A stretch of DNA of 64,000 nucleotides from an uncultured Planctomycetaceae bacterium (GTDB lineage: Bacteria; Planctomycetota; Planctomycetia; Planctomycetales; Planctomycetaceae), in NCBI GenBank assembly GCA_903858815.1, contig CAIOKE010000133.1:248001-312000 (forward strand), given 5' to 3'. Positions 1 to 64,000 of the stretch are shown here, in pieces. A program made the translations under genes and the position numbers. Each line of letters begins with the position of its first letter. Positions within the stretch are counted from its first letter, which is position 1. The notes under the pieces were generated by a model that was given only the letters and a program-made list of their open reading frames with translations, was not told the origin of the DNA and did not search any database.

Positions 1-416
1 AGGTAGAGGAAGCGGCGGCAGCTGCTGGCCTTGCACTTAAAAGGCTGCAGAAGGAACTGGAACGCGGCGAAGTGGATCCGCAATTGCTGAAAGAACTGGG
101 CTGGACTGAAGAGGAGCTGGCTGGATTTGCAGAACGCATGCAGCAGCAGCTGAACGAACGAGTGGTCAATGATCAGCAGCAACGCGAGAAATCGCTTGCC
201 CAGAAGTCTTTTGAAGAGATGCTGCGAAGTCTTGGGATTGGTGGCAGCGGTGCCTCGCGTGACGGAGACACTCGCAGGGATCGCGACCGTCAGGATACGA
301 CCATCCGCAATTCCCCCCCGCCGTCTCGCTATCGCAGTAGTTTTGAGGCTTATCAGCGATCATTATCAACTGGTCGCAGTGGCAACCCCAAACCCGCTGC
401 AGGAAAGCCCCAGTGA
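1..416 (+). CDS. C-terminal end of a large coiled-coil protein (5' partial)
   Basis: The frame is open from position 3 to the stop at 414-416, so the gene starts outside the window; the GTG at 72 is internal. About 137 residues are visible. They contain an alanine- and glutamate-rich helix, then a DPQLLKELGWTEEEL segment, a Q-rich helix, and a basic/proline-rich tail ending near SRYRSSFEAYQRSLS. From memory, this tail (LLKELGWT..., then a Y-x-x-x-F/Y-x-A-Y motif) is common at the C-terminus of very large planctomycete membrane proteins found near DUF4175-like genes. One such gene lies at 4358-6802 on the other strand. The exact function is unknown. A hairpin terminator follows directly. Confidence 0.7.
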   Translation, partial: VEEAAAAAGLALKRLQKELERGEVDPQLLKELGWTEEELAGFAERMQQQLNERVVNDQQQREKSLAQKSFEEMLRSLGIGGSGASRDGDTRRDRDRQDTTIRNSPPPSRYRSSFEAYQRSLSTGRSGNPKPAAGKPQ

Positions 417-431
417 ACGTCTGAAACAAAA

Positions 432-454
432 AAACGCCGCAGAACGCGGCGTTT
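432..454. terminator. Bidirectional hairpin terminator
   Basis: AAACGCCGC (432-440) and GCGGCGTTT (446-454) form a perfect 9-bp stem with a 5-nt loop. An A-rich run precedes it (T-rich for the minus strand) and three T close it on the plus strand. It sits between two convergent genes ending at 416 (+) and 487 (-), so it can serve both. Confidence 0.8.
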
Positions 455-486
455 CATGTCAGCTGAGAATCCTGTTTGCGGGCAGC

Positions 487-795
487 TCAGGCCATATCGA
501 ACGATTCGCTGTCATCGTTCATTTCATCTTCAACAACAAGGTTCCCCATACTGCCCGGACCGTGATCGTAACAGTCGTCTTCGTGCCACAACGGCAGACC
601 GGCAGCATACCGAGCAGCCAGCATCATCACCTTCTCTTCAGAACCGGGCTTGGCGGCCGTAGGAGCTGACGGATCGACACCCAGAGACTTGAGTTCTTCT
701 TCAAAGCCAGCGTCAAGGTCGTTCAGAAACTCGTAACCTTCGATGTCCGAAAGAGACTCCAATCCGGGATCGGCATCATAGTACTGTGGAAACAT
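487..795 (-). CDS. Small acidic hypothetical protein, 102 aa
   Basis: The start is the ATG at 795-793: it is preceded by AGGAG eight bases upstream, while the upstream in-frame codons encode an Arg/His-rich stretch that looks untranslated. The product begins MFPQYYDADPGLESLSDIEG and is rich in Asp and Glu, ending in an acidic tail (VVEDEMNDDSESFDMA). There is no signal peptide or membrane segment. I do not recognise a family; the composition suggests a soluble, possibly protein-binding polypeptide. A consensus-like promoter lies about 130 bp upstream (928-956), which suggests a long 5' leader. It converges with the partial coiled-coil gene and shares its terminator. Confidence 0.75.
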   Translation of the reverse strand: MFPQYYDADPGLESLSDIEGYEFLNDLDAGFEEELKSLGVDPSAPTAAKPGSEEKVMMLAARYAAGLPLWHEDDCYDHGPGSMGNLVVEDEMNDDSESFDMA

Positions 796-1133
796 GGCAA
801 CTCCTGGAGGGACAAACGAATGAAGCTGTTCCGTCCGTGGAGTGTGGTTGTGAAAGCCGTGTTGCCACACGCGACACAACCGCCAGGCATAACGCCGGCG
901 TCGCAAGCGAATCCTTTCGCGTCGCAGATTGTTGGATCTGAATGCAGTGATGTCAATATTTTTTTACATCTGATAAGCCGTTTCCACGGATCCAGCAGTG
1001 CCACCCAAAACCCCAGAGCCTGAAATTTCTGGATTTTTCATGGTTCTGATGTTTTTTGACAGCCTTTTGCGGAACTGTTGCCTGGCGACATCACAGATCC
1101 GGAGGAATGTGGCTTCAAGGCATCAGCCAACCG
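796..1133. other. Intergenic region
   Basis: A 338-bp gap between two minus-strand genes. It contains the promoter at 928-956 and an AT-rich stretch near 955-1060. No ORF with a convincing ribosome binding site, and no RNA-like fold, was seen. Confidence 0.6.
928..956 (-). promoter_or_regulatory. Sigma-70-like promoter for the 487-795 gene
   Basis: On the minus strand, a perfect TTGACA (-35, 956-951) is separated by exactly 17 bp from AACAAT (-10, 933-928; 4 of 6 consensus bases). Transcription would begin near 921, giving a leader of about 125 nt before the ATG at 795. Predicted from sequence only. Confidence 0.5.
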
Positions 1134-1862
1134 TTACCGACTGCCCGCCTTCTCAGCGATCCCCAAAGTTCCCGACTCACCTGCAACAGCAGAATCTCCT
1201 CGCAAGCGAGCGAGCAATTCCGGTCGAAATCCGCGCAACTCAAACAGTCCGTCAGGCCGGACTTCAAGGTGCGGCGGTTTCATCACAATCCTGACGATAC
1301 TTTCAACAACAGGATAAAACACGGTCATGAGCAGTGGCCAGCAAGTCGCCCATTCGCCCCCAATCCATTGATGAATATAAAACGAAGGGAAAGCAACCAA
1401 TCCAAAGCAACAACCCAGCATTACACCAACCATCAATCCCCGCCACACACCGGTCCGCGTGTAATACCCTGCGACCAGCACCCTCGACCGCCCCCATGGC
1501 CAGTGCATCATCGCATTCACAGCAAAGCCGACCGCCTGAGCACTCATCATGGCAATCAATGGCCATGCGAAACCCGCGAGTTTCGAATAACACTCCGCAA
1601 AAAACAGGCCCAGCAGTATTGTCCACGCTGCGACCATTGAGGGCACTCGATGTTTTCTCTGAGAATACACCCAGAATCTTACAGGCTTCACATACTCACC
1701 AACATCCTGCCCGGTCCGCATGCAGATCCTCGGCAAGTGCAGGCGAGAACCACAAATAAGGCCATCGTCACTCAATTCAAACCACTGCTCGTTCGCCGAA
1801 AACTCGGGGGACTGCTGTACTGCCTCGGGTACAGCATATGGATTCACCACTTCGCGATTCAT
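1134..1862 (-). CDS. Four-helix membrane protein with NPYAV N-terminus (paralogue A)
   Basis: The product is about 242 aa. The frame can start at GTG 1865 or at the adjacent ATG 1862; GGAAAGG lies just upstream and I prefer the ATG. The cytoplasmic N-terminus has NPYAVPEA, followed by a soluble stretch with W-F-E-L-S-D-D-G-L-I-C-G-S-R-L-H-L-P-R-I-C. Four probable membrane helices follow (about residues 75-95, 98-119, 143-164 and 174-194), then a cytosolic tail with HLEVRPDGLFELRGF. It is clearly paralogous to its neighbour at 1894-2601, which has matching N-terminal, WFEV...ESLICHSSLRLPQYC and KVKPEQDGRFEMTGF segments. Last gene of a minus-strand operon, 31 bp after the paralogue. Function unknown. 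Confidence 0.75.
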   Translation of the reverse strand: MNREVVNPYAVPEAVQQSPEFSANEQWFELSDDGLICGSRLHLPRICMRTGQDVGEYVKPVRFWVYSQRKHRVPSMVAAWTILLGLFFAECYSKLAGFAWPLIAMMSAQAVGFAVNAMMHWPWGRSRVLVAGYYTRTGVWRGLMVGVMLGCCFGLVAFPSFYIHQWIGGEWATCWPLLMTVFYPVVESIVRIVMKPPHLEVRPDGLFELRGFRPELLARLRGDSAVAGESGTLGIAEKAGSR

Positions 1863-1893
1863 CACCAGCCTTTCCAGTTCGTTGGTTCTCTGT

Positions 1894-2601
1894 TCAGTTC
1901 TTCAGCCTGGCCAGGAAAGCGTCCGAAAAGCCGGTCATTTCAAATCGTCCGTCCTGTTCGGGCTTCACTTTCAAGGCCAGTCCTCGCAGCCACAGACGGC
2001 TGAGAGTATTCATGATAAGAAACGGAACAAACCAGAATCCGCCAATGCGGGCGGGTAGAATCCCGCCAAAACTGTCCATCACCATTATGGGCACAAAGAA
2101 AATCACCGGGAATACTCCGACCCAGAATCTGATACGATTGCGCCCTCGCGACAGAAATGCAGTCACCAGCACCTGCTGACGGTTGACCCGAATTCGACGC
2201 AGGAAAAAGATGGCCACCAGACCCGGGCCAGCAAAGGCCACAACACACAGCAATACCGTCACAGCAGTCGACGATGGTGACGTTGCCAGCGACGCTGCCG
2301 AAGAACTGATCAGGGAGATGAAAGTAAGCACCCAGATGACCGACAGCAGCACCACTCCCAGCAATTTCAGCGTCCGCTGCAGGCTGAAACCGGGATTGTG
2401 CACAAGACAAAGACTGAAGGGAGCCGCTTCCGGACAATCTTCACCCGTCACCAGACAATACTGCGGCAGTCGCAGTGAACTGTGACAGATCAATGACTCG
2501 CCTCGCACCTCAAACCAATCATCAGCAGCCTCCGCTACAGCAGCATAAGCAGCGTTTGGTGAGACAGCAAATGGATTGTCCTGCTGCTCGTCTGAACTCA
2601 T
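1894..2601 (-). CDS. Four-helix membrane protein with NPFAV N-terminus (paralogue B)
   Basis: The product is 235 aa. Its ATG (2601-2599) overlaps the stop of the upstream gene as ATGA, so translation is probably coupled. N-terminal NPFAVSPNA is followed by a soluble domain (W-F-E-V-R-G-E-S-L-I-C-H-S-S-L-R-L-P-Q-Y-C), hydrophobic segments near 77-100, 113-134, 157-177 and 186-200, and a C-terminal KVKPEQDGRFEMTGFSDAFL. The same layout occurs in the gene at 1134-1862, so the two look like an old tandem duplication with diverged membrane parts. NPYA/NPFA N-termini are common in planctomycete proteins of unknown role. Function unknown. Confidence 0.75.
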   Translation of the reverse strand: MSSDEQQDNPFAVSPNAAYAAVAEAADDWFEVRGESLICHSSLRLPQYCLVTGEDCPEAAPFSLCLVHNPGFSLQRTLKLLGVVLLSVIWVLTFISLISSSAASLATSPSSTAVTVLLCVVAFAGPGLVAIFFLRRIRVNRQQVLVTAFLSRGRNRIRFWVGVFPVIFFVPIMVMDSFGGILPARIGGFWFVPFLIMNTLSRLWLRGLALKVKPEQDGRFEMTGFSDAFLARLKN

Positions 2602-4328
2602 CCACCTGCCCCCTTCCGCCCCTGCTTCTCAAGGTCTTTTGCCGATTCAAACAACTTCTGCTGACGCACGGCAAGCTCAGACACCTGCTTCTGCAATTCT
2701 ACACGCTCTGCCCCCTCGGCCCGATCCAGCAATCCATCCACCTGCTTCGTCCGACGATTCACCTGTAACTGCAGATTTTTCAACACGCGAATTTCGGCAA
2801 TCAGATCCACCAGTGGAGATTGCTGCTGCTGAGGCTGCTGAGGCTGCTGTTGTTGATCCTGCTGCTGGTCCTGCATCTGCTGCATCTCACGCTGCATCGT
2901 TTCAATCAACTGCTTCAGCGATTCCAGAATATCCCTTTGCACAGAAACCGTCAGCTCAGTTACGTTCGACTGCTGCATCCAGTCTGCCACCGAATTCATA
3001 TCCGACTCAATGTCCTCAACCGCCAGCAGAATCGCTGAAGATGTCCCGTCTTCACGAATCAACAGAACCGTCTGAGCACATTCGCGAGCCAACTCGGTCT
3101 GCTGCTGGGCTAACTCACGACAGCGACCATAAGACAATTCCAGCCACTCCTTCTGAGGAACAGCAGCCAATGCTGTCGTCCCCTCATGAATCTGCGACTC
3201 CACAAGCAGCAGCCGCTGGAAACGTGCCTCCAGCGAAGCCAGCACCATCTCCTTCTCCTCCTCTCGCAACTGCTTCAACTGCTCTTCCAGTTTCTCCGCA
3301 GCCTTCTGCAAATCCTGTAATGCCGCATCCTCCTCCTTCAATGCCTGTTCACGCTGCTGCTTCTGCAGCGCCTCCAGAGCCTGCTGCATCCGCTGAGCCG
3401 CCCGCTCCAGCGCTTCACGACCCGGAGTCTTCTGCTGCTGCTTCGCTGACTGCTGTTCCTGCCCACCCCCGCTCGCACCTTCCTGCGACTTCGGATCACC
3501 AGACTTCTCACCAGACTTCTCACCAGACTTCTCACCAGACTTCTCACCAGACTTCTCACCAGACTTCTCACCAGACTTCTCACCAGACTTCTCACCGGAC
3601 TTCTCACCGGACTTCGGCTCTGAATCCTTGCCACCCTGCCCTTCCGCTCCCTCAGCTCCTTCCTGTTCTCTGCCTTCGTCGTCATGCTCGCGCATTTCTT
3701 CCAGCAGTTTCTCGGTGCCATCTATCGCTTTCTGCTGTCCCGGCGCGGCATTCGACGGTGACTCTTCATTTTGAGCCGCACTTCGAGCCGATCGCTGTTC
3801 ACCGATCACATTGCGCAGATCCTTCAGCAGTCCATTCAGACGCTCACGTTCACGTTCGACTGCACTACGACGATCCTCGCTTTGCAGCAGCTTCATCAGC
3901 GATTGAAAACTCTGAATCAATTCCGTCTGCGTTTCCGAAGCCGCTCCCAGTTCTCCGGACTCCAGCAGAGCAATGACCTTTTCAAGATCCTCCCGAACCT
4001 GATCCTCGCGGCCCTTACCCAGTGTTTTTCTGAGCAGATCTGCGCGTTCCGGATCCTGTCGGCCCAGGATATCGGCCATCTGCATCAGCATTCGCTCAAA
4101 TCGAGCGTAGCGACCACTGACCGCAATCTGCTCGTTACGCAAAGTCTGGGGGTCTTTCGCCGTGGATTTTTCCGGAGGATCGGCCGCGGTATCCGGGGAG
4201 GCCTGGGAGGATTGCCCGGTAACACCGGGCTGCTGCGTCGTCGTGACAGCCTGCGCCAGCGGCCCGGCCCAGCCACCAGCCAGCAGGGTAATCCCCAGTA
4301 GTCCCGCCAGCACTGACAAGTAGTTCAT
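2598..4328 (-). CDS. Secreted Q/K/E-rich coiled-coil protein with KSGE repeats
   Basis: The ATG at 4328 is preceded by GAGGATTTC and gives a clean signal peptide (MNYLSVLAGLLGITLLAGG, cleavage probably after AQA). An alternative GTG at 4361 overlaps the upstream stop as GTGA but lacks a ribosome binding site and adds 11 residues. The 576-aa mature region is almost entirely charged helix: long E/K/R/Q coiled coils, a low-complexity linker with nine perfect KSGE units (about residues 240-276), further coils, and a Q-rich stretch near residue 500. This is probably a periplasmic or surface structural protein working with the DUF4175-like protein encoded just upstream. No enzyme motif was seen. 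Confidence 0.8.
   Translation of the reverse strand: MNYLSVLAGLLGITLLAGGWAGPLAQAVTTTQQPGVTGQSSQASPDTAADPPEKSTAKDPQTLRNEQIAVSGRYARFERMLMQMADILGRQDPERADLLRKTLGKGREDQVREDLEKVIALLESGELGAASETQTELIQSFQSLMKLLQSEDRRSAVERERERLNGLLKDLRNVIGEQRSARSAAQNEESPSNAAPGQQKAIDGTEKLLEEMREHDDEGREQEGAEGAEGQGGKDSEPKSGEKSGEKSGEKSGEKSGEKSGEKSGEKSGEKSGEKSGDPKSQEGASGGGQEQQSAKQQQKTPGREALERAAQRMQQALEALQKQQREQALKEEDAALQDLQKAAEKLEEQLKQLREEEKEMVLASLEARFQRLLLVESQIHEGTTALAAVPQKEWLELSYGRCRELAQQQTELARECAQTVLLIREDGTSSAILLAVEDIESDMNSVADWMQQSNVTELTVSVQRDILESLKQLIETMQREMQQMQDQQQDQQQQPQQPQQQQSPLVDLIAEIRVLKNLQLQVNRRTKQVDGLLDRAEGAERVELQKQVSELAVRQQKLFESAKDLEKQGRKGAGG
3505..3612. repeat. Tandem 12-bp repeat, nine units (KSGE-coding)
   Basis: Nine head-to-tail copies of ttctcaccagac (plus-strand reading). 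The last two copies carry ccggac instead of ccagac; the others are identical. On the coding (minus) strand each unit encodes K-S-G-E. A partial degenerate unit lies at about 3493-3504. The near-identity at nucleotide level suggests recent expansion by slippage. Confidence 0.9.
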
Positions 4329-4357
4329 TGAAATCCTCGTTTTCCTGGCAGGGCTAT

Positions 4358-6802
4358 TCACTTCAACAGATCATCCAACAGTCGGTTCTTCAGCAGGCGT
4401 TTCGTCTCTTCCATCAACCGCTGCTGCTCCTCAGACAACTGCTTCAGGTCCCGCAGCGCCTCATGAAATTCCGCCAGATCGCGAACATTATCCAGAATGC
4501 CTCGAAGTGCAGTGATCACGGCAGACAACTGACTTTCAGACTGTGCTATCAGCTGAGCTGTCGGCTGTCGTTCCATCGCAGCCCCTCGAAACGCAGCAAT
4601 GGCCCGATCCACCTGGGGCAGAGAAGTATCACGGACCTGCTTCAGTGGATCCACAATTCCCGCCTGCATCGTCTCTGCGTTATGCAGCGGAATGGCGTTA
4701 TTCACCAGTTGCCGCACAATTTCCTCAAATGATTCAATGATTGCATTCAGTTCGTTTGCCTGCCTTCGCAGAGAATTCCCCGATCGGCTGCCACACGTCA
4801 GCAGACTGGCCAGATCGGTCTCAACCGCAGCACCGCCGGCAGCCTCCGTCCGCAAAGCGACCTGCTGATGCAACTGCAGATCCCTGCGAATGTCCTCCAA
4901 CTGCCCCAGTACCTCTTCAAATCGAGTTCGCAGAGCAATTTCACGAGTATACAGAATGGACAATAACTCATCGTCGCTGACGATCTGAAAAGCCAGCGGT
5001 GTACTGCGAGTCGTCCCGGGCTGAGGCGAAGGATTCGCATCCGCCGCGACCACCGAAACAGTCAACGACTGTCCTTCAGACAACTCCAATGGCTGCACTT
5101 CAAAGAATTCGTACTGTTCGTCAGCCGAGCGGTTGAGACTGAAATCCGTGCTGCCGGGCTGCGGACCTGCCCGAAAATTCCGAGGACGCCATCCAGTCTC
5201 GTCATCCACCTGAAACTCAAAGCGAGCCGACTGCAGGCCGTAGTCGTCCCGCAGGCGTCCGGCGACCGGTATACGAGCACGTTTCGTGATGGAGTTGCTG
5301 ATTCCGGTCATCTGAGCAACCACGACGGGTGGAAGATCACGAACACCAGCAATTCGCAGCGTTTCCGGGCTGGCAGATTTCACATCATCCGTATCATGCA
5401 GCGCGAATCTGAGACTGGTATTCGGCAGTATCAACAGCCTGCTGTCTACGGCGATGGGATTCGGCATGGCTGAGTCACCCGGTGATGCTCCGGCGGAAGC
5501 AATTTCTGACTGAGCTGTTGTCAGTAGCTGGAATCCCGCGTTAATTGTCACTCCATCAGCGGCGATCAGAGGTGAATCGATTTTTAAAGGCTGACGATCG
5601 TCATAAAACACCACCTGGCTGCCAACACGATCACCCTCAATGACAAATCGCTCCGTCAGGATCCGCGCCGACTGCAGCGGCTTTGCCGATCGGGCTGCCA
5701 GCTGAAAAGCCGTTCCTTCCGGCAGCGGCAACTCACTGCCCGTCACGGTAATGTCCGCCTCACGCAATTGATTCCAGCCCGTGTATTCAGGGTATATGCA
5801 CCGCAGACGAATACTGTCGAGACCAGGGACATCCACAACCTCGACCAGCCACGGCTGCAGGTTGCGAAAATCGCCAGCCAGAACCTCAATCCGCACGGGT
5901 TCGCGCAGCTGGGTCACAAAAAAACGAAAACGACGATTACCAGCAGAGGTCACCCAGGCCCGACTGCGACTGCCATCCTCACGAATCACATCCACTCGAA
6001 TTCTGTCCGGGACAACCCATTCTCGCCCCGTAGATGCATCCAGTTCTGGTACCGAAAACTCAAGTTCCAGATCCGCCGAACGCGGATGCCGATAGACCAG
6101 CGAACCAACTCGGTCGTCCAACGAGCGAAATTCCACACGTCGGTCATCAGGTTGAGCAATTGCAGATACCTGCAGCAAAGTCGTCCGCTGCCAGTAGATT
6201 TCCTGACACAGCACAAATGCCTTCCACCAGCGCTGCGGCAGTCGTGGATTCACCAGCGAAGGAATCAGGATTGAGCACAGCAGGACTGCTGACGTCAGCC
6301 CCATACGTCGCAGTCGTCGGGTGTCGAACAGGTCGGATTCGTGCACATCGCGAGCCTGCAGTTCGGCCTGCTGGACGGCACGTCGCAGCATTTCCATCGA
6401 CAATGGCCCATCGATCGGCAGGCCTGTTGAAGATTCGACTGCTGTTACCAGCCGATCCTGAAACTGCGGAAATCGTCGCTCCAGCAACAGTGCCACATCA
6501 CGATCACCAATCGATCGCAGCAGTGGCCGCAGCACACGCCGCGAAATCAGAACCAGCAGCACCGGCACCAGCAGGACCAGAAACAGCGATCGCAGCTCAA
6601 CCGGAAGTTCCAGTCGCTGCAATTGAAACCAGCCCAGATCGATCCCCAGCGTGCCCCAGAACAGTGCCGCGAAACCGCAGGTTACCGACAGGACGCCAGC
6701 CAGCAGAGCGTCCCGCCGCAGTCGCGAACGAACGCGTGCCAGCAGACCGCGAATGGCTGGCGGCAGATCGATGCGGGCAACAGCAGGCGTCGTGGAGGAC
6801 AT
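4358..6802 (-). CDS. DUF4175-like large membrane protein
   Basis: The 814-aa product starts at ATG 6802-6800. The N-terminus holds two or three membrane helices (about residues 33-55, 70-90, 160-180) with conserved-looking VALLLERRFPQFQDRLVTAVE between them. This is the pattern of DUF4175-type proteins, in which a short membrane anchor precedes a long extracytoplasmic domain. The middle (about 200-620) is beta-rich and resembles the Ig-like part of that family. The C-terminus (about 625-814) is a long helical region with many L/Q/E. First gene of a four-gene operon; its TGA lies next to the start of the downstream coiled-coil gene. Probable envelope function; biochemical role unknown. Confidence 0.7.
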   Translation of the reverse strand: MSSTTPAVARIDLPPAIRGLLARVRSRLRRDALLAGVLSVTCGFAALFWGTLGIDLGWFQLQRLELPVELRSLFLVLLVPVLLVLISRRVLRPLLRSIGDRDVALLLERRFPQFQDRLVTAVESSTGLPIDGPLSMEMLRRAVQQAELQARDVHESDLFDTRRLRRMGLTSAVLLCSILIPSLVNPRLPQRWWKAFVLCQEIYWQRTTLLQVSAIAQPDDRRVEFRSLDDRVGSLVYRHPRSADLELEFSVPELDASTGREWVVPDRIRVDVIREDGSRSRAWVTSAGNRRFRFFVTQLREPVRIEVLAGDFRNLQPWLVEVVDVPGLDSIRLRCIYPEYTGWNQLREADITVTGSELPLPEGTAFQLAARSAKPLQSARILTERFVIEGDRVGSQVVFYDDRQPLKIDSPLIAADGVTINAGFQLLTTAQSEIASAGASPGDSAMPNPIAVDSRLLILPNTSLRFALHDTDDVKSASPETLRIAGVRDLPPVVVAQMTGISNSITKRARIPVAGRLRDDYGLQSARFEFQVDDETGWRPRNFRAGPQPGSTDFSLNRSADEQYEFFEVQPLELSEGQSLTVSVVAADANPSPQPGTTRSTPLAFQIVSDDELLSILYTREIALRTRFEEVLGQLEDIRRDLQLHQQVALRTEAAGGAAVETDLASLLTCGSRSGNSLRRQANELNAIIESFEEIVRQLVNNAIPLHNAETMQAGIVDPLKQVRDTSLPQVDRAIAAFRGAAMERQPTAQLIAQSESQLSAVITALRGILDNVRDLAEFHEALRDLKQLSEEQQRLMEETKRLLKNRLLDDLLK

Positions 6803-7104
6803 GCAGAAAACCTGATCGTGAGGACCGCCTGGAGGAAATGAATTACCAGAGGCTATGATATGACGATCAGCAGTCTAGCGGTCGGAACGCCAGTGCTGTA
6901 GGCCGAAGCCGAATTTCCGAGGGAATCACGAAAATCTCGCTCCCTCAAATTCGCTCTTTCACGCTGGGACAAGCGTCGGTGGCCTGGTACCCGAGTGACT
7001 GCTGTGTTACCCTGTGTCGTTTTTCCGCTGCTCAGTTGCATCTCCGGCACTCTTCGCAGCAGACACTCTGTTCACCGACCTGCTCAGACCAGAACCGATA
7101 ACCG
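6803..7104. other. Divergent intergenic region
   Basis: A 302-bp gap between the minus-strand DUF4175-like operon and plus-strand guaA. It must carry both promoters, but I could not pick a convincing -35/-10 pair. No ORF, hairpin or purine-riboswitch-like fold was evident. Confidence 0.5.
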
Positions 7105-8712
7105 ATGTCAGGCAACGCAAATCCCGGCACTATTTCCGTTTCCAATGGTCCGACCGCCCCGGGTGCCACCGGCGAACTGGTGCTGGTCATGGATTTTGGC
7201 TCTCAAACCGCCCAGTTGATCGCTCGTCGGGTCCGCGATCAGAACGTTTTCTGCCAGATCGTCCGCCATGACCTCAGTGCCCAGAGAATCCGCCAACTGG
7301 CCCCTCGCGGCCTGATCCTTTCCGGCGGTCCCGCCAGTGTCTACGGCGACGGTTCACCCAAAGTCGACCCCGCCATATTTCAGCTGGGTATCCCCATCCT
7401 TGGTATCTGCTACGGCATGCAGCTCACCTGTTACACGCTCGGTGGTCGCATCCTGCCAGCTCACTCCCGCGAATTCGGACGGGCTCCGTGTTCACAGCTT
7501 TCCGAATCCGATTCGCTGCTGTTTCAGGGGCTACCCACAACCTTTACCGCGTGGATGAGCCACGGTGATCAGGTAGAATCTCTGACGGGTGATTTCAAGG
7601 CAATAGCGTCAACCGCAACGTGCCCGAATGCCGCCGTGCGGCATCGTGATCTGCCAATCTACGGGCTGCAGTTCCATCCGGAAGTCACACACACCGAATT
7701 TGGTGGCCAGTTGCTGGCGAACTTCGTGCGGAATATCTGCGGTTGTCAGGGCACATGGCAGATCAGTTCCCTGATTGAACAGCAGAAGCAGCTGATTCGG
7801 CAGCGTGTCGGCAGCGACCGAGTCATCTGCGGGCTTTCCGGCGGTGTGGATTCTGCCGTCACAGCCGCTTTAATCTCTGCCGCTATCGGTGACCAGTTGT
7901 CCTGCATCTTCGTGGACAATGGTCTGCTGCGCAAGGGCGAACGCCAGGATGTGGAAGAGCAGTTCACACAGCATTTCAAAACAGACCTGCATGTCGTTGA
8001 TGCGTCCCGGAGATTTCTGACCGAACTGGCAGATGTCACCGATCCGCAGCGCAAACGAAAAATCATCGGCAAAGCATTCATCGATGTCTTTCGAGATGAA
8101 GCTCGTTCGATTCCGAACGCCCGCTTCCTGGCCCAGGGGACACTGTATCCCGATGTCATCGAAAGCGGAGCAAATCCGGACGGACCTGCAGCCACAATCA
8201 AGTCGCACCACAACGTGGGTGGACTGCCCGCTGAACTGGGTTTCGAACTGATTGAGCCTCTGCGTGATCTGTTCAAGGACGAAGTTCGAAGGATGGGAGT
8301 TGAACTGGGGCTGCCTGAAAAAATGGTCTGGCGGCATCCGTTCCCCGGACCGGGACTTGCCGTTCGCTGCCTGGGCGCAGTTGCCGAGGACCGTCTGCGG
8401 ATCCTGCGGGAAGCCGATGCAATTCTGATTGAAGAACTGCATGCTGCCGGATTGTATCGCCAGATCCAGCAGGCGTTTGTCGTGCTGCTGCCCGTGCAGT
8501 CTGTCGGTGTCATGGGGGATGACCGCACCTATGAAAATACGGCTGCAATCCGTGCCGTACAGACCGAAGACTTCATGACGGCCGACTGGTTCCATTTCCC
8601 CTGGGATGTACTCGGACGCATCTCCACACGCATCATCAATTCCGTGCGTGGGATCAATCGAGTGGTCTATGATGTCAGCTCAAAACCGCCGGCCACCATT
8701 GAATGGGAATAG
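7105..8712 (+). CDS. guaA: GMP synthase (glutamine-hydrolysing)
   Basis: This enzyme converts XMP, ATP and glutamine to GMP in the cytoplasm. The 535-aa length is normal for the family. The class I glutamine amidotransferase domain has [18 protein letters not shown], the nucleophile in LGICYGMQL and the catalytic His-Glu in FHPEVTH. The ATP pyrophosphatase domain carries [10 protein letters not shown], and the C-terminal dimerisation domain contains the characteristic [18 protein letters not shown] and ends KPPATIEWE. About 25 residues precede the usual start of the family, so an internal start is possible, but ATG 7105 is the only good upstream candidate. The last 10 bp overlap the downstream cinA gene in another frame, which suggests translational coupling. 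Confidence 0.97.
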
Positions 8713-9950
8713 CAGTGACCAGTACAACTGCCTGTGCCGAAATCATTGCGATCGGCACCGAACTGACTTGTGGCTCAAAACTTGACACCAACAGCCAGTG
8801 GCTCAGCCGCGAACTTGAATCGCTGGGCTGGACTGTCATGCGGCACACAACTCTCGCGGATGATCTTGACCTGATCATCGAAGAGCTGCAGGCTGCCGCT
8901 GAACGCTCACAGGCAGTGCTCATTACAGGTGGACTGGGCCCAACGCTGGACGATCTGACGCGGGAGGCAATGGCCGCGGCATTCCATCAACCACTGGTGA
9001 GGGACGCAGAATCCCTGCAGCGGATTGAGGCGATGTTTGCGGCCCGCGGACGACCGATGCCGGCCCGCAATGTCGTTCAGGCAGACCGCCCCGAACAGGC
9101 CGCTGCGATCCGCAACGACTGGGGCACCGCACCGGGAATACTGCTGCAGGTTCCTGCAACTGCCGAAAACTCGGGCTGCCTGCTGGCGGCGATGCCCGGC
9201 GTGCCTGCGGAAATGCGGCCAATGTTTGAACATCTGGTCCGGCCGCACCTGCTGGATAGCGGCATTCAGATGTGTCGTCGCGTCATTCGCACTTTTGGCT
9301 ACGGCGAATCTGAAGCTGAACGTCTGCTGGATGGCCTGACGGCTCGCGGACGTAACCCCGAAGTGGGTATCACAGCCAGTGAGGCGGTGATCTCGCTGTG
9401 GATCACAGCAAGAGCCACAACTGAGGAGACAGCCCGCCAGATGTGCGAAGAAACGGAGCAGCAGATTCGGCAGCGTCTCGGAGTGGCTGTATTCGGTGAC
9501 GGCGACCTCGAACTGCATGATGTTACTGCCGGACTTCTGCAGCAGCAGCACGAGACAGTCGCACTGCTGGAAGGCACGACGACCGGTGGGCAACTGGCGA
9601 TGTGGCTCACAGAAACTCCAGACTCAGATTCTGTGCTGCACGAAGCTCTGGTGCTGCCCGCATGGGATAACCTCGACGTCCTCGAGCACTGGCCGCAACA
9701 TGTGCAGGATCTGATGACAGGCTATTTTCGAAGCCATCCATGCCACTGGGTTCTGCTGTCATCTCCGATTGAGGACCAGCAGGCAGCAGCGGGTGTCAGC
9801 GTACGACGAGGTATGGTGGCGCTGGCAACCGCCATTGAGCTGGAAACCGCTGACGTCAGCATGTCCGGAAACCTGGCAATATTTCGTCAGCGTGCGGCAA
9901 GGACGGCCCTGAATCTGCTGCGTCGTCGACTGCTGGCTGCACGAACCTAG
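8703..9950 (+). CDS. cinA: CinA-family protein with degenerate C-terminal amidase domain
   Basis: The 415-aa product has the two-domain CinA layout. The N-terminal molybdopterin-binding-like (COG1058) domain shows [27 protein letters not shown] and [17 protein letters not shown]; in studied homologues this domain is an ADP-ribose/CoA pyrophosphatase. The C-terminal PncC-like domain normally has an E-S-C-T-G-G active site for nicotinamide mononucleotide deamidation. Here the corresponding stretch reads [12 protein letters not shown], so the nucleophilic serine appears to be missing or replaced by threonine. The start overlaps the end of guaA by 10 bp. The pyrophosphatase half is probably active; the amidase half may not be. 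Confidence 0.85.
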
Positions 9951-10054
9951 CGTCCATTGCCTGGAAAAATCATTAAAAACCAACGAATTTGCACACGACA
10001 GCAGGCCTCAATTCGCCTGAATTCACCGAAAAAGACAAGCGGGGTAATTCGGTC

Positions 10055-10084
10055 TTCTGCAAAAATTGCCGGTTCTGGTATAAT
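10055..10084 (+). promoter_or_regulatory. Extended -10 promoter for the 10181 gene
   Basis: TGGTATAAT at 10076-10084 is a perfect TATAAT preceded by the extended -10 TGn motif. A weak -35 (TTCTGC, 10055-10060) lies 18 bp upstream. Transcription would begin near 10091, leaving a leader of about 90 nt. Confidence 0.6.
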
Positions 10085-10105
10085 TCATCGGTGTCTTGTG
10101 AACTC

Positions 10106-10137
10106 AGGCGGACTGCGTTTCCTTCAGAAACCCGCCT
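10106..10137 (+). promoter_or_regulatory. Leader hairpin
   Basis: AGGCGG (10106-10111) pairs with CCGCCT (10132-10137), and an inner GTTTC (10117-10121) pairs with GAAAC (10127-10131); a 5-nt bulge lies on the 5' side. CGTTTTCC follows. The hairpin lies inside the predicted leader of the 10181 gene, so it could be an attenuator, an mRNA stabiliser or simply a weak terminator for cinA read-through. Confidence 0.35.
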
Positions 10138-10180
10138 CGTTTTCCTCCCCTCAGCATCTTCGCCACTGGAGTGCAAATTC

Positions 10181-11059
10181 ATGTTGTCAGGTTCGCTTCG
10201 TCGTCTGCTGCTGCTGGGGCTTGCTCTGGCTTCATGCGCCCCCGTCAGTGCTCAGGAAAAGCTGGCATGGAAGTTCACTTCGGGTGAATCGCTGAAATAT
10301 GTCGTCGAGCAGTCGACTGAAATGCAGATGTCCATCGCCGGTCAGAAGCAAAGCATGCAGTTGAAGCAAACGCTGGATATGGACTGGAAAATCGGCGAAG
10401 TTGCATCTTCCGGCGACGCATCCATGACTCAGACAATCGGTCGCGTTCAGGTCCAGTCCGACGGTGGCCTTGTCGGGGGCTTCAAATACGACTCCAGCGA
10501 ATCTGAAGCTCCCACGAATGCAGTTGCCAAAAGTATGGCCGATGTCTTCAGTCGCATCATCAACAAACCCTTTGCGGTCACCATGCAGCCCAGCGGAAAG
10601 ATCGGCAAAGTCGATGTTCCCAAAGAACTGCTGGAAGCACTGGCCGGCTCAGGTGGCGCAATGAGCGAAGACACACTGAAACAGTTGATGACTCAGTCTG
10701 CTGTAACACTGCCCAAAGACGGCGTCAGCAAAGGGGAATCATGGGAAAACGTTCAGAACGTGGATATGCCTGTGGGCGTTATGACCATCAACTCGAAGCT
10801 GACATACCTCGGGAACGATTCCAAAACGGGCTTTGCTGAAATCGAAATGAAGCCCACGATCAGCATCAAAGGCAAGGAAGGATCTCCGCAGCAGATCACT
10901 CTGAAGAAGTCTGAAGGTGGCGGTAAGGTCCTGTTCGACCAGAAAGCCGGTCGAGTTGCCCAGTCAGACGTTGATCTGACGATGGAACTTTCCATCAAAC
11001 AGTTTGGGCAGCAGATTGATCAGCAGGTCAAACAGAAAACCCTGATGAAACTGCAATGA
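10181..11059 (+). CDS. Secreted DUF6263-like protein (paralogue 1)
   Basis: The ATG at 10181 is preceded by GGAG about ten bases upstream and opens a clean export signal (MLSGSLRRLLLLGLALASCA). The LASC sequence is an acceptable lipobox, but VSA-Q also offers a signal peptidase I site. The 292-aa protein then has a beta-rich body with LAWKFTSGESLKYVVEQST near the mature N-terminus and a KDGVSKGESWENV segment. This resembles the DUF6263 layout, a family of unknown function common in planctomycetes. A second protein of the same general build is encoded at 56790-58025. The gene stands alone between an extended -10 promoter and a strong terminator. Confidence 0.7.
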   Translation: MLSGSLRRLLLLGLALASCAPVSAQEKLAWKFTSGESLKYVVEQSTEMQMSIAGQKQSMQLKQTLDMDWKIGEVASSGDASMTQTIGRVQVQSDGGLVGGFKYDSSESEAPTNAVAKSMADVFSRIINKPFAVTMQPSGKIGKVDVPKELLEALAGSGGAMSEDTLKQLMTQSAVTLPKDGVSKGESWENVQNVDMPVGVMTINSKLTYLGNDSKTGFAEIEMKPTISIKGKEGSPQQITLKKSEGGGKVLFDQKAGRVAQSDVDLTMELSIKQFGQQIDQQVKQKTLMKLQ

Positions 11060-11093
11060 TGCGTTGATCATCTTCTGATCGACAATCGATTTC

Positions 11094-11133
11094 AGCCGCA
11101 GGCAGCCATCAAGGCCTTGCCTGCGGCTTTTTT
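11094..11133 (+). terminator. Rho-independent terminator
   Basis: AGCCGCAGGCA (11094-11104) pairs perfectly with TGCCTGCGGCT (11118-11128), an 11-bp stem with a 13-nt loop, and six T follow. It ends the transcript of the DUF6263-like gene 35 bp upstream. Confidence 0.9.
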
Positions 11134-11293
11134 CGTGTCGTCATTCGCCGGAAACGGGAAACTGTCCTCCAGAGGCACTCCGCCATGTGTGCAGATACCA
11201 CGATGACAGAATAATGACGTCGAGGGACAAACTGTTCCGCAGCACAACTCCGGATCCCCGCCACGACGAATTGGTCCTTGTCGGAAATTCTTC

Positions 11294-11869
11294 ATGAAAC
11301 GCATCTTTCTGACGCTGGCCATCCTTGCCAACGTAACGATGCTGGCAGCCCTCGTCATGGGTCTGCAAATCGGCGACCCCATGACACTGGGTGGCCGTGA
11401 TCCGGATGTCAACCGCTGGATCGGGAACCATATTCTTGTCGGATTGTTTGCACTCACCAGCGTTACCATGGTTCACGCTCTGCTGTTCACCTACTTCATG
11501 GGTACCGGCCGCTGGATTGAAGAGACTTCAGCGGCATACAAATTGCCTCCACAGTTTCACAACGCCAATCAAAAACTGAAATATGGCATCCTGCCAGGCA
11601 TCATGTTCACTTTTCTGATGGCTCTGGGCACCGGGTGCTGCGGCGCCGTGGCAGATCCTGCCACTGCTGCCTCACTTACCAGCTGGACCGGAGTTTCTGA
11701 CTCGGTCCTGCATTTTGCGATGGCCATCGCCACATGGTGCGTGAATCTGCTGGTGAATTTCACTCAGTACTTCCGTATTGCAGGGAATTCCACAATCGTT
11801 GAGGCTGTCCTGGCGGAAGTGCGTCGCATTCGTCTTGAACGCGGACTGCCTGTCGATGACGCCACCTGA
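11294..11869 (+). CDS. Four-helix membrane protein of unknown function
   Basis: The 191-aa product starts at ATG 11294, with GGAAATTC upstream. Hydrophobic segments are visible near residues 3-24, 47-70, 97-117 and 134-160. Polar loops contain DPDVNRWIGNHI and WIEETSAAYKLP; a Cys pair (GTGCCG) and several His (NHILVG, VHALLF, LHFAMA) lie in or near membrane segments. The His placement is reminiscent of small haem or quinone membrane proteins, but no haem motif can be assigned. The C-terminus is basic and cytosolic (RRIRLERGLP). It ends 13 bp before the convergent dehydrogenase-like gene. I do not recognise a family. Confidence 0.7.
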   Translation: MKRIFLTLAILANVTMLAALVMGLQIGDPMTLGGRDPDVNRWIGNHILVGLFALTSVTMVHALLFTYFMGTGRWIEETSAAYKLPPQFHNANQKLKYGILPGIMFTFLMALGTGCCGAVADPATAASLTSWTGVSDSVLHFAMAIATWCVNLLVNFTQYFRIAGNSTIVEAVLAEVRRIRLERGLPVDDAT

Positions 11870-11882
11870 AAACCCCGGCCGG

Positions 11883-14800
11883 CTACTTCGAGGTCAGTTC
11901 CCGAAACCACCGCCACGCCTGCTCCGGCTGATAACCGGCCCTGTCGTGCAGCACAGCCCCAAATTGAACTCGGAAGACATCCCCTCGCCTGACTCGCACT
12001 TCGCTGCGATCACCCTGCTTCATCGCCTGCCGACCAAAAGGATTTGCCACAAAGACACCATAGTCCCGATTATGCCACCAGCTGCCGCGGAAGTTGGTGT
12101 TCGCTGCCAGCAGAGTAATCCCAGGCCGCAGATCTCCCTGCGACCCAGCATAGTCACACCAGTCCGCAGGCTGCCCCCACGTAGCGGCCGCACTGCTCTG
12201 ACCGGCCGAACTGACTATTCGACCTCCAGCCTTCTCTGTTAACGGCGTTGCCATCCGCGCCCCAAAACCCATCTCTTCCTGATCACCAAACACCAGATCC
12301 TGCTGATCACTGGAGAATTCGGCAGTCCACAGAATCAGTCGCAGTCCATCCCGACTGACAACCTGAATTCGAGTTACCATTCGCCCCACCGCAGAGCCTC
12401 GCTCCGGTCGAATCTCTGACTCAGTGGCAAACCGAATCTCTCCCTGTCTGACCACCGGGTCCTCGGTAAACCTGAGATGACGCCATTCCCCTTTGTTGCG
12501 CCAGAAGTCACTGCCAGCGAATTCTCCCAGACCCAGCCATAACCCCGGATGCATCGTTTCGTGGTCCATTGCATCCTTACCCGCAACGGGCGGGTGATTG
12601 CGAGTCAACGGCAGACCGGAGACCGACCTGAGCCCTGCAAAATATGGTCGCAGAATCTGTGGATCCCTGAAGACGTACTCCCCAATAACACCATCCTCAT
12701 CCGACAGAATCAGTCGATCGTCCCTGCGATCAATCCGAGTGGAAGTCGCAGGCTTTGCCGGCACTGGGCCGGCCCCGACCGGCGCCGTCAGCCCCGACAA
12801 CCAGACAGCCAGATCGGCGAACTCCTGCGCAGACAGACGGCTGGTCATCACCGGCATCGCAGACACCGGCTGACTGCTGCGATCCTCAATCTGCTCCTTC
12901 GGCAGCGAAAGGCGTTCACCACTTGAGAGGCCGAGGGTCAGTGTCAGGCCACTTTCTTCCAGTAATACCCCCGCATGCTGCAGACCGTCTTTGGTCGTCA
13001 CAGACTGCAGTTGAAAGCCCTCCGTAATCACAGCACTCGGCTCAACCATCGACTGAACAATCTGACGCAGTGAAACACGCCGTCCCAGCTCAGCCAGCCC
13101 AGGCCCGAATCCATTACGACTTCCATCCACCGTATGGCAGCGATAACAGCCCGCACCCTGCGGATGACGAAACAGAATCGCACCACGATCTGCCGAAGCC
13201 TGAGGCACTGCCTGCAGAACCTGCTCAACTTTCACCTCACTGTCCGGCACCTGTGAACGCAGTTGTACGATCACGGTGTACTGACTTTTACCTCCCGCCT
13301 TACCATCGGCCGTATTGCCACCAAGCACGATCGGTCCCGCCGGGAAATCAGCCTGAAATAATCGCATACGCCAGTGGTCCGCCTCGATACTCTCCGGAAT
13401 CTCCCGAAATCCTTTCTTCAGCCAGTCAGGCAGCGACGCGTTCCGTTGATCCCAGCCGACGGTCACAACCACCGGAACAATTGCCTGCAATGTAAGGAAA
13501 TCAGCGCCCGTCGAACCATCATCATTATTCGCAGTCTGCACATACTCGGCCCCCTCAAATGCCGCCGGAATGCTGCGAAATTGATAAGCGCGGTCTGTGA
13601 AAATGGTCGCTCCAGCCCGCAATCCAACCGTGGCGACACGGTATTCACCACCACCTCGACTACGGACGCCTTCCAGCAGACTGACGATTGACGACTGCGA
13701 ATCTGCTGGCTGCCCGGAAACAGCCAGCACGCCACTGGCATTCAGTGGTCGACCACGCACAACCAGCTCTGCTGTGCCCGCACTCATCCGCTGCAGCCAC
13801 AACTGGGCAACTGGCTCTGTCGCTGCCAGACGCTGCGCAACAGCCTCTGTCATACGACCATCCTCCGCCAGTGCCAGAAACGCAGCCCTGCGGACTTGCG
13901 GAGCTTCGGCAAGCAGGAGCCCTTGCAGGTCTGACTCACTCAGCACATGTCTCATCGTTTGCCAGATGCAATAGGCAACAACGCGATCCTGCTCTTGCGC
14001 CGCCAGTTTAACAAGCTGGGCAACTGCAGACCTGTCGCGAACTTCCCGAATTGCCAGCACCGCAGCCAGTCGCAGTCGCGCTTCATCAGACTGCAGCAGT
14101 TCAGGAACCTCCGGAGGCAGCGACTGTTCATCACCTCGACGATGCCTCTGATCAGCCAGAATCCTGACGGCCTGAATTCGACGATTCAGGGAACTCTGTG
14201 CAGCTGTCAGCTGCTGTCGAAAATATGACTCGTGGACACCCTGCTCTGACGGCATCAGCCCGAGGGTCCACAGACACCATGTCTCTGTCTGTTCATCAGT
14301 CTGCCCCTCAGAGAGTGCCTGCAGCAATGCTTTCTGACCATCAGCACCACGTTTCAACAGCTCCCGCTGAGCATCAGTGCGATGCACCGGAAGCGGGCTG
14401 GAAAACTGATGAATCAGCTGCACAGTACTGAATCCCGCGGTATCTGATGACGAACCACAGATCCATGCGGCAGCTGAATTCGGCACATCCGCCACAATCC
14501 GATAGACCCGCCCCTCATTCGTCAACTGGCCATCCTTCCATTCGGCCCCGTAACCACTGCTCCACCCCAGTACCCACAACGCACCATCAGGCCCGAATTC
14601 AAGGTCTGTTGGACGATAAAGCGCGCGCCCACCTTCCACAAACACAGTCCAGTCGCCACCCGCCGGTCGTAACAGTGCACCGTCCCAGTTCGGACGCCAG
14701 ACATATGTCCTTTTCTGCAGCCAGTCGTTAATGAAGAAGACCGACTGATGAGTCTCTGGAAAGGCCCCGCCACCAAACACCACACCTGTGCCGGATCCTT

Positions 14801-15731
14801 CAAACAGCGGTCCACTGACTGGTGCTGTCGGCAGATGCGGTTCAGTCCCCCAATGCGAACTCCACGCATGGTTCCAGCCAAACTCCCCACCGGGAATTGA
14901 CATGAAAACGCGATCTCCCTCGTTCTGATCATTATCTGTTCCCAGCCAGTTGAATCCGCTGTCACATGCGATGTCCCACGGATTTCGAAACCCGGCAGAG
15001 ACCAGTTCAGGATTCTTTCCGCCGTCTTCACACCGCAGAATTCCGCCGGCACGGCCCCAATCGTCCGCGGGGTCATGATACGCCCGCTGGTAGTTGGCTG
15101 CTGTGAACTTCTGCGGTGGTGGAAGATCAGGAGTTCCCTCCGGCGCACTGACACCCCACAAATCCCGAAACACCCTCGGAGCAACCCGACCCGCCTCAGT
15201 CAACCCCTTGGAGTTTCCCTTGCTCATGTAAAGACGTCCATCCGGTGCCCACGTCAGACCATGCAGTCCATGCTCCAGATTTCCCAGATCTGTATACACC
15301 TTCACATACTCGTCCGCACGATCATCACCATCCAGATCGCGCACCACCGTCAGATCCGGAGCATTCGCCACCCACAGATCCGTCCCATGCCACGCCAGTC
15401 CCTGGATGGCATTGAACCCCGTCGCATAAATCTGCGTCGTCTCCGCTCGACCATCTCCATCATGATCAAGCACCAATACCACACTGTCACCCGGCGTCTC
15501 TGGTGTCGGATTGCGATACTGCGGACCCATTCCAAGCAACAGACGTCCCCGACTGTCAAAAGCCATGGAACATGGCTGCCGCACAAGCGGTTCCGACGCA
15601 AACAGCTCCACCCGAAACCCAGCCGGAACCTGCGGCAACTGCTGCAGATCAAATCCTGTATCGTTGAACTGGCCATAGACCGGGCCACCGCAGCCCGGAA
15701 TCAACAGCAGCATCATCAGGTACTTGAACAC
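11883..15731 (-). CDS. Multidomain exported dehydrogenase: TIGR02604-type propeller, HEAT, haem c and DUF6807
   Basis: I choose GTG 15731 because GGGAG lies eight bases upstream and it gives a short signal peptide (MFKYLMMLLLIPGC). A TTG at 15746 and ATG at 15716 are alternatives; the last forms TGATG with the stop of the upstream gene. The product is about 1282 aa. Domains in order: a sorbosone/glucose dehydrogenase-like propeller of the membrane-bound dehydrogenase type (about 20-420, PAGFRVELFASEPLVRQP, GLHGLTWAPDGRLY); HEAT-like helices (about 440-650); an unrecognised beta domain with GADFLTLQAIVP; a haem c domain of TIGR02603 type with GCYRCHTVDG; and a C-terminal DUF6807/PmoA-like domain with MHPGLWLGLGEFAGSDFW. 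Probably an oxidative sugar-degrading enzyme of the periplasm; the substrate is unknown. Confidence 0.85.
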   Translation of the reverse strand: MFKYLMMLLLIPGCGGPVYGQFNDTGFDLQQLPQVPAGFRVELFASEPLVRQPCSMAFDSRGRLLLGMGPQYRNPTPETPGDSVVLVLDHDGDGRAETTQIYATGFNAIQGLAWHGTDLWVANAPDLTVVRDLDGDDRADEYVKVYTDLGNLEHGLHGLTWAPDGRLYMSKGNSKGLTEAGRVAPRVFRDLWGVSAPEGTPDLPPPQKFTAANYQRAYHDPADDWGRAGGILRCEDGGKNPELVSAGFRNPWDIACDSGFNWLGTDNDQNEGDRVFMSIPGGEFGWNHAWSSHWGTEPHLPTAPVSGPLFEGSGTGVVFGGGAFPETHQSVFFINDWLQKRTYVWRPNWDGALLRPAGGDWTVFVEGGRALYRPTDLEFGPDGALWVLGWSSGYGAEWKDGQLTNEGRVYRIVADVPNSAAAWICGSSSDTAGFSTVQLIHQFSSPLPVHRTDAQRELLKRGADGQKALLQALSEGQTDEQTETWCLWTLGLMPSEQGVHESYFRQQLTAAQSSLNRRIQAVRILADQRHRRGDEQSLPPEVPELLQSDEARLRLAAVLAIREVRDRSAVAQLVKLAAQEQDRVVAYCIWQTMRHVLSESDLQGLLLAEAPQVRRAAFLALAEDGRMTEAVAQRLAATEPVAQLWLQRMSAGTAELVVRGRPLNASGVLAVSGQPADSQSSIVSLLEGVRSRGGGEYRVATVGLRAGATIFTDRAYQFRSIPAAFEGAEYVQTANNDDGSTGADFLTLQAIVPVVVTVGWDQRNASLPDWLKKGFREIPESIEADHWRMRLFQADFPAGPIVLGGNTADGKAGGKSQYTVIVQLRSQVPDSEVKVEQVLQAVPQASADRGAILFRHPQGAGCYRCHTVDGSRNGFGPGLAELGRRVSLRQIVQSMVEPSAVITEGFQLQSVTTKDGLQHAGVLLEESGLTLTLGLSSGERLSLPKEQIEDRSSQPVSAMPVMTSRLSAQEFADLAVWLSGLTAPVGAGPVPAKPATSTRIDRRDDRLILSDEDGVIGEYVFRDPQILRPYFAGLRSVSGLPLTRNHPPVAGKDAMDHETMHPGLWLGLGEFAGSDFWRNKGEWRHLRFTEDPVVRQGEIRFATESEIRPERGSAVGRMVTRIQVVSRDGLRLILWTAEFSSDQQDLVFGDQEEMGFGARMATPLTEKAGGRIVSSAGQSSAAATWGQPADWCDYAGSQGDLRPGITLLAANTNFRGSWWHNRDYGVFVANPFGRQAMKQGDRSEVRVRRGDVFRVQFGAVLHDRAGYQPEQAWRWFRELTSK

Positions 15732-16213
15732 AGCGCCAACTCCCAACGATTGACCTCACCATCCTCAGGATGGTGCACAGGACCGCAGCAGACAAAACCG
15801 CACTTCTCAAGCACTCGGACCGAACTTGCGTTGTTCGGAACAGTATGAGCAATGACGGACCGAACGGCAGACTGTTCCCGACAGAACTTCAGCAGCAACC
15901 TGACCGCCTCTGTGGCGATCCCCTGCCCCTGCCACGGAAGCTCTACACCGTAGGCCAGTTCAACAACCCCGAATGCATCAGGTGGCCCCTTGAAGGCACA
16001 ACTGCCCGCCACGACGCCAACCGCCATCATCCGGATCTGGTACATACAGTACCACGGATCAGCCGTCTTCAGTCCCGACACGGCCGAAAGCCAGGCGGGA
16101 GAAATTTCTGAACGAACCTCTGCCGGCAGTGAAGATACCCATTGCAGCACTTCCGCCGGCTGCTGCAATTCCAGCTGAATTCGCTGCCCGCTGAGGGTCA
16201 TGAACGCTGACAT
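15716..16213 (-). CDS. GNAT-family N-acetyltransferase
   Basis: The ATG at 16213 is preceded by GGAGGGAAGGGAC, better than the GTG at 16231. The product is 165 aa, normal for the RimJ-like GNAT group. The acetyl-CoA-binding motif A reads ELPWQGQGIATEAVRLLL (the Q/R-x-x-G-x-G/A pattern), and motif B follows as VPNNASSVRVLEKCGF, which is diagnostic of this group. It transfers acetyl from acetyl-CoA to an amine; the substrate cannot be told. It starts 29 bp after the upstream unknown gene, and its stop codon overlaps the beginning of the large dehydrogenase gene, so it is embedded in the minus-strand run. Confidence 0.9.
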   Translation of the reverse strand: MSAFMTLSGQRIQLELQQPAEVLQWVSSLPAEVRSEISPAWLSAVSGLKTADPWYCMYQIRMMAVGVVAGSCAFKGPPDAFGVVELAYGVELPWQGQGIATEAVRLLLKFCREQSAVRSVIAHTVPNNASSVRVLEKCGFVCCGPVHHPEDGEVNRWELALCSST

Positions 16214-16242
16214 CTCGTCCCTTCCCTCCACAACACCACCGT

Positions 16243-17931
16243 CTACTCCAGCCCCACAGCCCGCAGGATCTCTGAGAATTCAGCCTGCGACCGACAGTAG
16301 GGGCTTTCACGAAAAGCCTCGATAAACACTCTGCAGCGAGTCGTTTCAGTATTACTGCCAGACATTGCAGTCTGCACCCATTGGGCCGTTTTCTTCAGCC
16401 CCCAACCCTGAGAGAGATCGCCAGCGTGATCTGCGTGAATCGCACGAATCAACTCTATCTCCTTCTCATTCAGCTGTGCGCCTTCAAACGACTGCAACTC
16501 GGCAGTGATCTGCTTCAATGCCCCAAGGTACTCGGCGACCCGGCTCTCCTCAAGCAGCCCCTGCCGCGCTGCCACATAAGACAACAGCAACTGACGCGCC
16601 GTCACCCAGCACAGCTCCGCCTGCAACTCCTCACTGACAATCCTGCGCACAGCACTGCGAAAATGCCCGACAGCCCTCTCTCTGATCTGCAGTTCCTCAA
16701 CGACCGGCACAATCCCCGAAACATTATCTGCCAGATTGCCCAGCAAGCGACCGTATGTCAGCTGAAAGTTCAGGTCCTGCTCAACCTCCGTCGCCTGCTC
16801 GGCCAGAACTATTCCCTGCTGAAGGACCAAAGCAGCCTGCTGGGGCGTCGCTCGCAGACGCATACCCAGAGTATTGCAGATGCCCATCATGGCGAGACGA
16901 TCTGCAAAACAATCCACAGGGAACCGAATGGCGGCCAAACCGATCTCCGTCACAAATTGCTGAGCATCCGTGGGTATCGGTTCTGTCGAATCAGCAACAA
17001 ACCCCTGCAGCAACACACGCAGCTTCGGCATCAGAACAGCTTCAGCTGGCTGCGACTGTCCATCCGACATTCTGAGCTGCCCGGATAATGCCCCTTTGTG
17101 CAACGCTCGAAACAGAAGATTCAACAGCGCCAGTTTCTGCCGGTCATCCGCAGTGACTTCATATGCCTCCAGTGCTGCGGCAGCCGACTGGGCAAACTGA
17201 TCGCAGTACGGACGGTTCTGAGCATATCGCTGCACCACTGCAAATCGGCCATGAATCTCACTGGTGAACCGCAGAGCATCCGCCAGAACCTGGCGCGACA
17301 GCGGATCGTCTCCCTCGGCTCCCCGTACCAGCGACACAGCCTGCCGACAAAGATCCAGAGGTGGGTACTGGTCCGGCCGGTCGATGTATTCCATGGGCAT
17401 CACATGCTTCAGCTCCATCCCAGCCTGCGCCAGAATCGCCTCAGCCAGCAACTGATTCCGCCGACGCATCTGCTGGTCCGAAACCCAGAACGACTTCTGC
17501 AGACGTTCCAGTGTCTGTCGGCTGCGCAGCAGATCGACAGGAATACGCGCGCCGGTAGCATGCACGGCCTGCTCTGATAATGCCAGTGCCGCATCAAAGG
17601 CCCCTGCCTCGGTTTCGCGCCATGCCACCACCACCGCCGTCAGCAACAGAGTCACAGCCGCAATCGAAACCCAGTTGCGACGCGATGGAACTCGAGCTGA
17701 GTCCGCCACAATCAATGACTGCGTCACTGACCACCCCGGGGTCGGTGCCTGGAATGGCAGATTTTCTGCTGCTTCAGACTCGACAGCACAAACTGATTGC
17801 AGCTCAGGATGCAGATTGAGGAGACGCTCGACCCGCTGACAGCCAGCGGCATCCAGCAGCCCCTCTGCATACAGTGCCAGATCGATGGTTGTGACCGGAC
17901 AATCCTGATAGTCGGAAGTGTCGTGACTCAT
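16243..17931 (-). CDS. Single-span membrane protein with anti-sigma-like N-terminus, unknown
   Basis: The ATG at 17931 overlaps the stop of the upstream gene as ATGA, so I prefer it over the longer frame from 17979. The 562-aa product has a cytosolic N-terminus of about 80 residues (LALYAEGLLDAAGCQRVERL, then HPELQSV) resembling the short helical domain at the front of membrane-bound anti-sigma factors but without their zinc ligands. One membrane helix follows (about 84-104, NWVSIAAVTLLLTAVVVAW), then some 450 residues of alpha-helical extracytoplasmic domain that looks TPR-like. Together with the coupled upstream gene this suggests a cytosolic partner and a membrane sensor. Function unproven. 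Confidence 0.65.
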   Translation of the reverse strand: MSHDTSDYQDCPVTTIDLALYAEGLLDAAGCQRVERLLNLHPELQSVCAVESEAAENLPFQAPTPGWSVTQSLIVADSARVPSRRNWVSIAAVTLLLTAVVVAWRETEAGAFDAALALSEQAVHATGARIPVDLLRSRQTLERLQKSFWVSDQQMRRRNQLLAEAILAQAGMELKHVMPMEYIDRPDQYPPLDLCRQAVSLVRGAEGDDPLSRQVLADALRFTSEIHGRFAVVQRYAQNRPYCDQFAQSAAAALEAYEVTADDRQKLALLNLLFRALHKGALSGQLRMSDGQSQPAEAVLMPKLRVLLQGFVADSTEPIPTDAQQFVTEIGLAAIRFPVDCFADRLAMMGICNTLGMRLRATPQQAALVLQQGIVLAEQATEVEQDLNFQLTYGRLLGNLADNVSGIVPVVEELQIRERAVGHFRSAVRRIVSEELQAELCWVTARQLLLSYVAARQGLLEESRVAEYLGALKQITAELQSFEGAQLNEKEIELIRAIHADHAGDLSQGWGLKKTAQWVQTAMSGSNTETTRCRVFIEAFRESPYCRSQAEFSEILRAVGLE

Positions 17932-18719
17932 TCTACTACTTCCTTCAAAGAAGGCAGACTTCGCAGTCTTTCGGAACATTCCTCAGCAATCCTGAAGAAA
18001 CGCACCGTATCCGCATGCAGCAGCTCGGCAAGACGCCGTTCATCGAGGCCACTCAGCAGTCGCCTTGGTCGAGCGAGGTAATGAGTGCAGACATCCAACG
18101 CGCGGATCTGCCACTTTGCCGCATCCTGCTCTGCTGACAAACCAGTACTCTCAGACGCGGTGCCCGTTGGGCGCAGCGGCTTTATTAAACTTAAAGCACA
18201 GGCGGCATACACAACACATTCCAGAGGCACACTGCCACCAGGGACCCCAAACTTACCCTCCGGCTGCCCCGAAAGACTGTCCACATGCAGCACCAGCCAC
18301 GTCAGCACCGCCCCCCATTCGAGAACACAGGGTGCCGGCTCAGAGACACCCTGCAGAGCGGCAATCTTGTACAGATGATCGACCGTAAATCGCTGAATAT
18401 CTCGGCCCTGTTTCAACTGCTCGATACGTTTTCCACCCAGATCCAGACGTCGGCTGATCTCATTGTTACGGACCGCGTCGGCCTGAACCGGTCGGCCCCC
18501 GGGCTGCAGATCCCGCAGAGCCTTCGGTACACCCTGCAGATACAATTCATGTAACCGAAAGCAGAACTTGGCCGCCTTTTCACTCAACTCAGCCATCGTC
18601 AACGGACGGGGACTGTGATCCTCAGACTGCGAATCACGCCGCGAAGAACGCACGATCGGCGTTCGCAGCTCTCGCTGGCGAACTAACCACCAGTCACCTG
18701 GCAGAATATCAAAATTCAT
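17928..18719 (-). CDS. Unrecognised cytosolic protein coupled to membrane partner
   Basis: The frame runs from ATG 18878 but no start has a good ribosome binding site; I list ATG 18719 (263 aa, MNFDILPGDWWLVRQRE). The longer form (316 aa) would leave a shorter gap to the upstream oxidoreductase. The product is basic to neutral with no membrane segment. A central region (NEISRRLDLGGKRIEQLKQG) looks like two helices with a turn and could bind DNA; later there are two hydrophobic helices (VLTWLVLHV, VVYAACALSL) and a C-terminal RRLAELLHADTVRFFRIAEE. The ATGA overlap with the downstream membrane protein implies the two act together. No family was recognised. Confidence 0.55.
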   Translation of the reverse strand: MNFDILPGDWWLVRQRELRTPIVRSSRRDSQSEDHSPRPLTMAELSEKAAKFCFRLHELYLQGVPKALRDLQPGGRPVQADAVRNNEISRRLDLGGKRIEQLKQGRDIQRFTVDHLYKIAALQGVSEPAPCVLEWGAVLTWLVLHVDSLSGQPEGKFGVPGGSVPLECVVYAACALSLIKPLRPTGTASESTGLSAEQDAAKWQIRALDVCTHYLARPRRLLSGLDERRLAELLHADTVRFFRIAEECSERLRSLPSLKEVVE

Positions 18720-18935
18720 CCTGGCTGTAGACAAGATCTGACTCCCGGGAAATTCCCGCACAGAACTGGATGCTGTTGCCCCGCCAGAATACGCACTCCA
18801 ACGCGGAATTGAAAGCACCGAATCCTGCGAATCTACCGGTTTCACGCGTGCTCCGATCTCCGCCTCGCAGCAAATCATGCGGCAGCGACTGGTCAGGATC
18901 CGAATGAAGCAGAACTTCCGCCTGTCGACAGGCCA

Positions 18936-20546
18936 TCAACCGCGGTAACTGCTGCCCTGCCCCTCCAGCACACAGCGAGCCGCATGATAACCCGGAATTC
19001 CGCTGATCGCACCACCCCGGACCGCACTGGAACCCGCCAGATAAATGCCCGGCCACTCTGTCTCTACCCCACGTCCCCCAGCCGCTGCCACATCGTCCGT
19101 GAAGAACCACGACGGCTGATTGTGGAAGATATTGCCACGGTCGAGATCAAGTTCGTGCTGCAGATCCTGCGGTGTGTGAATTTCCAGGCACATCGAACCA
19201 TTGGCGTCACGCGCCAGACAATCCTGAATTGGCTCTGCACACAACCGATTCAACCCGTCAAGATAACGTGACAGTACCAACTGACGTCGCTGATCATGCG
19301 ATTCTTCAAATAATCGCCACGGCATATCCAGACCAAACAGTGTCAGCGTGTGAAAACCAGCAGCCTGCAGCGCCGGCGATAGTATCGAGGGATCCGTCAG
19401 AGTATGACAATAGATTTCCCCCGGAGCCGGATCCGGAATCTGCCCGGCCGCAGCCAGTCGATATGAATCCAGCATCTGGGCATACCCCTCATCAATATGC
19501 AGTGTCCCAGCAAACGCATCCTGTGCGGAAACATCACGATCTTTCAGTCGTGGCAGTCGCTGCAGCAGCATATTGATCTTGATCACCGATCCTTCGTCGC
19601 GATCCGCTGCCTGCCATGTCTGCCCCAGCAGGCTGGCCGTCGTACGAGGCCCGGCATTCAGCAGCACCGCCCCCGCATCAATTCCATACTCCCGTCCCTC
19701 ATGCAGCCAGGTCACGCGATGCCACTTCGTCCCCGGCTCAACACGAACTGCGGGCGACTCCGTATACAGTTCCACGCCAGCTTCCATACAACGCTGCATC
19801 AGGGCACCGGTCAGAGATCTCATGCCACCCTCAGGAACACGCCATTCGCCCGTGCCGTTGCCACAGATGTGATACAGGAAACAGCGGTTCTGCAGCAGAT
19901 CTGCATCATGTGGTCCCGCCAGAACCCCGATCTTCCCGTCCGTCATCACAAGCCCGCGAACCGTATCCGTAAGGAGATATCGCTCAATCGCCTCACCCAG
20001 CGGACGCTCGACAAAACCATCCCATGCCTCGCACTGCTCCTTCGTCCGCAGCTGCTGCTGAAACTGTTGTCGGGTCTGCAACGGCTGCAGGAACGAGGGA
20101 GCGATCAACGCCGCCAGTTCTGACTGCAGTGCAGTGAACTTCAGATATCCCCGCCACTCCTCAGCCCCCCCGGGCAATTCCTCCATCGATTCCCGTGACC
20201 TCTGCTGATCGTCCGGAAACAGCAGCAGCCCTCGCTGTCGGCCCCGCGCGTCGTGCCACGGTGTGTATGACGAAACACGACGCCGCAAAGTACGAAAATT
20301 CAGCCGCAGATCACCGACAATCTGATCCGGCAGCAGCGACACCAGGTACGAATATCTTGACAGCCACGCTTCATAGTCCGGAAAGACCTGCCGGGAAATC
20401 GTTGCACCCCCGAACTGGCTGCCACGTTCCAGTACCAGCACCGATTTACCGGCTGCCGCCAGATACGCCGCTGCAATCAAACCATTGTGACCACTACCCA
20501 CAATGACGACATCCCGCGATCCGCTCACCGGCTGCATCTGTTTCAT
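18936..20546 (-). CDS. FAD-dependent CrtI/PYROXD2-like oxidoreductase
   Basis: The ATG at 20546 has AGGCGG nearby and places the dinucleotide-binding motif at the usual distance from the start (VVIVGSGHNGLIAAAYLAAA, then LVLERG and GGA). The longer frame from 20624 would overlap the upstream gene. The 536-aa length fits the phytoene desaturase/all-trans-retinol saturase/PYROXD2 group, and the C-terminal FAD motif is visible as GIYLAGSSAVRGGAISGIPG. Planctomycetes make carotenoids and this group includes carotenoid desaturases, but the sequence looks closer to PYROXD2-like proteins of uncertain substrate. It follows the OstA-like gene by 34 bp in the same run. Confidence 0.85.
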   Translation of the reverse strand: MKQMQPVSGSRDVVIVGSGHNGLIAAAYLAAAGKSVLVLERGSQFGGATISRQVFPDYEAWLSRYSYLVSLLPDQIVGDLRLNFRTLRRRVSSYTPWHDARGRQRGLLLFPDDQQRSRESMEELPGGAEEWRGYLKFTALQSELAALIAPSFLQPLQTRQQFQQQLRTKEQCEAWDGFVERPLGEAIERYLLTDTVRGLVMTDGKIGVLAGPHDADLLQNRCFLYHICGNGTGEWRVPEGGMRSLTGALMQRCMEAGVELYTESPAVRVEPGTKWHRVTWLHEGREYGIDAGAVLLNAGPRTTASLLGQTWQAADRDEGSVIKINMLLQRLPRLKDRDVSAQDAFAGTLHIDEGYAQMLDSYRLAAAGQIPDPAPGEIYCHTLTDPSILSPALQAAGFHTLTLFGLDMPWRLFEESHDQRRQLVLSRYLDGLNRLCAEPIQDCLARDANGSMCLEIHTPQDLQHELDLDRGNIFHNQPSWFFTDDVAAAGGRGVETEWPGIYLAGSSAVRGGAISGIPGYHAARCVLEGQGSSYRG

Positions 20547-20580
20547 ACATTCCGCCTGACAGGGAACGTCGCCACCAATG

Positions 20581-23500
20581 TCACAGCCCCCCCGAAGTCT
20601 GGACTCCGGTGATCTGATTGGCATTCAGATAATTACGATCCGAGTAATACTCAAAGCGACGACCGGTCAGCACCTGCGGCTGGCCATTGTTTGGCAGATA
20701 GGTGACTTTCGCCTGCCGTCCCTCTTCCGCCCGCAGAATATACTGCTGCTTGGCATGGTCGTACGTGATTTTGTCTGCATCACCTGAAAACAGCCGAGAC
20801 TCCAGACGACACGGGGCTCGAGTCCCTCCACCACCACCGGCCGCATTGGATTCGGCCACCAGCGAAAAGGAACGCGCCTGATCACCACCACCTGCTGTCA
20901 GCGAAACTGTCAGGTTCTCACACCCCATTAATCCCGTCTGGTCCGGCAACTCAGAAACACTCAATCGCTCCAGACTGATCTTCTCATCCAGTGATCGCAC
21001 CGGCCCGAATACTCCCCGCACATGCTGCCGCAACCGCACAAAATTCGCCTGCTGACTGCCATCCAGTGTCCCGATAAAAGTCGCCCTGACGTACACGAAC
21101 GCCTGATCCGGTTCACTGACCGGTGTATTGGCTCTTGCTACTGCAGCCCGCGAAACTGCCAGTCGACCGCTGGAATCAGGTTGTACAGTTTCCGCATAGC
21201 CCGGACCTGTACCACGAAACTGCCCGCTCGCATATTCAAACTCAAAATCGGCAAACTCCGCGAAATGCCGGGCTGTCACAACGCCACCCGTCAGCATCTC
21301 TGCCTTCACCTGCACTCGCCCCTCACACTCAATTCGCTCGATACCCGGACGTCGCTGCTCAGCCGACTCATCAATCACCGCAGAGACCACTTCAATTTCT
21401 CGCCCCGCCGCAGGCTGCTCAACACGCACCGCCTCACCGAAATGCACGATCATACCCGCACATGTCAGCTCCACATCAAAATCTGTCTCGTTATCCAGTA
21501 CCGCTCGCACGTTCCCCGTGAATCGGGCCGTGCGCTCAGCAAACGACATCTTCTCATTCCAGTAGATATCCAATGGAGCAGGTCGAGCCAGCGGTTTACC
21601 ATCAAGCCCGCGATCCACAATAAAGCGAATCCGACCACTCCCGCGAACCTCGGCTTCACGCCGGGCAGCCTGCAGCGGAGATATCAGCTCATTCAGATCG
21701 ATTCGCGGACCATCGATACGATCTGAAACCCGAATGACGCTGGCCGGGTCGCCAAACAACATGATCCTTCGACTACCGTCAAATCCAGCCGCAGCATGCA
21801 ACGATTTCCCCTCCGCCGTGAAGTTCTCCGACTCCCGCTCGCCCCGGTGAGTCACAGCGACGCTGCCACGCAGCCAAAGATCCTCAAATCGAACCCGACT
21901 GGTCGCAGAAGTTCGCAGCCTCGTCTCAACTGCATCACAGAAGAACTTTGTCTTCCCGGATTGCCCCGCACCCAGTGGGGGAGCAGGCAGACCAGTCACC
22001 GCAGTGTCCACTGTTTGTGTTCCCGCTGCGGTCGCGTCGTAGGGAACGCCAGACTGCTGCTCTGCACCCGCTGCAGACTCCGGCTCAAATTCCACCAGCA
22101 GCGATTCCCGAGCATTGCCCGTCAATTGAGGTGAATCCAGCCGAACATCCCCCACAGCACGCAACTGCCGCGGACCTCGCAGCGCCGGACTTGCTGTGCC
22201 TGCCACCGACTCACTGCTGCCATGCATCGTCAGAGCAATTTCATTTGCAGCCAGCGACAGCTGCTGCGGACGCCAACCCACCTGCGCCTGCCCCGTCAGC
22301 AGCAGTACATCCTGTTCAGTACGCGTCAGCTGCAGGGATGTTTCCCACTTTGCTGTTACCGCTTCACGATCGATTGCAGCATTTGCTGCTTCTCCCGCAG
22401 GCAGTTCCGGAGGCTCCAGCTGACCGGGGCCCGAACACTGCAGCATTCGCAGCTGGCTGCGCACATCGAGTATTGCCACCACGGCCGGCGCAGTCAGACG
22501 ACGACCCTGATGTTCCACAGTGACCGGAGCAGCCGGACCAGCCGGACCAACCGGCCGCCCTGTCAGATCCAGACGACGTTCATCTATCTGGTAAACGAGG
22601 CGGCTCATTGATGCGGTAATCTGCTTCGATTCGGAACGAAACAGCACTCGGCGCCCGTCGGCGGCGATTGACACCGCCGCCAGCTTCTGACTACTGCCCT
22701 TGTCCTGCGGGTCCCGCTCCTGACGCCGCAGCTGCAGGACCAGTCGCGAACAGAACAGACGATCACGACTGCCATCCTCCTGAGGCTGCTCGACAAGTAC
22801 CTGATTGTCCGGACGCAGTTCTCGATCAACAAAACCTGAAAAAGTACACTCCTGGGTGGGCACGTAGTATTCGAAGCCATTGGCCGCCGAAATCTGCAGC
22901 TGCACAGGCTTTTCCGTTGTCGCCTGTTCCCTGAAGGACAGACTGCAGTTCACTCGCCCCAGCAGACGTACGCGACGAATATCCGAGACCGTCATCAGCC
23001 CCCGCTCCTCGGGATCCCCGACCGCCGCCAGCTCAATCTCTACCCCACCCTCAGCCGTACCCGTGTGCTCCTCCCAGCCAAATCGCACCGGCTCACTGGA
23101 CCAGATTCGCAGTGAATCCTCTTCGAAATAGAATGTGCGACCTTCGATTCTGAGTCCCTGCGGTCCTTCAATACGTACTTCACCCGCCAGCAGACCTGAT
23201 GTGATCTTCCCGAACTGACCCGCTCCCAGCGACAAGGCAGAAGAACAGGCAAAGCTGGCAGACTCCGCCACCGCTGTAATCGGAGCCTCTTCGTCTTCAC
23301 TGCCCTGCCAGACCATGGCAACCGGGCTGACACGAATCGATCGATTTTCATTCAGCAGTTCATGCTGGTCAAAAAACAGCAGCCGACTGCCGTCACGAAA
23401 TCGACTGTTGGCCTTCCGGACCCATTCATGCTGGGGCAGCCAGCGACTGGCCGAAGCGGCAAAAACCGGTGACGACTTTTCCACTGCCGCCGGCTGTGCC

Positions 23501-23631
23501 TTCGCAATCTGCGGACTGCGATTCACAGTCAGCAGTGGTCGCGTGATCTGAGAATACAGCAGATACAGCGCAGACAGGCCGACCGCTGCCAGCAGCGTTC
23601 GTGAATTCCTGGGTAAGTCGCTCAGTGCCAT
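20581..23631 (-). CDS. Large OstA/LptA-like envelope protein (putative LPS transport)
   Basis: The 1016-aa product starts at ATG 23631. An N-terminal membrane helix (about residues 11-28, TLLAAVGLSALYLLYSQI) anchors a very long periplasmic part made of beta-rich repeats. Several stretches have the OstA/LptA flavour: ESASFACSSALSLGAGQ, VRIEGPQGLRIEGRTFYF, GKSLHAAAGFDGSRRIMLFG, and the C-terminal DADKITYDHAKQQYILRAEE, which is the typical DGDxIxYD... motif of LptA/LptD N-terminal domains. Gene order supports this: it lies 35 bp after kdsD, and in Escherichia coli kdsD precedes lptC and lptA. It may combine an LptC-like anchor with several LptA-like modules. Function inferred, not proven. Confidence 0.65.
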   Translation of the reverse strand: MALSDLPRNSRTLLAAVGLSALYLLYSQITRPLLTVNRSPQIAKAQPAAVEKSSPVFAASASRWLPQHEWVRKANSRFRDGSRLLFFDQHELLNENRSIRVSPVAMVWQGSEDEEAPITAVAESASFACSSALSLGAGQFGKITSGLLAGEVRIEGPQGLRIEGRTFYFEEDSLRIWSSEPVRFGWEEHTGTAEGGVEIELAAVGDPEERGLMTVSDIRRVRLLGRVNCSLSFREQATTEKPVQLQISAANGFEYYVPTQECTFSGFVDRELRPDNQVLVEQPQEDGSRDRLFCSRLVLQLRRQERDPQDKGSSQKLAAVSIAADGRRVLFRSESKQITASMSRLVYQIDERRLDLTGRPVGPAGPAAPVTVEHQGRRLTAPAVVAILDVRSQLRMLQCSGPGQLEPPELPAGEAANAAIDREAVTAKWETSLQLTRTEQDVLLLTGQAQVGWRPQQLSLAANEIALTMHGSSESVAGTASPALRGPRQLRAVGDVRLDSPQLTGNARESLLVEFEPESAAGAEQQSGVPYDATAAGTQTVDTAVTGLPAPPLGAGQSGKTKFFCDAVETRLRTSATSRVRFEDLWLRGSVAVTHRGERESENFTAEGKSLHAAAGFDGSRRIMLFGDPASVIRVSDRIDGPRIDLNELISPLQAARREAEVRGSGRIRFIVDRGLDGKPLARPAPLDIYWNEKMSFAERTARFTGNVRAVLDNETDFDVELTCAGMIVHFGEAVRVEQPAAGREIEVVSAVIDESAEQRRPGIERIECEGRVQVKAEMLTGGVVTARHFAEFADFEFEYASGQFRGTGPGYAETVQPDSSGRLAVSRAAVARANTPVSEPDQAFVYVRATFIGTLDGSQQANFVRLRQHVRGVFGPVRSLDEKISLERLSVSELPDQTGLMGCENLTVSLTAGGGDQARSFSLVAESNAAGGGGGTRAPCRLESRLFSGDADKITYDHAKQQYILRAEEGRQAKVTYLPNNGQPQVLTGRRFEYYSDRNYLNANQITGVQTSGGL

Positions 23632-23666
23632 CCGTCGCTCTGTCCACTCTCAATCATACAACCCGT

Positions 23667-24740
23667 TCACGCAGCCCGTCGCTGATGATCGTCCACCGTC
23701 GGCCTTACCTCAGTTTCGTCAACTCGTCCCAGCACATCCGTGATGTCCAGCAGTCCCAGCGGAATCCTGCGTTCATCAATTACGGGCAATTCACTCAGCT
23801 TGCGTTCCGACATCAGATGAATGGCCTCCGGCAGCAGGACACCAGGAGCAATCGTGATCGGATTGCGAGTCATAACCAGCTCGATCGCCTCGTCCAGGTG
23901 TTCATCGCGGCGAGTCTCGAACAGCCGTGCCAGGTCACTGTCCGTAAACAGCCCTGTCAGACGTCCTTCAGCATTCACCAGCAACACGGCACCACTGCGA
24001 CGTCCCGGACGACTCAGCTGAATCATCACTTCACGGACGGTCTGTGACTGCTGAGCAATCCGAATCTCTGATCCCTGCCGCATCACTTCACGCACCGGGC
24101 ACAGTTGACGACCCAGACTGCCGGCCGGATGAAACTTTGAAAAATGCTCCGCAGTAAAACCCCGCGCGTGGCTGGTCACCAAAGCCAGTGCATCGCCCAG
24201 AGCCAGCATGGCTGTCGTGGAACAGCTCGGAGCCAGAGCCAGCGGACCAGCTTCCCGATGGCGACCGATCGACAGAACCACCTCGGCAGCACGTGCCAGA
24301 GCATTCCGATCGTCGCGAGTGATCGCCATCATCGGCACACCCTGCTGACGCAGAGGCATAATCAGCCCCAAAAGCTCCTCTGTTTCACCACTGTTCGACA
24401 ATGCCACCACAAGATCATGAACTCCCACACTGCCCAGATCACCGTGTCGAGCTTCTGTCGGATGCAGAAAATGTGAGCGAGTCCCTGTGCTGGAAAATGT
24501 CGCTGACAACTTTCGACCAATCAGCCCGGCTTTGCCAACCCCGGTCACAACCACACTGCCGGTGCAGCGCAGGATCAGACGAACAGCCTCACAGAAACGG
24601 CGATCAAGTCCATCGGCAACCTGCCGCAGCACGTCGGCCTCCTGATGGACAATCAACCGTGCCTCACGCAGCAGATCATGATCCTCAGGGGGCCCCGAGC
24701 CATACCACGCAGACAGGGAATTTCCGGAATGAGCATTCAT
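23667..24740 (-). CDS. kdsD: Arabinose-5-phosphate isomerase, KpsF/GutQ family
   Basis: This enzyme interconverts ribulose-5-phosphate and arabinose-5-phosphate, the first step toward Kdo of lipopolysaccharide. The 357-aa length is close to that of the family. The SIS domain is clear: VVVTGVGKAGLIGRKLSATF, STGTRSHFLHPTEARHGDLG, VVALSNSGETEELLGLI and the family-typical FSKFHPAGSLGRQL. Two CBS domains follow (about 218-275 and 285-345). AGGATGACGCC precedes the ATG. Its downstream neighbour is the OstA-like protein, so the pair may link Kdo synthesis with LPS transport. The C-terminal tail is somewhat longer and more basic than usual. Confidence 0.92.
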   Translation of the reverse strand: MNAHSGNSLSAWYGSGPPEDHDLLREARLIVHQEADVLRQVADGLDRRFCEAVRLILRCTGSVVVTGVGKAGLIGRKLSATFSSTGTRSHFLHPTEARHGDLGSVGVHDLVVALSNSGETEELLGLIMPLRQQGVPMMAITRDDRNALARAAEVVLSIGRHREAGPLALAPSCSTTAMLALGDALALVTSHARGFTAEHFSKFHPAGSLGRQLCPVREVMRQGSEIRIAQQSQTVREVMIQLSRPGRRSGAVLLVNAEGRLTGLFTDSDLARLFETRRDEHLDEAIELVMTRNPITIAPGVLLPEAIHLMSERKLSELPVIDERRIPLGLLDITDVLGRVDETEVRPTVDDHQRRAA

Positions 24741-24916
24741 GGCGTCATCCTGACGTAACCGCGCGGTGAAGGCATCCTGCCTGCAGTTGTCAACAAAAAT
24801 CCACGGTTTTCGCGACGATTCCGTTGTAACCTATCACATTCACACCCCGATGGTCAACGCCGAAAATCCCCCCGAAGAAAATCATAAACATTTGTCAAAA
24901 AACAACTTACAGAAGA

Positions 24917-27061
24917 TCACAAGCGAATTAATTGCAGCAGATTTGAGTAATCGTCGGTCCAGACAACTCGCGATGTCGCCGGTAAAGGTGCCTGAGCAGA
25001 CTCAAACAGCTCATGCTGCAGCGTCTCCGGACGCTCAGACATCAGAGTCCACAGACTCCCGGATCCAGACGGCAGGCGCTGGCCTGTCGCCGGATCCGAC
25101 TCCGCCTTCTTCAACAGCGATATACTCGTCATACCGGTCGTTGCAGCCACCCCCTCTGTCACACGTCGCAAATCCAGATGCAGATTGGAAATGTGAATCG
25201 CCAGGATCCCACCCGGTGCCAGATGCCTGCGGCAAAGTTCCACCGCTTCACGAGTCAGTAGATGAGTTGGCACGGCATCCCCGGAAAATGCATCCAGCAC
25301 CAGCAACTGATACTGCTGAGGCGACTGGGCCTCCAGCTGCAGTCGCGCGTCTCCGGAGATGACCTGAATCGTGGCTGCCGAATCGGACAGAAACCGAAAC
25401 TGTTCCCGAGCCAGCGTGATGACACCCGGATCAATCTCGTAAAATGTGAACTGATCTCCCGCACGGCCGTACGCCGCCAGCGTACCAGTGCCAAGGCCCA
25501 CCAGTCCGGCTTTCAGCGACTGCCCTTCGGCCAGCGCCCGCTCTCGCAGCACAGCTATGGCCTTCGCTACACCCGTCTCATACCCGTAATACGTTGTCGG
25601 AACCGAAGGTCGCCTGCGAAACTGCAGCCCATGAGTGATCCGACCGTGCACCAGAACAGTCGCGTCTTCCACGCTGTCATACTCCACCTCCAGCACACCA
25701 TAGAAAGTCCTGCGCACTGCCGTACATTTCAGCCACGCACTGACCGAGGCCACTGTAGTCGTCAGGATGGAAACAATCAGCAGTATGGCAACCCCTGCAG
25801 CCGGAAGAGGAGGCCTGCGAATCGTGAGCCAACCGCGTTCGCCAAACCAGACGCCAATCGCCAGTAGTGCTGCCGACAGCATCGCCAGGTCATGCTCCCA
25901 GTACTGCGGCAGCAGCAGCGGCGCCAGCACACCAACGACAATACCACCACAGGCCCCTCCGGCTGCGGTGGTCAGGTAAAACAGCGTCAGGTGCTCTGCT
26001 GCCGGACGCTGTCGTGCCAGCTCCCCGTGACACAGCATGAAGACAGCAGAAAGGCTGCCAAACCAGACCAATAACTGAACCAGCAGCGGCAACTGAGCAC
26101 CCAAAGTCTGTACATAACACAGAATCAGCAGCAGCAGAGCACTGATCTGACACCACCACCGCCTCACATACCAGCGATCACTTTCGAAACACAGAATGAA
26201 TGACAGCAGATACAGTGCCAGTGGTATCACCCATAAAAACGGGACCACCGCAACGTCCTGACAGATCTGAGCTGTCTCCGCCAGCAAAAGTACTGTCGCC
26301 AGACATGACAAACCAAACCACACACCCCGCTGCGACCATGTGATTCCAGTCGCTGCCCCCGGCCCCTGCAATTTGGCTGCTCGTCCGGAGTCGAACTCAG
26401 ACACAACACGGCTCAGTCCTGTCAGCAGTACTCCTGAACAGCACGCCGAAAATACAAGAAAGACAATCTGCCAGAGCCGAGTCTGCTGAGACAGAGGCAG
26501 CAATGGCTCGATAACAAATGGGTAACTCACCAGAGCCAGCAAAGAACCGGCATTCGAAAGAGCATACAGTCGATGCGGCGAACCTCCCGGACTCAGCTCG
26601 GCAAACCACGACAGCAGCAGGGGACCGGTGGTACTCAGGACAAAATAGGGCAGCCCAACTGTGGTCAGCAGCAACCAAAGAATCTGCAGCACCGGAGTAT
26701 CCCCGATATCGGCTGCTGAAACGGGGGCCGGAGCAATTCGCAGCAGCAGGCAGGCCACCAGCAGCAGAATTGTGTGCAACCCAGCCTGCTGACGTCGCGA
26801 AAGACGCGAAACAAGCAGATGGGAATAAAGATAGCCCCCGAACAGCAGCGTCTGGAAAAACAGCATGCACGTCGTCCAGACCGCCGAAGCACCGCCGAAT
26901 GTCGGCAACAGCAGCCTGCTGATCAATGGCTGAATCTGAAATAACAGAAAAGCACTGAGGAACACTGTTCCTGCCAGCACCATCGGGACAGCCCGTTGCA
27001 GCCCGGAAAGTATCTGCCTGTCAACCATGTAGTGACTCTGCTGAGTTTCTGCATCAGACAC
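24917..27061 (-). CDS. Fused polytopic membrane and spermidine synthase-like protein
   Basis: The frame begins at GTG 27061, with ATG 27028 as an alternative (703 aa); neither has a strong ribosome binding site. About 12 to 14 hydrophobic segments fill residues 20-440, beginning with LAGTVFLSAFLLFQIQPLIS, a motif found in many fused MFS/spermidine synthase proteins. The C-terminal 240 residues form a Rossmann methyltransferase-like domain: AGLVGLGTGTLAAYG, FYEIDPGVITLAREQFRFL, VISGDARLQL and LLVLDAFSGDAVPTHLL. The acidic residue of LVLDAFSGD sits where polyamine synthases bind substrate. The real substrate of these fusions is unknown. It is divergent from the thioredoxin-PDZ gene. Confidence 0.85.
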   Translation of the reverse strand: MSDAETQQSHYMVDRQILSGLQRAVPMVLAGTVFLSAFLLFQIQPLISRLLLPTFGGASAVWTTCMLFFQTLLFGGYLYSHLLVSRLSRRQQAGLHTILLLVACLLLRIAPAPVSAADIGDTPVLQILWLLLTTVGLPYFVLSTTGPLLLSWFAELSPGGSPHRLYALSNAGSLLALVSYPFVIEPLLPLSQQTRLWQIVFLVFSACCSGVLLTGLSRVVSEFDSGRAAKLQGPGAATGITWSQRGVWFGLSCLATVLLLAETAQICQDVAVVPFLWVIPLALYLLSFILCFESDRWYVRRWWCQISALLLLILCYVQTLGAQLPLLVQLLVWFGSLSAVFMLCHGELARQRPAAEHLTLFYLTTAAGGACGGIVVGVLAPLLLPQYWEHDLAMLSAALLAIGVWFGERGWLTIRRPPLPAAGVAILLIVSILTTTVASVSAWLKCTAVRRTFYGVLEVEYDSVEDATVLVHGRITHGLQFRRRPSVPTTYYGYETGVAKAIAVLRERALAEGQSLKAGLVGLGTGTLAAYGRAGDQFTFYEIDPGVITLAREQFRFLSDSAATIQVISGDARLQLEAQSPQQYQLLVLDAFSGDAVPTHLLTREAVELCRRHLAPGGILAIHISNLHLDLRRVTEGVAATTGMTSISLLKKAESDPATGQRLPSGSGSLWTLMSERPETLQHELFESAQAPLPATSRVVWTDDYSNLLQLIRL

Positions 27062-27276
27062 CTCGACACCATGCCGCGAATCTTAACCACTGCCATTCGC
27101 TTCAGGAAACACTAAACCGGCCGGCTGACTGCATCTCAGCCACGTTCCTCCACACCGCCCCCCCCTCACGCATCGCAATTCCCGGAATACATCGATATGC
27201 TTGCAAATCAGCCTCCGCTGCCTGTATCTGGTATCTGCTCCCAAAACAACTGCCCTCCTGCCCCGCAAAGGTTCCC

Positions 27277-28590
27277 ATGATTGTCCGCCACACACCCGGC
27301 GCGTACCTCACATTCCTGCTCCTGCTGTTCACGAACATCAGGACAGCATCCGCTGATGAAGCCCTCAGGGAACGTCTGCAGGACGCCAATGGAGTGCAGA
27401 CAGATGTCTGGGTCTACAATGATATTCCGGCGGCGATGGCTGAAGCTCGCCGTACAAATCGGCCATTGTTCGTGACGTTTCGCTGTGTTCCCTGCCGCGA
27501 TTGCGCAGCCTTTGATGCTGATGTTGCAAATGGCAGTGAAAAAATCCGTCAGTTTGCTCGAGATCGGTTTGTCTCAGTCCGCCAGGTCGAAATGAAGGGT
27601 GTTGATCTCAACCAGTTTCAGTTCGACTATGACCTGAACTGGGCAGCCATGTTCCTGAATGCGGATGGCACCGTATATGCCCGCTACGGAACTCAAAGCG
27701 CCGCAGGCTCGGATGCCTTCAATTCCATCGAGGGCCTGCTGGCCACCATGGAAAAAGTGCTGCAGCTGCACAAAGCCTATCCTGCCAACCAACAGCAACT
27801 GCAGCAGAAACGCGGCGCGCCACAGCCGACGGCCAGTGCCCTGCAGCTGCCTGGACTCAGAAACCCGGAAAAATATGCGCGAGAGACAACCCGTTCCAAT
27901 TGCATCCACTGCCACAACATTCACGACGCTCAGCATCTGCACGCTCTGCAGCAGGATCGCTGGCAACCCTCCATGATGTGGAAATATCCTCTACCAGACC
28001 TGATCGGCATGAAAATTGACCGAAAAAACGGAACACGCATCGTGGAAATCATCCCTGACTCGCCCGCTGCAAAGGCCGGTCTGCAGGCTGGCGAAGAAAT
28101 CCTCAGCATGAACAATCAGACCATCACCTCGATCGCTGATATGCAGTGGGTGCTGCATCCGCTGGATGGTACCACAGCCGAAGTGGAAGTTGAGGGGAAT
28201 CGCAGCGGTCGCAGAACACTGCAGCTGGGCAAAGGCTGGCGACAGCACGATTTTTCGTGGCGTGGATCCATGTGGAATGCTCCACCAAGGCTGCAGGTGT
28301 GGCTGCCCGAGCTGTCCCCGGACCAGGCCAGAACCCTCGGACTGCCATCTGGTGACGGAGCCCTTGAAGTCCGCTGGATCAATATGGAAGGTCCGGGCGG
28401 GCGACAGGCCAAAGCTGATGGATTACAGGAAAAGGACATCATCATCGCAGCCGATGGAAAACCCATCCGCATGGACTCAAAGCAATTCAATGCATGGCTC
28501 AAACTGAATCGCGCGGTTGGTCAGCGTCTGCCCATCACTGTGCTGAGAAATGGTGAGCGTCGCGAACTGTCTTTGTTGCTGGTCGAGTAG
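27277..28590 (+). CDS. Exported thioredoxin-fold, CxxCH and tandem PDZ protein
   Basis: The start ATG 27277 has AAGG five bases upstream. The 437-aa product begins with a signal peptide (cleavage probably after ASA, about residue 26). A thioredoxin-7-like domain follows (about 45-150), with LFVTFRCVPCRDCAAFD containing a C-x-x-C-x-x-C cluster. At about residue 208 NCIHCHN is a haem c-binding motif. Two PDZ domains complete it (about 240-320 and 330-437; IIPDSPAAKAGLQAGEEILS and QEKDIIIAADGKPI). The combination suggests a periplasmic redox or protein quality-control factor. It is monocistronic, divergent from the gene upstream. Specific role unknown. Confidence 0.8.
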   Translation: MIVRHTPGAYLTFLLLLFTNIRTASADEALRERLQDANGVQTDVWVYNDIPAAMAEARRTNRPLFVTFRCVPCRDCAAFDADVANGSEKIRQFARDRFVSVRQVEMKGVDLNQFQFDYDLNWAAMFLNADGTVYARYGTQSAAGSDAFNSIEGLLATMEKVLQLHKAYPANQQQLQQKRGAPQPTASALQLPGLRNPEKYARETTRSNCIHCHNIHDAQHLHALQQDRWQPSMMWKYPLPDLIGMKIDRKNGTRIVEIIPDSPAAKAGLQAGEEILSMNNQTITSIADMQWVLHPLDGTTAEVEVEGNRSGRRTLQLGKGWRQHDFSWRGSMWNAPPRLQVWLPELSPDQARTLGLPSGDGALEVRWINMEGPGGRQAKADGLQEKDIIIAADGKPIRMDSKQFNAWLKLNRAVGQRLPITVLRNGERRELSLLLVE

Positions 28591-28718
28591 CACAGTCGGC
28601 ACGCTGAAACAAGCTCAGCAGAATTCCGGTGACGCTCAGACTTCAGGCTTATCCCTGCGCCGAACAGCGCGGCACACCAGATGTGCACGGTGCTGAGCAG
28701 ATCGGGTGATCACGCCCG

Positions 28719-29069
28719 TCAGGTCAGTTCTGTGTACTTCAGGGCATTACCCTTTGCCTTTTCCACAGGGTACTTCGCTGCATTCTGCTGCAGTTTCTTC
28801 TGAATGGCCTGCCACAGATCTATCCCCAGATTGTCTGCAAGCTCAATCAGATAAATAGCAACATCGGCAATCTCAGCAGAAATCTGCTCTGACTTTTTTC
28901 GCACCACATCTTCACTCTGCTCTGCAGTTGACCACTGGAAATGTTCCAGAAGTTCTGCTGACTCAAGGCAGATGGAAACCGCCAGGTTTTTGGGATTATG
29001 AAACTGCATCCAGTCTCGTTCATCTCGAAATCTGCGAATCTGTTCCGTAATCTGCTGTAAATCTGACAT
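28719..29069 (-). CDS. MazG-like nucleotide pyrophosphohydrolase
   Basis: The ATG at 29069 is preceded by AGGAG ten bases upstream; the frame extends to 29093 without a comparable site. The 116-aa product has the single MazG-like fold of the RS21-C6/dCTP pyrophosphatase group. Metal-binding acidic motifs are intact: SICLESAELLEHFQW (E-x-x-E/A-E-L with the diagnostic HFQW) and EIADVAIYLIELAD. NPKNLA and NAAKYPVEKAKG are also typical. It hydrolyses non-canonical or excess dNTPs such as dCTP to monophosphates, a house-cleaning role in the cytoplasm. It stands alone, divergent from the esterase gene. Confidence 0.9.
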   Translation of the reverse strand: MSDLQQITEQIRRFRDERDWMQFHNPKNLAVSICLESAELLEHFQWSTAEQSEDVVRKKSEQISAEIADVAIYLIELADNLGIDLWQAIQKKLQQNAAKYPVEKAKGNALKYTELT

Positions 29070-29225
29070 CTGGTCTCTGCTCCTGATCATCATCCATCAC
29101 AGTCTGTTCGAGCCACGGCCTGCAGCCATCCCACAGTTGCGGAAGTGCACCTCGTTGTACCGCGGAATGGTCTTACAGGGAAACCTGCCAGCCTGCTTCA
29201 TCGATTGCCAGAAGCGAAAGACTCC

Positions 29226-30131
29226 ATGTTGCCCGAATTTCAACTGTCCTCGCAACTGCAACTGTTCCTGCTGCCCCTGCTGGTGATTTGCCTGCAATGC
29301 CGCCTGCCAGCGGACGAAGAATTCACCATCATCCACGATCTCGCGTTTGCCGATCACGCACCAGAACTTCGGCTGGCACTGTACCTGCCTGAATCCACAC
29401 GCCCACTGCCCTGCGTACTGGCAATTCAGGGTGGCGGTTTTCTGCCACAGACAGGGAAAGGCTATCGAGGTATGGCTGAGTATCTGGCAGGCCATGGCTT
29501 TGCAGTTGCACTGGTTTCCTATCGGGGACGCCCGACTCACCATTTCCCGGAAACACTGGCTGACGTCCGAGCAGCTGCAGCCTTCCTGCACAACAACGCC
29601 GGTCGCTGGAATCTTGATCCACAACGATTTGCTGCGGTCGGCGGTTCAGCCGGCGGTACACTGGCAGCTCTGCTGGCCACTGCCGGTGATGAAACCGCAG
29701 CCGAATCCCGCATTCAGGCAGCCGTCTGCTTCGCCGGCGTCTTCGACTTTATCAGTCGCTTCCAGGATCCCCAGCAACGGAAACTGCAGCCTGCTCACGC
29801 GGAAAAACTGGTCACCAACCAGGCGTGGATCGGAACTCCCTTCGCACCTGAGTCCAGAGTCTGGAAGCAGGCGTCACCCATCACACATCTCAGCAGCGGC
29901 GATCCGCCAGTGCTGTTTCTGCACTCACGTAATGACCCAACAGTACCATGGCTGCAGTCAAAACAGTGCCATGATCGCATGCAGCAACTTGGGTTGACCA
30001 GTGAACTGATTGTCTACGAGGATGGAGGACACAGTGTCGCCCCCGCCAATGGCAAACCCCGCGAAGAGATGCTGCGATTTCTGAGAACGCACCTGCAGGT
30101 TAAACAGCCAGCAGGCACCTCAGACCACTGA
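29226..30131 (+). CDS. Exported alpha/beta-hydrolase (esterase/lipase-like)
   Basis: I take ATG 29226 because it gives a signal peptide (LFLLPLLVICLQC, possibly a lipobox), where the longer frame from 29145 would bury it. The 301-aa product has the alpha/beta-hydrolase features of the acetyl-xylan/BD-FAE-like esterase group: an oxyanion loop (VLAIQGGGF), the nucleophile elbow AAVGGSAGGTLAAL, the acid in LHSRNDPTVPW and the His in YEDGGHSV. Substrates are probably acetylated sugars or short esters. Its last 12 bp overlap the end of the convergent dxs gene. Confidence 0.88.
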   Translation: MLPEFQLSSQLQLFLLPLLVICLQCRLPADEEFTIIHDLAFADHAPELRLALYLPESTRPLPCVLAIQGGGFLPQTGKGYRGMAEYLAGHGFAVALVSYRGRPTHHFPETLADVRAAAAFLHNNAGRWNLDPQRFAAVGGSAGGTLAALLATAGDETAAESRIQAAVCFAGVFDFISRFQDPQQRKLQPAHAEKLVTNQAWIGTPFAPESRVWKQASPITHLSSGDPPVLFLHSRNDPTVPWLQSKQCHDRMQQLGLTSELIVYEDGGHSVAPANGKPREEMLRFLRTHLQVKQPAGTSDH

Positions 30132-32030
30132 CGCCGCCCGCGAGTTCGCCGGCGAACCTGCCAGCTCCTGGGCGGTACGCACCAGTCCGGCAGCATCCAG
30201 ACCCAGATCCTTCAGCAGTTCCTCGCGGTCACCATGCTCCACAAAACTATCAGGAATCGCCAGCACTCGGAATCGGTCGGTGCTCAGACCATGCTTCGCC
30301 GCAGCCTCAAGCACCGCACTCCCGAAGCCACCCATCAGCGCATTTTCTTCGATGGTGATCACAAAACCCCGACCTGCCGCCTGCACGATCACACTCTCAT
30401 CGACCGGCTTCACGAATCTGGCGTTCACAACACCCACACTTAAACCCTGCTTCTGCAGCGTCTGTGCGGCGGCAACGGCCTGACTGAGCATTGTACCGCA
30501 CGCAATAATCGTCCCGTCTGCTCCCCACGACAGAACTTCAGCGCGGCCCACCACAATCGGTGCCACCTCACGAGCCACAGTTTCAGTCTTTGTCTTCGGA
30601 TAGCGAATGGAAACGGGCGACGAACTCTGCAGGGCAAATTCCAGCATCGGAGCAATTTCCTGCTCATCGCCGGGAGCCGTCACGATCATGTTGGGGAAGA
30701 TTCGCATGTAAGAATTGTCGAACACACCATGATGTGTCGGACCGTCAGGACCGCACAAACCAGCGCGGTCCATGCAGAACACGACGGGCAGATTCTGCAG
30801 CGCGACCTCCTGGAAAATCTGATCGAAACTGCGCTGCAGGAACGTGCTGTAGATATCCACAACCGGCTTCATACCCGATTTGGCCATCCCCCCCGCAAAC
30901 GCCACGGCATGGCCTTCGCAGATACCGGTATCGAAAAATCGGTCAGGGAATTCTTCCCGAATTCGCTCCAGCCGATTTCCGGCACACATGGCAGCCGTCA
31001 GCACACACACACGACGATCCTCAGCCATGCTGCTGTAAATCGCGTCAGACATGACTTCTGTGTAGGAAATGTCTGATGACTTCCTGACCGGAACAATCTC
31101 GTTGTCATTGTCACGGCGGAATGGTGACGGCGTGTGGAATTTGACCGGGTCCTTACAGGCCGGTTCAAATCCATGGCCCTTCTCTGTGAAGACATGCAGC
31201 AGAACCGGCCCGGAAACATCCTTGACCAATTCCAGATAACGCCTCAGGGAACGGATGTCGTGACCGTCCACCGGACCGATGTATCGAAACCCCATCTCTT
31301 CAAACAACATCCCACCATGCAGGAACGACTTGACTGCGTCTTTGAAGCTGCCCAGCATCTCCTCGGTCGACTGCCCAACCAGAGGCACGCGGTTCAGTAA
31401 CCACGACACGTCTCGCTTCAGGCCATTGTAGAACGGAGCAACACGCGCCTTGTCCAGATAGCTGGCCAAACCACCAACACGACGACAGATGCCCATCTTG
31501 TTGTCGTTCAGAATAACCAGCAGGTCCTTCTTCAGCTCAGTTGCATTGTTCATTGCCTCGAAAACAATACCCGAGGGCAAAGCACCATCGCCAATCACAG
31601 CCACCGATCGACGGCCGTCATTGAACAACATGTCGTCCGCTGCCTTCATCCCCAGCACAGTCGATACGCTGCTGCCGGCATGACCCGTCACAAACAGGTC
31701 ATACTCGCTTTCCACCGGGTTCGGATATCCCATCAGGCCGCCACGACGACGGATGGTGGAGAACTGCGGAAAACGGCCGGTAAGCAGCTTGTGCGGATAG
31801 ATCTGATGACCAGTGTCCCAGATCAGTCTGTCCCTCGAGAAATCAAACGTCAGGTGCAGCGCAATACACAGCTCGACGACCCCCAGATTGCTGGAAAAGT
31901 GCGCGGCACGGTCCTCCACGACCGTCAACAAGGCCTCACGAACCTCAGCGGCCAGCTGCACAAGCTGCGCATCACTAAGCCCGTGCAGGTCCTGCGGCGA
32001 GCGAATTCCGTTCAGAATCTCAAACGACAT
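30120..32030 (-). CDS. dxs: 1-deoxy-D-xylulose-5-phosphate synthase
   Basis: Thiamin-diphosphate enzyme that condenses pyruvate and glyceraldehyde-3-phosphate, the first step of the MEP isoprenoid pathway. The 636-aa length fits. Recognisable: LIWDTGHQIYPHKLLTGR, the ThDP-binding GDGALPSGIVFEAMN...LNDNKMGI, and the catalytic Glu in TGICEGHAVAFAGGMA. There are family-unusual substitutions: the widely conserved AEQHAVTFA reads CEGHAVAFA, and GGMAFEA reads SGIVFEA. The motif YSTFLQRSFDQIFQEVALQNLPV is normal. Its ATG overlaps the stop of ispA as TGATG, so the two isoprenoid genes are coupled. Confidence 0.95.
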   Translation of the reverse strand: MSFEILNGIRSPQDLHGLSDAQLVQLAAEVREALLTVVEDRAAHFSSNLGVVELCIALHLTFDFSRDRLIWDTGHQIYPHKLLTGRFPQFSTIRRRGGLMGYPNPVESEYDLFVTGHAGSSVSTVLGMKAADDMLFNDGRRSVAVIGDGALPSGIVFEAMNNATELKKDLLVILNDNKMGICRRVGGLASYLDKARVAPFYNGLKRDVSWLLNRVPLVGQSTEEMLGSFKDAVKSFLHGGMLFEEMGFRYIGPVDGHDIRSLRRYLELVKDVSGPVLLHVFTEKGHGFEPACKDPVKFHTPSPFRRDNDNEIVPVRKSSDISYTEVMSDAIYSSMAEDRRVCVLTAAMCAGNRLERIREEFPDRFFDTGICEGHAVAFAGGMAKSGMKPVVDIYSTFLQRSFDQIFQEVALQNLPVVFCMDRAGLCGPDGPTHHGVFDNSYMRIFPNMIVTAPGDEQEIAPMLEFALQSSSPVSIRYPKTKTETVAREVAPIVVGRAEVLSWGADGTIIACGTMLSQAVAAAQTLQKQGLSVGVVNARFVKPVDESVIVQAAGRGFVITIEENALMGGFGSAVLEAAAKHGLSTDRFRVLAIPDSFVEHGDREELLKDLGLDAAGLVRTAQELAGSPANSRAASVV

Positions 32031-33079
32031 CAGTGATCTCTTTCAACGATAAACCTCGCCAGTTCCTGCAGCCAACCTGAACGCGGGCCGAAGTTACTGA
32101 CGGAATCGCAGGCTTCCTGCACAAGCATCTCTGCCTGCCGCCTGCTGGCTTCCAGTCCCAGCAATGCGGGGTATGTCAATTTCCCAAGATCCACGTCACG
32201 CCCCGGAGTCTTTCCAAGGCGGGCCGCGTCACCCGTCACGTCCAGCACATCATCTGCAATCTGAAAAGCCAGTCCGATACACAGACCGTAATGCCTGAGT
32301 TGCACACGCTGCTCTGCCGTAGCCCCGCCCACCACTGCCCCCAGTTCAAGGGACGCGGCAATCAAAGCCCCTGTCTTCATTCTATGTATCCGACTCAGAT
32401 GTTCTACGCCGGAAACCGCCGATACAGGAATTCCATTCGCTGGATTTTCACCAAAACACGACAGATTCGGAATAATTTCCCCAGCGAAAACCCCTGCCGG
32501 AAAAGAACTTGCCGCGTGGTTTGCCCCGACCACAGCCAGCCCGGAGACAGACGCACCAGACCCCCCAGTCCCCGGAAATTGCCCACGCTCAGCTTCCAGA
32601 TCCAGCACCTGTCCACCCACCATCCCCGCTCCACCAGCCGCCTTCGCCAGAACTGTGGACAACTCGGCCCTGATCTCAGCACCCGCAGAACTCTCACCCA
32701 CAACTTCAAATGCCAGCGTCAGCAAAGCGTCCCCCGCGAGAATTGCCAGAGCTTCACCGAATACCCTATGACTGGTCAGGCGACCACGCCGGTAATCATC
32801 GTTATCCATGGCCGGCAGATCGTCATGAATCAGCGAATACGTGTGAATCATCTCTATTGCACACGCCGGCGACAGCGCCGCAGCCTGAATTCCACCACAC
32901 AGATCATTGGCCAGCAAAACCAGCACAGGACGCAGCCGCTTGCCACCAGCCATCAGACTGTATTCCACAGCCTGCGCCAGTGGCTGAGGCCACGGACGCC
33001 CCTGCAGGGTACGCAGTAACGCTGCCTCGACCTGCTGCTGCAGAGTCTTCAGATGCTGCTGAAAGCCTTCGGTCGCCAT
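32030..33079 (-). CDS. ispA: Polyprenyl (farnesyl) diphosphate synthase with an insertion
   Basis: Condenses isopentenyl and dimethylallyl diphosphates to farnesyl or geranylgeranyl diphosphate. The 349-aa chain is longer than typical homologues (about 290-300). The first Asp-rich motif is LIHDDLPAMDNDDYRRG and the second is AFQIADDVLDVTGD; GGKRLRP and MKTGALI are also present. Between GGQVLDLEAE and the VEHLSRIHRMKTG helix there are about 50 residues (GQFPGTGG...NPANGIP) where the family normally has about ten. The frame is intact across the insert. It is translationally coupled to dxs (TGATG). Confidence 0.92.
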   Translation of the reverse strand: MATEGFQQHLKTLQQQVEAALLRTLQGRPWPQPLAQAVEYSLMAGGKRLRPVLVLLANDLCGGIQAAALSPACAIEMIHTYSLIHDDLPAMDNDDYRRGRLTSHRVFGEALAILAGDALLTLAFEVVGESSAGAEIRAELSTVLAKAAGGAGMVGGQVLDLEAERGQFPGTGGSGASVSGLAVVGANHAASSFPAGVFAGEIIPNLSCFGENPANGIPVSAVSGVEHLSRIHRMKTGALIAASLELGAVVGGATAEQRVQLRHYGLCIGLAFQIADDVLDVTGDAARLGKTPGRDVDLGKLTYPALLGLEASRRQAEMLVQEACDSVSNFGPRSGWLQELARFIVERDH

Positions 33080-33143
33080 AATCTTCCAGTAGAAAACTCT
33101 TCACACTGCCCAATGACCAACGGACTCACTACCACTCGCCGCA

Positions 33144-34469
33144 CTATTGCACCGGCCGCCGCCCACCACGCTCAAAAAACACCCAGATGACAGACCCGGA
33201 AACCACGGTCAGCAAGGCCCCCAGCAGATCACGCGGATCATCCACAGCCATCAATACCGCAATTACTGCAGTCGCCACCACGTACAATGCCGCAGAAACA
33301 AGGCAAATCGGATGCGGAAATCTGAATACGCCGGCAGCATCTGAGCCCCTGACCGGAAGCAACAGCGTGCCCACCGCCACCGCCGAGGATATTGCCAGTA
33401 CACTGCTGAGATAATCCAGCAGACTGAGATAGTCCCGCAGAAACACAACCAAAGCAACTGCAATTGCAGCCTGCAGTCCCACCGTTCGCTGGACCGACCG
33501 TGGACCGGAACGAAACCAGCCCGGAAACAGGCCGTCATCAGCCATCCGCGAAAATACTCGCGGTCCCGTCATCAGCATCCCGGCCACAGATGACAGCGTC
33601 CCCAGACACACAACCGAACTGATCAGCGTTTTCAGTCGCACGCCACCAATTGCTTCCGCAGCAATCGCGGCCACATGCTTCTGAAGCACAATCCGCTCAG
33701 CCGGAACTGCCGTTACGAAGACCATATTAAGCAACAGATACAGAACAGTCACAACCACGGTCCCCAGCCACAGTGACCGCGGAACCGTACGCTCGGGATC
33801 GCGAGTTTCAGCGGCCACATAAATCCCCGCGTTGAAGCCCGCATAACTCAGCGAGATCCACATCACGGATCGTGCAAAACTCAGAGACTGCTGAATCAGC
33901 CCGGTCTCCGGAACCTGCCCCGACACTCCAGACCAGGACCACGAATGCACTTTCCAGCGGGAAGCTGCCACCAGCAGAAACACAACCAGCACCAGCAATT
34001 TGACAGCGACAATGGAATTTTGTGCCAGCGCCGCGGGACGAGCCAGCACCCCATGCCCCAGACCAAACACCAGAATGACACCCGTCGCCAGAACTCCCTC
34101 CGGTACACCAGACAGACCCAGCAGCGGAGCAGCGTAGGCTTCGAACACAATCGCCGCACCCGCAATCGCACCACTGAATCCGGCCGTCAGGGAAACCCAG
34201 CCGGCCTGAAAACCGGCCCACGGTCCCAGAGTCCTGCTGAGATACAGATACTCGCCACCCGACAATGGTAATCGCCTTGCCAGTTCGCCGTAGGCGACCG
34301 ATCCGCAAAGAGCCACCAGCCCCCCGGTCAGCCACGCCCATAATACTCGAGCGGGTGTGCCCAGCGAGGCCAGCGAAAACCCCGATGTCGTGAACGCACC
34401 AAACCCGATCATACTGGCAATTACCACCCCTGTCAGAGTGGTCAGGCCATAGCGCGGGCTGGCAGACAT
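33144..34469 (-). CDS. APC-family amino-acid permease
   Basis: The ATG at 34469 follows AGGACTGTGTG; the frame extends to 34553 but the extra residues do not look like part of the family. The 441-aa product has about 12 membrane helices. The first one carries the substrate-binding glycines of the APC fold (VVIASMIGFGAFTTSG). GGEYLYLSRTLGPWAGFQAGW is diagnostic of the amino-acid/polyamine/organocation superfamily, and YAGFNAGIYVAAETRDPERTVPRSL corresponds to the conserved cytoplasmic loop motif (AGFENA..EE..NP.R..P). Substrate cannot be told. Divergent from the folate enzyme gene and 64 bp downstream-adjacent to the ispA promoter. Confidence 0.9.
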   Translation of the reverse strand: MSASPRYGLTTLTGVVIASMIGFGAFTTSGFSLASLGTPARVLWAWLTGGLVALCGSVAYGELARRLPLSGGEYLYLSRTLGPWAGFQAGWVSLTAGFSGAIAGAAIVFEAYAAPLLGLSGVPEGVLATGVILVFGLGHGVLARPAALAQNSIVAVKLLVLVVFLLVAASRWKVHSWSWSGVSGQVPETGLIQQSLSFARSVMWISLSYAGFNAGIYVAAETRDPERTVPRSLWLGTVVVTVLYLLLNMVFVTAVPAERIVLQKHVAAIAAEAIGGVRLKTLISSVVCLGTLSSVAGMLMTGPRVFSRMADDGLFPGWFRSGPRSVQRTVGLQAAIAVALVVFLRDYLSLLDYLSSVLAISSAVAVGTLLLPVRGSDAAGVFRFPHPICLVSAALYVVATAVIAVLMAVDDPRDLLGALLTVVSGSVIWVFFERGGRRPVQ

Positions 34470-34733
34470 CACACAGTCCTGTACCTGAACAGTGAACCTT
34501 AAAAGCGACGAACCCGGTATAGTACGCAGAATGAGTGCATGTTGCACGCGCACTGGAGCAGCGTTTTCGGAACCAGAAAACTCTCGCCAGTCCTGATTTT
34601 TCCCGCCCGCACATTGGTTCCTGACGTCGCCGGATGGCTATAACAGAGACATCCCGGGCTGACCATCTGCGCAGTGCCCTGCTGACGCCGGTTCACCCCT
34701 CCCTGTTCACCTGACTCAGCAATCTGGAAAATC

Positions 34734-35348
34734 ATGAGCACGGACTCCATTCGGGAACGCAAAGACGCACTCCGCAAACAGGCTCACGCCAATCGAAATG
34801 CCCAGGAAAACAAAGACGAACTCAGTCGCCGGATCGTTGGCGCCTTTATGTCGCTGCCCGAATACGCCGAAGCTGACACGGTGATGTTTTACATCGACGT
34901 TCGCAGCGAAGTTCGAACTCGCAATGATCTCGAACAGGCGCTGCAGTCCGGCAAAACCATCGTCGTACCATGGTGCAATGAAGCAGGGGAACTGGAACTG
35001 TTCCGACTTGGCAGCATGCAGGAACTGGAACTGGGCATGTACCGCATTCTGGAACCCCGAACAGAACTGCGCGGACTGCCCGAAAAGCAGGTTGATGTTC
35101 AGGAACTCGACCTGATCATGGTGCCGGGTGTGGCTTTCGATCGCCGCGGCGCTCGTATGGGACACGGTAAAGGCTACTACGACAAACTGCTGCAGCACGC
35201 TCGGCTGGATACCCCGCTGGTAGCACTCGCCTTCGAATGCCAGCTGTTCGAAGAGATCCCGGTCGCTGAACACGACATCTTCATGGACCGCATCATCACT
35301 GAAGATCATGTGTATCAGGGACGTGGCCGAGGCCCTGCAGTTGACTGA
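34734..35348 (+). CDS. 5-formyltetrahydrofolate cyclo-ligase
   Basis: ATP-dependent conversion of 5-formyl-THF to 5,10-methenyl-THF in the cytoplasm. The 204-aa length fits the family. Seen: an N-terminal basic helix (RERKDALRKQAHANRN), FYIDVRSEVRT, then the substrate and nucleotide site in VPGVAFDRRGARMGHGKGYYDKLL, which is the diagnostic motif. The C-terminal LALAFECQLFEEIPVAEHD is also typical. It lies 91 bp upstream of ftr, so a folate-linked and a methanopterin-linked C1 enzyme are adjacent and codirectional. A stable hairpin lies between them. Confidence 0.95.
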   Translation: MSTDSIRERKDALRKQAHANRNAQENKDELSRRIVGAFMSLPEYAEADTVMFYIDVRSEVRTRNDLEQALQSGKTIVVPWCNEAGELELFRLGSMQELELGMYRILEPRTELRGLPEKQVDVQELDLIMVPGVAFDRRGARMGHGKGYYDKLLQHARLDTPLVALAFECQLFEEIPVAEHDIFMDRIITEDHVYQGRGRGPAVD

Positions 35349-35372
35349 GTCTTTCTGTTGACCGTTTTCCAA

Positions 35373-35401
35373 CCGACCTGCTGCCACTCGGCAGCAGTCG
35401 G
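35373..35401 (+). terminator. Strong intergenic hairpin between cyclo-ligase and ftr
   Basis: CCGACCTGCTGCC (35373-35385) pairs with GGCAGCAGTCGG (35390-35401) over 12 bp with one bulged C and an ACTC loop. No T run follows, so it may be a weak terminator, a processing site or an element that separates expression of the two C1 genes. Confidence 0.45.
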
Positions 35402-35409
35402 TATCCTCT
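35400..35409 (+). promoter_or_regulatory. GGTATCCTCT motif upstream of ftr (possible -10)
   Basis: GGTATCCTCT lies 31 bp before the ftr start codon. The same ten bases occur upstream of the PQQ-propeller gene (61448-61457). TATCCT matches four of six -10 bases. No good -35 is visible. Confidence 0.3.
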
Positions 35410-35439
35410 GCTCACCGTTCTTTCGGATCGAAGCTTGCC

Positions 35440-36363
35440 ATGACGGATCTGGTTGAAGACACCTACGCAGAAGCGTTTCGCAGCATCTACACAGAATTTC
35501 TGATCACGGCTCGAGACCGTCGCTGGCTGGATATCGCTCTCAATGCAGCGACCGGACATGGCTCATCCTCAATTATGTGCGACTGTGAAGCCGGACTGGA
35601 TCGCTATGCAGGCCCTGGTGGTGATCCGTCCTTCAGCACCCCCGATGGACGGCCCGGAGCCATCGTACAGTTACACGTTCCACGGTTCTGGAAGAATCGC
35701 GAAGCCGCCCTGGAGAAAGCACTGCTGGCCCGAGTCTGCCAGAACGTACTGACCTGCCCCACCACACGCTGCTTTGCAGCGTCGACTGGAGACAATTACT
35801 TCCGACTTGGTCGCAAACTGGCGTTTTTCGGTGATGGTTTCGAAAAGATCGAACAGCGCTATGACCGCCAGATGTGGGTCGTACCTACCATGGGTGGCGA
35901 ATTCTGCATCGATCGTCGCTTCCCATGGTTTGACGGCGTCATGGGTGGCAATCTGTGGTTTATGGCCACCAGCGAAGAGGCCTCCCTGCAGGCAGCAGAA
36001 GCCGCAGTGGCAGCCTGCGAAGGCATCCCCGGAGTGATCACTCCGTTCCCGGGTGGTGTGGCGGCCAGCGGGTCCAAAGCCGGCAGTCGCTACAAGTTTC
36101 TGTTCGCCAGCACAAATGACCAGTTTTGCCCAACTCTCAAGGGACACCCCGGAGTGGAATCAAAAATCCCCGATGGCGTCGCCTCGGTGATGGAAATCAT
36201 CATTAATGGTCGTGATCTTGCTACCGTGAGCACTGCCACACAGGCATCCATACAGGCCGCACTGCAGGTCCCGGGAATCGTCAGGATCACGGCCGGGAAC
36301 TACGGCGGTCGCCTTGGCAAAAGCTGGGTCTGGCTGAAACCGGAAAATCATCCGGCTGGCTGA
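35440..36363 (+). CDS. ftr: Formylmethanofuran-tetrahydromethanopterin N-formyltransferase
   Basis: Transfers a formyl group between (formyl)methanofuran and tetrahydromethanopterin; in bacteria it is a subunit (FhcD) of the formyltransferase/hydrolase complex that oxidises formaldehyde-derived C1 units. The 307-aa length is the family's. Visible signatures: EDTYAEAFRSIYTEFLITA at the N-terminus, ALNAATGHGSSSIMCDCEAG, TPDGRPGAIVQLHVPRFW, RRFPWFDGVMGGNLWFMA, and the C-terminal GIVRITAGNYGGRLGKSW. H4MPT-linked C1 genes are known in planctomycetes. The other fhc genes are not in this window. It is followed 17 bp later by mraY. Confidence 0.95.
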   Translation: MTDLVEDTYAEAFRSIYTEFLITARDRRWLDIALNAATGHGSSSIMCDCEAGLDRYAGPGGDPSFSTPDGRPGAIVQLHVPRFWKNREAALEKALLARVCQNVLTCPTTRCFAASTGDNYFRLGRKLAFFGDGFEKIEQRYDRQMWVVPTMGGEFCIDRRFPWFDGVMGGNLWFMATSEEASLQAAEAAVAACEGIPGVITPFPGGVAASGSKAGSRYKFLFASTNDQFCPTLKGHPGVESKIPDGVASVMEIIINGRDLATVSTATQASIQAALQVPGIVRITAGNYGGRLGKSWVWLKPENHPAG

Positions 36364-36380
36364 GAAATTCTGCGGGATGG

Positions 36381-37358
36381 ATGCCCCACGTGACTGACTC
36401 TCCAGAATCAGCCCTGCTCGCGCGTACAGCAATCGCCTGCCTCACGGCAGCAGCATGCTGCCTCACGGCCGGCCCCCCCGTCATTCACTGGCTTAAACGC
36501 CGTTTGACCGAACGAATCTCCAGCGATTCTGCCACCCTCGATGCACTGCACGCAACCAAACAGGGGACCCCAACAATGGGCGGAATCCTGATGGTGGGTG
36601 CACTGCTGGCAGGCTTCAGCCTTTGCAGCGATGCCGCAGGCAGTCAGCGACTCATGGCAGGTGTCACAACCTGCATGTTTGCACTGCTGGGCGCTGCGGA
36701 TGACTGGATTAAAGCCACCACAAAACGTAAGGGACTCAGCGTTCGCCAGAAACTTGCTGGACAGGTGCTGCTGGCCACCACAGTATCAGCGTGCCTGATC
36801 GAACAGCAATCAGCAGCCTTGTCTCAGAATCACTGGAGCGAGGCGATACCGGGGATGCTCTGGGCAGCCTTTGTGCTGATTGCCAGCTGTAATGCCGTCA
36901 ATCTGACCGATGGACTGGATGGACTGGCAGCCGGATCGCTGGGGATCTGCACAGCAGCACTCTCCGTCATCCTGCTGCAGACAACTCAGACAATCGGAGC
37001 AGGACAAATGATGGCTGTGCTGAGCACAACAGCGATGAGCTTCCTGTGGTTCAATCACTACCCAGCGCGAATTTTTATGGGTGATACCGGAGCCCTTGCG
37101 ATTGGAGCACTGCTGGGACTGCTGGCCCTGCAGGCAGGGCGCGAATGGCTGCTGTGCGCCGCCGGTGCTGTGTTCGCCGTGGAAACCCTGAGCGTGGTGG
37201 CACAGGTCGTCTGGTTCCGCTGCACCAGACGCAGGCTGCTGCTGTGCAGCCCCCTGCACAACCACTACGTCTTCAGGAAGCTCCCCGAACCCAGCATCGT
37301 TCGAGCCTTCTGGGCAGCCGGACTGCTGGCAGCGGCAGCAACCATACTGCTGGCCTGA
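36381..37358 (+). CDS. mraY: Phospho-N-acetylmuramoyl-pentapeptide transferase
   Basis: Makes lipid I from UDP-MurNAc-pentapeptide and undecaprenyl phosphate at the inner membrane, the first membrane step of peptidoglycan synthesis. The 325-aa chain is slightly shorter than the usual 340-360. Key motifs: KQGTPTMGGILM, the catalytic aspartates in LLGAADDWIKATTKRKGLSV, NAVNLTDGLDGLAAGS and RIFMGDTGALAIGALLG. The family motif PLHHHFE is changed to PLHNHYVF. About nine to ten membrane helices are visible. CGGGATGG precedes the ATG. Planctomycetes do have peptidoglycan genes, so the gene is expected; the link to ftr is unexplained. Confidence 0.92.
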   Translation: MPHVTDSPESALLARTAIACLTAAACCLTAGPPVIHWLKRRLTERISSDSATLDALHATKQGTPTMGGILMVGALLAGFSLCSDAAGSQRLMAGVTTCMFALLGAADDWIKATTKRKGLSVRQKLAGQVLLATTVSACLIEQQSAALSQNHWSEAIPGMLWAAFVLIASCNAVNLTDGLDGLAAGSLGICTAALSVILLQTTQTIGAGQMMAVLSTTAMSFLWFNHYPARIFMGDTGALAIGALLGLLALQAGREWLLCAAGAVFAVETLSVVAQVVWFRCTRRRLLLCSPLHNHYVFRKLPEPSIVRAFWAAGLLAAAATILLA

Positions 37359-37393
37359 TGCAGACTGAATAAACCGCACAGTCCGTTGAACAG

Positions 37394-37708
37394 TCAGGAT
37401 TCGCAAAGCTGTCCCAGCAGGACAGTCTGCTGCAACGCCTGCCGGGAATCAGCGCCATTGCGAGCAACCAGCGTTGCCAGACGCTCAAACTCACGAAAAA
37501 CGGCGTCGTTCGGAGTATTCCCGTATTGTCGCAGTGTCTGCTTGCCCACCAGAATATGCTCGTGTCCCTCAGCATCATGGACCACGATGGAGGATGTTGC
37601 CGACGCCTGCACCACATATTCAACAATGCTGGGAGCGTCTTTTTTCCACTCCACGCGATAAATGCTGGTACCACGAGCCGCGCGAGGAAAGGTGTAAACT
37701 CGAGGCAT
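37394..37708 (-). CDS. Hypothetical protein, 104 aa
   Basis: Starts at ATG 37708 with GGGGATC upstream. The product begins MPRVYTFPRAARGTSIYRVEWKKD, then has a beta-rich centre (IVEYVVQASATSSIVVHDA, HILVGKQTLRQYG) and a helical C-terminus. There is no signal peptide, membrane helix or recognised motif. It is convergent with mraY, ending 35 bp from it. The codon pattern looks like that of neighbouring genes, so it is probably real. Function unknown. Confidence 0.6.
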   Translation of the reverse strand: MPRVYTFPRAARGTSIYRVEWKKDAPSIVEYVVQASATSSIVVHDAEGHEHILVGKQTLRQYGNTPNDAVFREFERLATLVARNGADSRQALQQTVLLGQLCES

Positions 37709-37889
37709 AACTGATGATCCCCTGAAAACAGAAACGAAACCCGGCTGGTCACCATTACCAGCAATGGAAGTGAGTCGCCTCCAGAGGAATTCAATCTGCC
37801 CTGTGACGAAAAATCAACACACTTTCTACAGGCCGGCTGTGAAATTTCCACAGGTGGTGATGAAACACACTGAACCTAAGGGTGATACA

Positions 37890-37985
37890 ATGCGTTGCAT
37901 GAATACTACGCCTCAGATTAACCATACCAATTGCACCGATCGTGCCATCTTCAGCAATTCTGACGGCCGCTTCTGCACACACTGA
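37890..37985 (+). CDS. Candidate small ORF, 31 aa, Cys/His-containing
   Basis: The ATG at 37890 is preceded by AAGGGTG at a proper distance (five bases). The 31 codons give MRCMNTTPQINHTN followed by CTDRAIFSNSDGRFCTH: three Cys and two His, which could bind a metal. It ends a few bases before the hairpin that terminates the convergent superoxide dismutase gene. The longer in-frame ORF from 37764 lacks a ribosome binding site. This may be a chance ORF. Confidence 0.3.
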   Translation: MRCMNTTPQINHTNCTDRAIFSNSDGRFCTH

Positions 37986-37991
37986 ACCAAT

Positions 37992-38025
37992 AAAAAACGT
38001 CCGACCGGAACAACCGATCGGACGT
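37992..38025 (-). terminator. Terminator of the superoxide dismutase gene
   Basis: ACGTCCGACCGG (37997-38008) and CCGATCGGACGT (38014-38025) form a 12-bp stem with one C:A mismatch at its eighth position (counted as C38004/A38017 region) and a 5-nt loop. On the minus strand it is followed by six T (37997-37992). It lies 51 bp after the sod stop. Confidence 0.85.
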
Positions 38026-38075
38026 CATTGATTCTGCAGTCACCCCCAGCCAGACAGACCGCCTGACTGACGACC

Positions 38076-38687
38076 TCAACCCTTCGCAGCAGCGAAACGG
38101 CGAGCAACCTCGGCCCAGTTCACAAGATTCCAGAACGCACCGATGTAGTCAGGACGACGGTTCTGGTAATTCAGGTAGTAGGCATGCTCCCAAACGTCAA
38201 GACCAAGAATCGGCGTACGACCCTCGGACAGCGGAGTATCCTGGTTGGCAGTGCTTTCAACCACCAGAGTCCCGTCGGCACGAACGCTTAACCAGGCCCA
38301 ACCACTGCCAAATCGCGTGGTCGCAGCCTTGTTGAACTGCTCTTTGAAGTGATCAAACTTGCCGAACGCTGCGTCAATTGCAGCAGCCAGATCACCCGAC
38401 GGCGTGCCACCACCGCTGGGTGACAGGATCGTCCAGAACAATGCATGATTGGCGTGACCGCCACCATTGTTTCGAACCACTGTTCGAATGTTCTCAGGAA
38501 CCGCATTCAGGTCCTTCACGAGATCTTCCACGGATTTCGCCGCCAGAGGCGAACCTTCCAGAGCAGCATTCACGTTGTTGATGTAGGCCTGATGATGCTT
38601 CGTGTGATGGATTTCCATCGTCCGAGCATCAATATGAGGCTCCAGTGCGTTGTATGCATACGGCAGCGGCGGCAGTGTGTACGGCAT
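38076..38687 (-). CDS. sodA: Superoxide dismutase, Fe/Mn family (probably Mn)
   Basis: Cytosolic enzyme that dismutates superoxide to peroxide and oxygen. The 203-aa length is standard. Metal ligands are all visible: His in [13 protein letters not shown], His in [11 protein letters not shown], and Asp and His in [27 protein letters not shown] together with TANQDTPL in the second half favours the Mn or cambialistic type over Fe. The N-terminus [20 protein letters not shown] is typical, so there is no export signal. A possible minus-strand -10 (TAGAAT, 38782-38777) lies about 90 bp upstream. A strong terminator closes the gene. Confidence 0.95.
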
Positions 38688-38957
38688 CGAAAACTCCGGA
38701 ATACAAATCGTCAGAACAACCCCTGAAACACCAGGAACTCAACGGGCCGAACGGCCGTGAACCCTGTAACTCCCCGATTCTAGGCAGAATTTCGCAGCAA
38801 AATACGTGGCATCATCAGGAATTCTCGACAGTTTTCAGGATTCTCCCTGCACATCAAAATGACGGACATACCTGTACAGATTGACGCAAACTGCCGATTT
38901 GGTCCTGATATTCGGACCAGAGTTTGACTTCCCTTCCGAGACACGTAACATCTGCTC

Positions 38958-39713
38958 ATGAGCAATCGCATTCTCACTGCCCTGCCCGTCTATAACGAAG
39001 TCCGGCATGTGTCTGCTGTGCTGCAGGAAGTGCTGCAGCACGCGGATGACGTGCTGGTCATCGATGATGGATCCACCGACGGCACATCTCAGATTCTGGA
39101 TGAATTCCCCGGAATTCATGTTTCCAGACACGGTGTCAACCTTGGCTACGGCGCGGCACTGGCCACCGCCTTCCGGTTCGCACAACTGCACAACTACGAT
39201 GTGCTGGTCACGATGGACTGCGACGGACAGCACCAGCCCGGATACATTCGCCAGTTTGCCGACCTGATTGACAATGAATACGCCCCGGCTGATATGATTT
39301 CAGGCTCGCGTTACATGCAGGAATTCGGCTGCGACAGCGATGCACCTGCTGATCGACGTCGCATCAATGCTCGCATCACTGCGTGTCTTAACGAAAAACT
39401 GGGGCTGCGGATCACAGACGCATTCTGCGGTTTCAAGGCCTATCGCGTCAGTGCGCTCGCGGATCTCGAGCTATCCAATCCGGGGTATGCTATGCCGCTG
39501 CAACTCTGGGTGCAGGCAGCCAGTCTCGGCTGGCGAATCCGCGAAGCGGCTGTGCCTCGAATTTACCTTGATGAGAAGCGATCCTTCGGTGGTGCTCTTG
39601 ATGACGCCGACGTGCGGCTGGCACACTATCACAGCGTATTGAATGACGAACTTTCCCGACGCGGGCTGCCGCAGAGGTTTACCGCCGACTGCGGTGCTGC
39701 AACCGTCATCTGA
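38958..39713 (+). CDS. Family 2 glycosyltransferase (dolichyl-phosphate mannosyltransferase-like)
   Basis: The 251-aa product has a GT-A fold: LTALPVYNEVRHVSAVLQEV, VLVIDDGSTDGTSQIL, GYGAALATAFRFA and the metal-binding VTMDCDGQHQPG. ISGSRYM and TDAFCGFKAYRVSAL are typical of DPM1/GtrB-like enzymes that use nucleotide sugars with polyprenyl phosphate acceptors. There is no C-terminal membrane helix, so it belongs to the soluble subgroup. It is monocistronic and converges with the ABC transporter gene 44 bp downstream. Acceptor and sugar unknown. Confidence 0.9.
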   Translation: MSNRILTALPVYNEVRHVSAVLQEVLQHADDVLVIDDGSTDGTSQILDEFPGIHVSRHGVNLGYGAALATAFRFAQLHNYDVLVTMDCDGQHQPGYIRQFADLIDNEYAPADMISGSRYMQEFGCDSDAPADRRRINARITACLNEKLGLRITDAFCGFKAYRVSALADLELSNPGYAMPLQLWVQAASLGWRIREAAVPRIYLDEKRSFGGALDDADVRLAHYHSVLNDELSRRGLPQRFTADCGAATVI

Positions 39714-39757
39714 CCGCAGACCTGCTCCTGAATCGCTGATGCAGTGGCTGTCTTCAA

Positions 39758-41401
39758 TCAGCGTTTCGCCTCGAACTCATAGAACGAAAACAGCAGGTGC
39801 ACGGTCAGCACATACAGAGTCGACCACAGAATCGTTCGCGTTACTCCCCGACTGATGTCTTCCGTTGAGAGTTTCGGGGCTGTTCCCTGCCTCCATGCGA
39901 TCACTGCAATACCCGCAGCACAGCTCAGTAATTTGGCCAGCAGCCAACCACTGCCGTTGTACAAATGGCCCGTCTGACTCAGCAATTCCTTATGGAAATG
40001 AGCGTCCCAGAAGGACAGTCCCAGTTCCGCATGCGTCAGCAGAAATGCAAAACCCGCACAGAACGCCGCGATGAAGTACCCCAACAGCGACAACAAAGGG
40101 GTCCCCAGCAGAAACGCATACAGGATTGACGTCCTGAGCAGCCGATCCGGATTCGCACCAATGCTGCGCATTGCGTCCAGTCGACTGCCCCACGTACGGC
40201 TGCCCACATCAGCCGCAACAGCGGCACCGGAACGTGCCGCAATCAGCAGAGTCGCCAGAATCGGGACCAGAAAGCGAAACAGTGAAAACCCGGTTGCGTG
40301 GAGCAGGTTTTCAACCAGCAATGGTTCTGAAAACTGACGAAACGGCAGATATCGAAAGACAAAGTCCTGAGCGACATACCCCAGAATGGCCGCGGCCGCG
40401 GCAATGTACAGACAGGCCGACGGGCCAGCCACCAGCAGCAGATAATACCGAGCATAAACCAGCCCCCAGCGGACACTTTTCCAGCGCGGCAGCAATACCA
40501 GCGGTAACGCCAGCAGGTCCTCAACAAACTGCCCTGAAGACTCCAGTTGTCGTCGCAGTACCGTCGCCATACGACTCGACAGCGGGATCCGATCGTGCAC
40601 TGCCGGAATCTCCGGAGGTCGTCCGATCAGTTCCCGCAACCGTCCCCATTCACTGACCGGAATTTCCTCCAACTGCAGTGTTCGGTGATTCAGCAGCAGA
40701 ACCCGGTCTGCAATACCCGCGAGACTGGCATAATCATGAGTCACCACGATGGACGTGCGTCCGAACTGCAGATGGGTTTCACGTATCAGATCGGCCACAT
40801 CGGTGGCCGTTGCAACATCCAGCCCGGATGTCGGTTCATCATACAGAATGACCGGGTTCCCCGGAGCAATAGCCCGCGCGATCGCCAAACGCTGCTGCTG
40901 ACCGCCACTGAGCACCGCAACAGGACGATCCCCGGGCACCTGCAGACGCCGCAGAAAATCGCCCGCCTGCAGCGCATACCGCGTACCCGCATGATCCATG
41001 GCAATCTGCACATTCTCGTGCGGCAAAAGCTCATCGAACAGCGCAAACTGCTGAAATACCACCGCTACTGTGGGCTGTACTGACCCCGCTGCCCCCGCTA
41101 CCCCCCCCGCACCGGTCGCACCGGACAACTCAAAATCAATCTGTCCCGAATACCGAATCGACGGATGCCGTGAATCAATCAGTCCGGCCAGAATGCGCAG
41201 CAGAACCGACTTACCGACACCACTGCAGCCAAGAATCAGTGTCAGGCGACCGGCTGGAAAGCTGGCATCCGTTCGCTGCAGTAATGCTCGCCCACCAGCC
41301 GACACAGAAAAGTTCAACAGACGCAAAGTCACCCCGGGCTCCGGAAGCAGATCCTGAGCTTCACTGAACTGCCCTGCAGAGTTCGGCCTCTGTTCGTCCA
41401 T
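39758..41401 (-). CDS. Fused Mla-type ABC transporter: ATPase plus MlaE permease
   Basis: One 547-aa chain joins what are normally two proteins. Residues 25-245 are an ABC ATPase: Walker A LGCSGVGKSVLLRILAG, Q-loop VFQQFALFDELLPHENV, signature LSGGQQQRLAIARA, Walker B VILYDEPTSGLD and H-loop VVTHD. Residues 300-547 are an MlaE-type permease with about six helices and the diagnostic LIAARSGAAVAADVGSRT...LDAMRSIGANP. Mla systems move phospholipids between inner and outer membranes, so the product probably transports lipids. No MlaD-like or periplasmic partner is present here. It lies 19 bp after the Nramp-like gene. Confidence 0.88.
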   Translation of the reverse strand: MDEQRPNSAGQFSEAQDLLPEPGVTLRLLNFSVSAGGRALLQRTDASFPAGRLTLILGCSGVGKSVLLRILAGLIDSRHPSIRYSGQIDFELSGATGAGGVAGAAGSVQPTVAVVFQQFALFDELLPHENVQIAMDHAGTRYALQAGDFLRRLQVPGDRPVAVLSGGQQQRLAIARAIAPGNPVILYDEPTSGLDVATATDVADLIRETHLQFGRTSIVVTHDYASLAGIADRVLLLNHRTLQLEEIPVSEWGRLRELIGRPPEIPAVHDRIPLSSRMATVLRRQLESSGQFVEDLLALPLVLLPRWKSVRWGLVYARYYLLLVAGPSACLYIAAAAAILGYVAQDFVFRYLPFRQFSEPLLVENLLHATGFSLFRFLVPILATLLIAARSGAAVAADVGSRTWGSRLDAMRSIGANPDRLLRTSILYAFLLGTPLLSLLGYFIAAFCAGFAFLLTHAELGLSFWDAHFHKELLSQTGHLYNGSGWLLAKLLSCAAGIAVIAWRQGTAPKLSTEDISRGVTRTILWSTLYVLTVHLLFSFYEFEAKR

Positions 41402-41420
41402 GCTGAGGTCTGCCTGAGCG

Positions 41421-43127
41421 TTATCTGGCTGCCGGCTGTGCTGCCGTGGGAGTTACCGGGGCAGTTGCAAACATCTTCTGAAACTCGGCCTTCAGCTTCG
41501 GCAGCTCGGCTGCTGTTGCCAGACCACCAATACTGAGAAAGAACATCGCTCCCAGTACCAGACTGATCCGCTGCCACAACCGCGGCCGCAGCTCACGCGG
41601 CAACAGCGTCGTGTTGACCACCAGAGTATGCAGACAACTGACACCCAAAGCATAGTTATACATCATGCCCGTGGCGGTCACCAGCAGCGTATCACCGCGA
41701 ACCAGCAGCAGCATGCTCAGACCAATCAGCACGTAACAGAACAGGACACCGAAGTACAGCCGTCCAATTTCCCGTGGATGCCATGACTGCAGACGACGAC
41801 TGGCTGTCCAGAACACGTCCACCCAGCGTCGCAGTACTCCATCTGCCGTCGTTACCATACTGCTGCCCAGAATCAGAAAACCACAGAACAGTGTCAGATA
41901 CCAGAACATCGGCCCCAGAGATCCACCAACGACATCCCGCACACTGTCAGCCGTCATCGCCGCCGCCTGCCACTTATCGGCAGGTACTGACCCGCGTTTC
42001 AGAAACTGCACTGACAGCATGCTGGGCAGTGCCAGCCCGATAAAGCAGGCCGGCAGCCACACCAGATACTGCTCGCGACTGACATGCGATATCCAGCCCT
42101 GCCATCGCTGCAAAGATGTCTGATTCACCTCAAAAACTGTTCCAGCATGCGACAGCTGTATGGCGTGCCCACCCACCATACTGGGAATGGCGCCCACGTA
42201 CTTCCCCATCCCCCAGCCCTGATCACGAGTAAACGAGCTGATCGGTGTGTTTGTCAGACCGCCGTTTCCGGAAATTGCCGCCATCGAAGCCAGAATTCCA
42301 AACAACGAAATATCGAATGCCAGACTTCGCCCCTCTGCCCAGGCCGAAAAAATGTTATCGACCTTCGGCTGATGTGACTGCTCGCCTTCATCCTGCCTGC
42401 CGTTCCCGTTCACATCTTCAACCGAAATCACCGGCACGTTGCCAAACTTCACAAATCCACTGGTCAGTTCCTGCCATGTCGCTGCTGTGGAATAACGAAA
42501 TGCCAGAAACAGCAGAAAGGTCAGAACAAAAACCAACTTGAATGTCATCAGCGCGCGAATCGAATTGTAGACCTTGCCACCAACACACAACGGAATGATG
42601 ACCGAAACAAAAATCAGACAGGAAAGCCATGTCAATCGTCGCGAATCCTCGGGGTTCGATGGAAGCGGAATGTGCCCCCAGATCATGGCCCCCAGAGGAA
42701 TCGCGGCACTTGAAGCGAGGTAGGGCAGAAACGAACCGAAGTCCAGCAGCAGATACACAAACACCCAGAAGATGGGGTGCGGACCAATACGAAACTTGCC
42801 TGTAAAAATCGGCTCACCGCTATACAGCGTGTACCGGCTGATTTCGACGTTATAGACCACCTGAAACACGACGCTGAGCGTAGCCAGCCACAGCAGTGAA
42901 CCGCCATACTTCGCCGTCACCAGCGGTCCTGTCAGCCATTCACCACCACCAATCGCAGCCCCACCCATGACCAGTCCCGGCCCCACCATCAGCAGCAGCT
43001 TGTTCCAGCGGAACACTGGAGCACTGGGCAATTCATTCACATGCCATTTCGGCATGTGTGCCGAACCCGGCTGCTGGCCAATCAGTGGACCCGCATCAGC
43101 AGACTCGGTGGGGTGCGTAGGGGTCAT
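41421..43127 (-). CDS. Nramp-like divalent-metal transporter with EF-hand-like loop
   Basis: The ATG at 43127 is preceded by AGGAACGC; the frame runs to 43307 but the extra part looks untranslated. The 568-aa product has about 11-12 helices and Nramp-like features in helix 1 (VGPGLVMGGAAIGGGEWLTGP) and helix 6 (GNGGLTNTPISSFTRDQGW); the classical DPGN and MPH motifs are changed, as in other planctomycete members of this group. A loop near residue 265 reads DVNGNGRQDEGE, matching an EF-hand calcium loop. A C-terminal Ala/Pro-rich tail follows. Probable substrate is a divalent metal, but the motif changes make this uncertain. Confidence 0.8.
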   Translation of the reverse strand: MTPTHPTESADAGPLIGQQPGSAHMPKWHVNELPSAPVFRWNKLLLMVGPGLVMGGAAIGGGEWLTGPLVTAKYGGSLLWLATLSVVFQVVYNVEISRYTLYSGEPIFTGKFRIGPHPIFWVFVYLLLDFGSFLPYLASSAAIPLGAMIWGHIPLPSNPEDSRRLTWLSCLIFVSVIIPLCVGGKVYNSIRALMTFKLVFVLTFLLFLAFRYSTAATWQELTSGFVKFGNVPVISVEDVNGNGRQDEGEQSHQPKVDNIFSAWAEGRSLAFDISLFGILASMAAISGNGGLTNTPISSFTRDQGWGMGKYVGAIPSMVGGHAIQLSHAGTVFEVNQTSLQRWQGWISHVSREQYLVWLPACFIGLALPSMLSVQFLKRGSVPADKWQAAAMTADSVRDVVGGSLGPMFWYLTLFCGFLILGSSMVTTADGVLRRWVDVFWTASRRLQSWHPREIGRLYFGVLFCYVLIGLSMLLLVRGDTLLVTATGMMYNYALGVSCLHTLVVNTTLLPRELRPRLWQRISLVLGAMFFLSIGGLATAAELPKLKAEFQKMFATAPVTPTAAQPAAR

Positions 43128-43606
43128 GCGGAGCGTTCCTGAGATGAATTCTTGATGAGGTGGGAGCAAGACCAGGGATTCTGCACAGTCAGTGTATGCA
43201 GTAGCCGCAGCCGACGAAGCTTGATGCACCCCATTGTTCAGTCCGACGGCAGGAGATGCAAGGGACCGCAGGGCTCTGTTGCTGTTCACAACCCGGAACT
43301 GGAACAACTAACGACAGATGCCCGATGCCAGCCCCAGTCTGTAAAATCACCCAATTCAGGCAGGCCTGTCCCATTCCACAGACCACATCGACTTGTGTCT
43401 CTCACGCCAGAACGGGCCCCTGCCGACACCTGATGCCAATCCGCAGGCTGCGGGAACCGGACAATCTGGTAAATCCGCTCCAGACAGCACAGGCTTCCTT
43501 ATTACGATTCTTCAGACACTTTTGTCTGCATCTTTCTTCCTTCGCTTCGCTCGCTCGCTATACTTGGGTACGTGGAGGCGAGCCGGGTCACCTGGTGTAT
43601 CAAGTC
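43128..43606. other. Divergent intergenic region upstream of the Nramp-like and Cys-rich genes
   Basis: 479 bp without a convincing ORF. TATACT (43559-43564) is a possible plus-strand -10 for the Cys-rich gene, 38 bp before its ATG; the -35 is poor. GCTCGC and GCGAGC around 43551-43582 could form a hairpin over the start of that transcript. I saw no clear Fur-box or riboswitch. Confidence 0.45.
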
Positions 43607-44197
43607 ATGTCCCGGATAATCAAATTTTCAGGCCCAGCATTTTGCCGGCATGCGTCAGTTCTGCTGACTCTCCTGCTGTGCATCGTGTTTGTGTTGCCAC
43701 TGCCTGTTGCCGACTGCAGACTCGCCGGTCATCCGGAAGAGGTCGCATCCATCGGTTGCTCAGTGGAACAGAGGGCTTCCACACGCACAGACGCAGTCGC
43801 CCAGAACTCGTCCGCCAAGGACAGCAGTGTGCCATTCCCCTGCCAGAATCGCCCCTGTGGTTGCCGATCGGCTGCCAGTTGCCTGAAACGCTGCTGCTGC
43901 TTCTCTGCCTCTCAGAAATCGCAGTGGGCCAAAGCCCGGACAGGCAGTACAAACACACATCAGCAGCATACCGTCGCAACCACTCAGCAGGCACGCTGGC
44001 GGACTGTCTCCTTTATCCAGTCGATGGAATGTCAGGGGCTCGGTGCCACCAGTTTCTGCTTTGTCATCGCTCTGGCAGTTGCGGATGTACCATCACCTCA
44101 GGCAACGATTCCCGCTGCCAGTACACTGCCAGTTTCAGACGCATTGCCTACAGCCAGCCTGCAGCCGCCAGTCCCGCCCCCCAAATTATTCACTTAG
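43607..44197 (+). CDS. Secreted Cys-rich protein, planctomycete type
   Basis: I take ATG 43607, the first Met before a strong signal peptide (HASVLLTLLLCIVFVLPLPV); longer frames upstream do not look coding. The 196-aa product has a central cysteine cluster: PCQNRPCGCRSAASC followed by LKRCCCFSASQKSQWA, with eight Cys in about 21 residues. From memory, similar C-x-C-x-S-A-x-x-C-W-x-x-C-C-C-F motifs followed by a KxxWA helix occur in small planctomycete proteins next to DUF1559 and PepSY genes. A Pro-rich C-terminus (PPVPPPKLF) ends it. The Cys cluster could bind a metal such as copper, zinc or iron. No experimental role is known to me. Confidence 0.7.
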   Translation: MSRIIKFSGPAFCRHASVLLTLLLCIVFVLPLPVADCRLAGHPEEVASIGCSVEQRASTRTDAVAQNSSAKDSSVPFPCQNRPCGCRSAASCLKRCCCFSASQKSQWAKARTGSTNTHQQHTVATTQQARWRTVSFIQSMECQGLGATSFCFVIALAVADVPSPQATIPAASTLPVSDALPTASLQPPVPPPKLFT

Positions 44198-44209
44198 GCC
44201 CTGCTCCGC

Positions 44210-44226
44210 TTGTACCCACGGTACAA
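44210..44226. promoter_or_regulatory. Perfect 7-bp palindrome after the Cys-rich gene
   Basis: TTGTACC (44210-44216), a CAC spacer, then GGTACAA (44220-44226). It starts 13 bp after the stop codon. It has no T tail, so an operator-like site or a short mRNA-end hairpin are both possible. Confidence 0.35.
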
Positions 44227-44319
44227 CTGCCACATCGCGGTCTGCACTTTTGCCGCGGCTGCAGTCTGCGGATCTGCATGTGACTGCCTGGTCAGGACGG
44301 CCACAGTCTGCCTGAGTTA

Positions 44320-44387
44320 GCACGCTCACCCGAACTTCGCGGCTCGCTCTCCACACGGCATGCCCTGCATGTCCGCGGTGAGCGTGC
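44320..44387. promoter_or_regulatory. 11-bp inverted repeat upstream of the DUF1559 gene
   Basis: GCACGCTCACC (44320-44330) and GGTGAGCGTGC (44377-44387) are perfectly complementary with 46 nt between. The element is 130 bp before the ATG at 44519. It could form a leader structure or bind a dimeric regulator. Confidence 0.4.
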
Positions 44388-44518
44388 CAACGCAGGCTGC
44401 CCATGGCTGTTCGTCTGGAACAGAACAACTGCAATCTCTCATACCTGCCTCCCACGTCCTCAAATTCTTCAGCAGAACATGCATCTGCGTGCTGCTTGTT
44501 TTTCTAAGGTCATCAGAA

Positions 44519-45634
44519 ATGTCCTCTGCCAATCTCACACGTCACCAACGGAATTCAGATCCACGCGGTTTTACACTGATCGAACTGCTTGTTGTCATCG
44601 CGATCATCGCAATTCTTGTTGCTCTGCTGCTGCCCGCTGTCCAGCAGGCACGCGAAGCTGCTCGCCGTACACAGTGCAAAAATAATCTGCGGCAGTTCGG
44701 CCTCGCTCTGCACAACTATGAAAGCACCTACGGAATGTTTCCGCTGACGAATGCGCAGAACTACCAGCCCAACGTGCAGGGGTTTTCCCCTCAGGCACGA
44801 CTGCTGCCCATGATGGAACAGGCCAATCTGCAGAATCTTCTCGACTTTACTCAGCCGGCTTTCACCGGCCCATTCAACAGCCTTGTTCCCAACCCGGCAT
44901 TTGCCGCGGCCTTTGCCTCCCCGCTGCAGGTCATGCTGTGTCCCAGCGACCCGGCTCCAACGCTGAATACAGGCGCCGGCGGCGCCGTCTACGCCGGTGT
45001 AAACTACATGATCAGCTACGGCAGTGGTACCGCCGCGAACTACGACCTCCGCTGGAGAACCGACGGCTTTGTCTATGAAAACTCCAGTGTTCGAATGCGC
45101 GATGCCACCGATGGAACGTCCAGTACGGTGATCATGAGCGAGTCGATCCGCAGCACCGGCGCTGATGTCACTCTGCCCGCCGGAACACTGCCCAGATTCA
45201 ATTATCAGCTGACACTGAATGGTTCTTCCGGAGTCAACTCAGCACTGCAGCCTGTGCCCGGACTGCAGGCTGCCGGAGGTGGCTGGTCCAACAGCTCTGC
45301 CGGAGTGATCATGAATCCGGATCTCGCCAGCATCTGGCCTTTGAAAAACACCTGGCGCGGCGCGTCCAGCGCCGCATTGCGTGGGCGCGGGGTCTCATGG
45401 GCACACTCCGGAGCCGTCAGCACTCTGACCAATGGCTACAATACACCCAACAGCAGAATTCCTGACGTTGTTGTGCACTTCACGGGCTTCTTCGGCCCTC
45501 GCAGCTGGCATACCGGTGGCGCCCAGGTGCTGCTCGGAGACGGCTCCGTGCGATTGCTCAGCGACAATATCGATACCGCCGTTCATCGAGGTCTTCACAG
45601 TTGCAACGGCGGTGAAGTACTCGGTGAATTCTGA
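44519..45634 (+). CDS. DUF1559 protein with prepilin-type N-terminus
   Basis: The ATG at 44519 follows AAGG nine bases upstream. The 371-aa product opens with a type IV pilin-like leader and helix: [20 protein letters not shown], so prepilin peptidase should cleave after Gly and methylate Phe. [20 protein letters not shown] and [14 protein letters not shown] follow, both diagnostic of DUF1559, a family expanded in planctomycetes. The C-terminal end [22 protein letters not shown] is also typical. Such proteins are thought to be pseudopilin-like components of secretion or surface structures. It lies between the Cys-rich and PepSY genes. Confidence 0.95.
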
Positions 45635-45651
45635 TCAGGAGGGAGAGCGCG

Positions 45652-45680
45652 GGGGTGCCGGAACCAGTTCCTGACACCCC
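45652..45680 (+). terminator. Hairpin after the DUF1559 gene
   Basis: GGGGTG (45652-45657) pairs with CACCCC (45675-45680) and inner GGAAC (45660-45664) with GTTCC (45667-45671). It begins 18 bp after the stop codon and has no T run. It may mark the end of the transcript or stabilise it before the PepSY gene. Confidence 0.4.
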
Positions 45681-45742
45681 TGCGATTCCCCTCGCCCTTA
45701 ACACACCCAACTCACGAACTCCCGCAAACTCAGGTGTTCCCG

Positions 45743-47149
45743 ATGTCCACTGCCACATGGCCTGACTACCGCGCTGTCTGGAGATGGCACTTCTACGCAG
45801 GACTGATCTGCATTCCGTTTGTCATCATCCTTTCCATCACCGGCTGCATCTATCTTTTCAAGCCTCAGATCGAGTCCTGGACCGAGCGTGAATACAACCA
45901 GCTGCAACCCACTCGGACCCCCCTGCCTCCCTCTGAACTGATCGCCTCGGCGCTGCAGGCATTCCCGAACTCAGTCTTCGCCAGCTATGAACTTCCGGCC
46001 GATACTCAGTGTGCGGCTCGAGTACTCCTTGCCACTGACCATGGAAGTCAGCGAGTTTACGTGCATCCGGGAACCGCTGCTGTGCTGGGCTCAATCCCGG
46101 AGGATCAGCGAATCATGCGACTGTTCTTTCGCATTCACGGTGAATTGCTGATGGGCGACCGAGGCTCCAACATCGTGGAAACCGCAGCCTGCTGGACTAT
46201 CGTGCTGCTGCTGTCCGGAATCTATCTGTGGTGGCCGCGTTCCGCAAAGGGACTGGCAGGCGTGCTTTATCCGCGGCTCTTCAGCGGTTCAAGACTGTTC
46301 TGGCGGGATCTGCACGCAGTGGTGGGACTGTGGATCACAGGCCTTGCCATGTTCCTGCTGCTCAGCGGCCTGCCATGGGCAAAATTCTGGGGCGATTACC
46401 TGAAATCCGTACGCCAGCTGACAGGAACCGCGGTGGCACGACAGGACTGGTCCAATACGGCCGAACGACGGCCAAACAACGGCAACAGCCAGAGACAGAC
46501 GGCAGCAGCAGCAGAAAACTCCGGGCATTCCGGACACGGCAGCTCAGGAAAACGTCTCGCTGGACCAGCCCCCGACCTGACCCACATTGATCACATGGTT
46601 GCCGCTGTGGCTGCCCTGCAACTGGATCCTCCCGTAATCATCTCGGCCCCCGGAGGTCGCTCAAAGAATTGGTCCGGCAAATCAGAGACTGCCAATCGAC
46701 CGCGCCGCGTGACAGTGGAACTTGATCCCGCGACCGGCAGAATCCTCGATCGTCAGAACTTTTCGGACCGACACTGGATCGATCGTGCCGTGGGTTACGG
46801 TATCGCCGCTCATGAAGGCCAGCTGTTTGGCTGGACGAACACAGCACTGGGACTGCTGACCGGCGCCGGCCTGATCCTGCTGTCCGTAAGCGGAGCGATT
46901 ATGTGGTGGAAACGTCGCGATACCGGAATTCTCGGAGCCCCCCGGATCCTCGCCAGACCACAACTCTCCGTCGGCCTGCTCGGACTGCTCCTGCTGCTCG
47001 GACTGTGCTTCCCACTGTTTGCCGCTTCCCTCTGCGCCGTCCTGCTCCTCGAATGGCTGGTGCTGAGCCGTATCCCGGCTGTCAGTCACTGGCTGGGACT
47101 GCAGCCGGCCACCGCTGCGGCAGGCTGCCAGACAATGAATCCTCTGTAA
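45743..47149 (+). CDS. PepSY-associated membrane protein
   Basis: ATG 45743 is preferred over GTG 45734, with AGG upstream. The 468-aa protein has the PepSY_TM layout: helix 1 near 10-35 (WRWHFYAGLICIPFVIILSI), an extracytoplasmic PepSY domain with FFRIHGELLMGDRGSNIVE, paired helices around 140-215 (GIYLWWPR, RDLHAVVGLWITGLAMFLLL), a Gly/Ser/His-rich linker (SGHSGHG) and two or three C-terminal helices with IMWWKRR. Members of this family often sit with TonB-dependent siderophore or copper genes, and several act as membrane iron reductases. The neighbourhood (Cys-rich secreted protein, Nramp-like transporter) supports a metal role. Confidence 0.88.
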   Translation: MSTATWPDYRAVWRWHFYAGLICIPFVIILSITGCIYLFKPQIESWTEREYNQLQPTRTPLPPSELIASALQAFPNSVFASYELPADTQCAARVLLATDHGSQRVYVHPGTAAVLGSIPEDQRIMRLFFRIHGELLMGDRGSNIVETAACWTIVLLLSGIYLWWPRSAKGLAGVLYPRLFSGSRLFWRDLHAVVGLWITGLAMFLLLSGLPWAKFWGDYLKSVRQLTGTAVARQDWSNTAERRPNNGNSQRQTAAAAENSGHSGHGSSGKRLAGPAPDLTHIDHMVAAVAALQLDPPVIISAPGGRSKNWSGKSETANRPRRVTVELDPATGRILDRQNFSDRHWIDRAVGYGIAAHEGQLFGWTNTALGLLTGAGLILLSVSGAIMWWKRRDTGILGAPRILARPQLSVGLLGLLLLLGLCFPLFAASLCAVLLLEWLVLSRIPAVSHWLGLQPATAAAGCQTMNPL

Positions 47150-47160
47150 CGCTTGCCGTA

Positions 47161-48294
47161 TCAGCCGCCCACAACCGCCAGATTGTCCCGATGAATCACT
47201 TCACCGAAGGGCACATGACCCAGCGCCGACGCAATCTGATCAGAGCGACGGCCACGAATCCGGCGAATCTCGTCAGCCGAATAATTCACCAGACCTCTGG
47301 CAAATTCGACACCATCCGGCGCCTTCAGACCCACCAGTGAGCCCGCTTCAAAATCGCCCTGAACGTCCCGAATCCCCACCGCCAGCAGGGAACGACCATT
47401 CCCACGAACCGCACTGACCGCACCCTCGTCAACGATCAGAGTCCCGGCCGGAGGTGCCCCGAACGCGATCCATCGCTTCCATGCCGGAACCGTTTCGGCA
47501 CGCGCCATAAACAGAGTTCCCACAGTACGACCGCAGCGGATGTCATCAAGGACAGTGTCACTGCGGCCACTGGCCAGAATGACGGATTCCCCCATCCCGG
47601 TAGCAGCCAGTATAGCCCGCAGCTTCGACCCCATCCCGCCTCGACCACGGCTGCTCTGTTCGCTGGCCACCAGCTTCAGCAGAGACTCATCCGGATGCTC
47701 TACCACCGGAATTACACGACTGTCGGACTGAGACGGCGGACCATCATACAGACCCGCAATTCCTGAAAGAATCACCAGCAGTGGGTCCGGCAGCAGTGTC
47801 GCCAGCATGGCCGCCAGCTGATCATTATCACCAACGGCGATCTCACGAATACTGACCGTGTCATTTTCATTGACAATCGGCAGGACATCAAAATCAAACA
47901 ACGTCCTCAGCGTGTTACGCACGTTGAGATAACGCTGGCGATTACGAAAATCATTTCCCGTCAACAGCAGCTGCGCTGTGCGACGACCACTGCGGGCCAT
48001 CGCGTCGTCCCACGTACGCATCAGTGAAGGCTGTCCGATCGCAGCAGCAGCCTGCAGTTCCGGCAGCGATTCCGGGCGCCGATTCAAACCAAGGATCCCG
48101 ATCCCCGCTCCCACCGCTCCGCTCGACACCAGAACCACCCGCCGACCCGTCTGCTGGATCCGATGAATCTGATCGGCAATACATTCAATGCGCGGAATAT
48201 CGAGGCGATCGGCGTCTGTCGTCAGGACATTGGTGCCAATCTTGACAATCACGGTTCTGGAGGCCTCAAAGGCCTCCTGCTGCGGAGTACTCAT
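47161..48294 (-). CDS. proB: Glutamate 5-kinase
   Basis: Phosphorylates glutamate at the start of proline synthesis. The ATG at 48294 gives 377 aa; the frame extends to 48330. N-terminal amino-acid kinase domain: RTVIVKIGTNVLTT, VVLVSSGAVGAGIG, NRRPESLPELQAAAAIGQ, QLLLTGNDFRNRQRYLN and IVNENDTVSI, then GGMGSKLRAI. The C-terminal PUA domain (about 285-377, AGTLIVDEGAVSAVRGNGRS) is normal for bacterial ProB. proA is not nearby. The gene converges with the PepSY gene, with only 11 bp between stop codons. Confidence 0.96.
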   Translation of the reverse strand: MSTPQQEAFEASRTVIVKIGTNVLTTDADRLDIPRIECIADQIHRIQQTGRRVVLVSSGAVGAGIGILGLNRRPESLPELQAAAAIGQPSLMRTWDDAMARSGRRTAQLLLTGNDFRNRQRYLNVRNTLRTLFDFDVLPIVNENDTVSIREIAVGDNDQLAAMLATLLPDPLLVILSGIAGLYDGPPSQSDSRVIPVVEHPDESLLKLVASEQSSRGRGGMGSKLRAILAATGMGESVILASGRSDTVLDDIRCGRTVGTLFMARAETVPAWKRWIAFGAPPAGTLIVDEGAVSAVRGNGRSLLAVGIRDVQGDFEAGSLVGLKAPDGVEFARGLVNYSADEIRRIRGRRSDQIASALGHVPFGEVIHRDNLAVVGG

Positions 48295-48368
48295 AACAAA
48301 TCCAGAGCATGTTTCTGTCTGCAGGCTCAACCCACCCTGACCTGCCGCGGCCGGCTCAGCCTATTTCG

Positions 48369-49235
48369 TCAAATTGGCATCGCTTCGCAAGCCTGATCGG
48401 ACGGATTCCTGCTGCTTCGACGACGACGACTGTGCCAACCTGCAGACATCACCGCCAGCACCACAGGTATCCACGACAATCCCGGCTCCGGAACCGACAG
48501 CAGATCCGATTGCAGCACAATCGGACCCAGCTCCACAGTCGCTGATGCACTGGACGTGTTGTCACCCAAAAACACAAAACTGGGCTGAATGTACGGGTTG
48601 ATCGGACCACTGAATGCTGAGTAATTCCGCAGGCCGCCCGACAACACCTCCGTCCCACCCTGAAATAAGCGATAACCACTGCCCAGGACCTGTAACCGGT
48701 AGGCCTGACGAACCAGGGTACTGGTGGCCACACTTTCGGCAAACTGAAACAATGGTGAGTCACCCTGAGCCAGGATTCGATCCGTATGAAAACCCAACTC
48801 GATCCCCTGCAGATCAGACGACAGCAGCGTGACACTGAAACCAGCTCGATTCGCGTTCAGAACATGGCTCTCGGAACTGACCGCCAAATCAAAAGCCAGC
48901 TCAAAACCGCCGGCCCGATTCAACGATGGAAAGCCAGCGTTCCGGAGCTGCTGAGTGACGAGGTAGTTGCTGTAGCCTGCCTTCACCACAGCATCTGTCG
49001 CCAGTTGCACACCCGCAGGCACCGGAGTCTGCATTGCGGAACCGGATGAGACAGCAGCATCCGACGCATAATCCAGCCACGCCTGCGACGCCGGCAGTCC
49101 GCTGCCATCGTACAACGTAACAATTGCACCCACTGCCGAGGAACACACCCAGCCACATTGCACCGCCACTGTCAGCAGCGTCCAGCCCAGCGTCGTCCGC
49201 ACGGATCGTAATCCCCCTGGCATGATGGTCTGCAT
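48369..49235 (-). CDS. PEP-CTERM-anchored exported protein
   Basis: Starts at ATG 49235 (GGGGGACGG upstream). The 288-aa product has an export signal (about 1-36, ending VGA) and a beta-rich body with GFELAFDLAVSSE and PSFVFLGDNTSSASATVELG, similar to lectin-like or jelly-roll folds. The C-terminus shows a PEP-CTERM sorting signal: VPEPGLSWIPVVLAVMSAG followed by an Arg cluster (WHSRRRRSSR). Such proteins are processed by an exosortase and moved to the surface or matrix. No exosortase gene is in the window. The binding target is unknown. Confidence 0.85.
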   Translation of the reverse strand: MQTIMPGGLRSVRTTLGWTLLTVAVQCGWVCSSAVGAIVTLYDGSGLPASQAWLDYASDAAVSSGSAMQTPVPAGVQLATDAVVKAGYSNYLVTQQLRNAGFPSLNRAGGFELAFDLAVSSESHVLNANRAGFSVTLLSSDLQGIELGFHTDRILAQGDSPLFQFAESVATSTLVRQAYRLQVLGSGYRLFQGGTEVLSGGLRNYSAFSGPINPYIQPSFVFLGDNTSSASATVELGPIVLQSDLLSVPEPGLSWIPVVLAVMSAGWHSRRRRSSRNPSDQACEAMPI

Positions 49236-49498
49236 GACGGGCCGTCCCCCAATGTGAGGGACCTGTCAGGATGCAGATCTGCAGAACTGAAGACTTGCAC
49301 TTCTGCACAGCGACGGAGCAGGCCCCCACACATTCCCCGTCACAAACCCGGCACTCTCACCAGAATCCTCCCGCTTGTCAATCCAGCCGTACGGTCGACT
49401 GAATTCATCGGTATTCATCGTTCTGACCTTAGCGCTGTCCATTCAGCCCGCTTATGATCCCCCCGCATCGGAATCTGACAGGGTCTCAGGAGGCAGGC

Positions 49499-50923
49499 AT
49501 GGGCACGGCCGATTCGCCATCGCAGCAATATGTTTCCAGTGGTCGCAACACGCTGCTTTCGCTGGCGTTCTGGAGTTTTCTCTGCACCCAGTTCCTTGGA
49601 GCATTCAACGATAACTACTTCAAGCAGATGGTGCTGTTGACATGTATCGGAGCCAGTGCGGCCACGTTGCAGTCGGCCGATCAACAGACCGCGGTCCCAT
49701 GGACCGAGATTGCCATGGCAGCCTTCGCGCTGCCCTTTGTACTCTTCTCCGGCCTCGGTGGCTTTCTTTCCGATCGCATCTCCAAAACGACAGTCATCGT
49801 CAGCTGCAAAGCAGCGGAAATCGGTATCGTCGGAATCGGACTTGCCGTCCTGCTGGTCCCATCGCTCAGTACCACGACCACGCTCGCCGCTCTGATCTTT
49901 GTACTGGCCCTGATGGGCACACACAGTGCCATCTTCAGCCCCTCCAAGTACGGCGTCCTGCCGGAGCTGTTTCGTGCCGACTGCCTGCTGCCCGTCAATG
50001 GGGCCGTGCAGATGACCACATTTCTGGCCATTATCTTCGGTACCGTCTGTGCCGGAATTGCACTTGATCTGATCCGGGATCAACTCTGGATCAGCAGCGT
50101 CATCGCCATCATCATCGCAGCACTGGGAACTGTCAGCAGCCTGCTGATGCCACACGTTCCTGCTGCCGAGCCAACGCTGCAGCTGCGACCGGAAAACCTT
50201 GTGATGCCGCGGCTGGTGCTCCGGATCCTGCTCAGTAATCGCCCCCTGCTGATGGCCGTGCTGGTCTATTCCCTCTTCTGGTTCCTTGGTGGCGTTGTGC
50301 AGATGGGCATCAACACACTGGGCGAAGCCGCACTGCACCTCAGTCGAACTCGTACCAGTGTCCTTGTCGCAGGCATTGGGCTCGGCATCGCACTGGGCTG
50401 CCTGCTGGCCGGATTTGCCGGCCGTGGCAGTCGTCGCTGGACCGTCATCGGAGCGTGGCTGCTGGTCACAACGCTGGCCGCAGCCGCACTCCTTGGCAGT
50501 GGCCTCTGTGGAAAGCCAGCCAGTGCCGGACGCGATCTCAGCACGGAAACAATCGTTTCCAGCCTGTTCGTCTGCGACCTCGTGGAATGGCTGCTGCGCG
50601 TCGACATGACCATACTGGGGATTGCCGCCGGACTGTTCGTTGTGCCTGTTCAGGTGTATCTGCAGGCCGCCCCACCCGCAGAACTTAAGGGACGGGTTCT
50701 GGGGGTACAAAACCTGATGACGTGGATCGGAATCCTGCTTTCCGCAGCATTTTCACTCGTTGTTGGCCTGATATTGAAAGCCATTGCCGGTCCGGCCGCG
50801 GACAAACAGCACCAATGGGTGCTGTTTGCTCTGCTGGCGGCCGTGATGCTGCCTGTTGCTGTTTTCTATCGGCTGCCAGCACTCGCCGACGTTTCGGAAC
50901 CGACAACAGAAGTACCCCAATGA
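49499..50923 (+). CDS. MFS transporter, LplT-like
   Basis: ATG 49499 follows a strong AGGAGG; the frame runs from 49454 but that start has no ribosome binding site. The 474-aa product has 12 probable helices. The N-terminal FLCTQFLGAFNDNYFKQMVLL is the signature of the LplT/Aas group, which flips lysophospholipids, and the adjacent KYGVLPELF...LLPVNG also fits. KISKTTVIV in the A-loop region is a typical Major Facilitator motif. No acyltransferase domain is fused. Lipid transport is likely, but other substrates remain possible. Encoded alone. Confidence 0.85.
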   Translation: MGTADSPSQQYVSSGRNTLLSLAFWSFLCTQFLGAFNDNYFKQMVLLTCIGASAATLQSADQQTAVPWTEIAMAAFALPFVLFSGLGGFLSDRISKTTVIVSCKAAEIGIVGIGLAVLLVPSLSTTTTLAALIFVLALMGTHSAIFSPSKYGVLPELFRADCLLPVNGAVQMTTFLAIIFGTVCAGIALDLIRDQLWISSVIAIIIAALGTVSSLLMPHVPAAEPTLQLRPENLVMPRLVLRILLSNRPLLMAVLVYSLFWFLGGVVQMGINTLGEAALHLSRTRTSVLVAGIGLGIALGCLLAGFAGRGSRRWTVIGAWLLVTTLAAAALLGSGLCGKPASAGRDLSTETIVSSLFVCDLVEWLLRVDMTILGIAAGLFVVPVQVYLQAAPPAELKGRVLGVQNLMTWIGILLSAAFSLVVGLILKAIAGPAADKQHQWVLFALLAAVMLPVAVFYRLPALADVSEPTTEVPQ

Positions 50924-51006
50924 AATGACAACCTCAATACGGCGGTTTAGACTGTGGCGTCGGAACTGAAGCCTGTCTCTACTGCCTTCACGAGTGCTGA
51001 TCAACC

Positions 51007-51600
51007 ATGCCGGATGCCGCTCTGCTTGCAAGCCTGACTCTACTGGCCGGCCTGTTCCTGCTCAGTCTTGAAATGTTTGTCCCCAGCTTCGGCCTGCTGC
51101 TGGTTATGTCCCTGATTTCTCTGACAGTCTCCTTCTGGTCAGCGTGCAAGGCATGGTGGGCGGTTTCTCCGCAGTTCTTCTGGGCCTATGTGTTTCTGCT
51201 GATGTCTGGAATCCCAGCCACGTTTTTTGGTTCAATAGCGATTCTGCAGCGTACCCGCATGGGCCAGCGAATGACGCTGATGCCGCCACCGGATGCAGGC
51301 AAAGTACCCGAAAATCCGCTGCTGCAGCTGCTTGGTCGCAGTGGCATCACTCAAACGCCCATGAACCCCGGTGGCATGGTCCTGATTGCCGGTCAGCGTC
51401 TGCATGCAGAATCCACAGGCCTGCCACTGGAATCGGGAACAACCGTCGTCGCTGTCGCTGTCAGGGGCTCACGAATCGTGGTACGTGCGGCGACAGATGC
51501 ACTGCCGGCGACACCGGATCGAGGCGATCGCAGTGCTGGCAGTCCGACAGATCCGGTGTCACCGCTTGACTTCGACATCCCCTCGGATTACACCCAGTGA
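51007..51600 (+). CDS. NfeD-like membrane protein, FloA partner
   Basis: The 197-aa product starts at ATG 51007. Two membrane segments are visible (about 5-40, [24 protein letters not shown], and 55-80, [15 protein letters not shown]), followed by a cytosolic OB-fold-like NfeD domain (about 105-165: [20 protein letters not shown]...[22 protein letters not shown]). The P-x-G-x-v-x-i...G...V.V.....G motif is that of the NfeD C-terminal domain. The next gene, 37 bp downstream, is floA, and nfeD-floA pairs are common. The pair organises membrane microdomains. Confidence 0.88.
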
Positions 51601-51637
51601 TTCTTTGTACCTCCACGCATTCACAGGGAGCATCATC

Positions 51638-52684
51638 ATGGACCTTCCAATCCTGCTGGCACTGACCAGTGCTCAATGGGTGGTTCTGGTCATTCTGCTG
51701 CTGTTTGTGCTGGTCTTTCTGGGCATTTTTGCTCAGTTTGCCAGCCTGTGGCTGCAGTGTAAGGTGACTCGGGCCGGCATCAGCCTTGGCGATCTGGTGT
51801 TCATGCGTTTTCGTCGCGTCAATCCGGCTGTGATTGTCCGCAGCAAGATTATGGCTGTCCAGGCCGGCCTCAATCGAAAATACCCGCTCTCTGTTCAGAA
51901 CCTCGAAGCTCACGCTCTGTCCAACGGGAATGTGCCGAACGTCATTCGGGCTCTGATCGCAGCAGACAAGGCCAGTATCCCGCTGGACTGGAATACAGCA
52001 CAGGCCATTGATCTGGCTGGTCGCAACATCCTTGAGGCAGTAACCACGAGCGTCAATCCCAAAGTGATTGACTGTCCTGACCCCAAGCGCAACCAGGGCA
52101 CACTTTCCGCAGTAGCCGCGGATGGCATTGAACTGCGAGTGCGGGCGCGAGTCACAGTTCGCACCAACATCCGGCAGTTGATCGGGGGCGCGACGGAAGA
52201 GACCGTCATCGCGCGAGTTGGCCAGGGAATTGTGCAGGCCATCGGCTCCACACCGTATAAACTGGTCCTCGAAAATCCCGACTATATCTCGAAAACGGTG
52301 CTCGAGCAGGGGCTCGAAGCGCAGACCGCCTACGAGATCGTGTCGATTGATATCGCGGACATTGATGTCGGTGAAAACATTGGTGCCAAACTCCTCGCTG
52401 ATCGCGCAGAAGCCGACATGAGGGTGGCTCAGGCAAAGGCCGAACAGCGGCGTGCCGCTGCTCGCGCTCGCGAACAGGAAATGGTTGCTCGTATCCAGCA
52501 GAATCGAGCGGCTGTTGTGCTGGCGGAATCTGAAGTTCCGCGAGCAGTGGCCGAAGCCTTTGGCAATGGCAACCTTGGCCTGCTGGATTTCTATGAACTC
52601 AGGAATGTGCAGGCAGATACGCGAATGCGTGAATCGATCGCCGGCGACGGAACAACCCGCGCTGGCGGTACAACAGAGGCCTGA
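51638..52684 (+). CDS. floA: Flotillin-like protein FloA
   Basis: The ATG at 51638 follows AGGGAGC, and 348 aa is the usual FloA length. An N-terminal membrane hairpin (about 12-35, [19 protein letters not shown]) anchors it to the inner face. [28 protein letters not shown] is the conserved core, followed by [17 protein letters not shown] and the long helical coiled-coil [20 protein letters not shown]. FloA scaffolds functional membrane microdomains that affect signalling, secretion and membrane fluidity. It is paired with NfeD immediately upstream. Confidence 0.97.
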
Positions 52685-52773
52685 GCGACTGCTGCGGCAG
52701 TCAAACAGGGTTTACCATCCGATCTGGCAGTGGATCGGAACGGAATTTGACAGGTGTTACCGGAGCATTTCAG

Positions 52774-54375
52774 ATGAAGTGGACGCGTTGGACTCAATGG
52801 CTGGGGCTGGCATGCATGCTGCTGACCTCCGCTGCGCAGGCAGACGAATGGCAATCGCTGTTCGACGGAAAAACTCTGGATGGCTGGGATGGCGATCCAC
52901 GAATCTGGAGTGTTCAGGACGGAGCCATTACCGGACGCACCACTGAAGAGATCAAGCTGGATAAGAATACCTTCATCATCTGGCGTGGCGGTCAGCTGGA
53001 CAACTTCGAACTGGAACTGGAATACCGTATCGTGAACGGAAATTCCGGAATTCAGTACCGCAGTTTTGAGCTGCCGGATGGCAGGTGGCGAATTGGTGGA
53101 TACCAGGCCGACTTCGAAGCGGGCCAGACCTATTCCGGAATCCTCTACGGCGAGGCATTCAGGGGAATTCTTGCCCAGCGTGGACAATCCACCGAACTGA
53201 CTCGTACCGATGGTAAGTTCGAGGTGAAGGTCACGGGCAGTGTCGGTGAATCTGCAGCAATTCAGGCGGCCATCAAAAAGGAAGACTGGAACAAGTACCG
53301 CGTCGTCGCAAATGGCTTCAATTTTCAGCATTTCATCAATGGTCTGAAAACCGTTGATGTCACTGACAATGACCAGCAGGATCGCCGGGCGGTTGGATTA
53401 CTGGCTCTGCAGGCACATGTGGGCCCGCCGATGACCGTCCAGTTCCGCGGGATTCGCCTGAAGAAACTGCCTGCCCCGAAGAAAGTCGCCCTGATCGCTG
53501 GTCGCCCCAGCCATGGCTACGGGGCTCACGAACACCGCGCCGGCTGTATGCTGCTGGCCGATGCTCTGAATTCTGCAAACCTCGGCATTCAGGCCACCGT
53601 TTACACCAATGGCTGGCCGGAAGACGAATCTGTGCTGGATTCAGCTGACTCCGTCGTGATCTATGCAGACGGTGGTGGCGGACACCCGTTCAACAGTCAT
53701 CTCGATCGTATTCGTCAGATCCAGAACCGCGGTGTAGGCATGGTAGCCATTCACTACGGGGTGGAAGTACCAAAGGGCGCGTCTGGCGATTCCTTCCTGA
53801 AATGGATCGGTGGCTACTTCGAAACTGACTGGTCGGTGAACCCTCACTGGACAGGCACTTTCGCAGAGTTTCCGGCTCACCCGATCGCTCGTGGTGTGCG
53901 GCCGTTTCGCGTCAATGACGAATGGTATTACCACATGCGATTCGCTGCGGCTGAAGCCGCTGTCGTCCCGGTTTTGACTGACCTGCCACCCCGCGACACG
54001 CTGGTGCGCGAAGATGGCAGTCTGTCACGCCCCGATGGAGCTCACAGCAATAACCCGGCCGTCCGCGCAGCCGTGCTCGAACGTAAAGAGGCCCAGACGG
54101 TGGCATGGGCTGTGGCTCGTCCGGATGGTGGACGAGGCTTTGGCTTCACAGGAGGCCATGATCACTGGAACTGGGGTAATCGGGACTTTCGCACACTCGT
54201 TCTGAATGCAATCGCATGGACCGCTCACACCGAAGTTCCGGAAGCGGGGATCCCGTCGAAGGATCTGACTGTTAAGGACCTGATGGCCAATCAGGATTAC
54301 GAAGTGCCGGACAACTTCAATCCGGCTCGAATTCAGGCCATGCTTGATGAGTGGACAGCCTTTCGAACTCGCTGA
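52774..54375 (+). CDS. DUF1080 (3-keto-disaccharide hydrolase-like) fused to ThuA-like domain
   Basis: ATG 52774 with GGAG nine bases upstream. The 533-aa product has a signal peptide (about 1-23, cleavage after QA). Residues 24-230 are DUF1080: EWQSLFDGKTLDGWDGDP, NGNSGIQYRSFELPD, IGGYQADFEA and RGIRLKKLP. Residues 235-510 are ThuA-like: HEHRAGCMLLADAL, YADGGGGHPF, GGHDHWNWGNRDFRTLVLN. DUF1080 proteins act on oxidised glycosides, and ThuA-like proteins on 3-keto-sugars, so an exported enzyme for 3-keto-sugar breakdown is likely. The fusion is found in other planctomycetes as I recall. Confidence 0.92.
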   Translation: MKWTRWTQWLGLACMLLTSAAQADEWQSLFDGKTLDGWDGDPRIWSVQDGAITGRTTEEIKLDKNTFIIWRGGQLDNFELELEYRIVNGNSGIQYRSFELPDGRWRIGGYQADFEAGQTYSGILYGEAFRGILAQRGQSTELTRTDGKFEVKVTGSVGESAAIQAAIKKEDWNKYRVVANGFNFQHFINGLKTVDVTDNDQQDRRAVGLLALQAHVGPPMTVQFRGIRLKKLPAPKKVALIAGRPSHGYGAHEHRAGCMLLADALNSANLGIQATVYTNGWPEDESVLDSADSVVIYADGGGGHPFNSHLDRIRQIQNRGVGMVAIHYGVEVPKGASGDSFLKWIGGYFETDWSVNPHWTGTFAEFPAHPIARGVRPFRVNDEWYYHMRFAAAEAAVVPVLTDLPPRDTLVREDGSLSRPDGAHSNNPAVRAAVLERKEAQTVAWAVARPDGGRGFGFTGGHDHWNWGNRDFRTLVLNAIAWTAHTEVPEAGIPSKDLTVKDLMANQDYEVPDNFNPARIQAMLDEWTAFRTR

Positions 54376-54391
54376 ACGTGGCTCTGCCTTT

Positions 54392-54772
54392 ATGACCGAC
54401 GAATCAGTGACAGTCCCGACTGCCGAACGACGCTGGAAGTCCGCAGACTTCCAGCAGATTCCGGCTGTGCCCTGCCCCTGTGGGCAGGCACGACGTGCGT
54501 ATGCCGGAGTCCCGGAATTCCCCGGGACTCTGCATATCACAGAAATCTCTGAAAATGCCCTGCGGCACTACCACAAACGCCTGACTGAAACCTACGTGAT
54601 TCTGGAGTGCGGAGCCGATGCCGCGATGGAACTGGATGGTGAGCAGATCCCGGTGCGGCCAATGCAGTCCTTTGTAATTCCACCTCGCGTTCGCCATCGG
54701 GCACTCGGACGAATGACAGTCCTGATTGTTGTCCTGCCGGAATTTGATCCCGACGACGAATGGTTTGACTGA
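54392..54772 (+). CDS. Cupin-domain protein
   Basis: I use ATG 54392, 17 bp after the previous gene; ATG 54344 would overlap that gene by 32 bp. The 126-aa product has a single cupin fold: HITEISENALRHYHKRLTETYVILECGADAAMELDGE is the first motif (metal ligands H-x-H...E), and RPMQSFVIPPRVRHRALGRM the second. The G(X)5HXH spacing is slightly altered (ALRHYHK). A metal-dependent sugar or small-molecule enzyme is likely. There is a Cys pair (VPCPCGQARRAY) near the N-terminus. It probably forms an operon with the DUF1080-ThuA gene. Confidence 0.85.
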   Translation: MTDESVTVPTAERRWKSADFQQIPAVPCPCGQARRAYAGVPEFPGTLHITEISENALRHYHKRLTETYVILECGADAAMELDGEQIPVRPMQSFVIPPRVRHRALGRMTVLIVVLPEFDPDDEWFD

Positions 54773-54968
54773 AAACCGACTGTGCACAGCGCGCTGAATC
54801 GCACAGTCTCGCGATTGAACTGCCGCATTTCAGCACGCCTCCCGGCCCTGCCCCGCCTCCGCAACAACGCCCCGACGTCAAGTGCTCCCGATTACGGTAC
54901 TGGCACGCAACCTGCATAACGTGGGCGCTGACTTGTTGTTTCTGAAACCTCAGATCAGGGTGAAAACC

Positions 54969-55388
54969 ATGCGCAGAAATGATCCGATATCGCACGTCAT
55001 GACAAAGAATCCTGTCGTTCTCGAAACAGGTGACTCGCTGTCAAAGGCGCGGCAGCTGTTTGAGGAGTCGGGGGTGCATCACCTGCCGGTGGTTCATGGG
55101 GGTGAGCTGGCGGGAATGCTGTCGTGGACCGACTTCCTGCGGGTCAGTTTTGGTGAATTCGGCAACCAGGATGTACGCAGCCTTGATGCTGTGCTGGACC
55201 ATACTCGCAAGCTCCGGGATGTCATGCGAACCGATGTCGTGACGATGCCCCTCAGCGGTACAGTGCGCGATGCAGCCGTAATTCTCAGTCGTGGTGGATT
55301 TCATTCTGTTCCTGTGGTTGATGGTAATCGACTGGCTGGAATTGTCACATCCACAGATCTGATTCACTATCTGGTAGAGCAGTACTGA
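54969..55388 (+). CDS. Tandem CBS-domain protein
   Basis: ATG 54969 with AGGGTG upstream. The 139-aa product consists of two CBS motifs in a Bateman pair: PISHVMTKNPVVLETGDSLS...HHLPVVHGGELAGMLSWTDFL and KLRDVMRTDVVTMPLSGTV...HSVPVVDGNRLAGIVTSTDLI. It has no other domain. Such stand-alone pairs bind adenine nucleotides or similar ligands and act as sensors for partners. Partner unknown; the next gene is the threonine aldolase 88 bp away with a hairpin in between. Confidence 0.92.
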   Translation: MRRNDPISHVMTKNPVVLETGDSLSKARQLFEESGVHHLPVVHGGELAGMLSWTDFLRVSFGEFGNQDVRSLDAVLDHTRKLRDVMRTDVVTMPLSGTVRDAAVILSRGGFHSVPVVDGNRLAGIVTSTDLIHYLVEQY

Positions 55389-55411
55389 TCAGCGGGCCGG
55401 CCTGTTGAAGC

Positions 55412-55446
55412 CCTGGTCAGCCTCGCTATCATGCGGGCTGACCAGG
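55412..55446. terminator. Perfect 11-bp hairpin between CBS and threonine aldolase genes
   Basis: CCTGGTCAGCC (55412-55422) pairs with GGCTGACCAGG (55436-55446), leaving a 13-nt loop. It follows the CBS gene stop by 24 bp and lies 30 bp before the GTG of the aldolase gene. No T tail. It may be a weak terminator or a leader structure for the aldolase. Confidence 0.45.
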
Positions 55447-55476
55447 CCTTGACTGTCTTGCCGGGAAGGAAATCGT

Positions 55477-56557
55477 GTGCGGCTGATCGATCTTCGCAGT
55501 GATACAGTAACTCGCCCTACTCCTGCCATGCGCAGGGCGATGTTTGAAGCTGAGGTTGGCGATGATGTGATGGGTGAAGACCCGACTGTCAATCGGCTTG
55601 AGCGACAGGTGGCTGAATTGTTTGGTTGTGAAGCCGCAGTCTTCGCCTGCTCGGGTACTCAAAGCAACCAGATGGCCGTGCGACTGCACTGTATCCCTGG
55701 TGACGAGCTGCTGATTCATGAAAGCAGTCACATCTGCAATTTCGAGGCTGGTGCTCCAGCCGCACTCAGTGGCGTTACCGTCAGAACTCTCAACGGCCAT
55801 GGTGGAATGCTTGATGTCCCGGATCTTGAGGGGCGTGTTCGGGTCAATGATCAGCACTTCTGTCGTACGCGGCTGGTTTGTCTTGAAAACACCACCAATC
55901 TCGGAGGTGGTCGTGTGTATCCGCTGCAACAGATGCAGCGTGTGAGTGACTGGGCAGTGGCTGCAGGTCTCAAACGTCATCTTGACGGTGCGCGGCTGTT
56001 CAACGCACTGGTTGCCGCGGGGGCTCAGGCGGTCGAAACCGCTCGCTGCTTCGATACCATCTCCATCTGTTTTTCCAAGGGCCTTGGCTGCCCGGTAGGC
56101 TCCATGCTGATCGGCAGTGCCGCAGACATGGCCAAGGCCCGTCGCATTCGTAAACTGTTCGGTGGTGGCCTGCGACAGGCTGGTATGCTGGCGGCCGCAG
56201 CCATCCATGCCCTGCAGCATCATGTCGATCGACTGGCCGACGATCATCGTCACGCTCAGCAGCTGGCGGCCGGATTTCAGCAGCTTCCCGGCGTCATAGG
56301 GGTCCCCGCAGCCATTGAAACAAACCTCGTATTCTTCGAACTCGATCCTGAAGTCGGGACGGCAGTACAGTTTGCCGGAGCGATGCGTGATCGAGGAGTT
56401 CTGATTGGTCCTATGGGGGGGACAGCGCGTGCGACTGGTGACTCATCTCGATGTCGCCGAGGCAGATGTGCAGACCACTCTCTTCGCTGCACAGGATGCA
56501 CTGCAGCAGGGGTTCCGTGACCGTCCAGTGCAGGGGAAGGGACCATTTTCCCGCTGA
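55477..56557 (+). CDS. ltaE: L-threonine aldolase, reading frame broken at a G7 run
   Basis: PLP enzyme cleaving L-threonine (and allo-threonine) to glycine and acetaldehyde. GTG 55477 follows GGGAAGGAAATC. Family features: LIDLRSDTVTRPTPAMRRAM, GDDVMGEDPTVNRLER, GTQSNQMAVRLH, HESSHICNFEAGAPAALSG, the PLP Lys in ICFSKGLGCPVGSML, and ETNLVFFEL. The uninterrupted frame stops at 56520 with a basic, Cys-rich tail that does not match the family. If one G is removed from the seven at 56415-56421, translation continues as GPMGGQRVRLVTHLDVAEAD to a TGA at 56555-56557, restoring the normal C-terminus (359 aa). The unshifted product would have 347 aa. Confidence 0.88.
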
Positions 56558-56603
56558 ATTCCGGTAACTGCCCTGTCTGTTATTCACAGCAACACCGGCA
56601 GAT

Positions 56604-56633
56604 TCTGCCGATCGCTGTTCGCTCATCGGCAGA
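56604..56633. promoter_or_regulatory. 9-bp inverted repeat downstream of threonine aldolase
   Basis: TCTGCCGAT (56604-56612) pairs with ATCGGCAGA (56625-56633) across a 12-nt loop. It lies 47 bp after the restored aldolase stop and 157 bp before the next ATG. No T run follows. Confidence 0.35.
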
Positions 56634-56789
56634 TCCCGCCGAATCCTGCCTGCGGATCTTCCGGACTCAGGTATCGGTCGGCGGAAGCTGAGTGCCCGAC
56701 GTCTGCCCGGCACCCGGCAGGCTGTATGATGCCGGCCCGTCGTTCATGCTGGACGACACAGCTCAGGTGCTCAGCAGGAATGTCGTAAC

Positions 56790-58025
56790 ATGCGAGAGCT
56801 TCGCAGGCATTTGTTTCTTTTTCTGGCAGCCGTTTCACTGATCTGCAGCGCAGGTTGTGGCCGTGAGGCGACACCGGCGGCAGCCACGGATGATGAGCTG
56901 CTTGCCGAATTGTCCGCCGGTGAAAAGACCGAACAGCCACCAGCAAAACCCGTGCAAAAACCCATTCGTGTTCGCTCAGCATCTGCCAGTCGCTCCGGAC
57001 AGGACATTCTGCGCAAGCCCAAAGGGGAGCGACTGGAACTGCGATTGAAAAAAGGTGATCGCTTCCCGCTGATGAAAACGGTCGAACAGACGCTGGTCCA
57101 GAAGTCTGAAACGCATCCGGCGTTCGCAAAAACTCTGCTGGAACTCAGTCTCGCAATCACAGTTCAGGACGTACAGGATGACTCGATACTGCTCGGAATA
57201 GTGTATTCCCGGGTCGTATATGAGCATGATATCAGCGGTCGCAGGCTGAAATTTGATTCGGCGGCCGGTCAGGAGTCTGTGCCGTGGGATGCGATTCCAT
57301 ATGCCGGGATGGTTGGTAACGGCTTCTCCTTCCGACTTGGACGCGATAATCGCATTCGTGAACTGGTGGGCTATCGCGAATTTCTTGAACGCTGTGTAGC
57401 GCGAGTTCCGATGGAACGACGCCAGTCGCTGCTGGCGGAGCTCAGCGGACGGTTCGGTGACGACGGTGTTGCCAACTTCGTGGACGATTCCATCGGCCTG
57501 CTTCCATATGACGCCAGTGTCGACCGTGAATCAGCGACCCTCGTCATGCCGGGTGACGTCTGGACCAGAGAGCGACGACTGATGCAGCCGGTACCGGTTC
57601 ATCTGACATCCACTTACACGCTCTCATCCATCAATGAGCGAACGGCCGAAATTGAAATCGCAGGGCGTATCGCGGCATCCGAGGCGGTGAATTCCAACGG
57701 TCCCGGACGTGTCCGCATTTCAGGCGGTCGCAGTGAAGGAACCTGTACGGTTGACCGCGCCACCGGGTTGCCACTGCACGTCGCTGTCACTCGAAATCTG
57801 TCCATGCGCGTCGCCACGGAGGATGGAGTTGAGGTCCAGCAGGAGAAATCCATTGTGACGACGATTCGCGCTTTCCCGGAAAATCGCCGGGACCGACCGG
57901 CAGCGGCAGCCGGTGGTACGGCAATTCGTCGAGTCAGTGCGGCCCAGGAGACTGGCGAATCTGCACCTGATCCGGCAGAATCCGTTCAGGATTCAGGTCG
58001 AGCAGTTCAGGCAGTCTACCCCTGA
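56790..58025 (+). CDS. DUF6263-like lipoprotein (paralogue 2)
   Basis: The ATG at 56790 is preceded by AGGA. The 411-aa product has a lipoprotein signal (LFLFLAAVSLICSAGC, lipobox SAGC at about residue 23), then a low-complexity linker rich in Ala, Pro and Lys, and from residue 75 a beta-rich domain (ERLELRLKKGDRFPLMKTVE, ILLGIVYSRVVYEHD, GNGFSFRLGRDNRIRELVGY). This layout matches the protein at 10181-11059: a K-x-G-x-x-F/L-K-Y/M-like start, a VNGFSF-like core and a GDVW/GESW segment. I therefore call both DUF6263-like. Function unknown. The next gene is 11 bp downstream. Confidence 0.65.
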   Translation: MRELRRHLFLFLAAVSLICSAGCGREATPAAATDDELLAELSAGEKTEQPPAKPVQKPIRVRSASASRSGQDILRKPKGERLELRLKKGDRFPLMKTVEQTLVQKSETHPAFAKTLLELSLAITVQDVQDDSILLGIVYSRVVYEHDISGRRLKFDSAAGQESVPWDAIPYAGMVGNGFSFRLGRDNRIRELVGYREFLERCVARVPMERRQSLLAELSGRFGDDGVANFVDDSIGLLPYDASVDRESATLVMPGDVWTRERRLMQPVPVHLTSTYTLSSINERTAEIEIAGRIAASEAVNSNGPGRVRISGGRSEGTCTVDRATGLPLHVAVTRNLSMRVATEDGVEVQQEKSIVTTIRAFPENRRDRPAAAAGGTAIRRVSAAQETGESAPDPAESVQDSGRAVQAVYP

Positions 58026-58036
58026 AAGCACAATCT

Positions 58037-59359
58037 ATGACAACGCAGTCAATCGGGTGCAATGGGCAACCGCACACGCGGCGATCCATCCTGTGTGGAC
58101 TGGCAGCGGTGGCCGGCAACTGTCTGCCGTGGAGCGGTGTTTCGGCCGCGCCCCGTCTGTCACGCTGGAAAATTGAACGACCGGCAATCGGAGCCATCGG
58201 GCTCAGATATCAGGGCTCTGTAATCGCTCAGAAAGCAATCGCTCACGGCGAACTGGCAGCAATCTGTGATGTGGACCGTCATGTCCGTGAGCAGGCCCGA
58301 GCTGCGTTCGGCAGTACTGCAGCCATCTTTGAAGATTACCGGGAACTGCTGGCAGCAAAAAAGGTTGACGTGGTGCTGATAGGTACCCCCGATCACTGGC
58401 ACGCAAAAATGCTGATCGATGCCTGTCGCGCGGGAATGGACGTGTACTGTGAAAAACCGCTGACGCTGACTGTGGACGAAGGCCGAGTCATTCGCGATGC
58501 CGTCACATCCACAAAACAGATCGTGCAGGTAGGTTCCTGGCAACGCAGTGACTCCCGTTTTCGACTCGCGATTGAAATGATCCGTGCCGGTCGTATTGGA
58601 AAACTGCAGACGGTTGAAGTCATCCTCGGGAAAAACGAAACCGGAGGGCCGTTTGAAATCAGCAGGCCTCCAAAGAATCTGAACTGGAATCTGTGGCAGG
58701 GGCAGACCCCGGATGTGCCGTATATCGCTGAGCGATCGCATTACACATTTCGCTGGTGGCACGAGTATTCCGGGGGACAAATGACGGACTGGGGAGCGCA
58801 TCACATCGATATCGCACAGTGGGCTATCAATTCACTCCCGATAAAATTCCGCGGCCGGGGACGTCCTGCAACCTTAACAAACGGCTACAACGTGCCGCTC
58901 GATTTTTCCGCCGAGGTGGAATTCGAAAATGGTGTGGTCATGACGATCGGCGATACGGGCCGCAACGGAATTCTGTTCACCGGCACTGCAGGGCGGATCT
59001 TTGTGAATCGGGGAACACTGGACGGTACACCAGTCGAACAGCTTGCCACCAACCCACTGGTTCGGGAATCCTATCAGGCATATTCCGGCGACAATCTGTC
59101 GCGACCCGAACGATCCGGAAAACTGGATGCGATCATTAACCATATGGGCAACTTCTTCGACTGCGTGGACAGCCGGCGACAGCCACTGTCGGATGTCGAA
59201 AGTCAGCATCGCAGCATCAGTACCTGTCATCTGGCGAATATTGCGATTCGGCTGGGACGGGAACTGCGCTGGAATCCGCAGGTCGAGCATTTTCAGGACG
59301 ACGCAGAAGCGGATAGACTGCTGAGTCGACCACAACGTGCGGGATTTGAGGTCGCCTGA
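58037..59359 (+). CDS. Gfo/Idh/MocA-family oxidoreductase, Tat-exported
   Basis: The 440-aa product begins with a twin-arginine-like signal (HTRRSILCGLAAVAGN). A Rossmann domain follows: AIGAIGLRYQGSVIAQKAI, ICDVDRHVREQA; the expected G-x-G-x-x-G is altered (GLRYQGS). Then VLIGTPDHWHAKMLIDACRAGMDVYCEKPLT is a family landmark with the catalytic Lys, and MTDWGAHHIDIAQW is typical of planctomycete members. Such proteins oxidise or isomerise sugars using NAD(P). The Tat signal suggests cofactor-bound export. It follows the DUF6263-like gene by 11 bp. Confidence 0.92.
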   Translation: MTTQSIGCNGQPHTRRSILCGLAAVAGNCLPWSGVSAAPRLSRWKIERPAIGAIGLRYQGSVIAQKAIAHGELAAICDVDRHVREQARAAFGSTAAIFEDYRELLAAKKVDVVLIGTPDHWHAKMLIDACRAGMDVYCEKPLTLTVDEGRVIRDAVTSTKQIVQVGSWQRSDSRFRLAIEMIRAGRIGKLQTVEVILGKNETGGPFEISRPPKNLNWNLWQGQTPDVPYIAERSHYTFRWWHEYSGGQMTDWGAHHIDIAQWAINSLPIKFRGRGRPATLTNGYNVPLDFSAEVEFENGVVMTIGDTGRNGILFTGTAGRIFVNRGTLDGTPVEQLATNPLVRESYQAYSGDNLSRPERSGKLDAIINHMGNFFDCVDSRRQPLSDVESQHRSISTCHLANIAIRLGRELRWNPQVEHFQDDAEADRLLSRPQRAGFEVA

Positions 59360-59387
59360 AGATTGCAGGTACGAACGGACGCAGGCT

Positions 59388-61301
59388 ATGACAGCAACGT
59401 CAAAATACACGGGTGAAGACATCGAAGTACTGGAGGGGCTGGAACCGGTCCGCCGACGTCCCTCGATGTACATTGGTGGAGTAGATTCTCGTGGATTGCA
59501 TCACCTCTTGTGGGAAATCGTGGACAATTCCGTCGACGAATTTCTCGCCGGCGAATGTAATCGAATCGTGGTCACACTGCACAAGGATGGTGCATCCTGT
59601 TCAGTCCAGGACAATGGTCGCGGGATTCCCGTGGACAAACATCCCAAAGTGAAAAAGTCCACGCTGGAAGTGATTCTCACGACTCTGCACGCCGGCGGCA
59701 AATTCTCGGGCAAGAACTATGCTCGCAGTGGTGGACTGCATGGTGTCGGGTCTTCCGTGGTCAACGCCCTGTCGTCTGAAATGACCGCCACAGTTCACCG
59801 TGACGGATTTGAATGGCGGCAGAAATTTCGTCGAGGAACACCACAGGGATCGGTGGAAAAAGTTCGCCCGTTCCGGGGCCGCGGCACAACGATCTTCTTT
59901 CGACCGGATGACGAGATTTTCCGCCGCACTCAGTTCAACGCAGACACGATCCGTCAGCACCTTGAGGATATTTCCTATATCCATGGGGGCCTGACGATCA
60001 CATTCTGCGATGAACAGAAGGGTGAAACCCATGAGCTGCACCACCCGGAAGGGATCCTCGCGTATATTGAAAAAGTGACTTCAGATACTGGTCGCAAGCC
60101 GGCTCATGAACAGATTTTCTCAGTAACTCGAGATGACCGCGACGCCAAAGTTGAGGTTGTGCTCCGCTGGACAGATTCGACGGAAGAGAATGTTCGCAGT
60201 TATGTGAACGGTATCAGAACTCACGCCGGCGGAACTCACGAAAACGGCCTGAAATCGGGCGTCGTCAAGGCTGTTCGCAATTACATGGAAGTCCATGACT
60301 TCAAGCCTCGTGGTGTGACGATCACCTCGGAAGATATCCGTGAGGGTCTGATCTGCGTGCTCAGCGTGTTCATCGGTGATCCGATGTTTCAGGGCCAGAC
60401 AAAGGATCGCCTGAACAACCCGGAGACTTCGGCTGCTGTTGACGGTGTCGTCCGACCGGCACTGGAAAACTGGCTCAACAATAATCCGTCGCTCGCCGAT
60501 GCGATCCTGGGACGCATGGTACTGGCAGCCAGAGCGCGGCAGGCCAGTCGGGAAGCGGTCTCGGAAGTCCGTCGCAAAACGGTAGGAGTTCGAAAAACCA
60601 ATCTGCCCGGAAAGCTGGTGGACTGCCAGTCCCGCAACACAGATGAAAGTGAACTGTTTATCGTCGAAGGTGATTCTGCCGGCGGAACGGCCGTCATGGG
60701 CCGACAGGCTGCAACTCAGGCTGTCCTGCCACTGCGCGGCAAAATCCTGAACACCGAAGCCATGTCCACTTCAAAAATCCTTGAAAGCAGTGAAATTCGG
60801 GATATCGTGGAAACGCTGGGCGCCGGGATCGGCAGCAATTTTGATGTGCGTCATCTGCGATATGCTCGCATCATTCTGCTCATGGATGCTGACAGCGATG
60901 GTTACCACATCTCCACTCTGCTGCTGACGTTTTTCTTCCGTCACATGCCGGAACTGATCCGCCAGGGGCGACTCTACATCGCTCAACCTCCGCTCTATCG
61001 CATTGAGGTGGGCAAGGAAGTCACCTATGCCCGTAATGACGCCGAGAAAGAGGAATTGCTGGCAGCGTTACCGGCAAATCGCACAGCCACGGTTCTGCGT
61101 TTCAAGGGCCTTGGCGAAATGAATGCCGCCCAGCTGCGGGATACCACGCTGGATCCCGGTGCTCGTGTCCTGTTGAAGGTCAATATTGAGAGTCAGCTGG
61201 AGGCGGACAAGACCTTTCATCAGCTGCTGGGCAAGGATGCCAGTGAGCGATACCGGATTATCATGGACGATGCCGGCTTTGCTGATGACCTCGATGTCTG
61301 A
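59388..61301 (+). CDS. gyrB: Type IIA DNA topoisomerase subunit B (GyrB/ParE)
   Basis: ATG 59388 follows GCAGG and the frame to 59337 adds nothing familiar. The 637-aa length fits short GyrB or ParE. ATPase (GHKL) motifs: WEIVDNSVDEFLAGE, VQDNGRGIPV and GGLHGVGSSVVNAL. QTKDRLNNPE ends the transducer; the Toprim domain has EGDSAGGTAVMGR, PLRGKILNTE and MDADSDGYHISTLLLTFFFRHMPELI. The last reads DADSDGYHI where gyrases have DADVDGAHI, closer to ParE; other parts are GyrB-like, so the gyrase/topo IV assignment is open. No A subunit is adjacent. Confidence 0.9.
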   Translation: MTATSKYTGEDIEVLEGLEPVRRRPSMYIGGVDSRGLHHLLWEIVDNSVDEFLAGECNRIVVTLHKDGASCSVQDNGRGIPVDKHPKVKKSTLEVILTTLHAGGKFSGKNYARSGGLHGVGSSVVNALSSEMTATVHRDGFEWRQKFRRGTPQGSVEKVRPFRGRGTTIFFRPDDEIFRRTQFNADTIRQHLEDISYIHGGLTITFCDEQKGETHELHHPEGILAYIEKVTSDTGRKPAHEQIFSVTRDDRDAKVEVVLRWTDSTEENVRSYVNGIRTHAGGTHENGLKSGVVKAVRNYMEVHDFKPRGVTITSEDIREGLICVLSVFIGDPMFQGQTKDRLNNPETSAAVDGVVRPALENWLNNNPSLADAILGRMVLAARARQASREAVSEVRRKTVGVRKTNLPGKLVDCQSRNTDESELFIVEGDSAGGTAVMGRQAATQAVLPLRGKILNTEAMSTSKILESSEIRDIVETLGAGIGSNFDVRHLRYARIILLMDADSDGYHISTLLLTFFFRHMPELIRQGRLYIAQPPLYRIEVGKEVTYARNDAEKEELLAALPANRTATVLRFKGLGEMNAAQLRDTTLDPGARVLLKVNIESQLEADKTFHQLLGKDASERYRIIMDDAGFADDLDV

Positions 61302-61447
61302 TGGTCATGAACTTTGACTGAAGCAGTTCGCTGCTCGAATTCCCCGTAATCCTCCGTTTTCCCCCTGTTTTTCAGCCTTTTCGGCTCAAGACTCGGGGTG
61401 AAAACGCCAGTGCGGCAGTATTGAACGGGACAGCCGGCCCCGATTCT

Positions 61448-61457
61448 GGTATCCTCT
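61448..61457 (+). promoter_or_regulatory. GGTATCCTCT motif upstream of the PQQ-propeller gene (possible -10)
   Basis: GGTATCCTCT lies 70 bp before the start codon, preceded by TCT (extended -10-like TGG). The identical ten bases precede ftr (35400-35409). No good -35 is visible. Confidence 0.3.
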
Positions 61458-61526
61458 CCCTGTCCGCGGATTGCCGTAAGGTACTCCGTTGAAGACCGGT
61501 CGACTGTCAGCAGATCAGGGTGCCAC

Positions 61527-62828
61527 ATGAAGTCTCTTGCGTTTGTGCGGAATATCAGAACGGGATTGGTAATCGTTTGTGTCGTGGCTCTGCATGTGGC
61601 CGTCTACGCTGGCGACTGGCCGTCATGGCGCGGCCCGAACCGCGATGACCTTTCCACTGAAACCGGCCTGCTGAAGTCCTGGCCTGAAGGTGGCCCGAAA
61701 AAACTCTGGGACACTCGCGAAGCTGGTCTGGGTTATTCCGGGTTTGCAATTGTCGGTAATCGGCTCTACACGATGGGTTCCGACGGCAAGGAACAAAGCT
61801 CCAGTGACTTCCTGATCTGCCTGGATATCGAAAACGGAAAGAAAATCTGGCAGCTGAAAGTCGGTCAGTATCTTGAAAACGGCTGGGGCGGCGGGCCTCG
61901 CAGTACCCCCACAGTGTCAGCTGACGGCGCACATGTTGTTGCCATCGGTGCTCAGGGTGATGTGGTCTGTGCCAGGACCGCTGATGGCAGCGAAGTCTGG
62001 CGCACAGCCATGAAGCAGACAAACCAGGATGACCCCAAAAACCTTGGTGGCTCTGTCCCCAGCTGGGGCTACTGCGAATCAGCACTGATTGATGGTGACA
62101 GGGTTCTGTTCACGCCGGGCGGGTCACTGGGAACAGTTGCCTGCTTCAATCTCCAGACTGGGGACAGGATCTGGCAGTCTGATGAAATGCAGGAGCTGGC
62201 ACACTACTCGTCAATTATCGTTGTAAATCACTTTGGCAGGAAACAGTACATTCAATTGACTGCCAGTAAACTGTTTGGGCTTGATGAAAATGGCAAATTG
62301 CAGTGGCAGGCGGATTTTCCGGGCCGAGTGGCTGTAATTCCGACACCCATCTATCGGGATGGCAGTGTTTACGTCACTGCAGGCTACGGGGCCGGCTGCA
62401 TGCTGGTGAAAGTTTCTGCTGACAATCAGGTGCAGGAAGTTTACAAAAACAACGAGATGAAGAATCACCACGGTGGTGTCGTGCTCGTCGGCGAGCATCT
62501 TTATGGCCACAGCGATTCTGTGGGTATTATCTGTCAGAAATTTGACACAGGCGAGCAGGTGTGGACTGACAAAAAACGCGATGGCAGCAAGGGGGCAGTC
62601 GCCTTCGCCGATGGAATGCTGTACTGCCTTGCGGAAGGCTCAGGCGAATGCTTCCTCGTGGAAGCGGTGCCCGGCGGATACACGGAACGCGGTCGCTTCA
62701 CACTGGCTCCGCAGACAGAGCAGAGGAATCCGCAGGGTCGTGTCTGGACGCACCCGGTCATCTGCAATGGCCGGTTGTACCTTCGTGACCAGGAGATTAT
62801 CTGCTGCTACGATATCAAGCAGCAGTAA
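61527..62828 (+). CDS. Exported PQQ-like beta-propeller protein
   Basis: ATG 61527 follows AGGGTG. The 433-aa product has a signal peptide (about 1-28, cleavage after YAG/VYA) and then DWPSWRGPNRDDLSTETGLL, the usual start of planctomycete PQQ-like propellers. Repeats with the tryptophan-docking pattern (G-K-x-I/V-W; LDIENGKKIWQLKV, ARTADGSEVWRTAM, LQTGDRIWQSD, FDTGEQVWTDK) number about six. There is no haem motif. Such proteins may bind PQQ or act only as scaffolds. It lies 16 bp upstream of the DUF1549-type gene, so the two form an operon. Confidence 0.9.
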   Translation: MKSLAFVRNIRTGLVIVCVVALHVAVYAGDWPSWRGPNRDDLSTETGLLKSWPEGGPKKLWDTREAGLGYSGFAIVGNRLYTMGSDGKEQSSSDFLICLDIENGKKIWQLKVGQYLENGWGGGPRSTPTVSADGAHVVAIGAQGDVVCARTADGSEVWRTAMKQTNQDDPKNLGGSVPSWGYCESALIDGDRVLFTPGGSLGTVACFNLQTGDRIWQSDEMQELAHYSSIIVVNHFGRKQYIQLTASKLFGLDENGKLQWQADFPGRVAVIPTPIYRDGSVYVTAGYGAGCMLVKVSADNQVQEVYKNNEMKNHHGGVVLVGEHLYGHSDSVGIICQKFDTGEQVWTDKKRDGSKGAVAFADGMLYCLAEGSGECFLVEAVPGGYTERGRFTLAPQTEQRNPQGRVWTHPVICNGRLYLRDQEIICCYDIKQQ

Positions 62829-62843
62829 GCTGAAAGATCCGCT

Positions 62844-64000
62844 GTGAACAGAACCCTGGTGCGTCTCACGCTGCTCGCCCAACTCTGGCTCTGCAGTCCA
62901 CTGCAGTCTGCCGATGATGGTCTCGAAAGCTTTGAACGCACCATTCGCCCTCTGTTGTCCCGACACTGCTGGTCGTGTCACTCGCTGCAGACCGGCAAAG
63001 CAGAGGGTGGTTTGCGGCTTGACGACAGGCAGTCATGGCTGCAGGGCGGCGACAGTGGGCCGGCAGTAGTTCCCGGAAATATCCATGACAGCCTGCTGCT
63101 CAAAGCCGTTCGAAAGTCTGATCCGCACCTGCAGATGCCTCCCAATGGCAGTCTTGCAGCCGAACAACTGACAGCGATCGAACACTGGATTTCCGCTGGC
63201 GCACCGGCTCCGGAGGGACGACTGTCCGGACCACAGGACAATCCTGCGGACCCCGTTGCCGGGCGCAGTCACTGGGCCTGGCAAACGCTCACCGCCCCGG
63301 CCATTCCTCACGTGACGCGCCACGACTGGCCTCGCGGTCCCATTGATGCATTCGTACTTGCCGAACTGGAGACGCGTGGTCTGCAACCGGCGGAGGATGC
63401 AGCCCCTGAGATCGTGCTGCGTCGTATCGCATATCAGTTGACCGGTCTGCCCCCGGCCCCCGAGCTTGTCCAGCGACTGCAGACCGGACAACTGCAGATG
63501 GTCCTGCCTTCCATCGTCGATGAACTGCTTGCCAGTCGGGAAGCGGCTGAACACTGGGCACGCCACTGGCTGGATCTTGCGCGTTACGCCGACTCAAATG
63601 GACTCGATGAAAACTTTCTGTTTCGAGAAGCATGGCGTTATCGAAACTGGGTCATTGATGCATTCCACGAAAACCTTTCCTTCGACAGATTCCTGCTGCA
63701 CCAGATTGCCGGAGATCTGCTCCCCTGGCAGACAATCGAACAGCGTGACCGACAGAGAATTGCCGCCGGATTCCTCGTGGTTGGCCCCAAGGTCCTGCTG
63801 GGTGTTGATCCCGAACGTCAGAAAATGGACATCGCTGACGAGCAGCTCGACACCGTCTGCCGGGCGGTGCTGGGACAGACTCTCGGCTGCGCTCGCTGTC
63901 ATGATCACAAGTTTGACCCATTCCCGACTGCCGACTACTATGCCATGGTAGGAATTTTTACGTCCACGCAGGTCATGCAGCAAAGATACATGCTGGGTGA
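62844..64000 (+). CDS. DUF1549/DUF1553 planctomycete cytochrome protein (3' partial)
   Basis: The gene starts at GTG 62844 and leaves the window without a stop. About 385 residues are visible. A signal peptide (MNRTLVRLTLLAQLWLCSP) precedes a planctomycete-type cytochrome domain with the haem motif HCWSCHSLQTG and GGLRLDDRQSWLQGGDSGP, HLQMPPNGSL. From about residue 160 the DUF1549 domain begins (PIDAFVLAELETRGLQPA, RRIAYQLTGLPP, HWARHWLDLARYADSNG, LGQTLGCARCHDHKFDP). DUF1553 should follow outside the window. In planctomycetes such genes are very numerous and often sit with sulfatases or DUF1501 genes; their substrates are unknown. Confidence 0.92.
   Translation, partial: MNRTLVRLTLLAQLWLCSPLQSADDGLESFERTIRPLLSRHCWSCHSLQTGKAEGGLRLDDRQSWLQGGDSGPAVVPGNIHDSLLLKAVRKSDPHLQMPPNGSLAAEQLTAIEHWISAGAPAPEGRLSGPQDNPADPVAGRSHWAWQTLTAPAIPHVTRHDWPRGPIDAFVLAELETRGLQPAEDAAPEIVLRRIAYQLTGLPPAPELVQRLQTGQLQMVLPSIVDELLASREAAEHWARHWLDLARYADSNGLDENFLFREAWRYRNWVIDAFHENLSFDRFLLHQIAGDLLPWQTIEQRDRQRIAAGFLVVGPKVLLGVDPERQKMDIADEQLDTVCRAVLGQTLGCARCHDHKFDPFPTADYYAMVGIFTSTQVMQQRYMLG

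Follow-up and report, generated by a model that had tools for sequence, protein, structure and literature searches.

LptC of E. coli carries an N-terminal hydrophobic helix, and in the LptC/LptA pair such a helix is followed by a jellyroll, a layout which we find again, on a much larger scale, in a planctomycete protein: the two E. coli proteins measure 191 + 185 aa, the planctomycete one 1016 aa. TamB, a periplasmic lipid bridge, has its lipid path within a long chain, but differs from the giant protein in fold and cargo. The same likeness and the same differences apply to LetB, another periplasmic lipid bridge (PMC8667587). The kdsD-kdsC-lptC-lptA-lptB cluster of E. coli (NC_000913) and the locus analyzed here are alike in that kdsD precedes the LptC/LptA region on the same strand, directly or, as in many relatives of this locus too, together with kdsC. 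Unlike in E. coli, LptC and LptA appear here as one chain with several LptA-like modules, and lptB lies on another contig. Within the PVC group, the Lpt pathway has been described in the verrucomicrobial Methylacidiphilum where, in contrast, LptC and LptA are two distinct proteins whose locus tags follow one another (Mfum_1153 and Mfum_1152; PMC10542722).

The kdsD-type gene and the giant ORF

The window, a 64,000-nucleotide stretch from an uncultured Planctomycetaceae bacterium, contains on its minus strand the two ORFs of 357 aa (23667..24740) and 1016 aa (20581..23631), in agreement with the description in an earlier note, separated by only 35 nt (23632..23666) between the stop of the first and the start of the second. 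The 357-aa ORF features a SIS and two CBS stretches in a domain scan and is a kdsD-type arabinose-5-phosphate isomerase of the KpsF/GutQ family, passing TIGR00393 with 251.6 bits (cut-off 203.7); for the KdsD equivalog PRK10892 it scores 270.3, below the 505 required. The 1016-aa ORF encodes a giant LptC-LptA-like (OstA) protein, as judged from its family profile, PDB LptA matches and colinearity with fusion proteins of sister classes. The two genes likely form one transcription unit.

Since kdsD immediately precedes the giant ORF on the same strand in 37 of the 38 other same-class loci that contain one, the pairing is not due to chance; in class loci with no kdsC in between, the two genes are separated by -44 to 265 nt. 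The order kdsD-kdsC-X was found in three families of the window's class and also in sister classes, making the parallel with the E. coli order kdsD-kdsC-lptC-lptA closer than the one originally drawn, which had left kdsC out. Outside the class, 22 loci were picked by hand, non-randomly, from the 81 genomes with matches, most of them high-scoring and spread over families: adjacency to kdsD or kdsC (same strand, gap of -200 to 1500 nt) was scored in 15 of 21, while five (L116, L117, L120, L125 and L149) have neither gene nearby. L118 narrowly fails the rule, because of a kdsC overlap of 209 nt; counting it would give 16/21. The 22nd locus, L126, is absent from this count, as the ORF search did not recover the giant there; it was matched in the genome search, and its Pfam scores are 61.4 bits for LptC and 28.2 bits for LptD_N. 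Across the phylum, OstA proteins adjoining kdsD or kdsC range from 343 to 1392 aa.

Relationship of the giant protein to LptC and LptA

The single N-terminal helix described in the earlier note lies at aa 12-30 (23542..23598, minus strand) and is the presumed inner-membrane anchor, as in LptC. The hydropathy maximum of the protein, 1.44 at aa 12, exceeds everything from residue 111 on; by the same comparison the top hydrophobic 19-mer is N-terminal in 36/36 family members, with an average of at least 1.3 in 34 of them.

Taken alone, the 1016-aa sequence stays below the PF03968 cut-off (18.1 bits at aa 942-998 vs 20.4) and the TIGR03002 (LptA) cut-off (13.4 vs 71.7), and has no match at E<=1 to the LptC models TIGR04409 and PF06835. 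Similarly, phmmer found nothing in the PDB at E<=10, and hhalign against single E. coli proteins returned probabilities of only 3.3 (LptA) and 1.3 (LptC).

Different results were obtained with the family. A single-sequence search detected homologues in 36 of 392 genomes of the phylum, while a profile search reached 121 of 392, including 40/40 of the same class. The underlying alignment (A1) comprises 36 relatives; it omits three near-duplicates (L043, L055 and L063), the contig-end fragment L072 and four genomes of the class that were identified only afterwards. One further locus, L061, begins at a contig edge. At E<=1, PF03968 is matched by 28/36 members (best 5.8e-10) and PF06835 by 8/36 (best 0.0025); the HMM check proposed in the earlier note gives matches in relatives and stays below the cut-offs for the window protein itself. 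Scanned singly, five of nine class members exceed the PF03968 cut-off and three have no PF03968 match at E<=0.1; in a NCBIfam scan, three of six giants stay below both cut-offs, that for LptA and that for LptC. When the family profile was searched against the PDB, eight of the nine matches at E<=10 were LptA/LptH (best E 0.0013), the LptA matches falling at profile positions 667-713. For the single sequence the OstA assignment stays sub-threshold; at the level of the family it is secure.

Proteins from sister classes, found at position X of kdsD-kdsC-X, provide the link to LptC and LptA. All three of those scanned (L119, L122 and L129; 635-658 aa) pass both TIGR04409 LptC and TIGR03002 LptA, and Pfam agrees in finding both domains. 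Aligned by hhalign with seven such fusions (L119, L121, L122, L123, L127, L128 and L129; 635-807 aa), the window family is colinear with them, with a probability of 99.5 and an E of 1.7e-22. The union of LptC with repeated LptA modules in one chain, put forward in the earlier note as a possibility, is supported by these proteins, which share with the window's giant the gene position (in their case after kdsD-kdsC), the N-terminal helix and the order of modules, and differ from it in being shorter and, in the three scanned, in passing the equivalog cut-offs.

The sister-class LptC segment maps to one place in the family, the LptA segments to three to five; reversed and 20 shuffled controls for the module alignments were never better than E 0.11. 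The predicted modules, all on the minus strand, start with an LptC-like one at about aa 64-205 (23017..23442; E 6.1e-7, the next best place in the family having E 0.035 and 20 shuffled controls 0.21 or worse). It is followed by a first LptA/OstA module at about aa 246-405 (22417..22896; E 4.9e-11), by two weaker OstA-like ones at about aa 423-506 (22114..22365; E 0.0011 only) and aa 552-667 (21631..21978; E 2.8e-5), by the module at about aa 685-781 that also collects the PDB LptA matches (21289..21579; E 6.6e-8 over the whole range, 3.1e-9 for its first part), and by a C-terminal one at about aa 847-1007 (20611..21093; E 1.3e-6 to 3.8e-6 with three LptA segments), where the 18.1 bits of PF03968 are located. 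By profile comparison, the giant reads as one LptC-like module followed by three clear and two weak LptA-like modules.

Structure prediction points the same way for the part modelled well. A full-length model from 5 sequences was poor (pLDDT 39.4), and Foldseek retrieved with it a mix of Rhs, other beta proteins and LptA/LptC/LptD. A model of aa 80-410 reached pLDDT 72.6 and pTM 0.72, being confident over aa 145-410 or so, a range including the first LptA/OstA module, and not confident over aa 64-145. Its best 14 Foldseek rows are LptA/LptH/LptC, with probability 1.00, and VIA gave Z scores of 13.8 for an LptD N-domain, 12.1 for LptA (2r1a) and 11.1 for LptC; since unrelated proteins reach 8.6 (MORN1, followed by OspA mutants at 7.0-7.7 and junctophilin at 7.3), only rows with Z 10-14 were considered meaningful. 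The region of about aa 145-410 is predicted to adopt the Lpt beta-jellyroll, and for the modelled part the refuting outcome named in the earlier note, a prediction lacking any OstA-like fold, did not occur; further on, at aa 410-1016, the same fold may continue, as sequence profiles suggest. Overall, the protein resembles the LptA (TIGR03002, PF03968) and LptC (TIGR04409, PF06835) families in the fold of its modelled part, in profile relationship and in the order LptC then LptA, and differs from them in lying below the curated cut-offs.

Partner genes and alternative readings

Most of the remaining Lpt/Kdo/lipid A set is present in the genome, which encodes LptB, two LptF/G, a LptD homologue, KdsA, WaaA and LpxC. 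The second refuting outcome of the earlier note, a lack of all other Lpt and Kdo genes, did not occur either. The LptF/G proteins are above Pfam and below equivalog cut-offs. The LptD homologue, a 1052-aa open frame on another contig, was identified only by homology to a relative, being 45% identical to the LptD of a member of the same family, which passes PF04453. Among the partners named in the earlier note, only kdsB gave no convincing match in the contig stretches examined, to which a partial E. coli KdsB sequence was compared; likewise for kdsC, where the only match was one of E 6e-5 to part of a 648-aa frame.

We consider it very probable that the 1016-aa protein is a fused and lengthened LptC-LptA bridge. 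It is unlikely that it is instead a long LptC-type anchor working with a diverged, separate LptA encoded elsewhere, its extra modules lengthening the bridge without replacing LptA. Such a LptA could have been missed: a whole-genome Pfam search with PF03968, PF06835 and PF04453 found nothing, PF03968 missing even the giant itself, and neither PF03968 nor PF04453 finds anything in the genome's own LptD homologue, so that these negatives do not amount to absence of a separate LptA or LptC. The separate proteins of Verrucomicrobia, a sister phylum, lean in the same direction. Against this, the family profile matches this genome just once, with 2 of 10 first-look candidates scored, three LptA-like modules, each with E <= 2e-6, occur within the one giant chain, and it is the fusion protein itself that exceeds the LptA equivalog cut-off in sister classes.

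Far less probable is a LptD-like outer-membrane translocon, an idea prompted by PF03968 also describing the N-terminal domain of LptD, by the LptD N-domains heading the VIA rows and by LptD appearing with the low-confidence full model; it is disfavoured by the distinct LptD homologue, the hydrophobic N-terminal helix, the alignment of the N-terminus with LptC, and the lack of PF04453 matches at E<=1 in all 36 family members, PF04453, the LptD C-terminal barrel, being an insensitive model in this group. Equally remote, and set aside, is a periplasm-spanning carrier of another lipid in an AsmA/TamB-like role, sharing the fold only: a groove fold does not by itself define the cargo, and the LPS role is putative, but AsmA-type Pfam models have no match at E<=1 in the 36 members, the giant's matches are Lpt proteins, and its gene adjoins the Kdo gene kdsD, often with kdsC (AsmA-type proteins were also absent among the structure matches listed, which is compatible with some AsmA likeness).

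A putative one-chain LPS bridge

For the fused LptC-LptA chain we infer a bridge function, and with it that the gene is transcribed together with kdsD, where the protein is located, that it binds LPS and docks to LptB2FG and LptD, and that its modules stack into a continuous groove. The N-terminal helix would anchor the protein in the inner membrane, and the first module (about aa 64-205) would stand in for LptC, taking LPS from LptB2FG. The LptA-like beta-jellyroll modules, three clear and two weak, would substitute for a string of separate LptA subunits and hand the lipid on to the jellyroll at the N-terminus of LptD. A shared transcript with kdsD, whose product makes the Kdo precursor, would tie the supply of Kdo-LPS to its export, much as the E. 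coli cluster does. More tentatively, and at somewhat less than even chances, the single covalent chain may span the periplasm alone, from LptB2FG to LptD, as both a slide for LPS and a ruler fixing where the membranes come together; module number would have grown or shrunk within the phylum along with envelope width, the bridge being inherited as one gene and not assembled from LptA copies.

The earlier note saw in this locus a bearing on whether planctomycetes have a LPS outer membrane, a subject already addressed in publications (PMC3422733, PMC10632474), the presence of LPS in planctomycetes having been published before; the interest lies in the architecture, and our literature search found no paper on a fused LptC-LptA bridge. 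Such a fusion could account for the apparent gaps in the LPS transport set of planctomycetes: if true, the pathway has been restructured, not lost. The protein would then be a natural one-chain LPS bridge. As these bacteria can have a much enlarged periplasm (PMC5394234), it would also allow the relation of bridge length to membrane spacing to be tested.

The gene pair and its surroundings

In the window, an ORF of 357 aa (23667-24740, minus strand) is followed after 35 nt by the giant OstA-like ORF of 1016 aa (20581-23631, minus strand). The former scores 251.6 bits against the KpsF/GutQ family cut-off of 203.7, contains SIS and two CBS stretches and is, judged by its sequence, a kdsD-type arabinose-5-phosphate isomerase. 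The earlier note, which had described kdsD next to an OstA-like giant, was correct; a single sequence is, however, insufficient to prove the OstA relationship. Taken alone, the 1016-aa protein stays below threshold both with PF03968 (18.1 bits at aa 942-998, cut-off 20.4) and with the LptA model TIGR03002 (13.4 bits, cut-off 71.7), and phmmer found no PDB match to it. Upstream of kdsD lies a fused membrane/spermidine-synthase-like protein (24917-27061, minus strand; NF037959, 78.8 bits, cut-off 40). On the other side, the longest ORF of a FAD-dependent CrtI/CrtO-like oxidoreductase (18936-20624, minus strand) shares 44 nt with the 3' end of the giant gene; of the loci compared, only L032 and L034 also have this gene beside the pair.

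The surroundings were examined in 39 other genomes of the same class, 38 of which contain the ORF. In 37 of these 38 loci the ORF is immediately preceded by kdsD on the same strand, the sole exception beginning at a contig edge; kdsD also precedes it in L031, L032 and L034, the three of four named relatives whose upstream DNA reaches far enough. In nine same-class loci kdsC lies between kdsD and the giant, and in both cases scanned (L064, L070) the intervening gene is assigned to KdsC by the model TIGR01670. Outside the class, kdsD or kdsC is found just upstream in 15 of 21 chosen loci (16 with L118). Since kdsC is interposed in some class loci, and the E. coli order is kdsD-kdsC-lptC-lptA-lptB, the ancestral order of the class was probably kdsD-kdsC-giant, and the window's family would have lost kdsC from this position. 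In a locus of another class, lacking a kdsD match, a 710-aa open frame with a kdsC match (L124:5889-8021) immediately precedes the giant; it is perhaps merely an over-long frame.

Relationship to LptA and LptC

Of 392 genomes from the phylum, a single-sequence search detected relatives in 36, all within the 40 same-class genomes. The profile of an alignment of 36 members, drawn from 32 of these 40, matches 121 of the 392, including every same-class genome (40/40, with G167, G274, G339 and G377, all missed by the former search) and 81 further genomes outside the class, which carry shorter or longer forms. Family lengths are mostly 960-1100 aa, with 1229 and 1392 aa also occurring and one 853-aa member truncated by a contig edge; in 36 of 36 members hydrophobicity peaks at the N-terminus when this is set against the sequence from residue 111 to the end. 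In other planctomycete classes, short relatives of 343 aa (L148:8433-9464, directly after kdsC) and 369 aa (L149:5178-6287) indicate that module number varies widely.

In individual scans at E<=1, PF03968 is matched by 28 of the 36 members (best 5.8e-10) and LptC PF06835 by 8 (best 0.0025). In nine members scanned separately at E<=0.1, PF03968 was above cut-off in five, below it in one and absent in three, its position differing between members (268-397 in L041, 880-942 in L064, for example). Against all PDB sequences the family profile gave nine matches at E<=10, falling in two separate parts of the profile; eight of them belong to LptA or LptH, led by 8onu at E 0.0013. Aligning the family by hhalign to LptA and LptC of E. 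coli individually yielded nothing useful.

The sister-class matches of the profile include proteins of 635-807 aa located after kdsD and kdsC. In all three that were scanned with NCBIfam (L119, L122 and L129), two curated equivalog cut-offs are exceeded, that of LptC TIGR04409 near the N-terminus (51.5, 71.6 and 62.1 bits, cut-off 38) and that of LptA TIGR03002 (126.1, 72.1 and 101.3 bits, cut-off 71.7) in 3, 2 and 4 stretches, respectively. The giants of L116, L132 and L148 reached neither cut-off in the same scan. Of 10 giants scanned with Pfam, 7 exceed the PF03968 cut-off and 4 that of PF06835; in a separate scan, L126 exceeded both. By eye, the next gene downstream of the three fusions resembles a glycerophosphodiester phosphodiesterase and is followed by a uroporphyrinogen methyltransferase-like gene.

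The window family aligns colinearly with seven such sister-class fusions (probability 99.5, E 1.7e-22, 494 columns, profile columns 68 to 762). One LptC and three LptA segments were excised from the fusion alignment and each aligned to the family, allowing repeats; residue numbers are good to a few residues. The LptC segment matches a single place, aa ~64-205 of the window protein (E 6.1e-7, next best 0.035). With the best LptA segment, LptA-like modules are found at aa ~246-405 (E 4.9e-11), ~685-740 (E 3.1e-9) and ~847-1007 (E 1.7e-6), along with weaker matches at ~552-667 (E 2.8e-5) and ~423-506 (E 0.0011). The best E-values of the controls were 0.15 (reversed alignment) and 0.11 (20 column shuffles).

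A full-length model of the giant, built from 5 sequences, was poor (pLDDT 39.4). The model of aa 80-410, a stretch longer than one LptA, has a mean pLDDT of 72.6 and a pTM of 0.72, is good from about aa 145 onward, and features 28 strands in 331 aa. Its top 14 Foldseek rows against the PDB are LptH, LptA and LptC, at probability 1.00, two rows only being at E<=0.001. VIA-align matches it to the LptD N-domain (Z 13.8, 3.1 A over 159), to LptA 2r1a (Z 12.1, 2.4 A over 129) and to LptC from LptBFGC (Z 11.1, 3.4 A over 143); unrelated proteins reach Z 8.6 at best (MORN1), followed by OspA mutants (7.0-7.7).

Transport and Kdo genes in the same genome

One of 64 LptB matches exceeds its cut-off (303.6 vs 240), and LptF/LptG are represented by two proteins that match PF03739 at 179 and 91.2 bits but stay below the equivalog cut-offs. 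KdsA (334.2, cut-off 314), the WaaA N-domain (193.6, cut-off 23.9) and LpxC (273, cut-off 27) are present. The LptD homologue, on contig C283 of this genome (L164:8103-11237), shares 45% identity across 969 residues with a relative passing PF04453 and PF03968; it matches neither of these models nor any NCBIfam one, so annotation by them would likely leave it unnamed. Family models found no separate LptA and LptC genes, the two parts which the giant would replace; this is weak evidence, because the same models also miss LptD here.

A probable one-chain bridge

LptD and BamA have been reported in all planctomycete genomes published by then (PMC3422733, whose text contains no mention of lptA or lptC), and almost all lipid A genes as essential in P. 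limnophila (PMC10632474, with 'lpt' absent from the main text). Elsewhere, two OstA proteins of ~200 aa are described in diderm Firmicutes (PMC5007114) and, in contrast to the giant, separate LptA and LptC proteins with consecutive locus tags in Methylacidiphilum, of the Verrucomicrobia (PMC10542722). No planctomycete LptA/LptC or LptC-LptA fusion appeared, by title or abstract start, among the matches listed, subscription papers, preprints and automatic annotation being outside the scope.

The giant probably works through a helix-anchored, LptC-like intake followed by an LptA-like groove. The N-terminal helix would anchor it beside LptB2FG, the first module would take LPS as LptC does, and the LptA-like modules would hand it along the groove to the LptD N-domain, the gap being spanned perhaps by one chain alone, perhaps by two or more joined. 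By arithmetic only, taking the modelled 28 strands per 331 aa and two strands per rung, with a rung spacing of 0.48 nm, a bridge of roughly 15-19 nm would be predicted, depending on whether only the 760 aa inside modules are counted or all 944 aa between the start of the first and the end of the last; this is of the order of the periplasm width.

The suggestion that LptC and repeated LptA modules are united in one protein, put forward from the sequence alone, is supported by the sister-class fusions, the colinear alignment and the modules. On this view the giant would be an LptC-LptA bridge made as one chain, with a link to Kdo synthesis.
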